In this document: positions 1-64,000 of the stretch, in pieces
How the letters are laid out: each line of letters begins with the position of its first letter
Numbering within the stretch: the stretch's first letter is position 1
Notes under the pieces: generated by a model
The model's database searches: none
Seen by the model: only the letters and a program-made list of their open reading frames with translations
What the model was told of the DNA's origin: nothing
From: an uncultured Olsenella sp.
GTDB lineage: Bacteria; Actinomycetota; Coriobacteriia; Coriobacteriales; Atopobiaceae
Length of the DNA: 64,000 nt
Assembly: GCA_900314495.1 (NCBI GenBank)
Contig: OMVJ01000012.1
Coordinates: 1 to 64,000 of the forward strand
Direction of reading: 5' to 3'
Position numbers and translations under genes: made by a program

Positions 1-756
1 GAGCAGGCCCAGCACGCAGAAGAGGAGGGCGAGGATGTTGAAGAAGGGCAGGGGCCGGTAGTCCTTGAAGAGCGAGAGGATCATGCGCAGCACCTTGGCC
101 CCGTCCGAGAAGGTGGAGAGCTTGGACTCGGAGCCCTCCGGGCGGTCGCGGTAGTCGATGGGCACCTGCTCGATTCGCCAGCGCTTGTCCACGGCGTGGA
201 TGGAGAGCTCGGTCTCTATCTCGAAGCCCGGGGAGAGGACGGGCAGGGTCCTGGCGAAGGCGCGGTTGTAGGCGCGGTAGCCGGTCATGACGTCGCGGAA
301 CTCGAAGCCGTAGAGCCGCCTTATGAGCCAGCGCACCAGGTCGTTTCCGAAGCCGTGGAAGGCGCGGGTGTTCTCCTCGCCGTAGGTGCCGTTGGAGAGC
401 CGGTCCCCCACCACGTGGTCGGCCCGGCCGGCCATGAGGGGCTCCAGCAGGGCCGGGGCGGCCTCGGCGGGGTAGGTGTCGTCCCCGTCCACCATCACGT
501 AGAAGTCCGCGTCCACGTCCCGGTGCATCTGGCGCACCACGTTGCCCTTGCCCTGGCGGGGCTCCAGGCGCACCACGGCCCCGTGCTCCCGGGCTATGCG
601 GGCGGTGCCGTCCTTGGAGTTGTTGTCGTACACGTAGACCCTGGCGCCGGGCAGGCACCGGCGGAAGTCGTCCACCACCTTGCCCACGGTGAGGGCCTCG
701 TTGTAGCAGGGCACGAGGACGGCCACGCCCTCGTACGTGCGGTTGGTCTCGGTCAT
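1..756 (-). CDS. Family 2 glycosyltransferase, DPM1-like (3' end outside window)
   Basis: Read from an ATG at 756 with an open frame to the window edge, so the C-terminus is missing. The protein starts directly in a GT-A fold: a VLVPCYNEA strand, then DNNSKDGT for nucleotide-sugar binding, and a VDGDDTYP segment carrying the metal-binding Asp residues. A later FEIETEL stretch and the visible C-terminal end (FFNILALLFCVLG), which begins a membrane helix, fit the dolichyl/polyprenyl-phosphate mannose synthase type. It probably transfers a hexose from an NDP-sugar to a lipid carrier at the inner membrane face, for cell-envelope glycan or glycoprotein assembly. The exact sugar and acceptor cannot be read. 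It is divergent from the downstream PBP gene. Confidence 0.85.
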   Translation of the reverse strand, partial: MTETNRTYEGVAVLVPCYNEALTVGKVVDDFRRCLPGARVYVYDNNSKDGTARIAREHGAVVRLEPRQGKGNVVRQMHRDVDADFYVMVDGDDTYPAEAAPALLEPLMAGRADHVVGDRLSNGTYGEENTRAFHGFGNDLVRWLIRRLYGFEFRDVMTGYRAYNRAFARTLPVLSPGFEIETELSIHAVDKRWRIEQVPIDYRDRPEGSESKLSTFSDGAKVLRMILSLFKDYRPLPFFNILALLFCVLGLL

Positions 757-924
757 GCGCGTCTCCACATCGGGTCTTGGGAAGGGTGAGGGGCTTGTAG
801 CGGCCGGTCCATATTCTAACTGTGGCCACACGCGACCGTGAACCCCTCAGTCGCCTTCAACGTTTGCGGCGCAATCATCACAAAACCAAGCCGTTAGGAA
901 TAGATGGAATCATGGCCGTGCTCC

Positions 925-930
925 TATAAT
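925..930 (+). promoter_or_regulatory. Consensus -10 box for the PBP gene
   Basis: A perfect TATAAT lies 30 bases upstream of the PBP start, with a plausible start point near 937 and an AAGGAGG Shine-Dalgarno sequence at about 947-953. No convincing -35 hexamer is seen 16-18 bases upstream. The 757-959 spacer separates two divergent genes and shows nothing else clear. Confidence 0.5.
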
Positions 931-959
931 AAGCCTAACTGTCAATAAGGAGGACATAC

Positions 960-3143
960 ATGGGCGTCCGCACGCGCAGAGCACGTAAGCACTCCCGTAC
1001 CCATATCGTTGGTTTTGGCATCGCAGGCATCCTGGGCTTCATCTGCATGCTGGTCATCGCCCTTGGCATCTCGCTGGGGGCCTTGGTCAACTCATGGCTG
1101 CAGGACCTGCCGGACTACAACTCGGCCGACGCCTACCTGGTGGCCGAGCCCACGGACGTCTACGATGCCAGTGGCAACGTCATAGCCGAGTACTACCTTC
1201 AGAACCGCATCTCCGTCACCAAGGACGAGGTCTCCCCTTACGTCATGAAGGGCACGGTCGACACGGAGGACGTTCGCTTCTACCAGCACAACGGCGTGGA
1301 CCCGCAGGGCATTCTGCGCGCCGTCGTCGTCCAGTTCACCGGCGGTTCCGAGGGCGCCTCCACCATCACGCAGCAGCTTGTGAGGAACACCGTCCTCTCG
1401 GACGAGCAGTTCGAGCGCACGCTCAAGCGCAAGGTGCGCGAGGCCTACATCGCCATCCAGATGGAGAAGAAGTACTCCAAGGACCAGATCCTCATGATGT
1501 ACCTCAACACCATCTACTACGGCCACTCCGCCTACGGCATCCAAGCCGCATCCATCACCTACTTCAACAAGGACGCCAAGGACCTCACGCTGGCAGAGGC
1601 GGCGCTCCTCGTCGGCCTGCCACAGTCCCCCTCCTACTATGACCCGACGGAGAACCCCGAGGCAGCCATCGCCCGCCGCAACACGGTTCTGGACCGCATG
1701 CTCAGCGCGGGTGACATCAGCCAGGAGGAGCATGACGCCGCCCAGGCGGAGCCCCTGACCCTCAACCAGGGCGAGGTGCTGGACTCCCAGGGTACCTACC
1801 CCTACTTCACGGACTACGTGAAGCAGCTTCTGCTTGCGGACTTCGACGAGGACACCATCTTCCAGGGCGGCCTCAAGGTCTACACCACGCTTGACCCAAC
1901 CGCCCAGCAAACCGCCCAGGACATCGTCACCACGCACCTGGACCAGTTTGGTAACGACCGCCTTGAGTGCGCCCTCGTGGCCATTGACCCCACCACCGGC
2001 TACATCAAGGCAATGATCGGCGGCCGCGACTACAACACGGACCAGTACAACCTTGCCACCCAGGCCAAGCGACAGCCGGGCTCCTCCTTCAAGACCTACA
2101 CGCTCGCCGCGGCCATTCGGGAGGGCATGAACCCGGACATCCTGATCAACGCCAACTCGCCGCTGCAGATCTCCTCGGGCTGGCGCGTCCAGAACTACGG
2201 CAACGAGTCCTATGGAACCATCACCCTGCGCAAGGCAATCGCCATCTCCTCCAACACCGCCTTCGCCCAGGTTGCCGAGGCCATCGGTGCAGACAAGATC
2301 GTCCAGGCCGCGCACGACATGGGTGTTGACGAGGAGCTCTCGCCCTACGCCTCCATCACCCTAGGTACCGAGGGCGTGCCCGTGGTCCAGATGGCGGAGG
2401 CCTACTCCACCCTCGCGGCCGACGGCGTCCACCGTGACTCCGTTGCCATCACCAAGATCGAGGACAGGAACGGCAACACCGTTTACGAGCACAAGGACGA
2501 GCCCACCCAAGCGCTGGATGCCGGCGTGGCGGAGGCCGTGACGGACGTGCTACAGGGCGTCTGCAAGCCGGGTGGCACGGCATACGTGATTGCCAACACG
2601 CTCACGGCCGACCAGCCCGTTGCCGGCAAGACGGGCACGTCCGAGAACTACCGTGACCTCTGGTTCTGCGGCTACACCCCCCAGGTGGCCATTGCCGTTT
2701 GGACCGGCTACCGCCAGGAGGACACCGTCACCGACGCCTACGGCAACGAGGCACACCCCTACTCCGTGGCCGTGCCCGTCTTCGTTGACTACGTGAACGC
2801 CACGCTTGACGGCCTGCCTCGGCAGGAGTTCCCAACGAACGGCACCACGCCCACCTACAAGAGCAACTCCGAGTGGACCTTCACCAACACGGAGAGCTAC
2901 GTCAACCAGTACAGCGACTACTACACGTACGACGACTCTTATTATTCGGGCGACTACTCCGGCGACTATTCGGGTGACTACTCTGGCGATTACTCGTCCG
3001 ACGGCTATTCGGATGGCCAGAGCTCCTATTCCGACGGCACCGGGACCGGCTACTACGACGGCTACAGTTCCGACGACCAGTCTGGCTACGGCGAGGGCTA
3101 CGGTGGGGATACCGGAGGCGGGGACGCAGGCGGCGGGTACTAG
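960..3143 (+). CDS. Class A penicillin-binding protein (PBP1A family)
   Basis: A bifunctional murein synthase of 727 residues. A short basic N-terminus leads into one membrane helix (about residues 18-45). The GT51 glycosyltransferase domain follows (about 85-260), with the catalytic Glu in EDVRFYQHNG (near 102), GASTITQQLVRN and RKVREAYIA. The transpeptidase domain (about 340-620) has the S-x-x-K motif in PGSSFKTY (near 375), SSN (near 430) and KTGT (near 556). It polymerises lipid II and cross-links peptides outside the membrane. The C-terminus is a low-complexity Tyr/Ser/Gly/Asp tail of about 85 residues that includes four SGDY-type units in tandem. A strong AAGGAGG sits just before the ATG. 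The next gene is convergent. Confidence 0.95.
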   Translation: MGVRTRRARKHSRTHIVGFGIAGILGFICMLVIALGISLGALVNSWLQDLPDYNSADAYLVAEPTDVYDASGNVIAEYYLQNRISVTKDEVSPYVMKGTVDTEDVRFYQHNGVDPQGILRAVVVQFTGGSEGASTITQQLVRNTVLSDEQFERTLKRKVREAYIAIQMEKKYSKDQILMMYLNTIYYGHSAYGIQAASITYFNKDAKDLTLAEAALLVGLPQSPSYYDPTENPEAAIARRNTVLDRMLSAGDISQEEHDAAQAEPLTLNQGEVLDSQGTYPYFTDYVKQLLLADFDEDTIFQGGLKVYTTLDPTAQQTAQDIVTTHLDQFGNDRLECALVAIDPTTGYIKAMIGGRDYNTDQYNLATQAKRQPGSSFKTYTLAAAIREGMNPDILINANSPLQISSGWRVQNYGNESYGTITLRKAIAISSNTAFAQVAEAIGADKIVQAAHDMGVDEELSPYASITLGTEGVPVVQMAEAYSTLAADGVHRDSVAITKIEDRNGNTVYEHKDEPTQALDAGVAEAVTDVLQGVCKPGGTAYVIANTLTADQPVAGKTGTSENYRDLWFCGYTPQVAIAVWTGYRQEDTVTDAYGNEAHPYSVAVPVFVDYVNATLDGLPRQEFPTNGTTPTYKSNSEWTFTNTESYVNQYSDYYTYDDSYYSGDYSGDYSGDYSGDYSSDGYSDGQSSYSDGTGTGYYDGYSSDDQSGYGEGYGGDTGGGDAGGGY

Positions 3144-3171
3144 TCTTCCAGGGCGCGTCACAAGCCACGAA

Positions 3172-3203
3172 AGGGGGCCGCGGGCAGAATGCCGGCGGCC
3201 CCT
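3172..3203 (+). terminator. Rho-independent terminator after the PBP gene
   Basis: A GC-rich inverted repeat (AGGGG-CCGC pairing with GCGGCCCCT, one bulged G) lies 30 bases after the PBP stop and is followed by a short T-rich stretch. The convergent argR stop is 60 bases further on, so it may serve both. Confidence 0.55.
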
Positions 3204-3263
3204 CACTTTCTATGAATGCTTGTGGCGCAGAATCAAAGCCCAAGGCCCTGCCAGCCCCGTGCG

Positions 3264-3860
3264 CTACTCTTCCTCTGGAGTCAAGTCAGGTGCTGCGCCG
3301 TCGTCCTCGACGGCGGGCTCTTCTGGTGCCTCTTCCTCCGGCCCGTCCTCCGCAACAAGCCCCTCCTCCTGGAGCTCCTCGCCGTCCTCGTCTTCACCGT
3401 CCGCCTGGGACTTGCGCTTCTTGCGCTTCTCCACCGTCCTGAGCTTCTCCACCAAGGCCACCACGTTCTTGGCGCCCTCGTCGTCCTTCGAGATGATGAG
3501 CACCGTGTCTATGCCGGCCACAGAGCCGACAACGTCCACGATGCCCGCGGCATCCACGGCCGCGCCGATGCCGGGCGCCGTGCCGGACTGAGCCTTCACA
3601 ACCGTTAAGTTGTTGATAGCCTCAACACCCACCACGAACTCGGAGATCATCCTCTGCAGGTGAAGGTCCTCCGCCAGAACATATACGCCCTCGGGCAGCT
3701 TGCGCAGGCCCATGTCGGCAATGTCGCGCGATGCCGTCGCTTGCGTGCAGGTATAGCCAGCGTTGCGAAGCTCGTCAACAAGCGCGCGCTGCGTCTTGAT
3801 TGACTTGTTGCGAACAATCCACTTGATTGCTTCCTGCCTACCGTTGCGCCTCTTGACCAT
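3264..3860 (-). CDS. argR: Arginine repressor ArgR with acidic C-terminal extension
   Basis: The N-terminal winged helix (about residues 1-70) contains KSIKTQRALVDEL and the recognition segment TQATASRDIADMG. The C-terminal arginine-binding/hexamerisation domain (about 80-150) contains GTAPGIGAAVDAAG and AGIDTVLIIS. It would bind ARG boxes and repress arginine biosynthesis when arginine is bound. ATG 3860 is preferred over a GTG at 3878, because GGAGG lies 11 bases before the ATG and inside the longer version. Family members are about 150 residues; this one adds a tail of about 50 residues, first basic (EKRKKRK) and then strongly acidic Glu/Asp. No arginine genes are near. Confidence 0.92.
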   Translation of the reverse strand: MVKRRNGRQEAIKWIVRNKSIKTQRALVDELRNAGYTCTQATASRDIADMGLRKLPEGVYVLAEDLHLQRMISEFVVGVEAINNLTVVKAQSGTAPGIGAAVDAAGIVDVVGSVAGIDTVLIISKDDEGAKNVVALVEKLRTVEKRKKRKSQADGEDEDGEELQEEGLVAEDGPEEEAPEEPAVEDDGAAPDLTPEEE

Positions 3861-4149
3861 AGAAGGGTCTGCCTCCACGAACTCAGTCTCCCACGGGACT
3901 TAGCTTAGGTTCCGATTTCGTTCCGACACTTCATCAAATAGTATCCTACGTTATCGCATTCAGAACGGTGACGAAAAATGGCCAAATAAACCTATTGGCA
4001 ACTGTTCGGTGGGAAATTATTTCAACCTATCGCTTCCATAACATGCACGGTCGCACATTCCGCTTCTGGCAGTCGCATCCCGCATGCCGTAGAATCTAAG
4101 CACTTGCATGCGCAACCCCTCCCACCAAAGCCAGCTCAAAGGAAACACC

Positions 4150-5565
4150 ATGGCCTCCTACAATCGCGACACGTCGGGAAGATCTACCAGACGTTCCTCC
4201 CAAGCAAGGGCCCGCAGCCACCAGTCCGGCCGCTATCAGTCCGGGCAGTCGCGCCCGGGGCAGCATTCCCGCTCCCAACGCGGCTCCTCCCAGCGTCCCG
4301 GCGACCGCAGGAGAAGGGGCGACCTCTCCATGCCCGACACCGGCTACACCCTTCACTCGCGTCGCGTGAGCTTCAACAGCCGCGGCAACACCTTCGCGGA
4401 ACGCGTGGCCAACCTGGACGGCAGGCTGCTCGTGCTTGGCGCAATCGTGATTCTGGTTGTCATCGTGCTCATCGTGGGCATCTCCAGCTGCGTCCGGGGT
4501 TCCCAGCGGGACGCCCAGCCCACTGAGGAGCAGACCCAAGAAGAGCAGAAGCCCAGGGTCGCGTCCGGCCTTTCGGACGACCTCACGAGCAAGTTCAACG
4601 CTGCCCTTGACCGCAACGACCGACTGGCACAAATCGCCCAGAACGCCGACCAGTACGAGGACGAGCGCCTGCTTGAGCTCGCCCTCAACGAGCCCGACGC
4701 CATCTCCTTCGTGGCGGGCTATCCCACCGCAGACAAGTCCACCAAACCCTACGACGAGAAGGTGACCCGTGGCTCCGTCCCCCAGATCTTTGACTGGGAC
4801 ACGCGTTGGGGCTACATGACGTACGGGGACGGCCCGCTTGCGGTCACCGGCTCCGCCCCCACCACGCTGGCCATGGCATACATGGGCCTCACCGGCCAAA
4901 CCGACGTCACCCCCGCGACCATTGCGCAGAGCGCAACGTCCCAGTCCACCTCCACCAGCAAGTCCGTTGACTCTGCCGAGTCGGTCATAGCCCTCGCGCA
5001 GGGCATCGGCCTCACCGCCGAGCAGTACGAGGTCTCCACGGACAACCTCTCCTACGGGCTCTCCGACACGTCCGTCATTGCCGCGCAGATCAACGCCGAC
5101 ACGTTCACCTCCGAGCAGCACTGGGTGCTCGTGGTGGGCGCAAACTCCGACGGGTCCCTCACGGTCTTCGACCCAACCTCTTCCAGCATCTCGTCCCACA
5201 CGTGGTATGCCGGCACCCTAGCCTCCTCCAGCAATGCCTTCGTCTCCATAAGCGTGGACGACGAGCAGCTTGCCGCAATCCAGAAGGGGCTCAATTCCAA
5301 CGGGTCCAGCTCGGCTTCCAGCTCAACGTCTACAAGCGGTACCGACAGCGGCACCAGCTCCTCCGCCACCGGCAGCTCAAGCCAAGAGAACGAGGAGGAC
5401 TCGGCAACCTCAAGCGAAGAGTCATCCTCCGGCACAAGGTCCAGCAGCACTGGGGCCAGCTCGGAGTCCGATTCGTCGGAATCGTCCGGTGCCTCTGGCA
5501 CGTCTGAGTCTGCCGATTCGTCGTCAAGCTCCTCAAGCTCGTCCGACAAGTACGTCGGCCTGTAG
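4150..5565 (+). CDS. Membrane-anchored C39-like (peptidase_C39_2) domain protein, active Cys missing
   Basis: The protein has 471 residues. It has a basic, Ser/Arg/Gln-rich cytoplasmic N-terminus (about 1-95), one membrane helix (LLVLGAIVILVVIVLIVG), then an extracellular domain (about 200-365) laid out like C39-type cysteine peptidases: a WDTRWGY motif, GSAPTTLAM where active family members have G-C-G-P-T, and EQHWVLVVGA containing the family His. Cys is replaced by Ser (near residue 235), so proteolysis is doubtful. The last 100 residues are Ser/Thr/Glu/Asp low complexity, perhaps a wall spacer. ATG 4150 has AAAGGAAA before it; an ATG at 4108 has no such site. The role is unknown; peptide or wall binding is a guess. 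Confidence 0.75.
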   Translation: MASYNRDTSGRSTRRSSQARARSHQSGRYQSGQSRPGQHSRSQRGSSQRPGDRRRRGDLSMPDTGYTLHSRRVSFNSRGNTFAERVANLDGRLLVLGAIVILVVIVLIVGISSCVRGSQRDAQPTEEQTQEEQKPRVASGLSDDLTSKFNAALDRNDRLAQIAQNADQYEDERLLELALNEPDAISFVAGYPTADKSTKPYDEKVTRGSVPQIFDWDTRWGYMTYGDGPLAVTGSAPTTLAMAYMGLTGQTDVTPATIAQSATSQSTSTSKSVDSAESVIALAQGIGLTAEQYEVSTDNLSYGLSDTSVIAAQINADTFTSEQHWVLVVGANSDGSLTVFDPTSSSISSHTWYAGTLASSSNAFVSISVDDEQLAAIQKGLNSNGSSSASSSTSTSGTDSGTSSSATGSSSQENEEDSATSSEESSSGTRSSSTGASSESDSSESSGASGTSESADSSSSSSSSSDKYVGL

Positions 5566-5647
5566 AAAGGCCCCGACGGCGGCCGGCCAGCCACCAGCCC
5601 CTGGCCAGGGAATCCCAGCTGGAAAACAGAGTTCGCGTCACACAAGC

Positions 5648-5675
5648 AGGGGCCCACACGAGCGTGTGGGCCCCT
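5648..5675. terminator. Bidirectional terminator hairpin
   Basis: A perfect 12-bp stem (AGGGGCCCACAC with its complement) and a GAGC loop sits between the convergent C39-like gene and the phosphoglucomutase gene, followed by CTCTT on the plus side. Confidence 0.75.
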
Positions 5676-5710
5676 CTCTTACTCGCTTTGCGCGTGGCTT
5701 GCGCGGGATC

Positions 5711-7432
5711 CTACTTCAGGATGTTCTCCGCAGCCTCCTGCAGCTTGGCGCGAACGGCCTCGGCGTCGGCACGGGTTGCGCCCTTGGCGAACAGGTAGGC
5801 CTTGACCTTGGGCTCGGTGCCAGACGGACGGAAGATGACCTTGTTGTCGTCCTCCAGGCGGTACTCGATGACGTTGGCGGGCGGCAGGTTCTGCGGGGCC
5901 TCCTTCTGCAGGCCAGAGACGCGCGGCATCTCGGGACCGGTGGCGAAGTCGGTAACGCCGGTGACCTTGTAGCCGGCGATCTCGGTCAGCGGACTGGTGC
6001 GCAGGCCGTCCATGATCTCCTTCATGCGGACGGCGCCGGCGGCACCCGGGAAGGCGGCGTTGACGGTGCCGTTCAGGTAGTAGCCGTACTTCTTGTACAG
6101 CTCCTCCATGGCCTCATAGAGGTCCATGCCCTTCTCGGCATAGTAGGCAGCCATCTCGACGCACATCTCCACGGCGACGATGGCGTCCTTGTCGCGGGCG
6201 TGGGTACCGACGAGGTAGCCGTAGGACTCCTCGAAGCCCATGAGGTAACGGTCCTCCTCGCCCTCGGCCTTGAGCTGGTCAATCTGGTCGCCAATGTACT
6301 TGAAGCCGGTGAGGACGCGGCGCATCTCGAAGCCGTGGTCGCGCGCCAGGGCGTCGGGCATGACGGAGGAGACGATGGTGGAGACGGCGACCTTGGTCTT
6401 GGGGTCCTCACCGCGGTCCTCGGCCATCTTGATGAGCCAGTCCATCATGAGGACGCCCATCTCGTTGCCGGACAGGAGCACGTACTCGCCGTTGTGCGGG
6501 ATTGCGGTGCCCATGCGGTCGGCGTCAGGGTCGGTGGCAACGACCAGGTTGGGCTTGACCTCGTCGGCCAGCTTGAGGGCCAGCTCCAGAGCCTCGCGGA
6601 ACTCGGGGTTGGGGTACTTGCAGGTGGGGAAGTTGCCGTCCGGGTCCTTCTGCTCGGGCACGACCTCCACGTCGTTGACGCCAATCTCCTTCAGGATGCG
6701 GGTGACGCACTCCATGCCGGTGCCGTTGAGCGGGGTGTAGACGACCTTGTAGCCCTCGGGAGCCTTGAAGCCGGGGACGGAGACCTTCTTCACGTTCTCG
6801 ATGAAGTTGTCCAGAACCTCCTCGGGCGTCCACTCGATGAGGCCCTTCTCCAGGCCCTCCTCGAAGCTCATCATCTTGGCGCCGCCGAAGACGGGGGTCT
6901 TGGCGATGGAGGCGGAAATCTCGTCAGCGGCCTCGTTGGCGATCTGGCCACCGTTGTCGTTGTAGACCTTGTAGCCGTTGTACTGGGCGGGGTTGTGGGA
7001 GGCGGTCAGCACGATGCCCGCGGAGGTGTGCAGGTAGCGAACCGCGAAGGACAGCGTGGGGACGGGCTCGATGCGGGGGTAGACGTAGACGTGAATGCCG
7101 TTTGCGGCCAGCACGCCAGCGGCGACCTTCTGGAAGTCCTCGCCCTTCAGGCGGGAGTCACGCGCGAGGGCCAGGGTGGGGTTCTCGTAGTGGGCGTTCA
7201 GATAGTCCGCGACGCCCTGAGTTGCCTGGGCAATGACGTAGACGTTCATGCGGTTGGTGCCAACGCCCAGCGTGCCGCGCAGGCCAGCGGTGCCGAACTC
7301 CAGGTCGCGATAGAACGCGTCGTTGAGCTTCTCCTCGTCACCGGCGAGCAGCTCGTCGAGCTCGGCCTTCAGGTCCGGCTCAGTGACGTTCTCTTTCCAG
7401 AGTTGTACCTTGGCCTCAGTTTCCTTGTCCAT
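5711..7432 (-). CDS. pgm: Phosphoglucomutase / phosphomannomutase
   Basis: A 573-residue alpha-D-phosphohexomutase that interconverts hexose-1- and hexose-6-phosphate through a phosphoserine enzyme. Motifs in order are: the active serine loop LTASHNPAQYNG (Ser near 145), the Mg2+ loop ATDPDADRMG, the sugar-specificity loop GFEESYGY, and the C-terminal phosphate-binding loop FRPSGTEPKVK. The length and the FEESYG sequence match the long PgcA-type phosphoglucomutases of Gram-positives, which feed UDP-glucose and wall precursors. The start has GAAAGAGG upstream. It is transcribed divergently from rlmKL. Gluco- versus manno-specificity is not certain. Confidence 0.93.
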   Translation of the reverse strand: MDKETEAKVQLWKENVTEPDLKAELDELLAGDEEKLNDAFYRDLEFGTAGLRGTLGVGTNRMNVYVIAQATQGVADYLNAHYENPTLALARDSRLKGEDFQKVAAGVLAANGIHVYVYPRIEPVPTLSFAVRYLHTSAGIVLTASHNPAQYNGYKVYNDNGGQIANEAADEISASIAKTPVFGGAKMMSFEEGLEKGLIEWTPEEVLDNFIENVKKVSVPGFKAPEGYKVVYTPLNGTGMECVTRILKEIGVNDVEVVPEQKDPDGNFPTCKYPNPEFREALELALKLADEVKPNLVVATDPDADRMGTAIPHNGEYVLLSGNEMGVLMMDWLIKMAEDRGEDPKTKVAVSTIVSSVMPDALARDHGFEMRRVLTGFKYIGDQIDQLKAEGEEDRYLMGFEESYGYLVGTHARDKDAIVAVEMCVEMAAYYAEKGMDLYEAMEELYKKYGYYLNGTVNAAFPGAAGAVRMKEIMDGLRTSPLTEIAGYKVTGVTDFATGPEMPRVSGLQKEAPQNLPPANVIEYRLEDDNKVIFRPSGTEPKVKAYLFAKGATRADAEAVRAKLQEAAENILK

Positions 7433-7485
7433 GTAGGCAGCCTCTTTCCACTTGAGATTCGGTGCCGCGCGGGCTGGCGCGACAT

Positions 7486-7513
7486 AACTCGACGCAGCGT
7501 ATTTTATCGAGTT
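7486..7513. promoter_or_regulatory. Dyad in the pgm/rlmKL divergent spacer
   Basis: A 7-bp inverted repeat, AACTCGA and TCGAGTT, separated by 14 bases overlaps a minus-strand TAAAAT that could be the pgm -10 box. It could be an operator; no regulator is implied. Confidence 0.3.
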
Positions 7514-7636
7514 TGCGAGCTGTTCACGTGGTTGTTATGGTCGGCGGGCTATGTGCTCTGGTAGACGGGAAACCCGCGCGTATCATTCCTCCGTGGGGCG
7601 CGTGTGGGCGCCACGGTACGGGCGAAAGGTGACCCG

Positions 7637-9898
7637 ATGGAATTCTTCGCAACTTGCCCAAAGGGCTTCGAGCGGCTGCTTGCCGCGGAACTGTCCTCCC
7701 TTGGCCTGACGCAGGTGCGCGCGCTGGGCGGCCAGGTGTCCTTTTCGGGGCCACTTTCAGACGCATACCGCGCATGCCTGTGGTCGCGCCTGGCCTCCCG
7801 CGTGATGCTTGTGCTGGGCCGCATAGACGCGTGCGACGCCGACGCTCTGTACGACGGCATGTACGGCATAGACTGGGCCGACCACGTACCGGACAGGGCA
7901 ACCATTGCCATTGACGCGCACGGCACGAACGCCCAGCTCAGGAACACGCAGTTCACGGCAGTCCACTCCAAGGACGCCATCGTGGACCAGCTGCACGCGC
8001 GCCGCGGCGTGCGTCCCACGGTAGACACCGCGCACCCGGACGTAACCGTTGCGGTGCGCGTCGGGCGGGACCGGGCAACCGTTGCGCTGGACCTTTCCGG
8101 CGCGCCGCTCTTCCGCCGCGGGTACGACGCCTTCCGCTCGCGCCGCGCCCCCATCGCCCCCCTGCGGGCCGACTACGCGGCCGCCCTTCTGGCGGCGGGC
8201 GGCTGGTACAGGAACTGCCGCCACGACGAACCCAGCCTGCTCGCGCTCTTCTCCGGCGCCGGGACCGTGCTGGTGGAGGCTGCCACCGAGGCGCTGGACA
8301 TGGCCCCGGGCCTCTTGCGCGCCCACTGGGGCTTCGACGGCTGGGCGGGGCACGACGCGCAAGCCTGGCAGGACCTGCTTGCGCAGGCGGACGATCGCGC
8401 GGAGGCCGCCAAGGGACGCCACATAAGCCTGCTTGCCTACGACCAGCGCCGCGGTGCCCGCGACTCCGCACTGCAGCTCCTGCGTTCCGCCGGCGCGCAC
8501 GTGACCCCAACCTGGCTTGCCGAGAAGGACCTGCCCACGCTTCCCAAGCTGGCGTCGAGGCCGCTTGCGGCGCTCGACCTCTCCTGGGTGGACCCCGAAG
8601 ACGCCGCGGAGCAGTCCGGAGCGCTCTCGCGCGTGGGCCTTGTGGCGCCCGCCCTCACCGGCTGCTCCGCCGTGGTGGCCCTCTCGCACGGAGACATCCT
8701 GGATGCCAAGGTTGGTGGGGAGCCCACCTTTGCCACCGACCTGTACCTGGGCCAGGACGCGGGGACCCTGCGCGAGTACGACCCAGAGGCCCTTGAGCCC
8801 CAAACGTCCGCCGTGACCCTGCCGGACGGACGGTCCGTCTCCGTCTTCGTACCGGCAAGCGACCAGTTTGCCGCCCGCCTGCGCAAAGACGCCCGCCTGC
8901 GCGGCAAGTGGGCGCGGCGCGAGGGCGTGGACTGCTATCGCGTGTACGACTCCGACCTGCCCGACTACGCCGTGACGCTGGACCTGTACCACGGGCTGGA
9001 GGGAGACGGCCCCTGGCTGCAGGTGAGCGAGTACGCCGCCCCCAAGGACATAGACCCCAGGCTGGCCCGCATGCGCCTCATGGACGTGCTTGCCATTGCC
9101 CCCGCCGTACTGGGCGTGCGCCCGCAGGACGTCTTCCTGCGTGTAAGGAGCCATTCGCGCGGCGGGTCGCAGTACGCGGGCCAGGCCTCCGGAACTGCGG
9201 ACCGCCGCCCGGGCAGGTACGACCGCCGCGACCCGGCCGCCCTTCCCGAGGGCGCGCACCTGGTTGAGGAGGGCGGCCTCGTCTTTGAGGTCAACTTCTC
9301 CCAGCGGCTGGACTGCGGCATCTTCCTGGACCACCGAGAGACCCGCGCCCTCGTTCGCGAGATGGCCAAGCAGACGTACGGCTCCAAGCGCTTCCTCAAC
9401 CTCTTTGCCTACACGGGCACCGCTACCTGCTACGCCGCCGACGGTGGCGCCAAGCACACAACCACCGTGGACATGAGCCGGCCCTCCCTGGAGTGGGCGG
9501 AGCGCAACATGGTGCGCAACGGCTTCGACGGACCAGAGCACGAGTACGTGCAGGACGACGTCCTGCAGTGGGTGACGGAGCAGCGCCACACGCCCAACCG
9601 CTGGGACCTGGTCTTCTGCGACGTGCCCACGTTCAGCAACTCCAGCCGCATGCGCAAGAGCAGCTGGGACGTGCAGCGGGACCACGCGGAGCTCCTCATT
9701 GGCATCTCTCGCATACTCACCGCCAACGGGACGTGCCTGTTCAGCTGCAACCTGCGCTCGTTCAAGCCCGACGTGGAGTACCTCAACCGCTACGGGGTGC
9801 AGATAGAGGACGTGACCAGCCAGACCATTCCCGAGGACTTCTCGCGCAACCCCAAGGTCCACCACTGCTACCTGGTGAAGCGCACCCCGCGCCAGTAG
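7637..9898 (+). CDS. rlmKL: 23S rRNA guanine methyltransferase RlmKL-type, N-terminal catalytic half degenerate
   Basis: The protein has 753 residues in the RlmKL arrangement: a THUMP RNA-binding domain (about 45-155), an N-terminal methyltransferase (RlmL, m2G2445 in E. coli; about 165-400) and a C-terminal methyltransferase (RlmK, m7G2069; about 470-750). The C-terminal half looks active, with DCGIFLDHRETR, the SAM loop NLFAYTGTAT (near 588) and DVPTFSNSSR (near 661). In the N-terminal half the SAM loop reads ALFSGAGT instead of DPMCGSGT, and the catalytic NPPYG motif is absent (LDLSWVD occupies that place). ATG 7637 follows GAAAGG; longer starts lack a site. Confidence 0.85.
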   Translation: MEFFATCPKGFERLLAAELSSLGLTQVRALGGQVSFSGPLSDAYRACLWSRLASRVMLVLGRIDACDADALYDGMYGIDWADHVPDRATIAIDAHGTNAQLRNTQFTAVHSKDAIVDQLHARRGVRPTVDTAHPDVTVAVRVGRDRATVALDLSGAPLFRRGYDAFRSRRAPIAPLRADYAAALLAAGGWYRNCRHDEPSLLALFSGAGTVLVEAATEALDMAPGLLRAHWGFDGWAGHDAQAWQDLLAQADDRAEAAKGRHISLLAYDQRRGARDSALQLLRSAGAHVTPTWLAEKDLPTLPKLASRPLAALDLSWVDPEDAAEQSGALSRVGLVAPALTGCSAVVALSHGDILDAKVGGEPTFATDLYLGQDAGTLREYDPEALEPQTSAVTLPDGRSVSVFVPASDQFAARLRKDARLRGKWARREGVDCYRVYDSDLPDYAVTLDLYHGLEGDGPWLQVSEYAAPKDIDPRLARMRLMDVLAIAPAVLGVRPQDVFLRVRSHSRGGSQYAGQASGTADRRPGRYDRRDPAALPEGAHLVEEGGLVFEVNFSQRLDCGIFLDHRETRALVREMAKQTYGSKRFLNLFAYTGTATCYAADGGAKHTTTVDMSRPSLEWAERNMVRNGFDGPEHEYVQDDVLQWVTEQRHTPNRWDLVFCDVPTFSNSSRMRKSSWDVQRDHAELLIGISRILTANGTCLFSCNLRSFKPDVEYLNRYGVQIEDVTSQTIPEDFSRNPKVHHCYLVKRTPRQ

Positions 9899-9925
9899 GC
9901 TCGCATCCAACGCGTTACGAAAAAA

Positions 9926-9958
9926 AGGCGGGACCCAGGGCACGCCCGGGTCCCGCCT
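9926..9958. terminator. Terminator shared by rlmKL and the GH1 gene
   Basis: An 11-bp perfect stem (AGGCGGGACCC) with an 11-base loop. Six A residues at 9921-9926 give a U-tract on the minus strand, so it is a good terminator for the GH1 gene and a weaker one for rlmKL. Confidence 0.8.
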
Positions 9959-9982
9959 CGTTCGCTCTTTTGGGAGCGCGCG

Positions 9983-11404
9983 CTACGCCAGGTCGCTCAG
10001 GTCTTGGCCGTTGGTCGCGATGACCTTCTTGTACCAGAAGAAGGAGTCCTTGCGGTAGCGGTCCAGGGTGCCCACCTGCTCGTCCGTGGTGTCAACGTAG
10101 ATGAAGCCGTAGCGTTTGCGAATGCCCTCATGGGTGGAGACCAGGTCCAGCGCGCTCCAGGGCAGGTAGCCCATCATTTGCACGCCGTCAGAGATGGCAA
10201 GGCGCAGTTGCTGAATGTGGTCGCGCAGGTAGTTGATGCGGTACTGGTCGTGGACCTTGCCGTCCTCGAGGGTATCGTAGGCGCCCAGGCCGTTCTCGGT
10301 GGTGATCATGGGCAGGTGGTAGCGGCTATACATCTCGCGCATGGTGTTGCGGTAGCCCATGGGGTCGATCTCCCAGCCGAACTCCGTCTTGGGCAGGTTG
10401 GGGTTGGCTGCATTCATGAAGTAGCCAGCCTCCGCACCACCCTTCTGCTGGTCCGCCTCGCCTTCGACCGCGAAGTCGGCGGGGCACTTCTGCACGGTAG
10501 CGGTGCTGTAGTAGTTGAAGCCAATGAAGTCCGGGTGTGCGGCCTTCATGATGTCCATGTCACCGGGCACGATGTCCGGCGTCGCGTCATGCTCCTCAAG
10601 GAAACGCCAGACGAGGTTGTTGTAGATGCCGTACACGGCCATGTCCAGGTAGACCCAGTTGCGGATGGCATTGAACTCCTGTGAGGCCTGGATGTCCTCT
10701 GGCTTGCAGCTGGCGGGGTACACCAGCGAGATGTTGGGCGCGGGGCCGATCTTGGCGTCGGGCAGCATCTGGTGGCACAGTTGCATGGCCTTGGCCTGGG
10801 CAAGCAGCATGTGGTGGTTCTGCTGGTAGGTCTCCTTCAGCACGTTGGTGCAGCCCTCGGGGATGTGCATGGTACCGATCACAGGGCCCACGAGCGTCAG
10901 CATGTTCTGCTCGTTGATGGTGAGCCAGTACTTCACGCGGTCGCCGAAGCTCTGGAAGAGGACCTTGGCGTAGTTCACGAACCAATCCACGGACTCCCGG
11001 TTGCCCCAGCTGCCGCGCTTGTCCAGGGCATCCGGCATGTCGAAGTGGAACATGGTGACCAGGGGCGTGATGCCGTGCTCCAGGCAGCAGTTTATGACGT
11101 CGTTGTAGTGGTCGATGCCCGCCTGGTTCACCTCTCCCGTGCCGTTGGGCAGGATGCGCGTCCAGGCAATGGAGAAGCGGTACATCTTGAAGCCCATCTC
11201 CGACATGAGGGCAATGTCTTCCTTGTAGCGGTGATAGTGGTCTGCGCAGATGTCCAGCGAGGCGGTCCCGGCGGGAAGCTCCTTCACGTCCTGGCAGGAC
11301 GGGCCCTTTCCGTCGGTGAGGTTTGCGCCCTCCACCTGGTAGGCCGAGGTCGAGGCACCCCAGAAGAAGTCATCAGGAAACGGTTTCAGGTTCTTGTCGA
11401 GCAT
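9983..11404 (-). CDS. Family 1 6-phospho-beta-glucosidase
   Basis: A 473-residue (beta/alpha)8 GH1 enzyme. The N-terminal FFWGASTSAYQVEGA is the family signature. The acid/base Glu is in TINEQN (near 165) and the nucleophile is in TTENGLG (near 370). Near the C-terminus, S-T-H-E-G-I-R-K-RYGF matches the Ser/Lys/Tyr phosphate-binding pattern of 6-phospho-beta-glucosidases, so it should hydrolyse cellobiose- or salicin-type sugars after PTS import. ATG 11404 has AAAGGGGAG four bases upstream. No PTS gene is adjacent; it lies 49 bases after the S10 peptidase gene and is probably co-transcribed with it. Confidence 0.9.
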   Translation of the reverse strand: MLDKNLKPFPDDFFWGASTSAYQVEGANLTDGKGPSCQDVKELPAGTASLDICADHYHRYKEDIALMSEMGFKMYRFSIAWTRILPNGTGEVNQAGIDHYNDVINCCLEHGITPLVTMFHFDMPDALDKRGSWGNRESVDWFVNYAKVLFQSFGDRVKYWLTINEQNMLTLVGPVIGTMHIPEGCTNVLKETYQQNHHMLLAQAKAMQLCHQMLPDAKIGPAPNISLVYPASCKPEDIQASQEFNAIRNWVYLDMAVYGIYNNLVWRFLEEHDATPDIVPGDMDIMKAAHPDFIGFNYYSTATVQKCPADFAVEGEADQQKGGAEAGYFMNAANPNLPKTEFGWEIDPMGYRNTMREMYSRYHLPMITTENGLGAYDTLEDGKVHDQYRINYLRDHIQQLRLAISDGVQMMGYLPWSALDLVSTHEGIRKRYGFIYVDTTDEQVGTLDRYRKDSFFWYKKVIATNGQDLSDLA

Positions 11405-11453
11405 GCTCTCCCCTTTCGCTGGGCACACGCGGCACGGTGCCGCTGATTACTCC

Positions 11454-12962
11454 TTATTTGTAAAAGGCCTCAAGGTCAGCGCTCATCTGAGTCAGCGAAG
11501 GGATGTCCGTGTACGCCATGTGACCACAACCGTAGCGGTGGAAGACCACCCGCTCCCTCAGCCCTGGCGAGAGGAACTGGCGGGACAGCTCGAAGACCAC
11601 GTTCCAGTACGTTGTTGCCGCGTCGTAGCGACCACCCAGCACGCAGAGCTTCATGGTGGGGTCGCGACGCAGGGCCGTAGCCACGTCCACCGTCATGTTG
11701 GGGGCCGAGACCTCCTCGGAGCCCGGCTCCCTGTGCTTCCAGTCCCACCTCACGCCCACGCGGTAGTAGTTGTTGTCCAGGTAGCGGGCAGGGGCCTGGT
11801 AGCCCAGCTCGTCGCGCAGGAAGGTCCTGAACGCCTTGTCCCACGCCGCGCTGGTGGCGTCGCTGGCCGCGTCCTCGGCCGCAAACCAGTCGGACGAGAG
11901 CTGCACCGGGCTCGGGGCATCGCTCACGTAGCGCATGTCCAGCCTGCCGCAGACCTTGCCCTCGTCGACCAGCAGCTCCGCGCGCACGTCCTCCAGCGTC
12001 ACGCGAAGGTGGCGACGCAGGATGAAGCGCTCGTCCAGGCCAATGAAGCCAGCCAGCTCGCGCGCCACCTGGCGCCCGCGGTCTGCGCCCAGGCGGTCGC
12101 CCTTCAGAAGGGCCGGGGCGTACACGTCCTCCGTCCAGGCCATGGCGCGGTCAAACCACTCGTCCACGTCCACGCCCTGGCCCGCCTTGCCAAAGTACTG
12201 CGCCGTGGCGGCGAAGGTGGGCATCATGCCCAGGTAGTACAGGTCCTCGCCCGGCAGCGTCTGCACCCAATTCCAAATGGCGGAGAGCATGACCACGCCC
12301 GTGAGCTTGACGCCCCGCTCGCCCAGAAGGCGCATGAGCGCCGCGTTGCGAACGGTTCCGTAGGACTCGCCAAAGATGTAAAGGGGGCTCTGCCAGCGGT
12401 TGTTGCGCTCCAGCCACTCCGAGATGGCCCGCGAGAACGCGTCCGCATCCCCGTCGACACCGAAGATCGCGGTTGGGTCGGCATCCGCCGCAAGGGACGA
12501 CCAGCCCGTGCCGGGGGCGTCCAGGAACACGAGGTCACTCTCGCGCAGCAGGGTGTAGGGGTTGTCCTCCACGGGTGCGTTGGAGGAAACGTGGTTCTCG
12601 GCCACCGTCTGCACGCGACGCGGACCCATGCCGCCGAAGTTTATGGGCACGGAGGCGCAGCCAGGGCCGCCATTGTAGCAGAAGGTCACGGGACGGGCGG
12701 AGTCAACCCGGCCTTCCGCATCCACCCGCACATACGAGACGGAGAACATCTTCGCCATCAGCTTGCCCGTGTCGTCCACCACGTCCACGTGCCCCGCCGT
12801 CGCAACGTAGTCCATGGCCTCACCGTCGTTGCCATGCCATGTGAGCCGTGCGCTCGCGGGCTCAGGCACCCTGGTCGCCCGATGGGGCTCCACAAGAGCA
12901 AACGTACCAGCCAGCGGCCCCGCAACGGCGGGTGTCTGGTCCCTCTTCTCTTCCTCTGCCAT
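11454..12962 (-). CDS. Serine carboxypeptidase-like S10 family peptidase
   Basis: The protein has 502 residues and no signal peptide, so it is cytoplasmic. It has the S10 signatures CYNGGPGCAS (substrate C-terminus binding), FGESYGT with the nucleophile Ser (near 200), GGRYDAATT (family Asp) and YGCGHMAY (catalytic His near 480), all in an alpha/beta-hydrolase fold. Bacterial members probably trim C-terminal residues from imported peptides. GTGAGGAGGAGAC precedes the ATG. It probably leads a two-gene operon with the GH1 gene. The 191-base spacer to kup shows no clear promoter. Confidence 0.88.
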   Translation of the reverse strand: MAEEEKRDQTPAVAGPLAGTFALVEPHRATRVPEPASARLTWHGNDGEAMDYVATAGHVDVVDDTGKLMAKMFSVSYVRVDAEGRVDSARPVTFCYNGGPGCASVPINFGGMGPRRVQTVAENHVSSNAPVEDNPYTLLRESDLVFLDAPGTGWSSLAADADPTAIFGVDGDADAFSRAISEWLERNNRWQSPLYIFGESYGTVRNAALMRLLGERGVKLTGVVMLSAIWNWVQTLPGEDLYYLGMMPTFAATAQYFGKAGQGVDVDEWFDRAMAWTEDVYAPALLKGDRLGADRGRQVARELAGFIGLDERFILRRHLRVTLEDVRAELLVDEGKVCGRLDMRYVSDAPSPVQLSSDWFAAEDAASDATSAAWDKAFRTFLRDELGYQAPARYLDNNYYRVGVRWDWKHREPGSEEVSAPNMTVDVATALRRDPTMKLCVLGGRYDAATTYWNVVFELSRQFLSPGLRERVVFHRYGCGHMAYTDIPSLTQMSADLEAFYK

Positions 12963-13153
12963 GTCTCCTCCTCACGCCACGCAAACTGGCGTCATCCGGC
13001 CGTAAACCCCTACATGTTACCGTCCGACCGTGCAACAACCGGCCACCCTGCTGAACTAGGACGGAGTAATGGTAGAGTAAGTGGGTTACTACATCCGTTT
13101 CACAACCTGGGGACCGGTTGCCGCTCCCCTCAACGAAGGAGTTTGGTGCGCTG

Positions 13154-15399
13154 ATGTTTGGCAAGGCAGCAACCGCCACTTCGCGTAGCGAGAAGAAGAC
13201 GCATTCCGGGGACATCCCGCTTTCCGCCGGCATGCTGCTGGTAACCCTGGGCGTCGTGTACGGTGACATCGGCACCAGCCCCATGTACACCATCAAGTCC
13301 ATCGTCGCCAACAACGGCGGCGTGGCCTCCGTCAGCCAAGACATGATCGTCGGTGCGCTCTCTCTCTCGTCATCTGGACCATGACGCTGGTGACAACGGT
13401 CAAGTACGTCGTCATTGCCATGAAGGCGGACAACCACAACGAGGGTGGCATCTTCGCCCTGTACAGCCTGGTCAGCAAATGCGCCAAGTGGCTCATCATC
13501 CCCGCCATGGTGGGTGGCGCGGCGCTTCTGGCGGACGGCATCCTCACCCCCGCCGTCACGGTGACCACGGCAATCGAGGGCCTGCGCACCGTGGACTTTG
13601 GCTACGCCCTCATCGGGGACGACCAGACCAAGGTCGTGGTCATAACCATCGTCATCATCTGCGCGCTCTTTGCCGTGCAGAAGGCGGGCACCTCCTCCAT
13701 TGGCAAGCTCTTCGGCCCGGTCATGACGCTTTGGTTCTCGTTCCTGGCCATCGCCGGCGTCACCAAGCTCGTGAACTCCCCTCAGGTGCTTCTGGCCTTC
13801 AACCCCGTGTACGGCCTCCGCTTCCTGTTCAGCCCCATCAACCACAGCGGCATCATGGTGCTGGGCTTCGTCTTCCTTTCCACCACCGGCGCGGAGGCCC
13901 TGTATTCGGACATGGGTCACGTGGGCAAGGCGAACATCTACGCCTCCTGGCCCTTCGTGAAGGCCAGCCTCATCCTCAACTACCTGGGCCAGGGTGCCTG
14001 GCTGCTCACCGTTGACCCAGCGGACCCCTCGCTCACCGGCGTGGTCAACCCCTTCTTCCAGATGCTCGCGCCCCAGGTGCGCCCCTTCGCCATCGTCCTT
14101 TCCACCGTGGCGGCCATCATTGCCAGCCAGGCGCTCATCACCGGGTCCTACACCCTGGTGTCCGAGGCCGTCAGCCTGGACCTCATGCCCCACGTCAAGG
14201 TCAACTACCCGTCCGAGACCAAGGGCCAGATCTACATCCCGCTCGTGAACTCCATCATGTGGGTGGGCACCATCTTCATCGTGCTCCTCTTCCGGACGTC
14301 GGAGCGCATGGAGGCCGCCTACGGCCTGGCCATCACCGTGACCATGCTCATGACCACGACGCTGCTCACCAGCTACCTTGCCGGCGTGCGCAAGAAGCCC
14401 GCCGTCGCCGCGGTCTTCGCCGTGGTCTTCGGCGCCATCGAGATCATGTTCTTCGCCTCCTGCCTCACCATGTTCATGCAGGGCGGCTACGTGATGATCA
14501 TCCTCTCCGCCATCCTCTTCGTAGTCATGTACGTGTGGCGGCGCGGCACTGCCATTGAGCACACCCAGTCCGTCTACCTGCCCGTGGAGGAGTACAAGGC
14601 CCAGCTCGGGGAGCTGCGCCAGGACGACGACTACCCCCTCTTCGCCGACAACCTGGTCTTCCTGACCAACGACTCCTCGCTGGACAAGCTTGACCGAGAC
14701 ATCCTGTACTCCATCCTGGACAAGCGCCCCAAGCGCGCCACCGCCTACTGGTTCCTGAACGTGCAGGTCACCGACGAGCCCTACACCCTGGCCTACACGG
14801 TCAACAACTTCGGGACGGACTACGCCTTCAAGGTCCAGCTCCGCCTGGGCTACAAGGTCAACCAGCGCGTCAACGCCTACCTGCGGCAAGTCGTGTCGGA
14901 CATGGTGACAAGCGGCACGCTGCCGCCTCAGGAGCACAAGTACTCCATCTACCGCAACGCCGGCACCGTGGGCGACTTCCGCTTCTGCATGCTGCGCAAG
15001 GTCCTGGGGCCGGACACGGACATCTCGGGCTTCAACCGTCGCGTCATGCAGATGAAGTACGGCATCAGGGCCATGTGCGGCTCGCCCGCCCAGTGGTACG
15101 GCCTGGAGAACAGCAACATCGCCTTTGAGTACGTCCCCCTGTTTACCAAGGTCAAGCCCGTACCCAAGCTCACGTACGTGGCACCGGTCAGCTCCACCGG
15201 CTCCTTCCCCGTTGTCACGCCAACCGAGGATGCCTCCGACGACGAGGACATCTTCTCCGTCACGGTCAACATGACCAACGCCACCCAAGAGACCCGCATT
15301 GCCATGAACGAGGTCATTGGCGGTGACACCGCCGCCTTCAGGCCGCTGAAGGTGGAAGAGGCAGAGGACAACGAGGCGACGGAGGACAACGAGGAGTAG
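13154..15399 (+). pseudogene. kup: Kup/Trk-type low-affinity K+ transporter, frameshifted at a CT repeat
   Basis: Encodes a KUP/HAK/KT potassium uptake permease in two frames. The first 72 or so residues include VTLGVVYGDIGTSPMYT, the conserved first helix, and end in an early stop. The rest continues from 13381 in another frame (TLVTTVKYVVIAMKADN, with the conserved NHNEGG) through about 12 helices and a C-terminal cytosolic domain to 15399. The break is at (CT)5C, positions 13358-13368; removing one CT restores GALSLVIWTMTL, the family sequence. ATG 13154 lies 13 bases after GAAGGAG. It could be a real lesion, a slippage switch or a sequencing error; the downstream frame is otherwise intact, which favours a very recent change or error. 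Confidence 0.88.
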
Positions 15400-15424
15400 G
15401 CCAACGCGCCAAACCTCACCCAAC

Positions 15425-15468
15425 AAGGCCGCGGAGGAGCGAACCCAGTCGCACCTCCGCGGCCTTTT
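15425..15468 (+). terminator. Rho-independent terminator after kup
   Basis: A 13-bp stem (AAGGCCGCGGAGG and its complement, 15425-15437 and 15454-15466) with a run of four T at its end. The convergent HAD gene ends 23 bases later, so it is probably bidirectional. Confidence 0.85.
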
Positions 15469-15490
15469 GATTGTTGGGGGCTTATCGGGA

Positions 15491-16318
15491 TTATCGGGAA
15501 AGCAGGCCCTCCAGGTACGCACCCACGCCGCCCTCGTCGTTGCAGAGGGTGGTGTGGTCTGCCGCCGCCTTGGCCTCCGGCGACGCGTTCGCCATGGCAA
15601 CGCCATCGCCCGCAGCCCTTAGCATGGAGACGTCGTTCAGCATGTCACCGAAAGCTACCGATTCCTCAATGGGAATCCCCAGGTAGCCGCACAGCCACGT
15701 GAGGGCGTTGCCCTTGGAGGCGTGCGCGTCGCTGATCTCCAGGTTGTGCGGGCCGGAGCTGGTCCACAGGAGCTTGGGGTCCTCCTCCACGCAGCGAACA
15801 ACGAAGTCGCGGTCCTCGGGGGTGCGCCACAGCATGGTCACTCGCTCGAGCCGTCCCACCTGCTGCAGCGTCTGCGGAACCAAAGTGTCCACCACCGTGC
15901 GCGTGTCCCGCATGAGCTTGACCGAGGGTGCGTCCAGGCCAAAGGTGTCCAGCAAGGCGAAGCGGGGGCGCTCCGCGAACACCTTGCCGTCGGCAAGGAG
16001 GTCAAAGGTGACCGGAAGCTCGCGCACGCGCTCGTACAGGCGCACACAGCTTTCGCGGTCCAGCAGCTCCGTGTGCAGAGCCCTGCCCGTGGCCACCTCA
16101 CATACCACGGCCCCGTTGCCCGTGACGGCGTAGTGGGTTGCGGCGTGGTCCAGAAGCACGCTCGGCAATGCCGAAAGCACCCGCCCCGAGCAGGGCACGA
16201 ACTCTATGCCCCGCTCGGCAAGCAGGTCAAGGGCGCGACGGTTGCGCTCGGGCAGGGACTTATCGGTGGCAAGTATGGTCTGGTCAAGGTCGGAAAAGAC
16301 AATGCGCACGTCTGCCAA
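15491..16318 (-). CDS. Cof-type HAD phosphatase
   Basis: A 275-residue HAD-superfamily hydrolase with a type IIB cap. Motif I is FSDLDQT (Asp nucleophile near residue 9; most relatives have DLDGT), motif II is PCSGR, and motif IV is VAFGDMLNDVSML. These Mg2+-dependent enzymes dephosphorylate sugar phosphates, flavin or pyridoxal phosphates; the substrate cannot be read from sequence. The TTG start at 16318 lies three bases after the citrate synthase stop and uses the GAGAGAGG inside the end of that gene, so translation is probably coupled. It is the third gene of the ACT-gltA-HAD operon. Confidence 0.85.
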   Translation of the reverse strand: MADVRIVFSDLDQTILATDKSLPERNRRALDLLAERGIEFVPCSGRVLSALPSVLLDHAATHYAVTGNGAVVCEVATGRALHTELLDRESCVRLYERVRELPVTFDLLADGKVFAERPRFALLDTFGLDAPSVKLMRDTRTVVDTLVPQTLQQVGRLERVTMLWRTPEDRDFVVRCVEEDPKLLWTSSGPHNLEISDAHASKGNALTWLCGYLGIPIEESVAFGDMLNDVSMLRAAGDGVAMANASPEAKAAADHTTLCNDEGGVGAYLEGLLSR

Positions 16319-16321
16319 ACG

Positions 16322-17712
16322 TTAGCCTCTCTCGCCAATGGGTACGTAGTCCAGCTGCTGCATGTAGCTGCGGTACGCGGGACGGATGATGCGCCCGGCG
16401 CCGTAGAGCTCCTCCATGCGGTGGGCCGCCCAGCCGGACATGCGCGCGATCGCAAAGATCGGCGTGAACGCTTGGTGATGCCGCGAACCTCGCGCATGGC
16501 CTTGGGGCCCAGCCGCTCCACGCTGGCAATGAGGTTGAGCTTCTCCTCCACGCCCTTCTGGGCGGCCAGCCGGCGCGCGTACTCCTTGACGATTGTGGCG
16601 CGCGGGTCGGTCTTGGTGTAGACCGCATGCCCCAGGCCGTAGATCAGCCCCTTGCCGTCAAAGGCCTCCTTGCGCAGGATCTTGGACAGGTATGCGTAAA
16701 TCTCCTCGTCGTCCGCCCAGTCGCGCACGTGGTAGCCGATGTCCTGGATCATCTCGCCGGCCTTGTAGTTGGCGCCGCCGTGCTTGGGCCCCTTGAGGGA
16801 GCCGATGGCCGCGGCGTAGGCGGAGTAGGCGTCGGTGCCGGAGGACGAGAGGACGCGGCAGGTGAAGGACGAGTTGTTGCCGCCGCCGTGCTCCGCGTGG
16901 AGCATGAGCATGACGTCGAGCAGCATGGCCTCGTCGTGCGTGAAGCCCTCGTCGCCGCGCAGGACGTCCAGGACCGTCTCGGCCATGGAGTAGCCCTCGC
17001 GCACGGGCGGCACAAAGAGCGGCTCGCCGAACTTGTTCGCGCGATGTGCCGCGTAGGCGATGGCGGCAACGCGCGGAAGACGGGCCAGCTGGGAGACCGC
17101 AACGTCAATCTCGTGCTCTGGCGAGGTGTCATCGGGCGTCGGGTCGAACGAGTAGAGCAGCAGGGTGGACTGCTGCAGGATGTTCATGATGGAGGTGGAG
17201 GCCGTCGTGCGCGGGAAGACGTGCAGGTAGCCCGTGGGCAGCTGGCGCCTGGAGTCAATGCGCTGCCTGAAGTCCACCAGCTGCGCCTCGGTGGGCAGAC
17301 TGCCCGTAAGCAGCAGGTAGGAGACCTCCTCGTAGCCAAAGCGGTCCTCCGCCTGGGCATTGTGCACCAAGTCAGCGATGTCGTAGCCACGAATGGTAAG
17401 ACGGCCCTCGTCAGGCTCTATGCCGTTCTCGGTCTTGTTGTAGCCGTGCACGTTTGAGATGGTGGTGAGGCCAACCAGGACGCCCGAGCCGTCCGCGTTG
17501 CGCAGGCCGCGCTTGACGTCGTACTTCTTGTAGAGCTCGGCGGGAACGTTGTCCACCCTCTGGAAGCCCTCGTACAGCTCGTCCGAGACGGGAGGCCTGC
17601 CGACGGCCACGCTCGGCATGGGGTAGACATCACGCATGTTCTCCAATGCCGACGTCTGGTCCGACGAAAGCCTGGGACGCTGTCCGCGATACATGTCCTC
17701 GTTCTGCGCCAT
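16322..17712 (-). pseudogene. gltA: Citrate synthase, 1-base deletion near the 3' end
   Basis: Type II-like citrate synthase (oxaloacetate + acetyl-CoA to citrate). Conserved catalytic segments are HAEHGGGNNSSF, LKGPKHGGAN and GLGHAVYTKTDPRA. After GITK the frame breaks at 16470/16471: one base appears missing (AAGCGTTC for AAGGCGTTC). With it restored the protein continues with a normal citrate synthase C-terminus (FTPIFAIARMSGWAAH..) and ends in a TAA at 16322-16324. Unrepaired, translation runs out of frame through the HAD gene. ATG 17712 is preferred over a GTG at 17721 because GGGGAGG abuts the GTG. It supplies citrate for glutamate synthesis in an anaerobe. Sequencing error is quite possible. 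Confidence 0.9.
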
Positions 17713-17727
17713 GTTGGCCACCCTCCC

Positions 17728-18021
17728 CTAGAGCCGGTACATGAAGTTGAAGACTTCCTCGCGCTGCATGGTAATCTGCAGGCCAATCTGGTCTGACACC
17801 TGGTTCAGGAGGTGCTGGAGCTCCGCGAAGGAAACGTCCGAGGCAGTCAGGTCAACGAGCATAGTCATGGTGAAGATGCCCTGCAGGATGGACTGCGTGA
17901 TGTCCAGAATGTTCACCTGGTGGTCCGCGAACACCCGCGCCACCTCCGCCACGATGCCCGAGCGATCCTTGCCAAGCACGGTAACGATGGCGCGGTTCTT
18001 GAGTTCGTCACTGTTGCCCAT
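17728..18021 (-). CDS. ACT-domain protein (UPF0237 type)
   Basis: A 97-residue single-domain protein. RAIVTVLGKDRSGIVAEVA followed by NILDITQSIL is the ACT ligand-binding signature of the UPF0237 group, small proteins thought to bind an amino acid and regulate a partner. ATG 18021 has GGGAGGT upstream; a longer start at 18102 has none. It ends 15 bases before the citrate synthase start and leads that operon, which suggests a link between amino-acid sensing and citrate/glutamate supply. That link is inference. Confidence 0.85.
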   Translation of the reverse strand: MGNSDELKNRAIVTVLGKDRSGIVAEVARVFADHQVNILDITQSILQGIFTMTMLVDLTASDVSFAELQHLLNQVSDQIGLQITMQREEVFNFMYRL

Positions 18022-18194
18022 GGGGCCTACCTCCCGAATCTGCACGAATGCGAGTGCAGTCTTGTCTGCGAATGCAGCCGTCATTGTATCCCAGGCAGGC
18101 AAGGGTCACTTGTCCACGCGGTTTTTGAGACCTGTTATTCATCTTGGGAGCCATTGCGGCACCAGATTTCAGGCCATCCCCACACCAAGAAGAG

Positions 18195-18224
18195 GCGCCC
18201 GGGCTCCCATTGGGGCCCGGGCGC
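18195..18224 (-). terminator. GC-rich hairpin downstream of carD
   Basis: A perfect 10-bp stem (GCGCCCGGGC and GCCCGGGCGC) with a 10-base loop lies 47 bases after the carD stop. It has no T-tract, so termination is likely but not certain. Confidence 0.5.
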
Positions 18225-18271
18225 GCAGTAATGGCTGGCTTTGCGGCCTTGGATGCCCTGTTTGGGCAGGG

Positions 18272-18766
18272 CTAGTTCTGGGACGCCTCCACGCTGTTCT
18301 GGAAAAGGACCATGACATCCTCCGGCGTGGTGTCCAGCGCGACGGCAAGCTCAGAGAGCGAGCGCTCCGAGGCCTGCTTCAGAATGCGCTCGTACGCCGC
18401 GGGCGGCTTCTTGTTGTTTGCCTTGGTCTGGGCAATGCGCGCACGGAACGTCTTCACTATGCGCACCGTGTCACGGCAGGTGCCACGGCGAATCTCGTTC
18501 TTGAAGTGCTCTTCCTCAAGCGCGTTGCTCCTGTCCCTGAAGTCCTCCACCGGGATGGTGGGGTACTGGTCAATGAGCTCCTGCGCCTCCTCGCGCGAGA
18601 GGACCGGACGGAGCTTGGCCTCCGACGCCACGGGAAAGCTGATCTTCATGGGATGACGCTGGCCAATGGGCATAAGCTCATACACCGCTGTGGGGCCCTC
18701 CGCAATGGCCTCCACCTTGCAGACGCCCTGACCCGGATGGACGATATACTCTCCGACTTGGTACAT
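18272..18766 (-). CDS. carD: CarD family RNA-polymerase-binding regulator
   Basis: The protein has 164 residues. The N-terminal RNAP beta-interacting (RID) domain starts YQVGEYIVHPGQGVCKVEAI, the family signature. A helical C-terminal domain follows, with basic helices able to contact the promoter fork. CarD stabilises open complexes, notably at rRNA promoters, and is typical of actinobacteria and related groups. ATG 18766 is preferred over the one at 18772 because AAGGAG is then eight bases upstream. It is a single-gene unit. Confidence 0.92.
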   Translation of the reverse strand: MYQVGEYIVHPGQGVCKVEAIAEGPTAVYELMPIGQRHPMKISFPVASEAKLRPVLSREEAQELIDQYPTIPVEDFRDRSNALEEEHFKNEIRRGTCRDTVRIVKTFRARIAQTKANNKKPPAAYERILKQASERSLSELAVALDTTPEDVMVLFQNSVEASQN

Positions 18767-19079
18767 ATGCATCGCTCCTTCCGATAACGTTCAATAGATT
18801 ACCATCCATCGAGCTCTTTATGAAAGAACTGTGCAACACATTGCACAAGAAGTCCGCATGCAATATGTTTACAAATTTTCATGCGCTTGTTAGGCGCACA
18901 CAGGCACGGGCGACTGCGCCATGAGGGCACCGCGAACGCTGTTCTTTTTCAGATTCCTTAACGCTCGCCTCCAGCTACCCTTAAACGTCGTAGCAAGTAC
19001 TTGTAGGCTCGAATATGCGCCGTCCGCGCATTTTTGGGCGGGGCATACTCTCCCCAAGCCTCAGCGAAGGGAGCAAATC
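18767..19079. other. Divergent spacer with a TGTGCAA dyad
   Basis: A 313-base non-coding, relatively AT-rich spacer between carD and the beta-helix gene. At 18830-18847 is a perfect 7-bp inverted repeat, TGTGCAA-CACA-TTGCACA, operator-like. The related words TTGTGCAA and TGTGCAACACAA recur after tRNA-Phe at 24986-24993 and 25021-25032. No clear promoter pair could be fixed. Confidence 0.4.
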
Positions 19080-20906
19080 ATGCCAGCCACCAGCAAGCAC
19101 GCGTCACACGTCACCACCAACGACCTTGTTAGGAAGGCGGGAAGCGCCGTAGTTATTGGCGCCCTGGCGCTCTCACTGAGTCCCTTGCCCGTGCTCGCCG
19201 CCACGGGCGACGCGTCCGCCACGTCCACGCAGCAGTCCTCTGCGCCGGAGCCGCCGTCTGGCCAGGCGCCCAGCGGGAGCGCACTGTCTGGCCAGGCGCC
19301 CTCGGGAGAGGCCCCCGGTGGCATGCCCCAAGGTGAGGCCCCCAGCGGTGGCGCCCCTGGCGGCGGTGCGGACACCATGAGCTTCGACTACCAGGGCACC
19401 TACTCCGGCGCGCTCACTGCCGACGGGGAATCCGTGGACTCCGCCAACGAGTCCGCCACTGCCACGGAGGCAGACCAGAACGCCGCCCTGGCGCAGAACG
19501 GTGGCACGCTCACCATCTCCAGCGGAACGCTGCAGAAGTCGGGCGACGACACCAACGGGGACAACTGCAACTTCTATGGCGTCAACTCCATAGCACTGGC
19601 AACCGGCGAGGGTTCCAAGCTGAGCATCCGCGACACCGCCCTTGCCGCCACCAGCGAGGGCTCCAACGGCGTCTTTGCCACCGACTCCGCCACGGCGTAC
19701 GTGAACAACAGCTCCATCAGCACCACCGCCGGCAACTCGCGCGGACTCGACGCCACCTACGGCGGCACCATCATAGCCAACCAGATGGAGATCACCACCC
19801 AGGGGGACCACTGCGCAGGCGTGGCGACGGACCGCGGCGGTGGCTACGTCTCACTCACCAACTCGTCCATCGAGACCAACGGTTCCGGCTCGCCCCTGCT
19901 CTACTCCACCGGCGACATAGAGGCCAGCGGTGTGACGGGCACCGCCACCGGATCGCAGATTGCGGGCATGGAGGGCCTGAACACCATCCTCATCAACGAT
20001 TGCAGCCTCACAAGCACCAACACCTCCACCACCGGGTCCGACCCCGTGGCCAACGGCGTGATCATCTACCAGTCCACATCGGGTGACGCGGAGGCCACCA
20101 CGGGCGATGCCGCCACCTTCCAGGCCGTGGACTCCACCTTGAAGAGCGAAATCGAGTCTGGCTCCATGTTCTACCTCACGAACACGACGGCCAACGTGCT
20201 GCTGCAGAACACGACGCTGGACTTCGACACGACGTCTGCCAACCTGATCCAGGCCGAGGGCAACGACGCCAACAACTGGGGCACCGCGGGCTCCAACGGG
20301 GCAACCGTCAACTTCACCGGCAGAAACCAGCAGCTTGCGGGCAACGTGAGCGTGGACACCATCTCCAGCGTCAACCTCTTCCTGCTGGACGGGACCACGT
20401 GGACTGGCGCTGCCAGCATCACGCAGAACGAGAACGGCTCCACCAGCGAGGCGCCTCTTACCGTGAACGTTGACGGCAGCTCCACCTGGGTTGTCACGGC
20501 AGACACAACCGTCTCCGCGCTGAACGTGGCCAACGGGGGCAAGGTCGTGGACGCCGACGGCAAGTCCGTGACCATAGTCGCCAACGGCCAGACGGTCGTC
20601 CAGGGTGACTCCGACCTCACCGTCACCGTGGCGGGATCCTACGGAACCGAGGTCACCACGTCCGAGGCCAACGACGTCGCGACGGAAACCATCGATCGCT
20701 CTGGCTTCGACGAGGAGTTCGGCACGCAGACCAGCTTCTCGCTGGGCAGCTCGGCGGATGAGGGCACGACGCAGCAGGCCTCGGCGGATGCAGGCAGCTC
20801 GGGCCCTGAGGCCACCGACGAAGCGACTGCCAGCGCGCAGGGCGGTTCCGCCTCCGTTTGGGACTCCATCGTGAGCTTCTTCAAGGGCATCTTCGGCATG
20901 GCATAG
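19080..20906 (+). CDS. Secreted right-handed beta-helix protein, adhesin-like
   Basis: The protein has 608 residues. A signal peptide (AVVIGALALSLSPLPVLA, cut near residue 40) is followed by a Pro/Gly/Ser repeat region of about 50 residues built on APSG units. After that come beta-helix coils: short Ser/Thr/Asn/Gly-rich repeats such as GTLTISSGTL, LSIRDTAL, YVNNSSIST and VSLTNSSIET. The C-terminal 15 residues (SIVSFFKGIFG) are amphipathic. There is no LPXTG motif. Such proteins are usually surface adhesins or polysaccharide-interacting proteins; no catalytic residues of a lyase could be recognised. ATG 19080 has GAAGGGAG upstream. Confidence 0.75.
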   Translation: MPATSKHASHVTTNDLVRKAGSAVVIGALALSLSPLPVLAATGDASATSTQQSSAPEPPSGQAPSGSALSGQAPSGEAPGGMPQGEAPSGGAPGGGADTMSFDYQGTYSGALTADGESVDSANESATATEADQNAALAQNGGTLTISSGTLQKSGDDTNGDNCNFYGVNSIALATGEGSKLSIRDTALAATSEGSNGVFATDSATAYVNNSSISTTAGNSRGLDATYGGTIIANQMEITTQGDHCAGVATDRGGGYVSLTNSSIETNGSGSPLLYSTGDIEASGVTGTATGSQIAGMEGLNTILINDCSLTSTNTSTTGSDPVANGVIIYQSTSGDAEATTGDAATFQAVDSTLKSEIESGSMFYLTNTTANVLLQNTTLDFDTTSANLIQAEGNDANNWGTAGSNGATVNFTGRNQQLAGNVSVDTISSVNLFLLDGTTWTGAASITQNENGSTSEAPLTVNVDGSSTWVVTADTTVSALNVANGGKVVDADGKSVTIVANGQTVVQGDSDLTVTVAGSYGTEVTTSEANDVATETIDRSGFDEEFGTQTSFSLGSSADEGTTQQASADAGSSGPEATDEATASAQGGSASVWDSIVSFFKGIFGMA

Positions 20907-20963
20907 GACCTTGAGCTAGCAGGGAAACTGGCTTGGCCGGCCACGTGTCACCCGCAGGCGGGC

Positions 20964-21008
20964 TACCCCACAACCGACAGACTTCGGTTGTGGGGTAAGT
21001 CTATTTTT
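20964..21008 (+). terminator. Terminator hairpin, first of two related 34-bp palindromes
   Basis: A 14-bp perfect stem (TACCCCACAACCGA and its complement, 20964-20997) with a 6-base loop, followed by a T-run at 21003-21008. It terminates the beta-helix gene. The outer 10 bp are identical to the palindrome at 21044-21077. Confidence 0.85.
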
Positions 21009-21043
21009 TGTTATTCTCGCAGGTCAAGGCACTTGCATGAAAG

Positions 21044-21077
21044 TACCCCACAAGCGGAGGCCTCCGCTTGTGGGGTA
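21044..21077. repeat. 34-bp perfect palindrome related to the preceding terminator
   Basis: TACCCCACAAGCGGAGG joins directly to its own reverse complement, a 17-bp stem with no loop. It shares the outer TACCCCACAA/TTGTGGGGTA arms with 20964-20997, while the inner bases differ and pairing is kept. It may be the minus-strand terminator of the tannase-like gene. Confidence 0.8.
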
Positions 21078-21145
21078 GCGTCTTTCCATCGCGGCCCGCC
21101 TTGGGAGCCATTCTCGCTACAAAGCTAGCCTATTGTGAGGGCAAA

Positions 21146-23143
21146 TCACTCCGAACCAGCAGGCGCGCAGCAGGCGACAACCCATGCCACCAGGTTGCCC
21201 TCGGCGTCGCCGGACTGCTCGGCCAGCATGTGGCCCTGGCCCCACACCGGCGTGAAGGCGACGTCGGAAACGCCGTCGTAGTGCGAGAGGGCAAGGGCGA
21301 GGTTGGCCTCCGTGCAGAGCGAGGTGTCCGTCTGGAACAGGCCGGAGTTTATGCGCCAATGTGGGGCGACGCCAGCCGTGCCAAAGCCGTCGTAGCCGCC
21401 ACTCAGGAAGTACAGGGGGTTGAGCATGTTGACGCGGGTGGTCACCGTAGTGCCAAGGGCGTCCTCCTTGGCGACGTCGTCACCCCACTCGGTCACGTAC
21501 TTCTTGTCCCACTGCTGGGCGCCGGAGTAGGCGTCTATGTGCTGGGCAATGAGCTCGGCCGCCGTCTTGCTGAAGTGCAGGGTGCTCTCGTCGTCAATGC
21601 CGAAGGTCTGGTTCTCCACGCTGCTACGGTCCACCGCGTCAAAGGCGCACACGCCCTTCTTTGCCGGCTTCAGGTTGCGCACGAAGGCGCCCAGGCTCTG
21701 GATGCGGGCCGTGCCCCTGCGCTGGTTGTAGGTGAGCCAGTAGTCGCTGGCGTTGAGCGCGCTCACGTAGTCAAAGACCGTGTTGTAGACGGTGGACTGC
21801 ACCTGCGTCGTGCCCGTGGGCGTCGACGTGGTGGTGGTAGTGGTTGTCGTACCCTCCGTCGTGGTAGTGGTGGTAGTGGTGGCCGTGCCACTTGCCGTGG
21901 CGTCCGTGCTGCTTGAGGTTGCGGCCTGGGCGGAGGCATCGCCCGTCACGGCCTCAACGTCCGTGACGCCCGCGGCAGAGCTCTGCAGGTTCGGGTCGCC
22001 CGGGAAGCTGGGGCTGGTGATGAACGTCGGCGTATAGGTGTAGGGGAAGGTCGTGTTCTGGAAGAAGTTGGCCGCAGCGGCCTCCACCTGGTCAACCATG
22101 TAGTTGTAGTAGGTGCCGTCGGTGAAGATCTCCCCCGAGGTCTCGTCCAGGGTGAGGGCGTTGTCATCAGAGTCACGCAGGTCAAGGCTGTTGACGCTCG
22201 CCGCGTAGGCGGCGGCAAGGTCGCGCGAGAGCAGCTGCGTCCACTGGCCGTCCGCACGCGTGCCGTCCGTGGAGTACTGGCCCATCTGCCACTCGTACGC
22301 CGCGTCCGCGGTGTCGAACGAGGTGATGGGGCACCAGGACGCGGACCCGAAGATGGCATCGGAGATGGGGTCACCATTGGTACCGTCGTGCGTGATGGCA
22401 CCAATCTGCTCCAGGTAGGGCGTGTAGAGCTCGGAGTCACCGGAGGATCCCAGCACCGCAGCGATGCCGCCACCCATGCTGAAGCCAAACGAGAACACGC
22501 GCGAGGTGTCGCACGGCAGGGAATCCTTGTTGTAGCGCAGGAAGCGGACGGCAGCCTTCAGGTCCACCACGGGCCAAGGCGCGCCGCCAGAGATGATCTC
22601 CTTGCTGTCGGACTCAAAGCCCGCGCTGCGCCCGCGGAAGCCCGCGTACACGTAGACGAAGCCCGCGTCCAGGTACGTTCCCAGGCCCTTGTAGCCGTAG
22701 GACGTGGGGCAGTTCTGCGCGGACAGGGTACCGGAGTTGATGGGCATGACGACAGGCGCCGTAGCCGGGGTGAAGTTGCCGACGGTTGCCTCCGTGTCGA
22801 TGGTGCAGGCGTACGTGTCGCCCTTCTCCTCCGCCTTGAAGTAGGCGCCCGGCACGAAGATGGCCAGGGACTCCAGGGATGCCGAGCCCGGCTTCAGGCA
22901 GTAGGGAACGCCAAGCTGGTAGTAGACCTCGTGCTCCTTGTCGTACTTCCATGCGCTCATGTCCAGCGCAAGGTCCTCAAACTCCTTGAGGACCACGTCG
23001 GACTTGGGTTCCTCCGCGCTGGACCCCGAAGAACCGCTGCCAGCCGGCTGCTCTTGGCTCTGCTGAGGCACGGAGCATGCGGCAAGGCCCGCAACCGTCC
23101 CGGCAGATGCGAGTGCAAGAAACTCTCTTCTGGTCCAGCCCAT
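21146..23143 (-). CDS. Tannase-like (subtype B) alpha/beta-hydrolase lipoprotein
   Basis: The protein has 665 residues. The N-terminus MGWTRREFLALASAGTVAG-LAAC is a Tat-type signal with a lipobox, so it is exported folded and anchored as a lipoprotein. The catalytic domain has an oxyanion-type FVPGAYF segment, GFSMGGG with the nucleophile Ser, an Asp candidate in GGYDGFG and the His in WGQGHML. The layout (YYQLGVPYC at the start, GSSGDSELYTPYL after the nucleophile) resembles subtype B tannases, which split gallate esters. A poly-Thr linker of about 20 residues is inserted before the last part. AGGAGGGG precedes ATG 23143. Feruloyl or another ester substrate is possible. Confidence 0.75.
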   Translation of the reverse strand: MGWTRREFLALASAGTVAGLAACSVPQQSQEQPAGSGSSGSSAEEPKSDVVLKEFEDLALDMSAWKYDKEHEVYYQLGVPYCLKPGSASLESLAIFVPGAYFKAEEKGDTYACTIDTEATVGNFTPATAPVVMPINSGTLSAQNCPTSYGYKGLGTYLDAGFVYVYAGFRGRSAGFESDSKEIISGGAPWPVVDLKAAVRFLRYNKDSLPCDTSRVFSFGFSMGGGIAAVLGSSGDSELYTPYLEQIGAITHDGTNGDPISDAIFGSASWCPITSFDTADAAYEWQMGQYSTDGTRADGQWTQLLSRDLAAAYAASVNSLDLRDSDDNALTLDETSGEIFTDGTYYNYMVDQVEAAAANFFQNTTFPYTYTPTFITSPSFPGDPNLQSSAAGVTDVEAVTGDASAQAATSSSTDATASGTATTTTTTTTEGTTTTTTTTSTPTGTTQVQSTVYNTVFDYVSALNASDYWLTYNQRRGTARIQSLGAFVRNLKPAKKGVCAFDAVDRSSVENQTFGIDDESTLHFSKTAAELIAQHIDAYSGAQQWDKKYVTEWGDDVAKEDALGTTVTTRVNMLNPLYFLSGGYDGFGTAGVAPHWRINSGLFQTDTSLCTEANLALALSHYDGVSDVAFTPVWGQGHMLAEQSGDAEGNLVAWVVACCAPAGSE

Positions 23144-23327
23144 GACCCCTCCTGAGGTTGAGACAAGCGTGTATCTTCTAATCCTACCCTGCGCCGCTGG
23201 GCATGTTTGCGCCATATCGGTATCTTCAGCGAAACGCCGTGCAAACTTCCGCCCGTGGGGGAATGCGACTATTGTAGGGGTGCACGACGGTAGGAGGCGC
23301 TCCACGGGGCGCGTCCGAGGAGGTCCC

Positions 23328-23717
23328 ATGTTTCACTTTGGCAAGTGGGGTTTTGGCAGGAGCAAGGGCAACGTCCAGGAGCCCGAGCCATACAAGCGCG
23401 TCTCGACGCCTGACGACGGCGGCAAGAGGCGCAGGCTGCACCTGCGCTTCGTGGGACAGGTGCAGGCCGTGGGCTTCCGCTGGAACGCACGCAAGGTGGC
23501 AACCGAGGTCGGCTGCACCGGCTGGGTGGAAAACAAGTCCGACGGCAGCGTGGAGATGGAGCTGCAGGGCACGGACCCGCAGATTTGTGACTACTTTGGC
23601 CTCTTCGCCGACGAGTACCGCTCCCACCCCATCCAATACCAGATCAGCGAGCGTGAGGACATCCCCCTCGTCCCCGAGGAGCAGGAGTTCGTTGCGAGGT
23701 ACGAGTGGGAATACTGA
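23328..23717 (+). CDS. acyP: Acylphosphatase
   Basis: The protein has 129 residues, of which about the last 92 form the acylphosphatase fold. HLRFVGQVQAVGFRW holds the phosphate loop and catalytic Arg, and GCTGWVENKSDGSVE holds the catalytic Asn. It hydrolyses acyl phosphates such as carbamoyl phosphate or 1,3-bisphosphoglycerate. The charged N-terminal 36 residues are an extension not found in the basic family. CGAGGAGGT lies upstream of ATG 23328. Its end overlaps the glycosylase start by 13 bases, so the two are one operon. Confidence 0.93.
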   Translation: MFHFGKWGFGRSKGNVQEPEPYKRVSTPDDGGKRRRLHLRFVGQVQAVGFRWNARKVATEVGCTGWVENKSDGSVEMELQGTDPQICDYFGLFADEYRSHPIQYQISEREDIPLVPEEQEFVARYEWEY

Positions 23718-24502
23718 GGGAAGCTCACGACTTCGACCTGGACGCGATCTTTCGCTCCGGCCAGGTCTTCACGTGGAGGCCGCTCGAGCCGGCTTCGTCC
23801 GGCTGGGGCACGGGCTACCTGGTGTCGTCGGGACAGAGGCGGTGCCGCGTGGGACAGTCTGGCGGCACGCTTGCCCTGCTGGACGCAGACGGGGGTGCCC
23901 TGCCACAGGAAGACGCCCCCTATTGGGAGCACTACTTCGCGCTAGATGCCGATTACGGCGCAATCCTGGGAGGGCTCTCCCTGCCCCATGAGGTGTGGGC
24001 GGCCTCCGCGGGAATCCGCGTGCTGGCACAGGACTGGTGGGACACGCTGGTCAGCTTCGCCATATCCCAGAACTCGAACATCCCCCGCATCCAGCACGCG
24101 ATGGATGCCCTCATGGCAGCCGGGGGCGGTTGCGTCCCGCAGCCGGCCCAGCTTGCCCGGCAGCTTTCGGACGACGGCTTCGCGAATGCGCTCAGGTTGG
24201 GGTACCGCCTCCCCTACCTGCAAGGCATTGCCCAGCGGTGCACGGCGTGGCGGCCCAGCTCTTTGGGTAGCCGCCCGGTGGCCTTGGAAGAGCAGCTGCT
24301 TGAGCTGCAGAGCCTGCCGGGCGTCGGCCCCAAGGTGGCCAACTGCGTCTGCCTGTTCGGTTTGGGATACCTGGACGCGGTGCCTCGCGACACATGGATC
24401 AAGAAGGTTGAGTCGCGCGAGAACGTAGCCTGGGACCCGACCTATGGCGGAATACAACAGCAGTATTACTTCGCCTGGGCACGCGAGAGGAGCCACGCAT
24501 GA
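23705..24502 (+). CDS. OGG1-type 8-oxoguanine DNA glycosylase/AP lyase
   Basis: A 265-residue HhH-GPD glycosylase. The N-terminal part is OGG-like, starting from FRSGQVFTWRP. The helix-hairpin-helix is SLPGVGPKVANCVCLFGLG with the Schiff-base Lys, and the catalytic Asp is in AVPRDTWIKK. It excises oxidised guanine and may nick the AP site. The GTG start at 23705 lies inside the acylphosphatase gene. The stop overlaps the next start as ATGA, so translation of the following small gene is coupled. OGG1 and AlkA-like members are hard to separate; the N-terminal domain favours OGG1. Confidence 0.88.
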   Translation: MGILREAHDFDLDAIFRSGQVFTWRPLEPASSGWGTGYLVSSGQRRCRVGQSGGTLALLDADGGALPQEDAPYWEHYFALDADYGAILGGLSLPHEVWAASAGIRVLAQDWWDTLVSFAISQNSNIPRIQHAMDALMAAGGGCVPQPAQLARQLSDDGFANALRLGYRLPYLQGIAQRCTAWRPSSLGSRPVALEEQLLELQSLPGVGPKVANCVCLFGLGYLDAVPRDTWIKKVESRENVAWDPTYGGIQQQYYFAWARERSHA

Positions 24503-24732
24503 AGATTGCATCCATCGGTGACGTCGTAGACATGAACAAGCGGCTTGCTGCCTCGGACCTGCACTGCAAGGTTCACTTGCGCGACGCTTGAGGCAAGCAG
24601 ACGCTGTGGCTGGAGCCACTGGAAGATGCTTGCGACCTTGCCGCGGTGCGTGACGTCACACGCGCGCACTTCGCGCGGCTACGAACCGAGCTGGAGTTTG
24701 CCGACGACGGGGTGACCTTCTGGCTGAAATGA
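24499..24732 (+). CDS. Small candidate selenoprotein with in-frame TGA (Sec31)
   Basis: An open frame of 77 codons from ATG 24499 (ATGA overlap with the glycosylase stop) to TGA 24730-24732, interrupted by TGA at 24589-24591, codon 31. Sequence on both sides reads as one protein: KVHLRDA, then U, then GKQTLWLEPLED, ending VTFWLK, with the same GC-rich third positions. R-D-A-U-G suggests replacement of a Cys in an R-D-A-C motif; I recall an uncharacterised small-protein family named for that motif, but cannot confirm it. A SECIS-like hairpin follows at once. The function is unknown; a redox or metal role beside a repair glycosylase is a guess. The alternative is a nonsense-mutated pseudogene. 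Confidence 0.7.
24592..24633 (+). promoter_or_regulatory. Bacterial SECIS-like hairpin
   Basis: Directly after the TGA: an outer stem GCAAGCA (24593-24599) with TGCTTGC (24627-24633), 7 perfect pairs; an internal loop; and an upper stem GTGGC (24606-24610) with GCCAC (24615-24619), capped by TGGA. The apical loop starts 19 bases after the TGA and has a G in its first two bases, as published bacterial SECIS rules ask (loop 16-37 bases away, G at position 1 or 2). It would recruit SelB for Sec insertion. Confidence 0.65.
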
Positions 24733-24809
24733 GCGTGGTCGTTGAAGCTGATTGGAGGGCCGCCAGCCCCAGGGGCTCAAGCGCTTCTCAAATTTCTCGA
24801 AGAAAGTTG

Positions 24810-24837
24810 TTGACGGCCGCTCGTGGTTTGGTATTAT
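24810..24837 (+). promoter_or_regulatory. Sigma70-type promoter of tRNA-Phe
   Basis: TTGACG at 24810-24815, a 16-base spacer and TATTAT at 24832-24837, 25 bases before the mature tRNA 5' end. A small GCTCGC/GCGAGC hairpin lies in the leader. Confidence 0.75.
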
Positions 24838-24862
24838 AAACGAGCTCGCAAGCGAGCACATC

Positions 24863-24938
24863 GGCTGGGTAGCTCAGTTGGTAGAGCAGGGGACTGAAAA
24901 TCCCCGTGTCAGGGGTTCGATTCCCTTCCCCGCCACCA
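24863..24938 (+). tRNA. tRNA-Phe (GAA)
   Basis: A 76-base tRNA with encoded CCA. The D arm is GCTC..GAGC, the anticodon arm GGGGA-CTGAAAA-TCCCC carries anticodon GAA, and the T arm contains TTCGATT. The acceptor is GGCTGGG against CCCCGCC: position 4 T faces position 69 C, the only mispair. GGCGGGG would pair perfectly, so this is either a natural mismatch or a base error. Confidence 0.96.
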
Positions 24939-24951
24939 TGTAAGGAATGGC

Positions 24952-24984
24952 CCTCTACCTGCGGAAACGTAGGGGAGGGTTTTT
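24952..24984 (+). terminator. Terminator after tRNA-Phe
   Basis: CCTCTAC (24952-24958) pairs with GTAGGGG (24969-24975, one G-T pair), followed by AGGG and five T residues. Confidence 0.7.
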
Positions 24985-25077
24985 CTTGTGCAAAACGTTC
25001 AACACGGCGTGCAGCACATTTGTGCAACACAAGCTCACGGCACATGCTTTCAACGCACAAAATGGACCCAGTAAGAA

Positions 25078-25108
25078 GGGCCCGCGGCTCCATGTGAACC
25101 GCGGGCCC
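25078..25108 (-). terminator. Terminator hairpin of the DUF2207 gene
   Basis: A perfect 10-bp stem, GGGCCCGCGG with CCGCGGGCCC, and an 11-base loop; the minus strand continues CTTCTTACT. The rest of the 24985-25193 spacer shows only TTGTGCAA-type words. Confidence 0.65.
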
Positions 25109-25193
25109 TGGTTTGCCGTGCAACGCGCAATGCCTGGCGCCAGAGCCAGACGCCTCCTTCCGAAAAAGCCGGCGTAGTCAGCAGGCACCGTGG

Positions 25194-27218
25194 CTAGAAG
25201 GCGCCACCGCCGCCTCCGCCGCCGAAGCCGCCTCCTCCACCGCCAGAGAATCCGCCGCCCCCGCCACCGCCAGAGCTAGACGACGATTCGGCAAGCGCCG
25301 CGCTCGACACCTGGTGCGCAGATGCAGTCGCAGTGTTCAGACTCTTCATGGGGCTGCCGTGCATGCCCGGGCCACCCATGTAGTACCAACCGTAGACGGG
25401 ACCCATGTAGGAGTCGGCAAGGATCTCCGGCGCCTTGACCTTCAGCTGGTCGATGACCTCGTCGGCAACATCCAAGACAACGGCCATGACCAGCAGCTTG
25501 TTCCACAGCACCACGTCACGCGGCCATGCCTCCTCAAGTCGGGTGAAGTCCTTGAGCCAGGCCTTCAGCGCCTTGAGCTTGGCAGTCAGCTCGATGGCCT
25601 CACGCGAAAGCGGCTTCATCCGAGACGCTAGCACAAAAGACACGACGGAGGCGACAACCAATATGAAGAGAACCGCGAAACCAATGAGAGCAGGAAGCAC
25701 CCCAAAAGGGATTCCGAAGAACACGGCGATTGCCGCAATGACATCCGCCATCCCCAAGCCCAAAACCTGGTTCCTGCCAGACTTCTGCGCATCGATGAAG
25801 AAGTTCCTGCTTTCGCACTGGCCCTCAACCAGGTGAACCCAGCTATCCCACGCCTTGCTGTAGGCAGAGGGGTGTTCCTTTGCCGCACGCTCGAACTCCG
25901 CAAAATAGACCGTATCCGCGTTGGTGGGAAGGCCCTCCGAGTCGCGGCCGCCCTTGTCCTTGCCCGAGAGCTTGCCCACGCGGTCGAAGACGAAGTAGAG
26001 GGTCTTGTCATCAACTGCGGCACCCTTGGGCCGCTTCTTCCCGTCCGCGCCAATCTTGTTTACTTTGCGCGTCAGGCGATAGTCCTGCTTCTCCTTCTCA
26101 CGGCCAAAGAATCCCTTGTCTGCGTATTTCACAAGATCCAGGTCCATGGCACCCATGTCAGTCAGCCTCATGAGACTTGCCGTGAAACATTGGTCGGTGG
26201 GATGGCCGTCGTTCAGGAGGGCACCAAGCACCGCCGGATGGTCATCGGACGGGACGTCACGGAAGTACTTGTCATCAAACTGAGGCTTGTGCCCCCTCTT
26301 GTAGGCACCCCTCTTCACGAACGCCCATACGGTTGAGAAAAGCGCAAGGAAAGCGCCTACGCCGCCTATGCCGGCGCCGATTGCGCGCGCCCGCTCACGA
26401 CGAGCGTTCGCCTCCTCGGCCCATGCGTTCTCCTCGGACAAGATTGACTTGAGCTCGTTGCCACCCTGGGTGGTCGCAGCGCTCAGCCATTCGGATGGAA
26501 ACACGATGCGCGCCTCGGCAAATTCGTCCGAGCCGACACCGGGCACGTTGTAGACCACGTTGTCTTCGTCGTCAAACCAGAGCTCGGCATCCAGGGGACC
26601 ATGACCCCACGCGCGCACGTTTGCGTCTGAGCTTCCGTCGTGCAGAACGTCTGCCCCGCTGGGAATGGGAAGGTGAACCGTGCACGTCACGTCCCGCGAC
26701 TCGACGTCCCACCCGTCAGAGACGAACTTCCAGTACAACTCGCCCACGTCGGTCCAGCGCACGGCAAGGTTCGTGTCCGTGTAGCGGACGACGTAGCTCG
26801 CAGATTCGTCATCCACGGGGTGGTAGAGCTTCACCTCAAGGTAGCTGCCATAGTCAAAGACCTCATAGACGCCATCCATGCCGTTGTAGGCATCATCTGT
26901 CTGCGTGAAGGGAACGAAGTCCCCGTTCACCTCCATGCCAACGGAGTCGATGGTCGTCGTGATCGTCCTGCCGTCAGACGTCGCACCAGTGGGAATCTTC
27001 CAGTAGACGCCGTTGTAGGAATCATCGAAGTCGAAGGTCCTCGTCTCGCTGACCGAGAGGGAACCATCAGATGCCAAGGTGGCATCAATGTCTACCTGAT
27101 CGATGCTATAGTCCGCGCGTGCGACCACCGGCAATGCGAGAATCAGTCCGAGGGTCACGCAAAAGAGCAAGACTCGGCCGAACGAGACGCAGGCGACGGT
27201 TCCCCTTGAATGACGCAT
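25194..27218 (-). CDS. DUF2207 domain membrane protein
   Basis: The protein has 674 residues. A signal peptide (VLLFCVTLGLILALPVVARA) precedes the extracytoplasmic DUF2207 beta-rich domain (about 35-240; DIDATLASDGSLSVSETRTF is typical). One membrane helix lies near 285 and a pair near 500-540, bracketing a cytosolic domain. The C-terminus is a Gly-rich tail with GGGFSGGGGG runs, as often seen in this family. The function is unknown; homologues (YciQ-like) are predicted membrane proteins. GGAGTGATCC lies before the ATG. It is a single-gene unit with its own terminator. Confidence 0.88.
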   Translation of the reverse strand: MRHSRGTVACVSFGRVLLFCVTLGLILALPVVARADYSIDQVDIDATLASDGSLSVSETRTFDFDDSYNGVYWKIPTGATSDGRTITTTIDSVGMEVNGDFVPFTQTDDAYNGMDGVYEVFDYGSYLEVKLYHPVDDESASYVVRYTDTNLAVRWTDVGELYWKFVSDGWDVESRDVTCTVHLPIPSGADVLHDGSSDANVRAWGHGPLDAELWFDDEDNVVYNVPGVGSDEFAEARIVFPSEWLSAATTQGGNELKSILSEENAWAEEANARRERARAIGAGIGGVGAFLALFSTVWAFVKRGAYKRGHKPQFDDKYFRDVPSDDHPAVLGALLNDGHPTDQCFTASLMRLTDMGAMDLDLVKYADKGFFGREKEKQDYRLTRKVNKIGADGKKRPKGAAVDDKTLYFVFDRVGKLSGKDKGGRDSEGLPTNADTVYFAEFERAAKEHPSAYSKAWDSWVHLVEGQCESRNFFIDAQKSGRNQVLGLGMADVIAAIAVFFGIPFGVLPALIGFAVLFILVVASVVSFVLASRMKPLSREAIELTAKLKALKAWLKDFTRLEEAWPRDVVLWNKLLVMAVVLDVADEVIDQLKVKAPEILADSYMGPVYGWYYMGGPGMHGSPMKSLNTATASAHQVSSAALAESSSSSGGGGGGGFSGGGGGGFGGGGGGGAF

Positions 27219-27353
27219 TGGATCACTCCGTTCACGACGAAAACAACGGGCGCTGCCGCAAGGATATCAGAGCGAATGGGTATACCCCATGGTGTGCCGT
27301 GTTCTTCGGCAACCATAACAATCGCTCCAATGGGAGCAGAAAGAGGGATTTCC

Positions 27354-27872
27354 ATGGCACTCGACGCCACAGTTACCAGCGCACTCAACAACCAGATTAA
27401 CAAGGAGCTTTACTCCGCATACCTGTACCTCACCTTCGCCGACTACTACGAGGAGCGCGGCCTCAAGGGCTACGCCAACTGGTACATGATCCAGGTCCAG
27501 GAGGAGACGGACCACGCCATGATCCTGCGCCGCTACCTGCTGGACAACGACTTCACTCCCACCATGGAGGCCATCGACAAGCCGGACAAGGTCTTCCAGA
27601 ACGACCTTGAGCCCCTTGAGGCAGGCTACGAGCACGAGCAGTACGTCACCAGCCTCATCAACGACTGCTACGCCGCCGCCTATGCCATCCACGACTTCCG
27701 CACCATGCAGCTGCTGGACTGGTTCGTGAAGGAGCAGGGCGAGGAGGAGACCAACGCCAAGGACCTCATCTCTGACTACAAGCTGTTCGGCTCCACCCCG
27801 CAGGGCCTGTTCGACCTCGACAACAAGTACCAGGCCCGCGTCTACACCGCTCAGACCACCCTTCCCATGTAG
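27354..27872 (+). CDS. ftnA: Bacterial non-haem ferritin
   Basis: A 172-residue four-helix bundle. Ferroxidase-centre residues are Glu18 (NKELYSAYLYL), and Glu51 and His54 (EETDHAMIL), with further Glu residues in helix C/D (EQGEEETNA). It oxidises Fe2+ and stores the mineral in a 24-mer cage, giving iron storage and peroxide protection in an anaerobe. AGAGGGAT lies upstream of ATG 27354. It is divergent from the DUF2207 gene; the 135-base spacer carries GGGTATACCCC, possibly part of the promoter. Confidence 0.95.
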   Translation: MALDATVTSALNNQINKELYSAYLYLTFADYYEERGLKGYANWYMIQVQEETDHAMILRRYLLDNDFTPTMEAIDKPDKVFQNDLEPLEAGYEHEQYVTSLINDCYAAAYAIHDFRTMQLLDWFVKEQGEEETNAKDLISDYKLFGSTPQGLFDLDNKYQARVYTAQTTLPM

Positions 27873-27914
27873 GACACATTCTTGGGGCTGCCTTAACAAC
27901 AGTCACGCCAAACC

Positions 27915-27944
27915 GGGGTGCCACCGTCATAACGGTGGCACCCC
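27915..27944. terminator. Bidirectional terminator between ferritin and the Tad/FHA operon
   Basis: A perfect 13-bp stem (GGGGTGCCACCGT) with a CATA loop, followed on the plus strand by CTCTCTT. The FHA gene ends four bases further on. Confidence 0.85.
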
Positions 27945-27948
27945 TCTC

Positions 27949-28629
27949 TTACCTCCAATAACCGTCCAGAAGCGTGAAGTACGTGCCGCAAACGTCCAGC
28001 GTCTCGCCCACGCCCATGCGGACCGAGTCGGCTACCTTGGATCCGTTCAGGATGGCGAGGTTGGTAGCGCCGCAATCGCGGACGACAGCGCCGTTCCCCT
28101 GCGGCACAATGCGCACGTGGTGCCTCGAGACTGCCCTGGAGTGCAAGATCACGTCGCAGACGTTCCCCCGCCCGATCAGGAGACCATCCTCAGGAAGTGG
28201 AATCGTCACCTCCATGTCTTCGGACCGCACGCGCAGGCCGAGCCCTCCGTGGTCCTCCGACACGTTCAGCACGGTGGTGGGTACGGACATGAGGTCATCG
28301 TCCGTGAAGGTCTGCACGCGCGTACGGGGAATGTCCATGGGAATGGGAGGAATGTCTCGCAGGGTGACCGTTCCGTCGCTTGGGCCTGGTCCACCGGAGC
28401 TTGCTTGCGAAGGTGCCGGGACCAACGCCGGGCCTTCCTGTCCGCGCACGGGAGCACTGCCGGCAGGCAGAGGAGGTTCCCGCCTGCCAGTCCCGTCACT
28501 CTCCCTACCGGCGCAGCGCCTGAAGTCGTACAGGCAGCCGTAGCAGACGTCCATATCGGAGAATAGCACCTGTCCGCAGCGGGGGCAGGTCTTGGTCTCC
28601 ATGGCTCCGGTTGTAGATGCTACTTGCAT
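27949..28629 (-). CDS. Zinc-ribbon and FHA domain protein of the Tad locus
   Basis: The protein has 226 residues. The N-terminus has a CPRCG..CYGC zinc ribbon (about 15-35), then a Pro-rich linker (about 40-110) and a C-terminal FHA domain (about 140-225) with LLIGRG, SRAVSRHHVRI and NGSKV, the phosphothreonine-reading residues. It should bind a phosphorylated partner and may tune pilus assembly through Ser/Thr kinase signalling. It is the last gene of the pilus operon and overlaps the DUF192 gene by ten bases. An internal ATG at 28602 is an alternative start. Confidence 0.82.
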   Translation of the reverse strand: MQVASTTGAMETKTCPRCGQVLFSDMDVCYGCLYDFRRCAGRESDGTGRREPPLPAGSAPVRGQEGPALVPAPSQASSGGPGPSDGTVTLRDIPPIPMDIPRTRVQTFTDDDLMSVPTTVLNVSEDHGGLGLRVRSEDMEVTIPLPEDGLLIGRGNVCDVILHSRAVSRHHVRIVPQGNGAVVRDCGATNLAILNGSKVADSVRMGVGETLDVCGTYFTLLDGYWR

Positions 28630-28991
28630 ATGCGCTCACGTCCTCTCCGCCACAGGGCGTCCACCTTCAGCTGTTCGCCCGCGCCTATCCACCTGCGTTC
28701 GGATGCCGGGCGCTCGAAGGCGAGGCAAGCGCGGCGCTCCGAGATGACCCTCCCTGGCGGCACGCCCCGCACGGAGGCGAGTACGCTGCCGTCCGCGCCA
28801 ACAAGCGCGACGTCTATTGGGTAGTGCATCCCGAACGTGTGAATTGACCAGCAGTTCATAAGCACCACGGGCTCTGCCTGGGCACTGGTTCCCAACAGGC
28901 CTCTCAGGCGCGACCTCCAGCTCCGCAACACCCTGAACCTGATGCGCTCATTTCCCGTGCAGCCGATCTCGACGTGTTTCTCGTTACTCAA
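28620..28991 (-). CDS. DUF192 family protein
   Basis: A 123-residue protein with the DUF192 core: RLRGLLG, then HTFGMHYPIDVALVGADGSV and a late ERRWIGAGEQLKV. The family is short, of unknown biochemical role, and often sits in or near tad loci. It starts with TTG straight after the stop of the TadE-like gene. It has no export signal. Confidence 0.8.
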   Translation of the reverse strand: MSNEKHVEIGCTGNERIRFRVLRSWRSRLRGLLGTSAQAEPVVLMNCWSIHTFGMHYPIDVALVGADGSVLASVRGVPPGRVISERRACLAFERPASERRWIGAGEQLKVDALWRRGRERICK

Positions 28992-29456
28992 CTACATCAC
29001 CACCCCTGGTCTGTACCTGTCGACCACAATCGACCTCTCGTGCCGAAGCAGCCCCGGTGGGGTGAACGGCACGCCCACGAGCACGAAGGACCGCGGCCAC
29101 GGCCTGTACTCCATCACGCAATCGAACCGAGTGAGGAAGGGCGAGAGCGTGAAGGTCGCATCACCAGAAGAGCCGGAGACCTCGGAGGCGGAGACGCTCA
29201 CCTTGCAGGCGCTCGTCCCCATGGCCTCCTGGATGTTCGCCTGCACGTCATGCGTCGCCGTCGGCCTTGTCTGGGCGCCCGAGGGAGAGACTCCCGCCGC
29301 AAGCACCGCGTCCATGGAGACGCGGTCGAACTGCACGCACAGCCCGATGAACCGACCCAGGTTGAACACGATGAGGGCCACTACGATGGTCACCGGCACA
29401 AGCACGGCGAGCTCCACCGTCATCTGGCCGCGGCATTCCCGTCCCGCCGGCATCAT
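28992..29456 (-). CDS. TadE-family pseudopilin
   Basis: The protein has 154 residues. A short basic leader ends in CRGQMTVELAVLVPV, the TadE prepilin-type site with a Glu five residues after the Gly, then a hydrophobic helix and an extracytoplasmic domain. It is processed by a prepilin peptidase and would prime or tip the Flp pilus. The start overlaps the previous stop as ATGATG. Confidence 0.8.
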   Translation of the reverse strand: MMPAGRECRGQMTVELAVLVPVTIVVALIVFNLGRFIGLCVQFDRVSMDAVLAAGVSPSGAQTRPTATHDVQANIQEAMGTSACKVSVSASEVSGSSGDATFTLSPFLTRFDCVMEYRPWPRSFVLVGVPFTPPGLLRHERSIVVDRYRPGVVM

Positions 29457-31525
29457 GTCAACCCGCCCAGCTTTGCCAGGGTGGCAAGGTCTATGGTCAG
29501 GGGAATCGTGACGTCGGTTCCCGGAATGGCCAGCTCAGCTATGGTGAACTTCCTGTCCTTGACCTGGTCGTACGCCCAAAGCCCCATCGCCCGCGCAACC
29601 TCGAGCGACGTCCCGTGGTCCGGAAGCGACTGGACCATGCTTCGCGCCTTCGCAGTCCCGCTGAGACCGGCCTTTCCGAAGACCTCCTGGGTGTTGACCA
29701 GCACCGGCTTCCTCATGCGCATGTCCGCTGGCTTGAACCCCGCCTTGTCCACGATTCCCCCTATCTTCTTCGAGAGCTTGGACCCAACCGTTCCGCCGAA
29801 CACCCCATCGATCTTCCCCAAGAGGTCCTTGGCAGCACCGGACACCGAGTCGTAGGCGGAACCATACGAGACCAGCGCCCTGCCCCACGCCCCCGTGATT
29901 CCTCCCAGGAGACCTCCCACCGAGAAGCCCCTCTCGCCCGTGATGCCATCGAACAGGTGGGAGAGCACGTCGTTGCCGTCCGTCGCGTCATCCGGGGCGA
30001 GTGCCGCGGCGGAGATGGCAGCGCCCGCCGGCAGGTCGCTCCCCGCCAGAAAGGAGTTGCTGAGCTCGGAGGGAGTCGCCGAGCCCGACTGCCTGCCCAC
30101 GACGGCGACGCAGCCCCAGGCACCCGGCGGGCACAGCCTCGGGCGGGCCACCGCCAGCTGCTCCAAGGCGCGCTCGAACGCGCTCGCACCCTTGTCCGCG
30201 AGCTCGCTCATCTCCTTCTTGGCGGCGGCCTGCTCGTTCCTCGCGACCTCGTAGTCGCGCGACGCCTCGACCACGATCTGCCAGTAGTACTCGTATCCGT
30301 TGTCGGCCCGCGTGGAGATGGCGGCCACCCGGCCCACGTCACCCATGCTCATGCGGCACTCCGCGCACAGGCCGACGCCGCCGGAGTCGACGTCCGCAAG
30401 CGACGCCATCCCCACGTAGGGTCCCAGGGCCCCAGGGCAGGAGAGCGTCGAGTGGAGCACCACTCCCGTCTCTTCGGACGTGCACGGCCACGAGATGTCC
30501 GTGTAGAGTGACGTGCCCCGCGCCTCTGCGGTGTTCTTCGGGAGCTCAGGGAGCTCGAGGTCAACGGTCTCGTCCGGCGCCTCGCGATACCAGCCCGAGT
30601 TCACCTCGCCCAGGGCGAACTCGTAGAACGCCCTTCGGGAGCATGAATCGGTCACCTCCTCTATCCCAGAGCTGTCCGGCCTTTCCCTCGCAATCCGCCT
30701 TGCGTAGTAGGCCCGCGACCTCCTCAGGGGCACCCCGAAGTTCCACAGCTCCGCCGCGGAGTAGTGGGGGTTGGAGACACCGCCGAGACCGGCCAGGGTC
30801 GCCGCACGGCTTCGCAGGCACATCGGGTCGTCAACGCAATCCGCCCTCCAGCCCCTCTCCCGCGCCGCATCCGCACGCTTCTTGGCCGCCTCCATGCGGT
30901 CCGTGGCGTCACGCAGCTTCTCGGCGGTCTCCTCCATCTCGTCGGCCTCCACGCTCTGCTCCAGGGAGGAGTAGTCGCTCTTGGACTCCTGGGGGAAGGG
31001 GATGGCGCAGCCAAGGTACGAGATGCCAGACTGGCTGTTGGCCATGATGACGGAGCCGGAGTTGGCCACGATCACCGCGGGGAGGGTCTTCTCCAGCTTG
31101 CGCAGCCCCTCCCCGGCACTCTTCGCAAATCGCTTCCTAGAGTCCAGGATCTTCTTGCCCGCATCACCCACCTTGGCACCCAGGGCCCTCGCACCCGGAA
31201 TGCAGGCGACCACCAGCCCCACGCCGAACACGAGCACGCCCACTATGCCCATGCTCAGCACGCAGGCATCGAGCACCTGCGCTATGGTGGCGAACGCGGC
31301 AACGGAATTGGCTCCCGCCATTGCGGCCGCGTCCGCGACGGTCTGCACGTCGGCGGACCTCGCGAGCGTCCATTCTGCGGTTGCGATGCTGAACGTGAGC
31401 GTGATGCTGACCAGCAGCGCCGTCGCAACCGCAATCGTCGTGTATCCGCCGTCGTCGCGAACGAAGAGCGACAGCCCCAGTCGCGCATGGCGCCCGTCAC
31501 TTCCAGACCCCGACCCAGCTCCCAT
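29453..31525 (-). CDS. Large TadG-like pilus protein
   Basis: The protein has 690 residues, much larger than common TadE proteins. The N-terminal pseudopilin helix (GGYTTIAVATALLVSITLTF) runs into ARSADVQTVADAAAMAGA, the Tad/TadG signature, followed by a second hydrophobic segment (near 90-110). A coiled-coil stretch (EADEMEETAEKLRDATDRME and on) precedes a Cys-containing extracellular region with several Cys pairs. It probably forms a pilus-tip or anchoring part. ATG 31525 (GGTGAG upstream) was chosen over GTG 31534. Confidence 0.7.
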   Translation of the reverse strand: MGAGSGSGSDGRHARLGLSLFVRDDGGYTTIAVATALLVSITLTFSIATAEWTLARSADVQTVADAAAMAGANSVAAFATIAQVLDACVLSMGIVGVLVFGVGLVVACIPGARALGAKVGDAGKKILDSRKRFAKSAGEGLRKLEKTLPAVIVANSGSVIMANSQSGISYLGCAIPFPQESKSDYSSLEQSVEADEMEETAEKLRDATDRMEAAKKRADAARERGWRADCVDDPMCLRSRAATLAGLGGVSNPHYSAAELWNFGVPLRRSRAYYARRIARERPDSSGIEEVTDSCSRRAFYEFALGEVNSGWYREAPDETVDLELPELPKNTAEARGTSLYTDISWPCTSEETGVVLHSTLSCPGALGPYVGMASLADVDSGGVGLCAECRMSMGDVGRVAAISTRADNGYEYYWQIVVEASRDYEVARNEQAAAKKEMSELADKGASAFERALEQLAVARPRLCPPGAWGCVAVVGRQSGSATPSELSNSFLAGSDLPAGAAISAAALAPDDATDGNDVLSHLFDGITGERGFSVGGLLGGITGAWGRALVSYGSAYDSVSGAAKDLLGKIDGVFGGTVGSKLSKKIGGIVDKAGFKPADMRMRKPVLVNTQEVFGKAGLSGTAKARSMVQSLPDHGTSLEVARAMGLWAYDQVKDRKFTIAELAIPGTDVTIPLTIDLATLAKLGGLT

Positions 31526-32003
31526 ATGCACCACTCACCCAATCCGGTCTCAAACGTTCCGTAACCTTCGCCCGCAGGACCACGCCCGTCTGGTCGCGTT
31601 CGCCCAGCAGGGAGACGGCGACCCCCAGCAAGGGAAGGGGCCGCACGTGTCCAGAGAGGCCAACGGTCACGGACTTGCCGTCAGATCCCCTCTCCACCTG
31701 CACCTGCCAGTCCTCCCTCCCCCCAACGTGGAAGAGGGAGGCCTCTGGCACGGCATCCAGGCGCCGAAGGGCATACTTCCTGCAGTCGTCCAGGGACTGC
31801 GCCGTCAGTGCCGCCCGAGCCGTCTCTGCCGCAGCCGAGGACATCACCGCCCTCGTGTACAGAAGGCAGATCGGCTGCATGAGGAGGCCAAGCAGGAGCA
31901 TCACCGTGGGAATGAGCACGGCGGCCTCCACGGTCGCTTGGCCTCGGCATCGTCGCGCTGCCAGGCAACCCTCAGAACGTCGCGATGTCCTGCATGAGTC
32001 CAA
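31497..32003 (-). CDS. TadE-like pseudopilin with uncertain non-ATG start
   Basis: RRCRGQATVEAAVLIPTVML is a clear prepilin site with Glu5, followed by the hydrophobic helix and a domain of about 120 residues. No ATG is available close upstream: candidates are TTG 32003, inside the preceding gene, and CTG 31964, which has GAGGG a few bases before it. Only the first 13-26 residues depend on the choice. It overlaps the next gene by about 30 bases, so it is co-translated in the tad operon. Confidence 0.75.
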   Translation of the reverse strand: MDSCRTSRRSEGCLAARRCRGQATVEAAVLIPTVMLLLGLLMQPICLLYTRAVMSSAAAETARAALTAQSLDDCRKYALRRLDAVPEASLFHVGGREDWQVQVERGSDGKSVTVGLSGHVRPLPLLGVAVSLLGERDQTGVVLRAKVTERLRPDWVSGAYGSWVGVWK

Positions 32004-32244
32004 TCGTGATTCCGTCCGCAAGGCTGTGGGACGCCGCAGAACGCGCGACCTCCAACAGCGCCCCGTCACGCACCTCATGCCACACCACGCCCATCGCCAC
32101 GATTGTGGAGAGGAACGCGAGGAGCACGATTGCGTACTCGACGCTAGACTGCCCGGAATCCCGGCGCCCCGCCCACCGCTTCCCCCACCGACTCCGCACG
32201 CTTCCACGTCCCGACACCCCCACACTTGCCTCACTGGCCCTCAT
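31972..32244 (-). CDS. Small TadE-like or second Flp-type pseudopilin
   Basis: The protein has 90 residues. A long basic leader (about 31 residues) ends in RRDSGQSSVEYAIVLLAF, a Flp/TadE-type prepilin site with Glu at +5, then the helix (STIVAMGVVW) and a short tail. Its size lies between Flp pilins and TadE proteins, so it may be a minor pilin. GGGAGG lies six bases before ATG 32244. It overlaps the previous gene by 14 bases. Confidence 0.75.
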   Translation of the reverse strand: MRASEASVGVSGRGSVRSRWGKRWAGRRDSGQSSVEYAIVLLAFLSTIVAMGVVWHEVRDGALLEVARSAASHSLADGITIGLMQDIATF

Positions 32245-32737
32245 AAACGTCCTCCCATTCGTCGGAGCGCATGTGAACGATGCGCACGTCACTCCCACCG
32301 TCCTCACGCGCCGTGACCACGCACACATCCACCCATGTGGGCCCTTGGACCACGCATCCCCACGCATTGCCCACGAGGTCAAGGTAGCCGGCCTCCCTGA
32401 GCAGGCAAGAACCAGCGTCCCGATACCCCCTGAGCAGTTCCGACGACTGCCCCCGAAGGTCGAGTCCGCTCCGGTAGCTGGTGACTTCCGCCCCATCCAC
32501 CTGGGCGTTACCAGCACCTTCCGCAGCAACTGACCCCCAGGGGCCCTTGTCGGACCCTTCCGCGGAATCGGCGCCAGGGCCCTTGCCCAAGCTGGCTGAG
32601 GAGCCACTCGCAGGCTCGGCATCCCCACCCTTCGGGAACGGGGCCTGAGGCACCTGCCACGCGAGGACGAGTGCCAGCACGACGCCGATCACAGCCAGGG
32701 CGGCCACGGCGAGGGGGCGCCGGCCGGGCGCCTTCAT
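32231..32737 (-). CDS. Tad-locus membrane protein of unknown function
   Basis: The protein has 168 residues. One N-terminal membrane helix (LAVAALAVIGVVLALVLAW) is followed by a Gly/Ser/Ala linker and a small domain with two or three Cys (SCLLREAGY, WGCVV, VDVCVVTARED). No family was recognised. Its place between flp and the pseudopilins suggests a pilus-specific periplasm-side or wall-side part. A GTG at 32746, right after the flp stop, is an alternative start. Confidence 0.65.
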   Translation of the reverse strand: MKAPGRRPLAVAALAVIGVVLALVLAWQVPQAPFPKGGDAEPASGSSASLGKGPGADSAEGSDKGPWGSVAAEGAGNAQVDGAEVTSYRSGLDLRGQSSELLRGYRDAGSCLLREAGYLDLVGNAWGCVVQGPTWVDVCVVTAREDGGSDVRIVHMRSDEWEDVYEGQ

Positions 32738-32746
32738 CCGCAACAC

Positions 32747-32941
32747 CTACAGGGAGTTGATGCCGTCGGCGATGGCCTGCCAGAGCTCCTGCACACGGCC
32801 CCTGAACAGCAGGATCGCCGTTATGGCAATGACAACTAGCACACCGACCAGAATCGCGTACTCCGTCGTGCCCTGGCCAACCTCGCCACGCACCATTCGC
32901 CTTGCCAGCACCGTCAGCTTTTCCGAAGTCTTCCCAGTCAT
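32747..32941 (-). CDS. flp: Flp-type major pilin
   Basis: The protein has 64 residues. The leader MTGKTSEKLTVLARRMVRGEVG ends at the prepilin cleavage site G/QGTTEYAILVGVLVV, with the invariant Glu5 and Tyr6 of Flp pilins, then the polymerising hydrophobic helix and a short C-terminus (LWQAIADGINSL). After cleavage by a TadV/FppA peptidase (not in this window) it would form the pilus shaft. ATG 32941 has a GGAGGAGGACGGAGAG stretch upstream. Confidence 0.92.
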   Translation of the reverse strand: MTGKTSEKLTVLARRMVRGEVGQGTTEYAILVGVLVVIAITAILLFRGRVQELWQAIADGINSL

Positions 32942-32986
32942 CTCTCCGTCCTCCTCCTTCTGCACCCACATGACACCAAGTCCGCC

Positions 32987-33625
32987 TCACCCGAACACGA
33001 GCGCCGAGCCAAGCAGCGGGCCCAAGATCGCAAGCAGCATCGCCGGGACTATCAGCGTCCCCAACGGAATCAGCATCTTGACGGGCACCTTCTCTATCTC
33101 CTCCTCCACCTGAGCCCGCCGTTCGTCCCTGATCACCTGCGCCTGCTGCTCCAGTGCCTGAGCGAGCGGCGACCCAAAGGCAAGGGCCTCCGTCACCGCA
33201 GAGGCAAAGCGATTCAGCGCAGGAACCCCCAACCGGTCCCCCATCTGCATTAGGGCCTCGGCACGGGTGGTTGACCCAATGCGCCAGGAGAGCAGTGCGT
33301 CCCTGAACTCCCGCGCAAGCTCGGTGTCGTACCTCGTGCAATACAGCTCCAGCGAAGCGTCAAACGAGAGGCCCGCGGCAAGGCCAAGCGTCACGATGTC
33401 GAGAAACGCCGGCATCTGCTGAAGCACGCACAGCTGGAGGGCGCGCTCCCGCTCCCGTCCCTGCGCCCACCCAAGCGCGGGCAGGCCAGCAAGCACTGCG
33501 CCAACGTCCACACGCGTCCCCACGGTTCGCGACCCCCGCCGGGCATTCCCACCCGTTGCCTCGTACGCCCCGCCAAAGGCGCACGCCCCTGCCGCCAGGC
33601 AGCAGGCCAGGAGCTCCGCGTCCAT
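32987..33625 (-). CDS. tadC: TadC inner-membrane platform protein
   Basis: A 212-residue type II secretion F-domain protein. QQMPAFLDIVTLGLAAGLSFDASLE and FGSPLAQALEQQA are the GspF/TadC-type segments, with C-terminal helices (MLIPLGTLIVPAMLLAILG). With TadB it forms the membrane platform on which TadA drives pilin addition. The start is one base beyond the tadB stop. Confidence 0.88.
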   Translation of the reverse strand: MDAELLACCLAAGACAFGGAYEATGGNARRGSRTVGTRVDVGAVLAGLPALGWAQGRERERALQLCVLQQMPAFLDIVTLGLAAGLSFDASLELYCTRYDTELAREFRDALLSWRIGSTTRAEALMQMGDRLGVPALNRFASAVTEALAFGSPLAQALEQQAQVIRDERRAQVEEEIEKVPVKMLIPLGTLIVPAMLLAILGPLLGSALVFG

Positions 33626-33626
33626 T

Positions 33627-34571
33627 TCAGATCACCCCCTGGAGCAAGCGCCTGATGATGAGAAGTGCCGTCCCGTCCATGAGCAGGGCAACCAGGACGC
33701 TGACGGTCCCCGGCACCGTGCCCAGCCCCTGCTGGAAGTCCGGGGATATGAGCGACAGCACGGCAACCAGAAGCAGGGGCAGCAGGCACACGATCCTGAC
33801 CGAGAGCCTGACCTGGGCCGTCTTCACAGAGAGCGTCCGTTCGAACTCCCCCTGCTGCTCGACCAGCTTCGCCGAGCGCTGGAAGAGGTCGCCAAGGGGG
33901 CTGCCCGTCCTTTGGGAGATCAGGAGCGCCGTCACGATGAGCCCTATTCCGGGCGCATCCAGCTCCCTGGACAGGTCCGTGAGGGCATCGTCCGCCGGCA
34001 CCCCACACCTGAGCCTGAGCGATGCGCGCGCGAAGCCGTTCGCCGCAGGCCCCCGCTCGTGCGTCCCGACGTACTCGATCGCCTGCGTCAGGGTCTGCCC
34101 CGAGCCCAAGGCCACCGCGAGCGTCCTGAAGATGCCAGGCATCTCGTCCGCAAGCTCCCGTTTGCGGCCACGCTCGCGCGAGCCCTGCACCAGGGGGACC
34201 GCAATCACGCAGCACCCGACGAGAGCAAACGCCCCGACCACCGAACGCGAGAGGCACAACCCAAGCAGCCCCGCGCAACCCAGCGCCACAAGGTAGAGGA
34301 CGGCCACCTCCTCGGCCGACAGCCCGCCACCAGGCATGCCCTCTGCCCTGGTGGCAACCTCAGCCGCAAGGGTCCCCCACGCACGTTTTCCAAGCAACCA
34401 CCTGACGGCCCTTCGCCGCGAAAGGGCGGCAACGGCCTTCCGTCCCCTCGTCAGCAGCTTGGACAGCAGGATCGACCTCCTGGTTCCCACAAACGCATCC
34501 ATGCCACCCACCAGCACGAACGCAGAGAGGCCACCCAACAGGGCAACCGTCACGAGCAGCAGGCCCTCCAT
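33627..34571 (-). CDS. tadB: TadB inner-membrane platform protein
   Basis: A 314-residue F-domain protein with four to five helices. ELADEMPGIFRTLAVALGSGQTLTQAIEY and QRTGSPLGDLFQRSA are the conserved cytosolic loops, with terminal helices on both sides. It is the partner of TadC and TadA. ATG 34571 lies 21 bases inside the tadA end, so translation is coupled. Confidence 0.88.
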   Translation of the reverse strand: MEGLLLVTVALLGGLSAFVLVGGMDAFVGTRRSILLSKLLTRGRKAVAALSRRRAVRWLLGKRAWGTLAAEVATRAEGMPGGGLSAEEVAVLYLVALGCAGLLGLCLSRSVVGAFALVGCCVIAVPLVQGSRERGRKRELADEMPGIFRTLAVALGSGQTLTQAIEYVGTHERGPAANGFARASLRLRCGVPADDALTDLSRELDAPGIGLIVTALLISQRTGSPLGDLFQRSAKLVEQQGEFERTLSVKTAQVRLSVRIVCLLPLLLVAVLSLISPDFQQGLGTVPGTVSVLVALLMDGTALLIIRRLLQGVI

Positions 34572-35863
34572 GCGCTCACCTCCTCGGTGCTTACCACGCC
34601 CTCCCGTACCGCAAGGTCCACGAACTCGGGCTCCCACTCCAGATGCCAGAGCCGGTTCACCTCGTCGAACGAGACGACCTCCCGCAGAAGCACTCCGCCC
34701 GCCTCCTTGCGGGAAACGGCGGAGAGCGACGTGATGCAGCGCGACCCATCGGGCATGCGCCGCGACATCACGATGAAGTCGAGCGCCGTCGCGATCTGCT
34801 CCTCGATGATGTCCGTGGGCAGATCCATGCCGAACCTGGCCATGAGCACCAACCGCAGCACGGCCTCCTGAGCCGTTCCCGCGTGCAGGGTGGTCAGCGA
34901 TCCGTCGTGGCCCGTGTTCATGGCCTGGAGCATGTCTATTGCCTCGCCACCGCGAACCTCCCCCACCACGATTCGGTCCGGCCTCATGCGAAGCGCGTTC
35001 TTCACCAGCTCTCGTATGGTCACCGCGCCCGTACCCTCGATGGAGGCGTCCCTCGCCTCCAGGCGGACCACGTCCGGGTGGGAGTCGAACCTCAGCTCTG
35101 CGGAGTCCTCGATGGTCACTATGCGGTCCCCAAGGCCGATCTCGCACGAGAGGGCGTTCAGAAGGGTCGTCTTACCCGAACCGGTACCACCCGCCACCGC
35201 TATGTCCTGCCGCAGCGCGACCGCCCATCGCAGGAGCTGGGCGTACCACGCCGGAAGGGACCCCATCTCGACCAGCCGGTCAAGGGAGGTTATGCGGTTC
35301 GAGAACTTGCGTATGGTGACTGCGGGACCGTCTATGGCTATGGGCGCTGCCACGGCGTTCACTCGGTCCCCGTTCGCCAGGCGAGCGTTCACTATGGGGC
35401 TGGACTTGTCCAGGCGCCGCCCCAGCGGTGCCAGGATGCGGTCGATGACCATCATGATCTGCTCGGGCGAGTCGAAAACCGTCTCCGCCTCGTGAATCTC
35501 CCCGTCCCGCTCGAAGAAGAGGTGGTCACAGCCGTTCACCATCACCTCGCTGATGGTCTCGTCTTCCAGCAGCGGCTGCAGGGGGCCAAGCCCGCACACC
35601 TCGTCAAGCACCTGACGCACCAGCTCGGCGCGGTCCGACTCGCTCAGCCCCTCGTAGCCCTGGGTGTTGAGGATCGCCTGGCACGACACGGCGAGCTCGC
35701 CACGCGCACGGTCAATGTCCCCGGAGGCAACCACGGTTGCGACCGCCGAGAGGCCCAGCCTCTCGACCAGGTCACGCTTCAGGCGCTCGCGCTTCTCGCG
35801 CATGAGCTTGTTGCCGGCATCGGACACCTCGCCCTGAGCACGCACGCGTTCAAGAACCGACAT
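34550..35863 (-). CDS. tadA: TadA/CpaF secretion ATPase
   Basis: The protein has 437 residues. A helical N-terminal domain is followed by the ATPase core with Walker A GGTGSGKTT (near 225-233), the Asp box EDSAELRF, the Walker B-like VGEVRGGEA (near 298) and the His box TGHDGSLTTLHAGTA. It powers assembly of the Flp pilus from the cytoplasmic side. AAGGAGG precedes ATG 35863, which overlaps the tadZ stop as TGATG. Confidence 0.95.
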   Translation of the reverse strand: MSVLERVRAQGEVSDAGNKLMREKRERLKRDLVERLGLSAVATVVASGDIDRARGELAVSCQAILNTQGYEGLSESDRAELVRQVLDEVCGLGPLQPLLEDETISEVMVNGCDHLFFERDGEIHEAETVFDSPEQIMMVIDRILAPLGRRLDKSSPIVNARLANGDRVNAVAAPIAIDGPAVTIRKFSNRITSLDRLVEMGSLPAWYAQLLRWAVALRQDIAVAGGTGSGKTTLLNALSCEIGLGDRIVTIEDSAELRFDSHPDVVRLEARDASIEGTGAVTIRELVKNALRMRPDRIVVGEVRGGEAIDMLQAMNTGHDGSLTTLHAGTAQEAVLRLVLMARFGMDLPTDIIEEQIATALDFIVMSRRMPDGSRCITSLSAVSRKEAGGVLLREVVSFDEVNRLWHLEWEPEFVDLAVREGVVSTEEVSAWRACCS

Positions 35864-37236
35864 CAGACTGCCTCCTTCCTCTTTCCGAAGGCCCAGCGCT
35901 TCCTTGGCTTGGAGGCCTCGCACGCCTTCGCCGCGGCCTCGCAGTCCGGCAGGCGGCCCATCTCGGCCAGCACCTGCGCCAGTGCCGAGGCAAGCGACGT
36001 CACGAAGTCGCCCTCCATCTCCGCAAGCGCTGGAATCTTCCCCGCCGCGGCAAGCTCCCCAACCTCCTCGCCGCCATCCACCACGCGGAAGTTCCGCGCG
36101 GTCTCCAGACCCACGTCGGCACGGGAGAACTCGATGTCGTCCCTGCCCTTCGGGTCGCATCGGTTGGAGATGCGAACGATGCGCGTGCGCGCGACGCCCA
36201 GCCTCACCGCCAGGGACCCGAGGCGTGCCAACGCCACCGCGGATCCCACGCCCCCATCCGTCACCAGCAGCAGCCGGTCGCACATCTGGGCGGACTGCGC
36301 CACGGCATCGGTGAAGGTCGGGGAGGTGTCCACCAGCACGAGGTCGGACGTGGCGGCAAGCTCCCCCAGGAGCGTGCCCACCTCGGGCATCACGACCTCG
36401 GCCATCTCGGGCCGGTCGCACGACCCCCACAGGCGCACCGAGTCCATCGCGGAGACCCCAAGCAGGTCGACGGTCTTGGCAACGTCCTCCTGCACCCCGC
36501 CAAGCTGGGAAAGGTCCGCTGGTCCGGCAAGGCCAAACCTGCTGTACAGGTTTCCGCACGAGAGGTCCAGGTCGCACAGGGAGACCTTCATGCCCCACGA
36601 GGATGCTATTGCCGCGGCAGTCGCCACAAGGGTCGTCTTCCCGACCCCGCCCCTGCCAGAGACGAACGTCAGCAGCGGGGCACGCTCCTTGCCCGGTGGG
36701 GACACGGGCCTCTTCGGCACACGCACCGCCGGCACGGACGCTATCTCCTTGGGCACCGAGAGCGAGAACGGAACCTCGTCCACGACGCCACCCACGGGCA
36801 GCGAGCTCGGCCGCAGCACCGGTCCCGAAGCGCCCCTTTCCGCCGCTCCCGTTGCCGGCGCGCGGGGCGGGACCTCACCAGCCTTTTCATGCGCGCCAGC
36901 GACGGGAGCGGCCTCGGACGAGAGCGCCACGTCCAGCACCTCCGAAACCCCCGCCTGGTGCGCGCGAGACTTGAGCGAGCCGGATGCGTTGCGACAGACC
37001 AGTACGACCCGCGGGGAGGACCCGTCGTGGGCGATCGCTGCCGCCAGGTTCACGTCCGACACCCCCTCGTCCGCAAAGCCCAGGATCACCGGGAGGCCGT
37101 AGCGTGCCGCCATGGACCGCAGCTCCGCAGGATCGCGTACAAACGAGACGCTCGCAGACTTGTTGATGCCCCTCAGGGCGCTCAGAACCTGGCCCCTTGA
37201 AGGTTCCGGAGCAAAGCCAAGCCACTTGTCATCCAT
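35863..37236 (-). CDS. tadZ: TadZ/CpaE-like MinD-family ATPase
   Basis: The protein has 457 residues. The N-terminal half is a degenerate receiver-like domain (FVRDPAELRSMAA.., VILGFADEG), then a Pro/Ala-rich linker (about 125-180) and a ParA/MinD ATPase domain with deviant Walker A SGRGGVGKTT (near 193-202), LCDLDLSCGN and VLVDTSPTFTDA. It would place the Tad machine at the pole or site of assembly. GAGGGGAG lies upstream of ATG 37236; a longer start at 37281 lacks one. Confidence 0.88.
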   Translation of the reverse strand: MDDKWLGFAPEPSRGQVLSALRGINKSASVSFVRDPAELRSMAARYGLPVILGFADEGVSDVNLAAAIAHDGSSPRVVLVCRNASGSLKSRAHQAGVSEVLDVALSSEAAPVAGAHEKAGEVPPRAPATGAAERGASGPVLRPSSLPVGGVVDEVPFSLSVPKEIASVPAVRVPKRPVSPPGKERAPLLTFVSGRGGVGKTTLVATAAAIASSWGMKVSLCDLDLSCGNLYSRFGLAGPADLSQLGGVQEDVAKTVDLLGVSAMDSVRLWGSCDRPEMAEVVMPEVGTLLGELAATSDLVLVDTSPTFTDAVAQSAQMCDRLLLVTDGGVGSAVALARLGSLAVRLGVARTRIVRISNRCDPKGRDDIEFSRADVGLETARNFRVVDGGEEVGELAAAGKIPALAEMEGDFVTSLASALAQVLAEMGRLPDCEAAAKACEASKPRKRWAFGKRKEAV

Positions 37237-37277
37237 TCCAACTCCCCTCGCAGCGCTTCCAATACATTCGAAGAACG

Positions 37278-38027
37278 TCAATCCGTGGGTACCACCTGGG
37301 CAGCCGCCTCGTCGGCTCCCTCCGCAGTTCCCTCGTCACCCGAGGGCTGGGACTCCACTTCGGGAGGGGCGGACTGGTCGGACTCGCCAAGACCCTCAAC
37401 GTCGTCCGCAGGCACAACCAGGCGCAGGTCGCCCGCCGTGCTGGCCGTCAACACCTTAGAGACGGCATCGGGCGCGACGGCTATGGTCAGGTTTCCCTGC
37501 GAGATTGCGCTCGCGTCCGCACCGGGGGACGAAAGCACGGTGATGTCGGCGCCCAGGAGCTCTGACCCGCCTTCCGCCGCCCGGTACGCGACCACATGGG
37601 ACCCAACCGCCACGGAAGCAGAGATGCCCAGCTTGTCCGTGATGGGCACCGTCACGGCAACATGGCCGGACGGGACCTCCGCCATCTGCCCCACATCGCG
37701 AAACGTCAGCTCCGTCACGGGAGCGCCCGCAGGCGTCGCGACCGTCACCTCGCGGCCTACCGCCGCATCCATGCTCGTGACGGCACCCTCGGGCGCAAGA
37801 TCCGCCAGCCAGTCCCGCGACTCCACGTTCGCCTGGTCGACGACGTCACCTGCCTCGAGCGTCTGCTTCGCTACGACGAGGTTCACCACCTCGCCGCCAT
37901 AGCGCTGCATTGCCTCGTTGCGCGCACGCTCGGCCTCGTCCCGAACGTGCGCCCCGTACAGGGCGCAGAGCATGACTGCGAGCAGTGCAAACGAGCCCGA
38001 AAGCAGAATCCTGAACCTGAGCGACAT
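37278..38027 (-). CDS. cpaB: CpaB/RcpC-like SAF-domain pilus protein
   Basis: The protein has 249 residues. One N-terminal membrane helix (LLSGSFALLAVMLCALYGA) is followed by the SAF domain (VNLVVAKQTLEAGDVVDQANVE, with PAGAPVTE later) and an RcpC-type domain (HVAVTVPITD, VGSHVVAYRA), plus an acidic C-terminal tail. It is the first gene of the tad operon. In Gram-positive tad loci without a secretin it probably contacts peptidoglycan. AGGGGAGG precedes ATG 38027. Confidence 0.85.
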   Translation of the reverse strand: MSLRFRILLSGSFALLAVMLCALYGAHVRDEAERARNEAMQRYGGEVVNLVVAKQTLEAGDVVDQANVESRDWLADLAPEGAVTSMDAAVGREVTVATPAGAPVTELTFRDVGQMAEVPSGHVAVTVPITDKLGISASVAVGSHVVAYRAAEGGSELLGADITVLSSPGADASAISQGNLTIAVAPDAVSKVLTASTAGDLRLVVPADDVEGLGESDQSAPPEVESQPSGDEGTAEGADEAAAQVVPTD

Positions 38028-38275
38028 CTCGACCTCCCCTTCCACCCGCATTCCGCGCTGCGGTAGGGAGGATTTTGGACCGCCGTGGGCCTCTCGGAAG
38101 CCCCATCCGCGGATTGTCGAGCCGCGAGCAGGCAGATAACTTGCAGGTAGAAGGCGCAACGCCGCCTTGGCGCAGCTCTGGCGCAAGCGTCACCTGGGGG
38201 ACGAGTCTTGTCCCCGTATTGGTCAATCCGGCGAACGGTAGGTACCCCCGCCGTGCGCGGGGTCCGTCAGTATTG
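38028..38275 (-). promoter_or_regulatory. Spacer upstream of the tad operon with two hairpins
   Basis: 248 bases after the rsgA stop. CCCCGC (38246-38251) with GCGGGG (38257-38262) probably ends rsgA. GGGGAC (38197-38202) with GTCCCC (38210-38215) is a second palindrome that recalls the GTCCCC core of the REP-like elements near 42.4-43 kb. The tad promoter must lie here, but no convincing -35/-10 pair was seen. Confidence 0.35.
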
Positions 38276-39475
38276 CTATATCACCACGTCGGGATCGAGC
38301 GTCTCCGCGCTCGCGCGCATCTCCGCCGCAAGGGCGAGGTAGGCATCAAGGCGCTCCTTGGGGAAGGCACCATCGGCGAAGGCGTCCCTCACGCCGCAGC
38401 CGGGCTCGTGGGTGTGGGTGCAGTCACGGAAGCGGCAGGTGGTGGCGGCCTCCGCAATCTCGGGGAAGACCTTGGCAAGACCGCGCTCGTGCCCCACCAG
38501 CGGAAGGCTCCGCAGGCCGGGCTCGTCCACGATGACCCCGGCACCGGGCAGCGTCACCATGCGACGTGCCACCGTCGTGTGACGGCCGGAATCGTCCGTC
38601 TCGCGAACGGCACCCGTCTCCAGAGCCTGGTGACCCAGCAGGGCGTTGAGCAGCGTGGACTTGCCCGCACCGGACTCGCCCAGCACTATGGCCACGCTTC
38701 CCTGGGGCACCAGCGCCCGCACGCCCGCGTTTCCCCAGGCGGCGCCATGGGCCGCGGCCACGCGCGCGAGGTCCGCGCCCTCCCCGTCGCACGTGATGCC
38801 AGAACCCGCCGCCGTCACGGCAATGGGCACGTTGCCCACAACCTGGCGCACAAGCTCAATGTCGCGCGCCAGGAGCTCCGCCCCAGCGCGGTCCGCCTTG
38901 GTTAGCACCACGGCCACGCGCGCGTTGCAGTCCGCCGCAATCACCGCCGAGCGCGCAATGCGATCGCAGTCAATGGGCCAGCCTCCCAGGGCCTGCGCGA
39001 CCAGCACCGTCTGCACGTTTGCCGCCAGCGTCTGCTTCTTTCCGCGTGCGCCGCCCTTCCAGCGCGCAACGTCGCTCTCTCGCGGCAGCACGAACTCGAT
39101 GACGCCCATGTCATGGTCTGCCGGCCGGCGCAGCACCACCCAGTCGCCGACGGCGGCCGAGGGCTCCCTCACGACGCCGAAGCGAAACGAGAACTCCGCC
39201 CTAGTCACGCCCGAGGCGGCCACGAGCGCCGGGAAGTACCTGTCGAGCCTCACCACGCAGGCGGGCTCAACCTCCGCCACGTCAACGCCCTCGGACTCCA
39301 ATGCGCGAAGGTCGGCATCATACGCGTCCCTCTGTGACGCGCTCATGTGCAGCTCGTCAAACGTCGGCAGGTCAGACAGAGTAGAGAGTGCCGGCAGTCC
39401 CGTCTGGGCCCCACCGGTTGCCCTGTCGCCCCTTCTCTTGGTGGCACGCCTGGCATTCCTCGTGCGCTTGGCCAT
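38276..39475 (-). CDS. rsgA: Ribosome small subunit maturation GTPase RsgA
   Basis: The protein has 399 residues. An N-terminal OB fold is followed by a circularly permuted GTPase: G4 LTKADR, then G1 GESGAGKST, G2 region DDSGRHTT and G3 VDEPGLR, and a C-terminal zinc knuckle CRFRDCTHTHEPGC. It checks late 30S assembly and releases RbfA. The N-terminal 25 residues are basic (AKRTRNARRATKRRG), a mild extension. It is a monocistronic unit upstream of the tad operon. Confidence 0.94.
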   Translation of the reverse strand: MAKRTRNARRATKRRGDRATGGAQTGLPALSTLSDLPTFDELHMSASQRDAYDADLRALESEGVDVAEVEPACVVRLDRYFPALVAASGVTRAEFSFRFGVVREPSAAVGDWVVLRRPADHDMGVIEFVLPRESDVARWKGGARGKKQTLAANVQTVLVAQALGGWPIDCDRIARSAVIAADCNARVAVVLTKADRAGAELLARDIELVRQVVGNVPIAVTAAGSGITCDGEGADLARVAAAHGAAWGNAGVRALVPQGSVAIVLGESGAGKSTLLNALLGHQALETGAVRETDDSGRHTTVARRMVTLPGAGVIVDEPGLRSLPLVGHERGLAKVFPEIAEAATTCRFRDCTHTHEPGCGVRDAFADGAFPKERLDAYLALAAEMRASAETLDPDVVI

Positions 39476-39765
39476 GGAACCCGACTCCTTGCTCGCAGCT
39501 GCCTCAATGCTTGCACGACTCTTCCCATGGAAGAAATAATATCCCTTCGCGCCTTTCCCCCTTGCGCCGGAGGAAACATGGCGTCACAGCCGCAAACCGC
39601 CTGCGTCGACCGCAGCGTAAGGGAAGTTCCCTCCACTCTACGTTCGCCAGAGGATTCAACGCTCGGGGAAAACATCACCCCAAGCGCATTTTCCGCGCGG
39701 TATCATACATGGCAATTGGGTTGATTGCCCGGCATGGGCCGCGCAGACCTCGAGAAAGGATAAAC

Positions 39766-40773
39766 ATGAAGATCCTCTTCTACGGAACTGCTAGTTATGA
39801 CAAGGACTCCTTCTCCAGGGAGCTCCCGGATTACCCCGATCTGCAGGTTGACTTCACGGAGACCAACCTCACCCCCATGACCGCCGCCCTGGCCCGTGGC
39901 TATGACGCCATCTGCGCCTTCGTGAACGCCGACGTTCACGCCATGACGCTGGAGATTCTTGCCGGCTTCGGCGTCAAGCTCGTCCTCATGCGCTGCGCCG
40001 GCTTCGACGCCGTTGACGTCGAGATGGCCAAGGCCCTCGGCATCAAGGTCACCCGCGTCCCGGCCTACTCGCCCGAGGCCATCGCAGAGCACGCCATGGC
40101 ACTCGCCCTCTGCGCCAACCGCCGCATCCACAAGGGCTACATCCGCGTTCGCGAGAACGACTTCTCGCTGGACGGCCTCGTTGGTGAGACCCTGCACGGC
40201 AAGACCGCCGGCATCATCGGCACCGGCCGCATCGGTGCAGCCCTCTGCCGCATCTGCAAGGGCTTCGGCATGACCGTCCTCGGCTCCGACCTGTATCCCA
40301 ACCAGAAGCTGGTTGACGAGGAGCACGTCGTTGACGAGTACGTTGACTACGACGAGCTGTACAGCCGCGCTGACCTCATCTCTCTCCACGCCTTCCTGAA
40401 CGAGGAGAGCTACCACATGATCAACGACGACTCCATCGCCAAGATGAAGAAGGGCGTCATCTTCGTCAACACCGGCCGTGGTGGCCTGGTTGACACCGAG
40501 GCCCTCATCCGCGGCATCCGCGCTGGCAAGATTGGCGCCGCCGGCCTCGACGTGTACGAGGAGGAGAACGCCAACGTGTACCAGAACCGCGAGGACCAGA
40601 TCATGATGCACTCCGTCACCGCGCGTCTGTGCTCCTTCCCCAACGTCGTCATGACCTCCCACCAGGCCTTCTTCACCAAGGAAGCCCTCGGCGAGATCGC
40701 TCGCGTCACGCTGGACAACGCCCGCGCCTACGACAAGGGCGAGGAGTTCGTGGCCCGCTCGGTCGTCTGCTAG
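39766..40773 (+). CDS. ldhA: D-lactate dehydrogenase (D-2-hydroxyacid dehydrogenase family)
   Basis: A 335-residue two-domain NAD enzyme. The Rossmann motif is TAGIIGTGRIGAAL; the catalytic triad lies in NTGRGG (Arg), GLDVYEEE (Glu) and TSHQAF (His). This pattern is that of fermentative D-LDH, reducing pyruvate to D-lactate and regenerating NAD+. GAGAAAGGA lies upstream of ATG 39766. The 290-base spacer before it holds TATCAT near 39703 as a possible -10 box. Pyruvate kinase follows on the same strand, so pyruvate formation and disposal are neighbours. Confidence 0.93.
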   Translation: MKILFYGTASYDKDSFSRELPDYPDLQVDFTETNLTPMTAALARGYDAICAFVNADVHAMTLEILAGFGVKLVLMRCAGFDAVDVEMAKALGIKVTRVPAYSPEAIAEHAMALALCANRRIHKGYIRVRENDFSLDGLVGETLHGKTAGIIGTGRIGAALCRICKGFGMTVLGSDLYPNQKLVDEEHVVDEYVDYDELYSRADLISLHAFLNEESYHMINDDSIAKMKKGVIFVNTGRGGLVDTEALIRGIRAGKIGAAGLDVYEEENANVYQNREDQIMMHSVTARLCSFPNVVMTSHQAFFTKEALGEIARVTLDNARAYDKGEEFVARSVVC

Positions 40774-40809
40774 TCTCTGTTGGTAACTTTGTTTCGCGTT
40801 ATATAGTTC

Positions 40810-40840
40810 TTGCGTTCACTTTACGTTCACGGTGTAAGAT
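40810..40840 (+). promoter_or_regulatory. Probable pyruvate kinase promoter with GTTCAC direct repeats
   Basis: TTGCGT (40810-40815) and TAAGAT (40835-40840) with a long 19-base spacer. Two GTTCAC words (40814-40819 and 40825-40830), 11 bases apart, sit between the boxes on one helix face and could bind a regulator. Confidence 0.45.
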
Positions 40841-40913
40841 AGTGCCGCTCACGGTATGAGTACTTGTGTATTGCGGTCAGCACTGTTCCACCTTGAGCCT
40901 TGAATGCCGAATG

Positions 40914-40947
40914 GTGCCCGACAGCTCCACGACTGTCGGGCACTTTT
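40914..40947 (+). terminator. Intrinsic terminator inside the pyruvate kinase leader
   Basis: GTGCCCGACAG (40914-40924) pairs with CTGTCGGGCAC (40933-40943), 11 bp, followed by TTTT. The T-tract ends five bases before the AAGGAG of pyk, leaving no room for a promoter after it. It can end ldhA transcripts, and any pyk transcript must cross it, so it may be an attenuator. Confidence 0.8.
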
Positions 40948-40962
40948 GATTAAGGAGACAAC

Positions 40963-42408
40963 ATGATCCAACAGAAGAAGACCAAGATTGTCTGCACCAT
41001 GGGCCCGGCCACCGAGGACGATGACGTTCTTCGCGAACTCATCAAGTCCGGCATGAACGTCGCCCGCTTCAACTTCTCGCATGGCTCCCACGACTACCAC
41101 CGCAACAACATCGACCGCGTCCGCCGCATCGCCAAGGAGCTCGGCACCACGGTCGCCATCATGCTCGACACCAAGGGCCCCGAGATTCGCACCGGCCTGC
41201 TCAAGGACCACGAGAAGGTCATCCTCACCACCGGCCAGAACGTGGTCATCACCACGGACGACGACGTCATCGGCACCTCCGAGCGCTTCTCCCTTGACTA
41301 CAAGCAGCTTCCCTCCGAGGTCGAGCCGGGCTCCGTCATCCTCATCGACGACGGCCTGCTGGGCTTCGAGGTCCAGTCCGTCGAGGGTACCGACATCAAC
41401 TGCGTCTGCACCAACGGCGGCGAGCTTGGCGAGCACAAGGGCGTCAACGTCCCCAACGTCGACATCTCCCTGCCCTCCGTCACCGACCAGGACCGCGCCG
41501 ACATCATGTTCGGCTGCGAGCTGGGCATTGATGCCATTGCCGCCTCCTTCATCCGCAACGGCCAGGCCGTGGAGGACATCCGCACCATCTGCAAGGAGAT
41601 GGGTGCCGGCAACGTGCTGATCTTCCCCAAGATCGAGAGCGCCATGGGCGTCCAGAACTTCGACGAGATTCTTCAGCACTCCGACGGCATCATGGTGGCC
41701 CGTGGCGACCTGGGCGTGGAGATTCCCTCCGAGCAGGTGCCCCACGTGCAGAAGACCGTCATCCACAAGTGCAACGACGCCTACAAGCCGGTCATCACGG
41801 CCACGCAGATGCTGGACTCCATGATCCGCAACCCGCGCCCGACCCGTGCAGAAATCACGGACGTCGCCAACGCCATCTACGACGGCACCGACTGCGTCAT
41901 GCTCTCCGGCGAGACCGCTGCCGGCAAGTACCCCGTCAAGGCCGTCCAGACCATGGCCGCCATTTGCTGCGAGACCGAGAAGTACCTCAAGGAGCGCCAC
42001 CAGTACCACGACCGCGGCGGCATCAAGAACATCAACAGCGCCGTGGGCTTTGCGGCCGTCTCCATGGCCAACCGCGTCAACGCCAAGTGCATCATTGCCC
42101 CTACGCATTCCGGCCGCACCGCGCGCCTGATCTCCACCTTCCGCTCCAGCCTGCCCGTATACGCCATGTCCCCCAGCGACGTCACGCTGCGCCGCACCAA
42201 CTTCTACTGGGGCGTCCAGGCCTTCAGGACCACCGAGCAGGGCACCCTTTCCGACACCTGCTACAACGCGCTGACCGTTGCCAAGGAGCACGGCATCGTT
42301 GACGCGGGTGACATCGTGGTCATCACCGCCGGCGACCCGCACACCTCCCCCTCCCAGGGCGACTACATCACGTCCACCAACATGGCCATGATCGCCCAGG
42401 TCCAATAG
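40963..42408 (+). CDS. pyk: Pyruvate kinase
   Basis: The protein has 481 residues. The N-terminal KTKIVCTMGPA and MNVARFNFSHGSH are family signatures, followed by the B domain, then FPKIESAMGV and MVARGDLGVEIP (metal and PEP site), MLDSMIRNPRPTRAE and MLSGETAAGKYP, and a C-terminal regulatory domain (HSGRTAR). It converts PEP + ADP to pyruvate + ATP. It lacks the extra C-terminal PEP-utiliser-like domain of some Gram-positive enzymes. AAGGAG precedes ATG 40963. Confidence 0.97.
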   Translation: MIQQKKTKIVCTMGPATEDDDVLRELIKSGMNVARFNFSHGSHDYHRNNIDRVRRIAKELGTTVAIMLDTKGPEIRTGLLKDHEKVILTTGQNVVITTDDDVIGTSERFSLDYKQLPSEVEPGSVILIDDGLLGFEVQSVEGTDINCVCTNGGELGEHKGVNVPNVDISLPSVTDQDRADIMFGCELGIDAIAASFIRNGQAVEDIRTICKEMGAGNVLIFPKIESAMGVQNFDEILQHSDGIMVARGDLGVEIPSEQVPHVQKTVIHKCNDAYKPVITATQMLDSMIRNPRPTRAEITDVANAIYDGTDCVMLSGETAAGKYPVKAVQTMAAICCETEKYLKERHQYHDRGGIKNINSAVGFAAVSMANRVNAKCIIAPTHSGRTARLISTFRSSLPVYAMSPSDVTLRRTNFYWGVQAFRTTEQGTLSDTCYNALTVAKEHGIVDAGDIVVITAGDPHTSPSQGDYITSTNMAMIAQVQ

Positions 42409-42435
42409 GAGACACGGGGACGTACCATTTGTCTC
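42409..42435. repeat. REP-like element A
   Basis: GAGACA, then CGGGGACGTACC, then TGTCTC (6-bp terminal arms). It starts one base after the pyk stop. A near-perfect inverted copy is at 42971-43015. Confidence 0.65.
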
Positions 42436-42440
42436 ATTTT

Positions 42441-42470
42441 GGGCGCTCGGACCAGGTGGTCCGGGCGCCC
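42441..42470 (+). terminator. Terminator of pyruvate kinase
   Basis: GGGCGCTCGGACC pairs with GGTCCGGGCGCCC (13 bp, one T-G pair), a 4-base loop, and TTCTTCT after it. Confidence 0.8.
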
Positions 42471-42508
42471 TTCTTCTGTACAGGACATTCCGACGAAAGG
42501 ATTCCACC

Positions 42509-42871
42509 ATGGCTGAGTTGCTCGTGCTTCATTACCCCAAGTGCACCACCTGCAAGCGGGCCCTCAAGTGGCTGGATGAGCACGACGTCACCTACGCGGC
42601 ACGCGACATCAAGATGCAAAACCCCACGCGCGACGAGCTTGCCGCGTGGCACAGGCTCTCCGGCCTGCCCATCCGCCGTCTCTTCAACACGTCCGGCCAG
42701 CTGTACCGGCAGCTCGGCCTCAAGGACAAGCTGCCAACCATGACCGAGGACGAATGCTACGACCTGCTGGCCACCGACGGCATGCTCGTAAAGAGGCCCC
42801 TCGTAATCGGGGACGACTTCGTGCTGGTCGGCTTCAGGGAGGCGGACTGGCAGGAACGCCTGCTGAAGTAA
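42509..42871 (+). CDS. ArsC/Spx-family thioredoxin-fold protein
   Basis: A 120-residue protein with the ArsC/Spx core: LLVLHYPKCTTCKRALKWL (Cys12 and Cys15, CXXC), PIRRLFNTSG and RPLVIGDDFVLVGF. The CTTC motif and the last strand resemble the YffB/ArsC-like Spx group rather than true arsenate reductases; RNAP binding or a glutathione-independent reductase role are both possible. It has its own Shine-Dalgarno GACGAAAGGA. No ars genes are nearby. Confidence 0.82.
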   Translation: MAELLVLHYPKCTTCKRALKWLDEHDVTYAARDIKMQNPTRDELAAWHRLSGLPIRRLFNTSGQLYRQLGLKDKLPTMTEDECYDLLATDGMLVKRPLVIGDDFVLVGFREADWQERLLK

Positions 42872-42899
42872 GACAGTTGGGGCCTGACCCCAACTGTCT
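42871..42899. repeat. REP-like element B
   Basis: AGACAGTTGGGG pairs with CCCCAACTGTCT around a CCTGA loop, a 12-bp perfect stem, directly at the stop of the ArsC-like gene. It can also terminate transcription. It is related to the element at 53328-53358. Confidence 0.75.
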
Positions 42900-42967
42900 C
42901 AAGTTGCCTCATCGCAAAAGAGCGCCGGCGGGCCCAAACGGACTCGCCGACGCTTCGCCTTACAGGC

Positions 42968-43016
42968 ATGAGACAAAAGGTACGTCCCCCTGTCTCATCC
43001 GTCCCCGTGTCTCACC
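42968..43016. repeat. REP-like element C
   Basis: ATGAGACA (42968-42975) pairs with TGTCTCAT (42991-42998); inside is AAAGGTACGTCCCC, the inverted form of element A, and a second GTCCCCGTGTCTCAC follows. It abuts the Ca2+-ATPase stop at 43018. Confidence 0.7.
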
Positions 43017-43017
43017 G

Positions 43018-45635
43018 CTACTTGTTCTTCTCCACGGCGCGCATGATGGCCTTGTAGATCTCCACGATGGGGATGATCAGAATGGCCAGGCCCATTGCCA
43101 TGCCGTAGTGGGCAAGGTCAAGCTCGGCGAAGTCGAAGACCACAGAAAGCGGGGTCTCGATGACGACCCAGGTCAGGAGGAGGGCAAGAGCGAAGGCACC
43201 CCACGCCCACACGTTCTGGGACGGCAGCGTGAAGATTGAGGCGCGACGGCTGCGCATGTTGAGGGAGTGGAACATCTCCACCATGGAGAGCGTCAGGAAT
43301 GCCATGGTCATGCCCTCCAGCGCCGCGTCCGCGCCGGCCTGCGCGTGGCTCACGCCCAGGAAGTAGGAGACCAGCGTCAGCACGGAGATGACCACGCCCT
43401 GGAAGAGGGTGTCAACGCCCATGCCGTTGGCGAAGATGCCGTCCTTGGAGTTGCGGGGCTTGCGCTTCATGATGTCGGGCTCGGCGGCCTCCATGCACAT
43501 GGCCAGGGCGGGCAGGGAGTCGGTGATGAGGTTGATCCACAGCAGGTGGGTGGGCTCCAGAATGGTGAAGCCGATGAGCGACGCCACGAAGACGGAGATG
43601 ACCTCGGCGGCGTTGGAGGACAGCAGGAACTGGATGGCCTTGCGGATGTTGTCGTAGATGCGGCGGCCTTCCTCCACGGCACCGATGATGGTGGCGAAGT
43701 TGTCGTCCGCGAGGACCATGTCCGCAACGCCCTTGGTGACGTCGGTGCCGGTGATGCCCATGCCGATGCCGATGTCGGCGCGCTTGATGGACGGGGCGTC
43801 GTTCACGCCGTCGCCGGTCATGGCGACGACTGCTCGGGCTGGACGCGGGCGTAGACGTTGATGTCCTCGATGCGGCTCATGAAGTCCTCATCGGAGATCT
43901 TGTCCAGCTCGGCACCCGTGATGGCACCGCTCTTGTCCTGGACGATGCCCAGCTCCTTGGCAATGGCCACAGCCGTGTCGATGTGGTCGCCGGTGATCAT
44001 GACCACGTTCATGCCAGCGCCGTGGGCCTCCTCGATGGCCGGCTTGACCTCGGGGCGGACCGGGTCGATCATGCCGCACAGGCCGATGAAGGTCATGTCC
44101 TTCTCAAGGAAGGAGGCCTCGTAGCTCTGCGGCGCGGTCTTGCCCCAGTTGGTGCGGGCGGCTGCCATGACGCGCAGGGCGTCGTCGGCCATGGCCTTGT
44201 TCTGCTCCATGATCTTGGCGCGCCACTCGTCCGTCATGGGAACGTCGCCGTTCTCGGTGTGGACCTTGGTGCAGCGGGCCAGAACCACGTCGGGGCCACC
44301 CTTGGTGTGCTGGATGTAGTTGCCGTCGGGCGACAGGTTCACGACGGACATCATCTTGCGGCCGGAGTCGAAGGGTGCCTCGCCGGCGCGCGGGTTGGCG
44401 GCGTCCAGGTCGCCGGAGGTGAAGCCGTGCTTGGCGGCGTCGGCAACCAGGGCGGCCTCGGTGGGCTCGCCGGTGGCCTCCTGGGCGGCGTCGTCCCACT
44501 TGGCATCGGAGCACAGGGCCATGGTGCGAACCAGGCGGTCGATGTCCTCCGTGTAGTGGCGCACGACGGTCATCTTGTTCTGGGTGAGGGTGCCGGTCTT
44601 GTCGGAGCAGATGACCTGCGTGCAGCCAAGGGTCTCAACCGCGTTCATCTTGCGGACGATGGCGTTGCGCTTGGACATCTTGGTGACGCCGATGGAAAGG
44701 GCGATGGTGACCACGGCCACCAGGCCCTCGGGGATGGCGGCAACTGCCAGCGACACGGCCACCATGAAGGTGTCGAGCACGCCGGTCAGGTCAGAGAAGA
44801 AGGCCAGGCCGCCGTTGCGGATGACGTCCACCACGAAGACCAGGGCGCAGATTCCGATGACCAGCTTGGTCAGGATGCCGGAGAGCTCGTTGAGCTTGAT
44901 CTGCAGCGGGGTGAGCTCGTCCTCCGCCTGGGCGATGGCGTCGGCGATCTTGCCCATCTCGGTCTGCATGCCGGTGGCAACCACCACGGCGCGGCCGCGG
45001 CCGTAAACCACGGTGGAGCCCATGTAGCACATGTTCTTGCGGTCGCCCAGGGGCACGTCGTCGGTGCCGGTGGGCAGGCCCAGGACCTCGGCAATCTTGT
45101 TCGCCGGCACGGACTCGCCGGTGAGGGCGGACTCCTCGATCTTCATCGAGGCGCTCTCCAGAATGCGGCAGTCAGCGGGGACGGCGTCGCCGGCCTCCAG
45201 AACCACCACGTCACCGGGAACAAGCTCGGCGGAGGGCACAACGATCTGCTTGCCGTCGCGGATGACCTTGGACTGGGCCGCGGACATCTCCTGCAGGGCG
45301 GCCAGGGCATTCTCCGCCTGGTACTCCTGCACGACGCCCAGCACGGAGTTGAGGATGACCACGAACATGATGATGAAGACGTCGGCGAAGTCCGCCTCGC
45401 CCTGGGCCATGCCCGTCACGGCCGAGATGATGGCCGCGATGATCAGCATGATGACCATGGGGTCGGCCATCATGGAGAAGAACCGCTTCCACAGCGGGTC
45501 CTTCTCGGCCTCCTTCAGCTTGTTGGGACCCGTCTGCTCGAGGCGCTTTGCCGCCTCGGCGGACGTGATGCCCACCTTCTCGTCCGAACCCTGCTCCCTG
45601 AGCACGAGTACGGAATCAGACAAGTATTCCTTCAA
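43018..45635 (-). pseudogene. Ca2+-type P-type ATPase with an internal deletion/frameshift
   Basis: A type II cation ATPase (PMCA/SERCA-like). It has the N-terminal cation-ATPase domain, the A-domain ALTGESVPANK, the phosphorylation site SDKTGTLTQNK, and the C-terminal hinge MTGDGVNDAPS with six helices in a second frame. The two frames meet at 43830/43831: VYARVQPEQ is followed at once by the DNA for VVAMTGDGVND. Relatives have about 13 residues (KVRIV..) between, so roughly 40 bases appear deleted, breaking the frame. The TTG start at 45635 follows AGGAGGG. As it stands no functional pump could be made; a misassembly is the alternative. Confidence 0.88.
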
Positions 45636-45771
45636 CGTTTCCCTCCTGGATGTTATGCGCGCCAGCGCATGCCTTCACGCCCGGCAGATTGATGCCCGAT
45701 CATAATTCCCCAGGAGGGGCAAGGGCTCACCAAGGTTGCCGTGCCAGGCGCCTAATGACCTTATAAGTACC

Positions 45772-46257
45772 CTACTCGTCCCAGTATCTGTCAACCAGAA
45801 TCTTGAAGCAGATTTTCCTGATCGGACCAACCTCCGCGCCAGGAGCCACCAAGTTGGGCATGTGAGGCTCGTCCACCACGAAGATGGCGAAGTGGTCGTT
45901 GGCCAGGGTACCGTCAAGCTCGTCCGTGTTGCCCTCCGCCAGGTGGCAGTAGCCCTTGTCGGTAGCCTCGTCAAAGGGCTCCAGCTCGCGGGTGGCCCCG
46001 GGAGTCACCTTGAAGCACTCCACGCCGTCCACGTCCACCTGCAGGTCCATGTAGCGGTGGTGAACCTCGTAGCGGGCGTTCTGGTAGGTGCGCGTCTTGG
46101 CATCCATGACGTTGCCGAAGACCTTGTTGCCCAGAATCTCGCACCGGCCGGTGGGCAGTGCCTTGTAGTCGTTCTGCTCCAGCCAGTCAATGAGGACGTC
46201 GAGCCCCTTGTACAGGCCCCTGTAGCGCCCGATGGCAGCCATGCCGTCGTAGATCAT
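45772..46257 (-). CDS. YhcH/YjgK/YiaL family protein
   Basis: The protein has 161 residues with a cupin-like beta fold. Family segments are TGRCEILGNKVFGNV, YEVHHRYMDLQV and the late FAIFVVDEPHMPNL with metal-binding His/Glu. Members are linked to sialic acid and other sugar catabolism, probably as anomerases or lactone-processing proteins. It follows the BNR protein by 74 bases on the same strand, which supports a glycan-use context. Confidence 0.88.
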   Translation of the reverse strand: MIYDGMAAIGRYRGLYKGLDVLIDWLEQNDYKALPTGRCEILGNKVFGNVMDAKTRTYQNARYEVHHRYMDLQVDVDGVECFKVTPGATRELEPFDEATDKGYCHLAEGNTDELDGTLANDHFAIFVVDEPHMPNLVAPGAEVGPIRKICFKILVDRYWDE

Positions 46258-46277
46258 GCTTCCCCCTCACGCAAAGC

Positions 46278-46316
46278 AGCGTGGCAGCCCATCCCCAAAC
46301 GCCAGGCTGCCACGCT
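46278..46316 (-). terminator. Intercistronic hairpin between the BNR and YhcH genes
   Basis: A 12-bp perfect stem (AGCGTGGCAGCC) with a 15-base loop, without a strong U-tract. It may limit read-through or protect the upstream mRNA. Confidence 0.45.
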
Positions 46317-46331
46317 TCCTACTTTACTACT

Positions 46332-47510
46332 CTACTTGGTCACAACGGGGTGGGCGCCCACGTCACCGGACGTGGGGTTGTAGGTGCTCTCGCCGCGCTT
46401 GCCGCCAATCACTGCGTCCTCGGAGAGGCTCACCCACTTGACACCGCGACGGGTCTGGTAGGCGTAGGCAATGTGGATCATGCCGTCTGCGGACTGCATG
46501 ATGCAGGGGTACTCGTACTGGCGGTTGTTGAAGCGGTTCTCGTCGCCCACGTAGCCCTCACCGCGCTCGATCTGGCGAATCAGCGGGAAGGTCTTGCCGC
46601 CGTCCTCGGTCAGGGCAATGTTGACGGGGCAGCGCAGGCCCGGCCAGGCGCCCTTCTTGCCGTAGGTCTGCGGCGCGGAGGAGTGGTTGTACACGATGGC
46701 GATACGGCCGCTTGCCAGCTTGATGACGCCGATGCCGGAGTTGTTGTTGGGCAGGACGGTCTTAGCGGGCTCGGTCCAGGTGTCGCCGTAGTCAAAGGAC
46801 TCGGAACGATAGATCCAGTCGGCCTCGCGCGAGCGCATGAAGCACACCACGTGGCCGGGCTCCAGCTCGGCAATGGAGGGGTGCACGCGGCCGGAGGAGT
46901 TGGGAACGTCCACGCGGTGCCAGGTCTGGCCCTGGTCGTCGGAGACCGCGAAGGCGGAGGGGTCACCGGCAAGGCCGGAGGCGCTGTCCGTGCACAGCCA
47001 CAGGCCATAGACCCAGCGGCCGTTGGAGAGGATCTGGATGGGCTGGCGGGCGAAGGTGCCCTCCTCGGGCAGGACCACAACAGGCTCGGACCAGGTGAGG
47101 CCGTCATCCGTGGAGACCTGCTTCTTGATGACGGAGGTGTACTGCATGTTGTCCTTGCCCGGCTGGCGTCCCAGCTGGGAGGTGTAGAGGCACCAGATCT
47201 CGCCGTTGGGGTTCAGGAAGAGGGAGGGGTTCTGGTCGGAGCGGTCGTTGTCGCAGGAGATGTAGCGCGGCTCCTCCCACTGGGTGGCACCCTTGGGCAG
47301 GCGGGAGACGACGATGTTGATGTCCGTGTCACCCTCGTAGGTGCCGGCGAACCAGCAGCACAGCAGGGTGCCGGCGGGCGTCTCCAGCAGGCCAGGGCCG
47401 TGGTGCGTGGCCCAGGGGCCGGGCGGCAGCATGGCACCGATGTAGCTCATCTCCTGGTCGTAGTAAACGACGCCGTCGGGAGTGTAGCCAGGCAGGGTCT
47501 TGTACTCCAT
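46332..47510 (-). CDS. Cytoplasmic BNR-repeat sialidase-like protein
   Basis: A 392-residue six-bladed-propeller protein with four Asp boxes: STDDGLTW, SDDQGQTW, SFDYGDTW and TEDGGKTF. It has no signal peptide, so it acts inside the cell on small imported glycans, if it is an enzyme. Arg residues that could form a carboxylate-binding triad are present (for example GRVHPS and the RSREADW region), but the FRIP motif of classical sialidases is not. Substrate is unknown; uronate or sialate oligosaccharides are possible. AAGGAGGAGACACG precedes ATG 47510. It lies with MFS, esterase and YhcH genes. Confidence 0.78.
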   Translation of the reverse strand: MEYKTLPGYTPDGVVYYDQEMSYIGAMLPPGPWATHHGPGLLETPAGTLLCCWFAGTYEGDTDINIVVSRLPKGATQWEEPRYISCDNDRSDQNPSLFLNPNGEIWCLYTSQLGRQPGKDNMQYTSVIKKQVSTDDGLTWSEPVVVLPEEGTFARQPIQILSNGRWVYGLWLCTDSASGLAGDPSAFAVSDDQGQTWHRVDVPNSSGRVHPSIAELEPGHVVCFMRSREADWIYRSESFDYGDTWTEPAKTVLPNNNSGIGVIKLASGRIAIVYNHSSAPQTYGKKGAWPGLRCPVNIALTEDGGKTFPLIRQIERGEGYVGDENRFNNRQYEYPCIMQSADGMIHIAYAYQTRRGVKWVSLSEDAVIGGKRGESTYNPTSGDVGAHPVVTK

Positions 47511-47620
47511 CGTGTCTCCTCCTTGTTTGGTGGTGCTTTTCGTTGCATTAATAGTGCATCTAGGACCACTGGCGGCAAACATGCTCATACCTCGCGTTAT
47601 GTTCAGTTTTGAAACACGCC

Positions 47621-48835
47621 CTATTCTTGGCGGCTGCACCTAGGCAGGCGGAGCACGGTACCCAGGCCGGCCAGCGCGCACGCCGCGAGTGCAAGCAGGG
47701 CGAGCGTGTACCCACCCGTGACGTCAAAGGCAAAGCCGATGAACGGGGCGCCCACCGCAGTGCCCAGCGTGCTCGCCAGGTTGGCCTTGGGGAAGGCGCG
47801 CCCATAGCCCTCGTCCCCGAACATGGCGCGCACCAGGGATGAGAGCAGCACGGTCACCGCCGAGTAGCTGCACCCCACCAACGCGGCCGAAACGAACACC
47901 CCCGGCACGCCATGAGCCACAGAGAGCAGTACCAGACCTCCCGCCACAAGCGCGACGTCCGCAACAGCCGCGGTCCTGAGGCCAAACCTGCCAATGGCCC
48001 AACCCAGGGCGAACTTTCCGCACGTGTTGACCGCCATGCATACGGAAATCATGAGGGCGCCCACAGATGCCGCAAGCCCGTACGCGCCGGCAATGCCTGG
48101 GAAGTGATGGGGCACCGCCGTTACCATGGTGGCCGCGAAGGCAAAGTACAGCACGCCCGCCAGCCCACCGCGCGAGGGCGGTGCGGCCGTGCGCGTTGCC
48201 CTCCTTTCCTGGCTATTCGCGCCATAGGGGGCAAGCCCCAGCTCTTCCGGCGTACGCGCTATGCCCACAAGCAAGGCCGGCAGGCACAGGGCCAGCATGA
48301 TGGAGCCGGAGGCCAGGTAGGCAACTCGCCACCCCACAGACTGGATCACCCACGAGACCAGGGGCGAGAAGACCGCACCCGCAATGCCGCTCGACCCAAA
48401 CGCAACGCTCACGGCCAGCGCCCGCCGGCCCACGAACCAGTTGCCGATGACGTCGGTAACCAGCACAGAGCCTATGAGGCCCGCACCAAAGCCCTGCACC
48501 GCGCTCAGCAGGTACAGCACGGGAAGGCCTTGCGCTAGCGAGAGCAGCGCCGTGCCGCCGGCGGCGCACGCCGTCCCCAATGCCACCAGGGGCCTCAGGC
48601 GCATGTGCCGCAGGAGGCGCACCACGACCAGACCCGCCAACGCCGAGGCCAGGTTCACCACCGTCAGGGAGAGGCTGACCTCCCCCCTGCCGCAACCGAA
48701 CTCGGCCGCCACCGGCGTGAAGAACAAGCCCGAAAGCTTGAGCACCAGGCCAAGGCTCACCATGGTAAGGCCGCACATGGCAACCAAAACCAGCACGTGC
48801 CTGCGGTCCACCGACTTGCCGGCTTCAGCACCCAT
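47621..48835 (-). CDS. MFS transporter, oxalate/formate-antiporter-like
   Basis: A 404-residue permease with 12 predicted helices. FFTPVAAEFGCGRGEVSLSL and GFGAGLIGSV are typical of the monocarboxylate/OFA-type branch of the major facilitator family; a short cytosolic loop (GANSQERRATRTA) lies between the halves. It probably carries a carboxylate or small sugar acid. ATG 48835 overlaps the end of the esterase gene by 11 bases, so the two are coupled. Confidence 0.85.
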   Translation of the reverse strand: MGAEAGKSVDRRHVLVLVAMCGLTMVSLGLVLKLSGLFFTPVAAEFGCGRGEVSLSLTVVNLASALAGLVVVRLLRHMRLRPLVALGTACAAGGTALLSLAQGLPVLYLLSAVQGFGAGLIGSVLVTDVIGNWFVGRRALAVSVAFGSSGIAGAVFSPLVSWVIQSVGWRVAYLASGSIMLALCLPALLVGIARTPEELGLAPYGANSQERRATRTAAPPSRGGLAGVLYFAFAATMVTAVPHHFPGIAGAYGLAASVGALMISVCMAVNTCGKFALGWAIGRFGLRTAAVADVALVAGGLVLLSVAHGVPGVFVSAALVGCSYSAVTVLLSSLVRAMFGDEGYGRAFPKANLASTLGTAVGAPFIGFAFDVTGGYTLALLALAACALAGLGTVLRLPRCSRQE

Positions 48836-50465
48836 GCGCGTCCTCGCCCGCTGCCGGCGCCTCAACGAGGGCACCGTCCGCCCCGCGGCGGAAGCGCCCG
48901 AGGAAGTTCCAAGCCGCGCGCGCCTGGTCAGGGATGGCACCGTGCGGCATGTTGCGCATGATGGTCAGGCAGATGCGCGGGCGTCCTTGCCCGTTGCGGA
49001 AGACCCTGGTCCGGAAGCGTTCCCCCTGCTCAAAGCCCCGCTCGGGAGCGTAGTGCTCCGTACCCAATGGCCGCGGGGCGCACCCGACGCAGCCATTCGC
49101 GACTATCAGACTGATGAGGTCCGTCTCCACTGGTACCGGCGCCTTGTTGTCCGAGTCGCCCGCGCAAATCCAGAATGGCAGCTCCACGCCCGCGCTCATA
49201 AAGCGCGGATCGTACTCGAAGCTCCCCAAGCCAGACGCCCTGGCCGCCCGCAGGCCCGGGCTGTTCCACGGGGATGCCCCGGCAAACGCCGCGGGATGCG
49301 AGGTGGCAATCTGGTTGGTGAAGAGGGCACCGTTGGAGAAGCCCGTAAGGTACACACGGCCGGCGTCCAGGCCGTACTCCCCCACCGTCGCGCGCACCAC
49401 GGCGAGAAGCGCTTGGACGTCGCGGTCATATACCCACAGGTTGAAGGGAGAATCCGGCAGCATGACCACGAACTCGCGCGTCTGGTCCGCAAGGTCCTCC
49501 CAGCCGTTCTTCTGGCAGAAGATCCAGGTGGGCTCGCCCCTGCCGTGCACGGACACCACCAGCGGCAGGCCGCGCACGTCCTTCTCGTCCATGCCCTTGG
49601 GCAGGTAAACGGCATAGTGGTAGCTGTTTTCGCCCATGCTCAGCTCGTGGTGGCGGTATGTACCGTCCGTTGCGAAGTCCCGCTTGCTGATGTGCGGGGT
49701 CAGGGTGCCGCTGGGCGAGTTTTTCCAGCGAACCACCGTCTCGAAGAGCTCTCCCATGGCCAGCTGCGCCACGCGGGGGTCCGTGCCGGTGACACCCGGG
49801 GTGAGCCTGAGCTGCTGAGCGGGGTTGCGCCTGTTGTAGCGAATGGTGGTCGTGACCCCCAAGTCATCCGTCACCCGGCAGCCGTCCAGCTGGCTCACGT
49901 CGCGAAGGTACGCCTCGGTCCCCTCCGTCGCCGCTCCGCCCATGAGCCACATTGCCACGGGAACGTCTCGGTTGGCCAGGTCATAGCCCGTGGCGTTGGG
50001 CACCAGCCAGCGGTCCGCGGGCGCATCCGCCACGGAGAAGTCGTTCGGCACGCCGTCTACCAGCACCGACGCCGCCGCGAAACCCGGGTGCGCCAGCTGG
50101 AAGTTCCCCGCGAAGGTGGCTCCCTGGGCATAGCCCACCAGCTGAATCATGACCTCCCAAGTCCACACCACGCCGTCGCGGCCGGGAATGGACACGCCCG
50201 ACGGCGCCTTGAAGTCGTTGCGACAGGCGCGATACAGGGCCAGTGGCAGGTCGGACCTCTCCGCCTCCCAACCCCGCGGGGCAAGAGGCGCCACAAGCAC
50301 GTCTGCGTCCCGCTCAACCTGGTCCAGCCAGCCGGACTCGCGCGCAAAGGCCTCCACGCTCGCCAGGGTTCCCGCCTGGTCGTTCGGCACAAACAGGAAG
50401 ACGGTCTTGACCGGGTCCGCACCGGCACGCGTGGAAACATACGAGTAGAACTGCTGGTCGTCCAT
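48825..50465 (-). CDS. Two-module alpha/beta-hydrolase, PHB-depolymerase/feruloyl-esterase-like
   Basis: The protein has 546 residues with no signal peptide. The C-terminal module (about 285-535) is an LpqC/PHB-depolymerase-like esterase: VVSVHGRG (oxyanion), LTGFSNGALF (nucleophile), CAGDSDNKAPV (Asp) and RNMPHGAIPD (His). The N-terminal module (about 15-250) also looks like an alpha/beta hydrolase (FLFVPND, then LVGYAQGATFAGN), but its elbow has Ala in place of the nucleophile. ATG 50465 has AAGGGG upstream; longer starts lack one. It probably releases acyl groups from imported glycosides and is coupled to the MFS gene. Confidence 0.78.
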   Translation of the reverse strand: MDDQQFYSYVSTRAGADPVKTVFLFVPNDQAGTLASVEAFARESGWLDQVERDADVLVAPLAPRGWEAERSDLPLALYRACRNDFKAPSGVSIPGRDGVVWTWEVMIQLVGYAQGATFAGNFQLAHPGFAAASVLVDGVPNDFSVADAPADRWLVPNATGYDLANRDVPVAMWLMGGAATEGTEAYLRDVSQLDGCRVTDDLGVTTTIRYNRRNPAQQLRLTPGVTGTDPRVAQLAMGELFETVVRWKNSPSGTLTPHISKRDFATDGTYRHHELSMGENSYHYAVYLPKGMDEKDVRGLPLVVSVHGRGEPTWIFCQKNGWEDLADQTREFVVMLPDSPFNLWVYDRDVQALLAVVRATVGEYGLDAGRVYLTGFSNGALFTNQIATSHPAAFAGASPWNSPGLRAARASGLGSFEYDPRFMSAGVELPFWICAGDSDNKAPVPVETDLISLIVANGCVGCAPRPLGTEHYAPERGFEQGERFRTRVFRNGQGRPRICLTIMRNMPHGAIPDQARAAWNFLGRFRRGADGALVEAPAAGEDAHGC

Positions 50466-50655
50466 GGGGTCCCCTTCCTCGGCACTCCCATCTTCGTCCC
50501 AACAGCTCCTGAAAGTGAAGCGCTGGGGAGAGTCTTGGCCGTTCATATCTGAAACATTGCCACGAGCGTTGGCAGGTGCCAAGGGCAGGTCGGCTCTGTT
50601 AGCATGCTTTGGTACAAGAGCCGCAGTTGCTCGTCACGACCAGCAAGGGGGATCC

Positions 50656-51186
50656 ATGGTAAAGGGTCAGACAACGCTTGAGGGCGAAGCCTGGGACACG
50701 ATGGTAAACGTGCTGCTAGACGCCCCCAAGACCAAGCGCAAGCGCATTGGCGTGCGCGTGGCCAGCTTCGCATGCGCGGCGGGCTTCGGTGCGGCCTTCC
50801 TGCTGGGCCCCGGCCTGACGGGAACCTCCCTCAACCAGGTGCAGACGGGTGGCTCAATCGCCCTGGTAGCCGCCTTCGCGGCCGTTGGCGTTTTCGTGCG
50901 CCAGATGCAGAGCTTCCGCTTGCACAACAGCCACGCCTCGGACATCGAGGCTGCCCGCACCTCCACCATGACCTACGAGCTTGGCCCCAAGGTGCACGTG
51001 ACCTCCCCCAGCGGAACCGCCACCCACCCTTGGAAGAGCTACGAGACCTGGGGCGAGAACGACCGCTACCTGTGGCTCATGGGCGAGAAGACCGGCGCCG
51101 TCCTGCTAGACAAGCGCGACCTCTCCACCGATGACCTGCATGAGGTCATGGACCGCATAAAGAAGGCGGGCCTGCAGCGCGGCTAG
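50656..51186 (+). CDS. YcxB-like two-helix membrane protein
   Basis: The protein has 176 residues. Two hydrophobic helices (VASFACAAGFGAAFLLG and SIALVAAFAAVGVFV) separate a short N-terminus from a C-terminal YcxB-like domain (YELGPKVHVTS, YETWGENDRYLWLMGE, FLDKR-type end). The function of this family is unknown. AAGGGGGATCC lies before ATG 50656. It is a single gene with its own terminator. Confidence 0.7.
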   Translation: MVKGQTTLEGEAWDTMVNVLLDAPKTKRKRIGVRVASFACAAGFGAAFLLGPGLTGTSLNQVQTGGSIALVAAFAAVGVFVRQMQSFRLHNSHASDIEAARTSTMTYELGPKVHVTSPSGTATHPWKSYETWGENDRYLWLMGEKTGAVLLDKRDLSTDDLHEVMDRIKKAGLQRG

Positions 51187-51252
51187 GGCGCTCAGCGTCT
51201 GACGCTCGCAGCACTTCACATCACCCGCCTCACATCACTTCGGGAACGAAAA

Positions 51253-51278
51253 GGGGCCCGCCGGCAACGGCGGGCCCC
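51253..51278 (+). terminator. Terminator after the YcxB-like gene
   Basis: An 11-bp perfect stem GGGGCCCGCCG / CGGCGGGCCCC with a GCAA tetraloop and a short CTCT tail. Confidence 0.75.
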
Positions 51279-51472
51279 TCTGGTACGGGTGCTTGGCCAG
51301 GGCCCCGCGCGCTGAAGCCCCCTTTGCACGCTGAAGTCTTTCTCGTCAAGCGCACAAACCATGCAATGCGCACTCTTGGCACTCAATAGTGCGCACGCCG
51401 TTAGGTTGCGCTCTTCTCAACTGGGGTTGTAGCAGGTTGGCACAATGGAATGTGCACTGTCACATCCGAACA

Positions 51473-51496
51473 GCGTACATTCCATGGAATGTACGC
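51473..51496. repeat. 24-bp perfect palindrome
   Basis: GCGTACATTCCA joins its reverse complement without a spacer. The core GGAATGT is shared with the dyad at 51447-51467. Confidence 0.85.
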
Positions 51497-51523
51497 AGCG
51501 GTCCGGCGCGACACTCGTACACC

Positions 51524-51683
51524 ACGCATGTTATGCGACGCGTGTTATTGCGCGCGTGTTATCGCGATCCGCCAACACGCGCGTGGAGAATTTCAAAGAC
51601 CAGCAACTGGGATTATGGCATGTGTATCCCACCGCACGCGTGTTATCACTCCGCAATAACACGCGCGCCATAACACGCGTGCG
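51524..51683. repeat. Cluster of CGYGTGTTAT repeats in both orientations
   Basis: Three direct units with exact 14-base periodicity (51524-51565: ACGCATGTTATGCG and two variants), a degenerate inverted unit (51574-51583), then a direct unit CGCACGCGTGTTAT (51633-51646) and two inverted units (51653-51667 and 51670-51683). The last is the exact reverse complement of 51633-51646. Confidence 0.85.
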
Positions 51684-51819
51684 TCAACGCCCCTTGCACT
51701 CTGCCACGCCGCCAAGCGGGCCGCAATTCCGCGGCAGACAAAACCGGCCCCGCCGCACGGGTGCGACGGGGCCGAGAACAGGGAACGCCTTGTTTGGCTG
51801 AAGAACTTACGCGCAGATC

Positions 51820-53112
51820 TTAGAACGGGAACACGATGACGGCGCCCAGGGACACGAAGACGATGCGCACCAGGTACATGGGAATCGTGAACTTCCAGAA
51901 CTCGGTCATCTTGTAGTTGCCCATGCCGTAGATGAGTGCGGGCATGCCATCGACGGGCATGTAGCCACCGTTCCAACCGGAGATGGTGACGGCAGCGGCC
52001 GCGGCCAGCGGGGAGACGCCCAGGGCCTGGCAGGTGGCGATGGCGATAGGGGCGAAGATGTACACGGAGCCCATGTTGGAGCCGGTGAAGGTGGCGGCAG
52101 TGGAGGTGAGCAGCGAGAAGATGAAGACGATCATGAAGGGGCTGAGGCTGCCGGCGAAGCCAGCTGCTGCCTCGCCAACCATGGCGGTGAGGCCGGAGTC
52201 GGCAAGGGCGTTGGCGACGGGGATGACGCCAGCCATCATCAGGACGACGGGAGCGAAGATGCCCTCACGCATCTCCTTCCAGCTGATGCACTTGGCAAAG
52301 AGGAGGACGAAGGCGCAGAGGCCGGGGATGACGTAGGCGAGGTCGCCAATCTGGTTCACCAGCATCATGCCGACGATGGCGATGACGAACATGGCGATGG
52401 TCAGCTTCTCCTTACCGGCATCCATCTGGTTGATCTCGGCATCGGCGCGCTGCTCCTGCTCCTCGGTGGCGGCGGCAATCTCGTGGTCGGGCAGGACCTT
52501 GTAGCCAATGATGGCCCAGATCAGGAAGCCGGCAGAGATGAAGGCGTTGACGATGGCGAAGGACACCATGGAGACGGTGCCGGACTCGCCAGCGGACTCA
52601 AGCACGGAGGCCATGACGCCGTAGAAGAGGGCGACGTTGATGGGGATGAGCGGGTGGTTGGTGGCGAAGCCCAGCGGCAGCATGAGTTTGGAGCTGGGGA
52701 GGTTCTTGTTGTAGGGAATGGTGGCAACGAGGGAGAGAATCAGCACGTAGTAGGCGGTCTGGCCGGAGCCCACCAGCGTGGTGCCGAGCATGACGACAAT
52801 GATGAGCAGGACGTAGCTCTTGAAGCCGCCCTTCTCGACCAGGTTCAGCATTGCCTGGCGCACTTTCTCGATTGCGCTGGTCTTTTGGACGGCGCCGAGG
52901 ATTGCCATGAAGAAGGCAACCATCCACACGGTGTTGTTGGAGAAGCCGGCCATGGCGTAGCCCATGGCGCTCGCGTCCTCAGGCACGAGGCCAAAGACAA
53001 CGATGAGCAGGGAGGCAAGGATGGGGGGTGCGCCGAAGGGCAGCGCGTCGGTCATGATCAGGACGAGCATGAAAACGAGGATCCCCAGGGCAAGGATCAT
53101 ATTCATGGTCAT
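51820..53112 (-). CDS. SLC13/DASS-type anion permease
   Basis: A 430-residue protein with about 11 helices. GFSNNTVWMVAFFMAILGAV and the two substrate loops around VGSGQTAYYV and TGSNMGSVYIFAP match the ArsB/NhaD-SLC13 superfamily, in which two re-entrant hairpins bind a carboxylate or other anion and cations. Its position beside the sugar-acid operon makes threonate/erythronate or a dicarboxylate a good guess, unproven. ATG 53112 lies 12 bases after AAGGAG; ATG 53106 is also possible. A REP-like element and a terminator separate it from pdxA2. Confidence 0.82.
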   Translation of the reverse strand: MTMNMILALGILVFMLVLIMTDALPFGAPPILASLLIVVFGLVPEDASAMGYAMAGFSNNTVWMVAFFMAILGAVQKTSAIEKVRQAMLNLVEKGGFKSYVLLIIVVMLGTTLVGSGQTAYYVLILSLVATIPYNKNLPSSKLMLPLGFATNHPLIPINVALFYGVMASVLESAGESGTVSMVSFAIVNAFISAGFLIWAIIGYKVLPDHEIAAATEEQEQRADAEINQMDAGKEKLTIAMFVIAIVGMMLVNQIGDLAYVIPGLCAFVLLFAKCISWKEMREGIFAPVVLMMAGVIPVANALADSGLTAMVGEAAAGFAGSLSPFMIVFIFSLLTSTAATFTGSNMGSVYIFAPIAIATCQALGVSPLAAAAAVTISGWNGGYMPVDGMPALIYGMGNYKMTEFWKFTIPMYLVRIVFVSLGAVIVFPF

Positions 53113-53327
53113 GCTGACACCACTCCTTTCAATACAAACAAGTTCTGCGTTCTTTCCGCCACGGAAGAAGGTGTCGGCCGTACACCCCATGCAGCCCGCG
53201 AGGAAGAAAACCAACGTGTGGTTTTCATGTAGACATCTTCAGTCTTTGATTAGATGACAACAATGTGCGCGGGCCGAAGTTTTGTTCACTTCTGAAACAC
53301 TAGCAAGAGGCACGGGGTCAACAAGGT

Positions 53328-53358
53328 GAGGCAGTTGGGGTTGGACCCTAACTGCCTC
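53328..53358. repeat. REP-like element D
   Basis: GAGGCAGTTGGGG pairs with CCCTAACTGCCTC around TTGGA (13 bp, one G-T pair). It shares CAGTTGGGG and its complement with element B at 42871-42899. Confidence 0.75.
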
Positions 53359-53366
53359 GTCACAAG

Positions 53367-53397
53367 GGAACGGGCGGAGGCAACCCCCGCCCGTTCC
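53367..53397 (-). terminator. Terminator of the pdxA2 operon
   Basis: An 11-bp perfect stem GGAACGGGCGG / CCGCCCGTTCC, 38 bases after the pdxA2 stop. The minus-strand tail CCTTGTG is weak in U. Confidence 0.65.
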
Positions 53398-53435
53398 ATA
53401 TCAAAGTTGTGCTGCAATGCGTCAGCAGCCCGCGG

Positions 53436-54515
53436 CTACTCCGCCTTGCCCTCGCGCGCGGCGCGGCCGGCGGCCATGCGCAGCGCGTAGTCAATGGCGT
53501 TGACCAGGGAGAGCTCGTTGGAAGTGCCCTTGCCCACGTTGGCAAAGCCCGTGCCGTGGTCCACGGAGGTGCGAATGATGGGCAGGCCAAGGGTGATGTT
53601 CACGCCCTCCACGGCCTTCCACTGGTTGGTGGCGCGGTCGATCACGAAGCCCAGGACCTTGGTGGGAATGTGACCCTGGTCGTGGTACATGACCACGGTG
53701 ATGTCGTACCAGCCGCCGTTCATCTCGGAGAAGACCGAGTCCGGCGGGATGGGACCGATGGCGTTGATGCCGCGGGCCTTGGCGATCTCGATGGCGGGGG
53801 CGATCTCGTCAATCTCCTCCCGGCCGAAGAGGCCGTTCTCGCCGCAGTGCGGGTTGAGGCCGGCAACGGCCACGCGCGGGTTCTGGATGCCCAGGTCCAC
53901 GCAGGCCTGGTTGGCCAGCTCAATGCACTCCAGCACGCGCGGGGTCTTCACGCGGTCGCAGGCCTCGCGCAGGCTCACGTGGGTGGAGACGTGCACCACG
54001 CGGAAGTCGTGGTGAGCCAGCATCATGGCGTACTTCTTGCAGCCCGTGTAGGTGGCATAGATCTCGGTGTGGCCGTCGAAGTGCATGCCCTGGGGAGCGA
54101 GCGCCAGGTTCATGGCCTCCTTGTTGAGCGCGTTGGTCACCGTGGCGTCCACCTCGCCGGCCATGGCCAGCTCGATGAGCTTCTTCACGGACTGGAAGGC
54201 CGCGTTGCCGCCCTCGGCGGAGACCGTGGCCAGCTGGAACTTGGACACGTCCTCAATGAGGTCCAGCTGGTACACGTCGATGGTGCCCGCCTGGAACTTG
54301 GCCTCGGCCACGGAGCTCACTGGGTTCACGGTGATCTCCGGGTGGTTCACGAAGCCCTTGGCCTGCTCGATCATCTTCCAGTCGCCCACCACGATGGGAC
54401 GGCAGCGGTCGTACAGCGCGGGGTCAGAGAGCGCCTTTACGGTGATCTCCGGGCCGTTGCCGGCAGGGTCGCCCATGGAGATGCCAACGATGGGCTTGTA
54501 TGCGGTCTGGGTCAT
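53436..54515 (-). CDS. pdxA2: PdxA2-type 4-phospho-threonate/erythronate dehydrogenase
   Basis: A 359-residue PdxA-fold NAD enzyme. GISMGDPAGNGPEI is the N-terminal signature; FDGHTEIYA, LNPHCGENGLFG and VVMYHDQGHIPTK carry the metal-binding His/Asp residues. PdxA2 members beside DUF1537 kinases oxidise and decarboxylate 4-phosphothreonate to dihydroxyacetone phosphate instead of making pyridoxine. The one-base overlap with the dapA-like stop and the kinase two genes further up support this role. It is the last gene of the operon. Confidence 0.88.
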   Translation of the reverse strand: MTQTAYKPIVGISMGDPAGNGPEITVKALSDPALYDRCRPIVVGDWKMIEQAKGFVNHPEITVNPVSSVAEAKFQAGTIDVYQLDLIEDVSKFQLATVSAEGGNAAFQSVKKLIELAMAGEVDATVTNALNKEAMNLALAPQGMHFDGHTEIYATYTGCKKYAMMLAHHDFRVVHVSTHVSLREACDRVKTPRVLECIELANQACVDLGIQNPRVAVAGLNPHCGENGLFGREEIDEIAPAIEIAKARGINAIGPIPPDSVFSEMNGGWYDITVVMYHDQGHIPTKVLGFVIDRATNQWKAVEGVNITLGLPIIRTSVDHGTGFANVGKGTSNELSLVNAIDYALRMAAGRAAREGKAE

Positions 54516-55417
54516 TAGCACATCCCCTTTGCCTTGTCGTCCGCCAGGACCTGCTTCAGGGCCTCGATGCCCTCGTCGGGCAGCTGGTTGAAGGGCGCGC
54601 GGCACAGGCCAACCGGGTAGCCCAGCAGGCGCACGGCGGTCTTGACCACGGTGTTGGGGTTGCCGTACTTGAAGACGGAGCGCAGCGGGGCCACGGCGTC
54701 CTGGCACTTCTGGGCAGCCTCCAGGTCACCCTTCTTCCAGTTCTCGTAAATGCCCACCATGTTGTGCGGGTACACGTTGGCGCAGCCGGCAATGGAACCC
54801 GTGGCGCCGTACTGCAGCGCCTTCAGGATCAGCGCGTCGTTGCCGGAGAGCACGGAGAAGTCAATGTCACGCGTGAGGTCGATGTAGGCGGAGAGGTTGT
54901 CCCAGTCGCCGGAGGAGTCCTTGGCGCCCACGATGTTGTCCACCTGAGCCAGCTTGGCCACGGTCTCCGGCTCGATCTTGTTGCCAGTGCGGGCGGGAAT
55001 GTTGTACAGCACGATGGGCATGTCGGGCACGGCCGCGGCAACCGTCTCGTAGTGGGTGATGAGCTCGGCCTGGCTGGCCTTGGCGAAGCTGGGGGTGATG
55101 ATGGAGAGCACGTCCGCACCTGCGGCCTCTGCCATCTTGGACTGCTCGATGGTCTCCTTGGTGGAGATGCAGCCGGAGCCGGCGTACACGGGCACGCGGC
55201 CGGCAACCTGGTCGATGACGGTCTCCAGAACCAGCTTCTTGTCCTCGCCGTTCAGGATGTAGCCCTCGCCGTTGGTGCCGAACGGGAAGATGGCGTGGAT
55301 ACCCGCCTCGATCTGGCGGTCAACCTGGCGACGGAGCTCGTCGGTGTTGACGGACTCGTCCTCGTTGAAGGGGGTGACGATGGGAACGATGATGCCCTTG
55401 ATGTCCACCTGTTTCAT
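54515..55417 (-). CDS. DapA-family lyase/aldolase
   Basis: A 300-residue TIM barrel. The Schiff-base Lys166 is in IVGAKDSSGDW, Tyr138 in VLYNIPARTG, and GTNGEGYILNGED is the substrate loop. In true dihydrodipicolinate synthase GTTGES is usual; GTNGEG points to the N-acetylneuraminate-lyase-like/sugar-acid group. It probably cleaves or forms a 2-keto-3-deoxy sugar acid. It has its own GGAGAAGAG site and lies between Fe-ADH and pdxA2 in one operon. The substrate is unknown. Confidence 0.85.
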   Translation of the reverse strand: MKQVDIKGIIVPIVTPFNEDESVNTDELRRQVDRQIEAGIHAIFPFGTNGEGYILNGEDKKLVLETVIDQVAGRVPVYAGSGCISTKETIEQSKMAEAAGADVLSIITPSFAKASQAELITHYETVAAAVPDMPIVLYNIPARTGNKIEPETVAKLAQVDNIVGAKDSSGDWDNLSAYIDLTRDIDFSVLSGNDALILKALQYGATGSIAGCANVYPHNMVGIYENWKKGDLEAAQKCQDAVAPLRSVFKYGNPNTVVKTAVRLLGYPVGLCRAPFNQLPDEGIEALKQVLADDKAKGMC

Positions 55418-55432
55418 GCGCTTCTCTTCTCC

Positions 55433-56587
55433 TTAGATAATCTGCTCATACAGGGCGCGCGCGTCCTCCGGGGTGACCTCGCGCATGTTGTTGACCAGCA
55501 GGCGCTGCTGCTGCATGCCCGCCTCCACCAGGAAGTCGATGTCCGGGTCGGTGACGCCCAGATCGGCCACCTTGGTCGGGATGTTGAGGTTGCGCACAAT
55601 CTCCTCCATGCGGGCAATCATGGCGTCGGCCTTGGCGTCCACGGTCTGCGCGTCGCCGTGCAGGCAGCGGTCGTAGGCAATGGCCAGGCGCTCCGCAATG
55701 GCGGGCTTGTTGAACTTCATGACCGGGATGAGCAGGATGGCGTTTGAGACGCCGTGCGGCACGTGGTACTTGCCGCCCAGGGGGTAGCTCAGTGCGTGCA
55801 CCGCGGTGGTGCCGGCGGCGGTGATGGCGATGCCGCCGTAGAAGCTTGCCAGCTGCATGGCGCGCTTGGCCTCCAGGTTGCCCTTCTCGAGGCAGGACTT
55901 CTCCAGGTTGTCCATGGTGAGCTGCAGGGCGTCCAGGGCAAAGGTGTCGGAGAAGGGGTTGGCCTTGGTGGAGGTGAAGCACTCGATGGCATGGCACAGG
56001 GTGTCCACACCGGGGCCGGAGGCCACCTTGGGCGGCAGGTTCTGGATCATCTTGACGTCCAGGATCACTGCGTCCGCGATGAGGGCGTTGTTGACGATGC
56101 CAATCTTGGTGTCCTTCTCGGGCACGGCGACGATGGCGTTGGGCGTGGCCTCGGAGCCGGTGCCCGCGGTGGTGGGCACCATGACGGTCTTGACCTGCTT
56201 CTTGGCCTGGGTCGGGTCGTCCAGCAGGTCCTTCACGGTGTAGGCATCGGTGGCCAGGACGGAGCAGAGCTTGGCGGCGTCCATGACGGAGCCTCCGCCA
56301 ATGGCCAGGATGAGGTCGCAGTTCATGGAGTTGAAGCGGTCCGCCAGCTTCTGGACGGCCTCGTAGGGGGGCTCCACCGGCGCGTCGTCAATGACCTCGT
56401 ACGGCAGGCCCGCAGCCTCGATCACGCTGACCGCCTCGTCAATGAGGCCAAGCTTGCGCAGCATGGCGTCCGTGAAGAGGCCCACCTTGGTGGTGCCGTA
56501 CGCAGCCATGATCTGAGTCAGGTTCTGCATTGCGTCGGCGCCCGAGTAGACCTCCTTGGGCAGTTTCAGGCTATAGTGCTCCAGCAT
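55433..56587 (-). CDS. Iron-containing alcohol dehydrogenase
   Basis: The protein has 384 residues. The NAD(P) site is AIGGGSVMDAAK, followed by PTTAGTGSEAT; the metal ligands are in DTLCHAIECF and VPHGVSNAILL (Asp/His cluster). It reduces aldehydes or oxidises hydroxy acids; in this operon it could act on 3- or 4-carbon aldehydes or on a 2-hydroxy acid. GAAAGGAAC precedes ATG 56587. It starts 12 bases after the kinase stop. Confidence 0.9.
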   Translation of the reverse strand: MLEHYSLKLPKEVYSGADAMQNLTQIMAAYGTTKVGLFTDAMLRKLGLIDEAVSVIEAAGLPYEVIDDAPVEPPYEAVQKLADRFNSMNCDLILAIGGGSVMDAAKLCSVLATDAYTVKDLLDDPTQAKKQVKTVMVPTTAGTGSEATPNAIVAVPEKDTKIGIVNNALIADAVILDVKMIQNLPPKVASGPGVDTLCHAIECFTSTKANPFSDTFALDALQLTMDNLEKSCLEKGNLEAKRAMQLASFYGGIAITAAGTTAVHALSYPLGGKYHVPHGVSNAILLIPVMKFNKPAIAERLAIAYDRCLHGDAQTVDAKADAMIARMEEIVRNLNIPTKVADLGVTDPDIDFLVEAGMQQQRLLVNNMREVTPEDARALYEQII

Positions 56588-56599
56588 GCCAGTTCCTTT

Positions 56600-57832
56600 C
56601 TATCCTTGCAGCTTGTTTGCCAATTGCACAATCAGGTCGTCCTCGCCAAATCCACCCGACTTGGTAAGGATACGATACGCGCGTTCGCCAGACGTCACCT
56701 CCGTGTCAACGACGCCGGGAACAACCTCTCCCAGCAGGCGAACGTGCGGGGAATCAACCGTGTTCAGGAACGAGAGCAGGACGTCACCACCCGCAACGGC
56801 AACGGTTCCGCTCTTGCGCTCGCCAATGACGGCATTGAGCAGCACGCCGATGTTCCTGGAGATGGTGGCTCGCACCTGGTTTGGAACGGGGCCCTCCTTG
56901 GGCTGGAAGCTCGTGGCATCCACCACGGTAATGGGGGCAACGTCCCAGCTCTGGCCCGCGGCTCGGCACAGAGCCGAGCCTGCCGCACTGGTCGTGAAGT
57001 TGGGGTCCAGCTTCTGGGCCTCGCTGACGGCAAAGGTGGGCGCACCCTGCGCCGTTGCGTAGGCGCACTGACGCTGGGACACGGGGTTCACGCTGCCAAA
57101 GAGCACCAGCAGGCGGGCGGAGTCAACGTTGGACTTTGGACCGCCAAGCCCGTCCAGGGCCAGGACCTTGGCAAAGGCATGGGCAAGCCCGCCGCAGCCC
57201 GCCAGAAGAATCGTGCCCTCCGTCTGCCGGGCAATCTGGACGCAACGCTCCTCCAGCTCCTGGGTGGTCTGGATGTCGTAGTAGGCAATGCCCGAGAAGC
57301 CCGTGGGCATGGGATCGTCCTTGCCCACGTGGAGCGCGGGCACGTTCTCCGCAGTGGAGAGCAAGTCCGCCAGGCTGGACGTGGCAACGGGGTCGAAGGG
57401 GTCCTTGCCAAAGCGAGTCTGCGCAACGGGCTGGCCGTCAACGTAGTGAACTCCGTCACGCGTGACGCGGCCCATGTCCGGCCAGGCCGGCAGGAAGTGC
57501 AGGCAGCCGCGGCCAGCGTTCTCCCACATGGCAGCCAGCTCAGGCCCAATGTTGCCACGCAGCACGGAGTCCGTCTTCTTGAAGATGACGCGGCAACCCG
57601 CCTGGTAGGCGTGCTCCACAAGGAACCCAACGCGCAGGAAGGCGTTGTAGGAGTCAAGGTGGCGAGAGTCCGCGTTTATTGCCAGGACGGCAGCATCCTG
57701 CCGGCCTTGGGCACCGGCACTGCGCACGCCCGCATCAAAGCTGGTCACAACAGAGACGCCTGCCGCAGCGAAGGGGACGGAGGCGTCAAACGTGCCGGTC
57801 AGGTCATCCGCAATGAGCGTGAGCGTCGGCAT
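56600..57832 (-). CDS. dtnK: Four-carbon acid sugar kinase (DUF1537)
   Basis: A 410-residue two-domain kinase. The N-terminal sugar-binding domain begins with TLIADDLTGTFD and has FKKTDSVLRGNIG; the C-terminal nucleotide-binding domain contains LVLFGSVNPVS and TVAVAGGDVL. The family phosphorylates threonate or erythronate at C4. Paired with PdxA2 this gives threonate to 4-phosphothreonate to dihydroxyacetone phosphate. D-threonate is the best fit by analogy; L-threonate or D-erythronate cannot be excluded, since the extra OtnI/OtnC genes are missing. It leads the operon, divergent from the PrpR-like regulator. Confidence 0.9.
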   Translation of the reverse strand: MPTLTLIADDLTGTFDASVPFAAAGVSVVTSFDAGVRSAGAQGRQDAAVLAINADSRHLDSYNAFLRVGFLVEHAYQAGCRVIFKKTDSVLRGNIGPELAAMWENAGRGCLHFLPAWPDMGRVTRDGVHYVDGQPVAQTRFGKDPFDPVATSSLADLLSTAENVPALHVGKDDPMPTGFSGIAYYDIQTTQELEERCVQIARQTEGTILLAGCGGLAHAFAKVLALDGLGGPKSNVDSARLLVLFGSVNPVSQRQCAYATAQGAPTFAVSEAQKLDPNFTTSAAGSALCRAAGQSWDVAPITVVDATSFQPKEGPVPNQVRATISRNIGVLLNAVIGERKSGTVAVAGGDVLLSFLNTVDSPHVRLLGEVVPGVVDTEVTSGERAYRILTKSGGFGEDDLIVQLANKLQG

Positions 57833-57911
57833 TGTTCATCCCCTTCCTTGGGCCTTGGTTGGCAGCCCGCTTGAGTGCTTCCCCACGGTTCGTATTCTCA
57901 ACCCTTCGCCA

Positions 57912-57938
57912 TACCGCTAAAAGCGCTGCAGAGCGGTA
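57912..57938. promoter_or_regulatory. Operator-like dyad in the kinase/regulator divergent spacer
   Basis: TACCGCT (57912-57918) and AGCGGTA (57932-57938) flank a 13-base centre with AGCGCT. It lies midway in the 150-base divergent spacer, a natural site for the PrpR-like protein. Confidence 0.55.
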
Positions 57939-57982
57939 AAATCGTTCAAATATGAAACCCTCGGGAAAGCTGAGGTGGCAGC

Positions 57983-59845
57983 GTGGACATTCTGCAGCAG
58001 GCGCTCGACCAGTTGAGCGCCCAGAACAGGGCGGAAGACAACAAGCCCAATGGGACGGCAAGTGCCAAAGCCTCAACCATCCATGCGCTTGCCATTGCGC
58101 CCTACCCTGCCATGGCAGACCTCTTCCAGCGAGCCGCCTTGGACTACCCCCAGCTTGACCTGACAATACAGACGGGCGACCGCGAGGACGGCCTGCGCGC
58201 GGTGCTCAGCGCCTTCGAGTCCAACTACGACGTGGTCATCTCGCGTGGTGGCACGGCGCGCGTGCTCGAGGAGGAGGTGACCCTGCCAATCGTGGAGGTG
58301 GAGGTGTCCGCCATCGACGTGCTGCGTCAGATCAAGCAGGCGTGTCCCGAGGGCGGTAGCGTCGCGGCAGTCGGGTTCGAGAGCACGCTCCACAACGTCA
58401 ACCGCGCCCGCGACGTGCTGCCCCAGACGGTTGACCTCTACACCATCGAGTTCGCCGACGAGGCGCCCCTGGTCATGGAGACCGTGGCCCAGGGTGGCTA
58501 CGCGCTCGTCCTGTGCGACAACGTGTGCTTCATAGAGGCCCGTCACCTGCACCTGCCGGCCCAGCTCCTCCAGTCGGGCGAGGACAGCATTCGCCAGGCG
58601 CTGGAGACGGCGATCTTTCACTGCGAGCACTGGGCACTCACGCGCGAACGGTCTGACCTCCTGTGGGACCTTGCCCGCAACCAGTCCGGCCGGCTGGTCA
58701 TTTACCAGCGCAGCGGCGGACTCATCTTCTCCAACCTGGGGAAGGACGACGTTGCGCTGTATGACTTCCTGGAGCGCCACCTGGGGGACGTGCATTCGCG
58801 CCGGCTGGTCTTCCGCCACCTGGGCACCGTTTACCGCATCAAGCCCATTCACATGGGGAAGTCCAACGCCAACATCCTTGCCTACTCCATTAGCGTGTAC
58901 GACGCATCCGTGCAGGCAGGGCTGGCCGGCATTGACTACCTCAACCTGGACGAGGTGGGCGAGCAGATCGACCAGTCCTTCTTCGTGAAGACGCACGCGC
59001 TGACCCTGCTTTCCGGCAACGTGGACGAGGCCCTTGAGCTGGGCCGGCCCGTCATGATTGCCGGCGAGGTCGGCAGCGGAAAGCGGCAGCTGGCCCGCCT
59101 GCTCTACCTGGCCTCAAGCCGCAGCAGGCTGCCCTTCGTGGAGATAGACTGCTCGCTCCTGAACCGCAAGAGCACCCGGTTCCTCACCGAGAGCTACCAT
59201 TCCCCTCTCTATGCCACCGACCAGACCATCTACCTGCACGGCATTCAGAGCCTGAAGGAATCCGCCCTCAGGGAGCTGCTGGCAATAGCGCTAGAAAGCC
59301 GCCTCGCCAAGCGCTGCTTCCTCATCTTCTCGGGCGACCTCAACCCCGACGGATCCACGCCCAGCAGCGTGTACACCATTGCCGAGCAGCTCAAGTGCGT
59401 GATCCTGGACGTGCCCGCCCTGCGCACCCAGCCCGAGGTCATCCACACGGACACGCTCTCGTACCTGCAGTCGCTTGCACAAGACGCGGGCCGCGCCTGC
59501 CCCGAGGTCACGCCGGAGGCCATGGACCTCCTGCGCTCCTACTCCTGGCCCCGCAACAACTTCCAACTGCAGAAGGTGCTGGACCGCCTCTTCCTCACCT
59601 CTGCCGAGACAGGCACCGTTGACGCGGATGCCGTGCGCAGCACCCTGGCGCGTGAGGAGGTGCGCGGAGAGGGCACGGGTTCGGCGGAGTCCTTCGACGT
59701 CATGCGCCCGCTCGGCGCCATAGAGCGTGACATTGCCCGGGAGGTCATAAAGCGCTGCGACGACAACCGCACGCTGGCGGCAAAGACGCTGGGCATAAGC
59801 CGAACCACGCTCTGGCGCATGCTCAAGGAGGACCAGGCAAAGTAG
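57983..59845 (+). CDS. PrpR_N-domain regulator with degenerate sigma54-type AAA+ domain
   Basis: The protein has 620 residues. A PrpR N-terminal sensor (about 30-210; TGDREDGLRAV, YDVVISRGGTARVL) is followed by a PAS-like part (about 225-330), an AAA+ domain with Walker A AGEVGSGKRQ (near 360) and a C-terminal Fis-type helix-turn-helix (NRTLAAKTLGISRTTLWRML). The GAFTGA loop that contacts sigma54 is absent (LTESYHSPLY in that region), and the Walker B Asp-Glu is replaced (IYLHGIQSL). It is therefore likely to act without RpoN. GTG 57983 follows AGGTGG. It probably controls the divergent sugar-acid operon. Confidence 0.85.
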   Translation: MDILQQALDQLSAQNRAEDNKPNGTASAKASTIHALAIAPYPAMADLFQRAALDYPQLDLTIQTGDREDGLRAVLSAFESNYDVVISRGGTARVLEEEVTLPIVEVEVSAIDVLRQIKQACPEGGSVAAVGFESTLHNVNRARDVLPQTVDLYTIEFADEAPLVMETVAQGGYALVLCDNVCFIEARHLHLPAQLLQSGEDSIRQALETAIFHCEHWALTRERSDLLWDLARNQSGRLVIYQRSGGLIFSNLGKDDVALYDFLERHLGDVHSRRLVFRHLGTVYRIKPIHMGKSNANILAYSISVYDASVQAGLAGIDYLNLDEVGEQIDQSFFVKTHALTLLSGNVDEALELGRPVMIAGEVGSGKRQLARLLYLASSRSRLPFVEIDCSLLNRKSTRFLTESYHSPLYATDQTIYLHGIQSLKESALRELLAIALESRLAKRCFLIFSGDLNPDGSTPSSVYTIAEQLKCVILDVPALRTQPEVIHTDTLSYLQSLAQDAGRACPEVTPEAMDLLRSYSWPRNNFQLQKVLDRLFLTSAETGTVDADAVRSTLAREEVRGEGTGSAESFDVMRPLGAIERDIAREVIKRCDDNRTLAAKTLGISRTTLWRMLKEDQAK

Positions 59846-59860
59846 CGGGCTGGCGCGCCC

Positions 59861-61267
59861 CTACCGCGCGGCACCCTTGGCAAAGGCCGTGGGGCAGAGC
59901 GCGTCGTATGCGTCTACCAGCGCTTCATCGATGGGACCAAAGGACTCGAAGATGTGAACGCCGGCGCGCTTGAGCTCTTCCCGCGGACCAGGGCCCACGC
60001 GCAGGGCAAGAAGGGCGTCGCAATCGCCCACGGCAGAAAGTGCACCGGCAAGGCGGCCACGCAGCTCCGGGGCACCGCACGCTCCGGGACCGTAGCAGTG
60101 GCGCGAGACCTGGCGACGCTCCACGACTTTGGTGTCGTTGCCGTCCGTGTCCACAACCAGCAGCTGGTCGGCGTGGCCAAAGTGCTGGTCCACGTCAGTC
60201 CCGGAAGCCGTGGCGATGGCCATGCGCAGCACCGGGCGTCCCGGCCGGGCGGGAAGCAGGCGCTGGGGTGACGCGGGCTCGGCCGGTTGCCCCAGCTCGG
60301 CCGACGCGGCATCGGACGCAGGGGTTCCCGTCGCCCGTCCCGCGGCCGCCACTTGGGCGGCCTTCTCCGCAGCAAGCTTGTCAAAGAGCGCAGAGAGGTC
60401 CTCGCCCAGCTTGCCCACGGCATCGGCCCGGCACTGCCGGCAGTGGTAGATCTGGGGCAGGTACTCCGAGCATTGCTTGCGCACCTCCGCGTGGGTTTTC
60501 TCGTCCACCGGCTCTATGTCCTGGAAGGCCGCGCCGGGAACGGGAATCATGCAGGTGATGTTCTGGTAGGACACGCCCAGACCCGCGGCCACGCGCGCGA
60601 CCTCCACCGCGTGGTCCACGTTTATGCCCTTGACCAGCACCGTGTTGACCTTGACCACCATCCCGGCTGCGACGGCCAGGCGAATGCCTTCCAGCTGGTT
60701 GGCCAGCAGGCGCTGAGCTGCGGCCAGGCCGGTGAGTGTCTTGCCCTCCCACTCCACGAACTTGTACATCCTCGCCCCCACCTGCGCGTCGACGGCGTTG
60801 AGGGTGACCGTCAGGTGGGTCACGCCCAGCTTGGCCAGGGCCTCGGCATAGCGCGGCAGCTGCAGGCCGTTGGTGGAAAGGCAGAAGGTCACGTAGGGGT
60901 CCGCCTGGCGGATGCGGGTCAGGGTCTCGCACGTGGCATCCCAGTTGGCAAGGGCATCACCAGGTCCCGCGATGCCCACCACCGTCAGGTTGCCCAACCG
61001 ATCGCGGGCAAGGAGGTAGCGGTCAAGGGCCTGGTCGGGATTCAGCACCTTGGAGGTGACGCCGGGACGGGTCTCGTTCACGCAGTCGTTCTTGCGCAGG
61101 CAGTAGTTGCACTGGATGTTGCACCGCGGCGCCACGGCCAAGTGGATGCGGGAGTTTCTCCCCGTGCAGTGGACGGCAAAGCAGGGATGCGCCGCGGTCC
61201 GCTCCTCCAGGGTCGGCATGTGGTCTTCGAGCCTAATCTCGCGAATGTCTATGGTCTCGGTAGCCAT
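59861..61267 (-). CDS. nifB: NifB-like radical SAM cofactor synthase with NifX domain
   Basis: The protein has 468 residues. The N-terminal radical SAM domain has Cys49, Cys53 and Cys56 (APRCNIQCNYC) with RKNDC and ETRPGVTSKVLNP, the specific NifB signature. GPGDAL and STNGLQLP follow, then a SPASM-like Cys pair (IYHCRQC). After an Ala-rich linker (about 310-370) is a NifX/FeMo-co-binding domain (VDQHFGHADQ, GVHIFESFGPIDEAL). It should make the carbide-containing 8Fe precursor of an M-type cofactor. AAAGGAG precedes ATG 61267. It follows metY by 74 bases. Confidence 0.93.
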   Translation of the reverse strand: MATETIDIREIRLEDHMPTLEERTAAHPCFAVHCTGRNSRIHLAVAPRCNIQCNYCLRKNDCVNETRPGVTSKVLNPDQALDRYLLARDRLGNLTVVGIAGPGDALANWDATCETLTRIRQADPYVTFCLSTNGLQLPRYAEALAKLGVTHLTVTLNAVDAQVGARMYKFVEWEGKTLTGLAAAQRLLANQLEGIRLAVAAGMVVKVNTVLVKGINVDHAVEVARVAAGLGVSYQNITCMIPVPGAAFQDIEPVDEKTHAEVRKQCSEYLPQIYHCRQCRADAVGKLGEDLSALFDKLAAEKAAQVAAAGRATGTPASDAASAELGQPAEPASPQRLLPARPGRPVLRMAIATASGTDVDQHFGHADQLLVVDTDGNDTKVVERRQVSRHCYGPGACGAPELRGRLAGALSAVGDCDALLALRVGPGPREELKRAGVHIFESFGPIDEALVDAYDALCPTAFAKGAAR

Positions 61268-61341
61268 TGCTTCTCCTTTCGGGTTGGCGTGGGGCGGCAG
61301 GCATGCGCTGCCTGCCGCTTGCAAGTGGGATGGCCGTGCGC

Positions 61342-62700
61342 TTACGCCACGGCGCGCACGGGCTCGGGGCTCTCTTCGTCCTCGGCGCCGCCGAAGGCCG
61401 CCGCAAACCCGGTATCCAGATCCGCAATGAGGTCGTCCACGTCCTCCAAGCCGACGGAAATGCGGACCAGGTTGCGCGGCAGGTCGGCCAGATCCCACTC
61501 GCTGGGGTAGGCCTCGGAGTGCGTGGTGTTGGGCGAGTCGATAATGAGGGAGCGCACGTCACCGATGTTGGCCAGGTAGCTGAAGACGTGCAGCGCGTTG
61601 AGGAACTTGTCCTCCTGTTCGGGCGTGCCGTCAAACCCAAAGGAGAGAAGGGCGCCTGCCCCGCGGGGCAGGTCCCTCTGGGCGCGCTGGTGGAAGGGGC
61701 TGGACTCAAGGCCCGGGTAGCGAACCCACGCCACATGGGGGTTGCCTTCCAGCCACTGGGCCAGCTTCAGGGCGGACGCGGACTCCTGTGCCAGGCGCAG
61801 CGGCAGGGTCTCCACCCCCTGCAGGGCCAGGTAGGAGTCAAAGGGCTGCAGGACGGAACCCAAGAGCGTCACGTAGACCATGCGGATGAGGGTGGTCAGC
61901 GGTGCCTGGGGGAAGACGTCGATGAAGCTCTGCGGATTGCCGTCAAGGTCGCGCAGGGTGTAGTGTCCCTCGTAGATCTGGGGGTAGAGGTCGCGACTGT
62001 ACCCAAACTTGCCGCTTTCCAGCACCAAGCCGCCGATGATGTTGCCGTGACCGGAAAGTCCCTTTGTCAGCGAGTAGACCACCACGTCCGCGCCGTGCTC
62101 CAAGGGCCGGTACAGGTATGGCGTGGCGACCGTGTTGTCCACCACCAAGGGGATGTGGTGCCGGTGGGCAACCTCCGCCAGGGCGTCAACGTCCACCAGG
62201 TAGGCGTTGGGGTTGCTGATGGACTCCACGTATATGGCGCGGGTGTCCGGACGAATCTCCTGCTCCAGCAGGTCGGGCTCCAGGATGTGCCTGGCCAGGT
62301 CAACACGGATGCCGAACTTGGGGTAGAGCTTGTGGAAGCTGTCGATCATGCCGCCATACAGGAAGGGCGAGGCCAACACGGAGCCCCCGCCTTCGGTCAG
62401 GGCCAGCAGGGTGTAGGCGATGGCGGCCATGCCAGACGGAGCACTCACCACGCCCGACGCCCCCTCCAGCTGACGGATGCGCTCCTCCAGAGCCGTGGTC
62501 GTGGGGTTCATGGGGCGGGAATAAATGTAGCCAAGCTTGCGCGCACCAAAGAGGTCGCGCGCCTCCTCAGGGCTGGCAAGCTCGAAGGCCGTGGTCTGGT
62601 AGATGGGCGGCACGACCGCCGCGTTGTTCTCGCCCGCGCTGTAGCCGCCGCGGACCGCCTTGGTCCCAAAGCCTGCTTCCCTCGTCGTTTCCTCGGACAT
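61342..62700 (-). CDS. metY: O-acetylhomoserine sulfhydrylase
   Basis: A 452-residue PLP enzyme of the Cys/Met metabolism family. GYIYSRPMNPTT, SGMAAIAYTLLAL, VVDNTVATPYL and YSLTKGLSGHGN (Lys near 213) match the long O-acetylhomoserine sulfhydrylases. It joins sulfide or methanethiol to O-acetylhomoserine to give homocysteine or methionine. AAAGGAGT precedes ATG 62700. Its place between nifH and nifB is the key clue: the nitrogenase-like enzyme may supply a thiol to it. Confidence 0.9.
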   Translation of the reverse strand: MSEETTREAGFGTKAVRGGYSAGENNAAVVPPIYQTTAFELASPEEARDLFGARKLGYIYSRPMNPTTTALEERIRQLEGASGVVSAPSGMAAIAYTLLALTEGGGSVLASPFLYGGMIDSFHKLYPKFGIRVDLARHILEPDLLEQEIRPDTRAIYVESISNPNAYLVDVDALAEVAHRHHIPLVVDNTVATPYLYRPLEHGADVVVYSLTKGLSGHGNIIGGLVLESGKFGYSRDLYPQIYEGHYTLRDLDGNPQSFIDVFPQAPLTTLIRMVYVTLLGSVLQPFDSYLALQGVETLPLRLAQESASALKLAQWLEGNPHVAWVRYPGLESSPFHQRAQRDLPRGAGALLSFGFDGTPEQEDKFLNALHVFSYLANIGDVRSLIIDSPNTTHSEAYPSEWDLADLPRNLVRISVGLEDVDDLIADLDTGFAAAFGGAEDEESPEPVRAVA

Positions 62701-62778
62701 GGTGGTACTCCTTTCGTTCCCTGCTCTTCTCGCACTTACCAACCCCCTCGGTGCGGCGCCAATCCCCTGGAGCGCACC

Positions 62779-63693
<915 letters not shown>

Positions 63694-64000
63694 CTAGGCG
63701 CTGACCCGTGCGGTACCCGCGGAGTAGCTCGCGGAACGCTCCAAGTCGTCCAGGAGCGGGCTCGCGCTGATCTGCCGCACAATCTGGTCGATGCGGCCCG
63801 GCGCCACGAAGGCACGCTTGCCCGCCCGCGCCAGCGCGGCCACGGCTCCCTGCCCTATCTGGGCTGCGAAGACGGCCACGCAGTCGGAGACGGCATTCGG
63901 CAGCTCCGCGTGCGCGGGGGCTGGGACGCGGGTGACGCCCGGGAGCTGCCCGGTGGGACCAAGCGCCAAGCGCCCCTCCACGCGGTGCGAGCCCGTCCGG
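63694..64000 (-). CDS. NifX/FeMo-co-binding domain protein (5' end outside window)
   Basis: The frame is open to the window edge; a GTG at 63981 is the only start candidate inside. The visible part, about 100 residues, matches the C-terminal half of the dinitrogenase iron-molybdenum cofactor family: CVAVFAAQIGQGAVAALARAG, FVAPGRIDQIVRQI, the same pattern as the end of the NifB here. It may be a separate NifX-like carrier or the tail of a larger protein. It ends 72 bases before nifH. Confidence 0.65.
   Translation of the reverse strand, partial: RTGSHRVEGRLALGPTGQLPGVTRVPAPAHAELPNAVSDCVAVFAAQIGQGAVAALARAGKRAFVAPGRIDQIVRQISASPLLDDLERSASYSAGTARVSA

Follow-up and report, generated by a model that had tools for sequence, protein, structure and literature searches.

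We found that codon 31 of a small RDAC-family gene, in the 64,000-nucleotide stretch of DNA analysed here (hereafter called the "window"), is an in-frame TGA that, judged from the sequence, is very likely read as selenocysteine (Sec). The open reading frame, its homology, the Cys/TGA pair with its relatives, the Sec machinery of the genome and the hairpin behind the TGA together lead to this reading. It is likely, with somewhat less assurance, that the gene encodes the first Sec-containing RDAC protein, which would have arisen by a recent Cys-to-Sec conversion in one Olsenella-like species that formed a new lower SECIS stem through codons absent from its relatives (GAT GCT TGC), beside a Sec-decoding congener that keeps Cys.

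The RDAC gene and its in-frame TGA codon

The translation of the 234-base frame reads MKIASIGDVVDMNKRLAASDLHCKVHLRDA*GKQTLWLEPLEDACDLAAVRDVTRAHFARLRTELEFADDGVTFWLK*, in which the first asterisk is the TGA at codon 31; the terminator at codon 78 is also TGA. This bears out the earlier note, which had described a 77-codon frame with a TGA at codon 31 and an ATGA overlap with an OGG-like gene: the glycosylase gene ends in a TGA at 24500-24502, which overlaps the RDAC ATG at 24499-24501. With Cys set at residue 31, the 77-residue product matches NF047998, "RDAC family protein", at 63.9 bits (cut-off 26) over residues 5-76, and the direct read-through of the DNA against the same profile scores 52.4 bits with one TGA within the match. 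Since this single match spans the TGA, the downstream part is protein-coding, and the note's description of protein-like sequence continuing to a normal stop was correct. No Pfam family was matched by the product with Cys at 31. The window gene thus resembles NF047998 in its motif, its length and its above-cut-off, full-length match; in contrast, the fourth position of the R-D-A-C motif is Cys in all other core members that we read and TGA in the window gene. With standard gene calling, such a gene would be shortened to 30 codons or overlooked.

Features of the RDAC locus (window coordinates)
Feature	Position	Strand	Evidence
OGG-like DNA glycosylase gene, upstream; start codon uncertain	23705..24502	+	OGG_N, TIGR00588
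RDAC-family gene, 77 codons plus stop; Sec proposed at codon 31	24499..24732	+	Translation and NF047998 match
In-frame TGA, codon 31; proposed Sec codon	24589..24591	+	Aligned with Cys in 53/53 core-motif homologues
Proposed bacterial SECIS hairpin, with UGGA (24611-24614) as apical loop	24593..24633	+	Folds, controls, constraints of PMC13188914
tRNA-Phe, after the RDAC gene	24863..24938		
Gene for large protein with Gly-rich tail	25194..27218	-	

The TGA codon aligns with an invariant cysteine

Which residue do the relatives carry at position 31? The earlier note had proposed an alignment of homologues, with Cys at this position as support and Trp or Arg as evidence against Sec. Among the 53 loci read that keep the core motif, drawn from Actinomycetota and Bacillota, all have Cys (36 in Coriobacteriia and 17 in Clostridia), and neither Trp nor Arg occurs at position 31 in any aligned homologue. 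In a 19-sequence alignment, six residues do not vary (D29, C31, G32, Q34, F67 and F74); five of them are present in the window protein, the exception being position 31. A Coriobacteriales MAG and an uncultured Olsenella sp. (RUG001) are the closest named relatives, and for this reason we call the organism Olsenella-like.

Profile searches detected RDAC in 33 of the 298 genomes from the class, in 37 of the 140 from the taxonomic family, and in 14 of 392 and 10 of 391 genomes of the Clostridia order and class samples, respectively. Across these samples, the only stop inside an RDAC match is the one in the window's own genome. The 36 further RDAC genes of the 140 family genomes include no second TGA form, and profile searches of about 1,500 genomes, which covered the class, phylum, genus and family as well as the two Clostridia samples, gave none. 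Scanning 84,980 genomes by pattern, apparently with the window's own genome left out, also returned no TGA form. In the genomes searched, RDAC thus has no TGA homologue in another Sec-decoding organism; such homologues serve as a supporting filter for selenoproteins and not as a required feature. Moreover, SelA scores above its cut-off in at least seven genomes with a Cys-form RDAC, including the congener G246, and none of these RDAC genes has the TGA. Because the congeners and all other sampled relatives are without the TGA, the conversion of Cys to Sec would have arisen in the window's lineage; a single conversion in this species is the simplest history and probably the origin.

The genome contains the selenocysteine machinery

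The window's genome (2.80 Mb in 65 contigs, 99% complete) has all four of the components that the earlier note had suggested looking for: tRNA-Sec (71.4 bits; anticodon TCA (UCA) by ARAGORN), SelA (542.8 bits), SelB (336.3 bits) and SelD (381.5 bits). Their genes form one cluster on contig C36 that spans about 6 kb. Together with the Cys homologues, this complete set supports the note's central claim of Sec insertion at codon 31. In addition, the SelD sequence of this genome is MSAHAKRLTEMTAASG*AAKMAPG, where the asterisk marks a TGA at the position normally taken by Sec or Cys; the selD of G246 has an in-frame TGA at the same position, and SelD is probably a selenoprotein itself in both genomes. 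Given this TGA and the machinery, Sec is very probably decoded in the window's genome for one or more standard clients.

The two selD genes (L045, contig C36, 16536-17459; and L076 of G246, 1984-3024) have in common a hairpin of 8-9 bp whose GUC loop lies 33 nt downstream of the TGA. In G178, which belongs to another Sec-decoding genus, RDAC adjoins a LysR-type regulator, and the selA-selB cluster is about 6-8 kb away (L074, G178:C1:2036000-2050000). Other genes lie between RDAC and the cluster, the two do not form one operon, and a link of RDAC to the selenium gene cluster was rejected.

A SECIS-like hairpin follows the TGA codon

Folding confirmed the hairpin in the form claimed from the sequence. 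Its 7-bp outer stem (24593-24599/24627-24633) is followed by a 4x4 internal loop and an upper stem of 5 bp, plus 2 bp past a bulge, which is closed by the 4-nt loop; the predicted free energy is -20.5 kcal/mol. The loop lies 19 nt after the TGA, with G at its second position. The bacterial SECIS (bSECIS) model prescribes a loop of 3-9 nt, an upper stem of 4-16 bp, a spacing of 16-37 nt and a G within the first two loop positions (PMC13188914), and the hairpin falls within all of these constraints. Its 4-nt loop, second-position G, 5-bp upper stem and 19-nt spacing all match the bacterial SECIS of that study, while the selD hairpins of the same genus differ from it in loop and spacing.

We then assessed how often such a hairpin occurs by chance. 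The bSECIS rule is passed by 324 of the 1593 TGAs of the window; 25 of the 324 form 12 or more pairs with a free energy no higher than -20 kcal/mol. When the protein sequence was fixed and the codons were redrawn from the window usage, 18% of the synonymous recodings passed the rule, 0.84% were as stable and 0.36% were both; the fold stability corresponds to z = -2.7, above 99.2% of the recodings. Since 18-20% satisfy the rule by chance, the hairpin alone is not enough, and we regard it as moderate evidence for Sec insertion and not as proof.

The two stems have different backgrounds. Some of the upper stem is imposed by the W-L-E-P codons, and it is partly common to the Cys congener G246. The lower stem pairs the G-K-Q codons with GAT GCT TGC (D-A-C), and it is absent at the same place in the folded Cys relatives, except for a similar 7-bp outer stem in L054. 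The lower stem being mostly missing from these relatives points to a mostly lineage-specific element. A search of Rfam returned no SECIS match for the RDAC hairpin, and none for the selD region either, so the negative result for RDAC is uninformative.

Alternative explanations

Could the TGA be a lesion in an ordinary Cys-form gene? The C-terminal half is 46% identical to that of G246 and 33% identical to that of G656, as compared to 44% between G246 and G656, both of which have Cys, and the GC content by codon position stays gene-like downstream of the TGA. This downstream conservation and the gene-like GC argue against an old pseudogene; on these sequence data, the downstream half would be compatible with a mutation that occurred very recently or with an error in sequencing. 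A fresh nonsense mutation would convert TGC or TGT to TGA in one step, leaving a new pseudogene with a 30-residue fragment and a hairpin formed by chance and by the W-L-E-P codons. The restriction of the TGA to one of the genomes searched, the frequency with which the bSECIS rule is passed by chance and the partly common upper stem of G246 are in keeping with such an event. However, the gene has five other codons one step from TGA, and yet the TGA sits on the invariant Cys, in a genome equipped for Sec, ahead of a downstream half without decay and of a hairpin in the top 0.84% for stability. We consider the fresh mutation improbable.

The occurrence of the TGA in a single draft genome of 65 contigs would fit an error of sequencing or assembly that replaced TGC or TGT, the true gene being of the ordinary Cys form, but the error would have to strike the third base of exactly the invariant Cys codon, which precedes a hairpin whose stability is matched by less than 1% of the synonymous recodings; this explanation is less probable still than a fresh mutation. 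As for the insertion of another amino acid, such as Trp, or a separate 30-residue peptide, UGA read-through does occur in general, and we found no specific support for it here. TGA is the normal stop of both the RDAC gene and the glycosylase gene, and this use as the gene's own terminator makes a general recoding of TGA unlikely; in addition, the homologues argue against Trp or Arg at position 31, and conserved residues lie after the TGA. The probability of either is minimal.

Proposed decoding and relation to known selenoproteins

In the Sec reading of codon 31, we propose that SelB carrying Sec-tRNA(UCA) would bind the mRNA hairpin, which starts one base after the UGA. The UGA would then be decoded as Sec, and translation would continue to the TGA at codon 78. 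Most likely, the resulting Sec31 would be the selenol through which a small redox protein of thiol/selenol type reacts.

For rare selenoproteins whose Cys homologues are widespread, Cys-to-Sec conversion has been described as the principal route (PMC1794560). There are also reports of selenoproteins that have no TGA homologue, such as the DUF523-containing protein and hypothetical protein DF (PMC12013277). As in RDAC, these have a Cys/TGA pair, a bSECIS-like hairpin and a Sec-decoding host; in contrast, they belong to other families, and RDAC itself has neither a UxxC nor a CxxU motif. The 2026 inventory lists 119 prokaryotic selenoprotein families, GenBank-annotated cases included, and RDAC is not among them (PMC13188914). 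The NCBI family record aside, our literature search found neither "RDAC family protein" nor RDAC together with selenoprotein. If the Sec reading is true, one family would be added to the approximately 119 known in prokaryotes, and a reactive thiol/selenol would be indicated in a family of no known function. Moreover, because the Sec-decoding congener keeps Cys, the two genes would form a clean pair for studying the evolution of a Sec site from a Cys codon and a newly formed SECIS hairpin.

Gene neighbourhood

The product of the upstream gene matches Pfam OGG_N at 35.9 bits (cut-off 23) and TIGR00588 with an E-value of 7e-22, below the strict cut-off of the latter. The earlier note had remarked that a redox role of the small protein would fit this neighbour, a glycosylase for oxidative damage; a link to the repair of such damage is not supported by the loci. 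The glycosylase adjoins RDAC in nine of the 31 Coriobacteriia loci examined, all nine from genera g1 and g12; in four Clostridia loci with longer flanks, it was not detected next to RDAC. A general RDAC-OGG pair was thus rejected, and because of this limited adjacency we assign no repair role to RDAC. The gene for the large protein with the Gly-rich tail recurs near RDAC in several Atopobiaceae loci (L015, L016, L051 and L053). This recurrence suggests that the gene position is conserved and that gain or loss of the glycosylase took place there.

Predicted structure and possible function

The predicted structure (pLDDT 92.6, pTM 0.82) has a helix-strand-strand-helix-strand-strand order. Residue 31, which is part of the conserved H-L-R-D-A-(C/U)-G-x-Q segment, is located at the turn that joins the first strand (23-30) to the second (33-40). 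Searches for relatives of solved structure by profile and by fold gave no convincing match (best Z 6.8; no Foldseek hit with E <= 0.001); a thioredoxin fold was considered from the same model and searches. We infer that RDAC is most likely a small redox protein with the thiol/selenol as its reactive group.

A Cys near residue 45 (window codon 45, 24631-24633) recurs in L043, L054, L056 and L062, and could be the resolving Cys for residue 31. Finally, distant RDAC-like small proteins from Clostridia (L068, L069, L070, L071, L072 and L097; about 26-35 bits) are without the RDAC Cys and do not bear on the RDAC core. Three of them (L068, L071 and L072) have a GECC or GACAC motif later in the sequence, close to where Cys45 is found in the window protein, and the distant proteins possibly represent a second active-site type.
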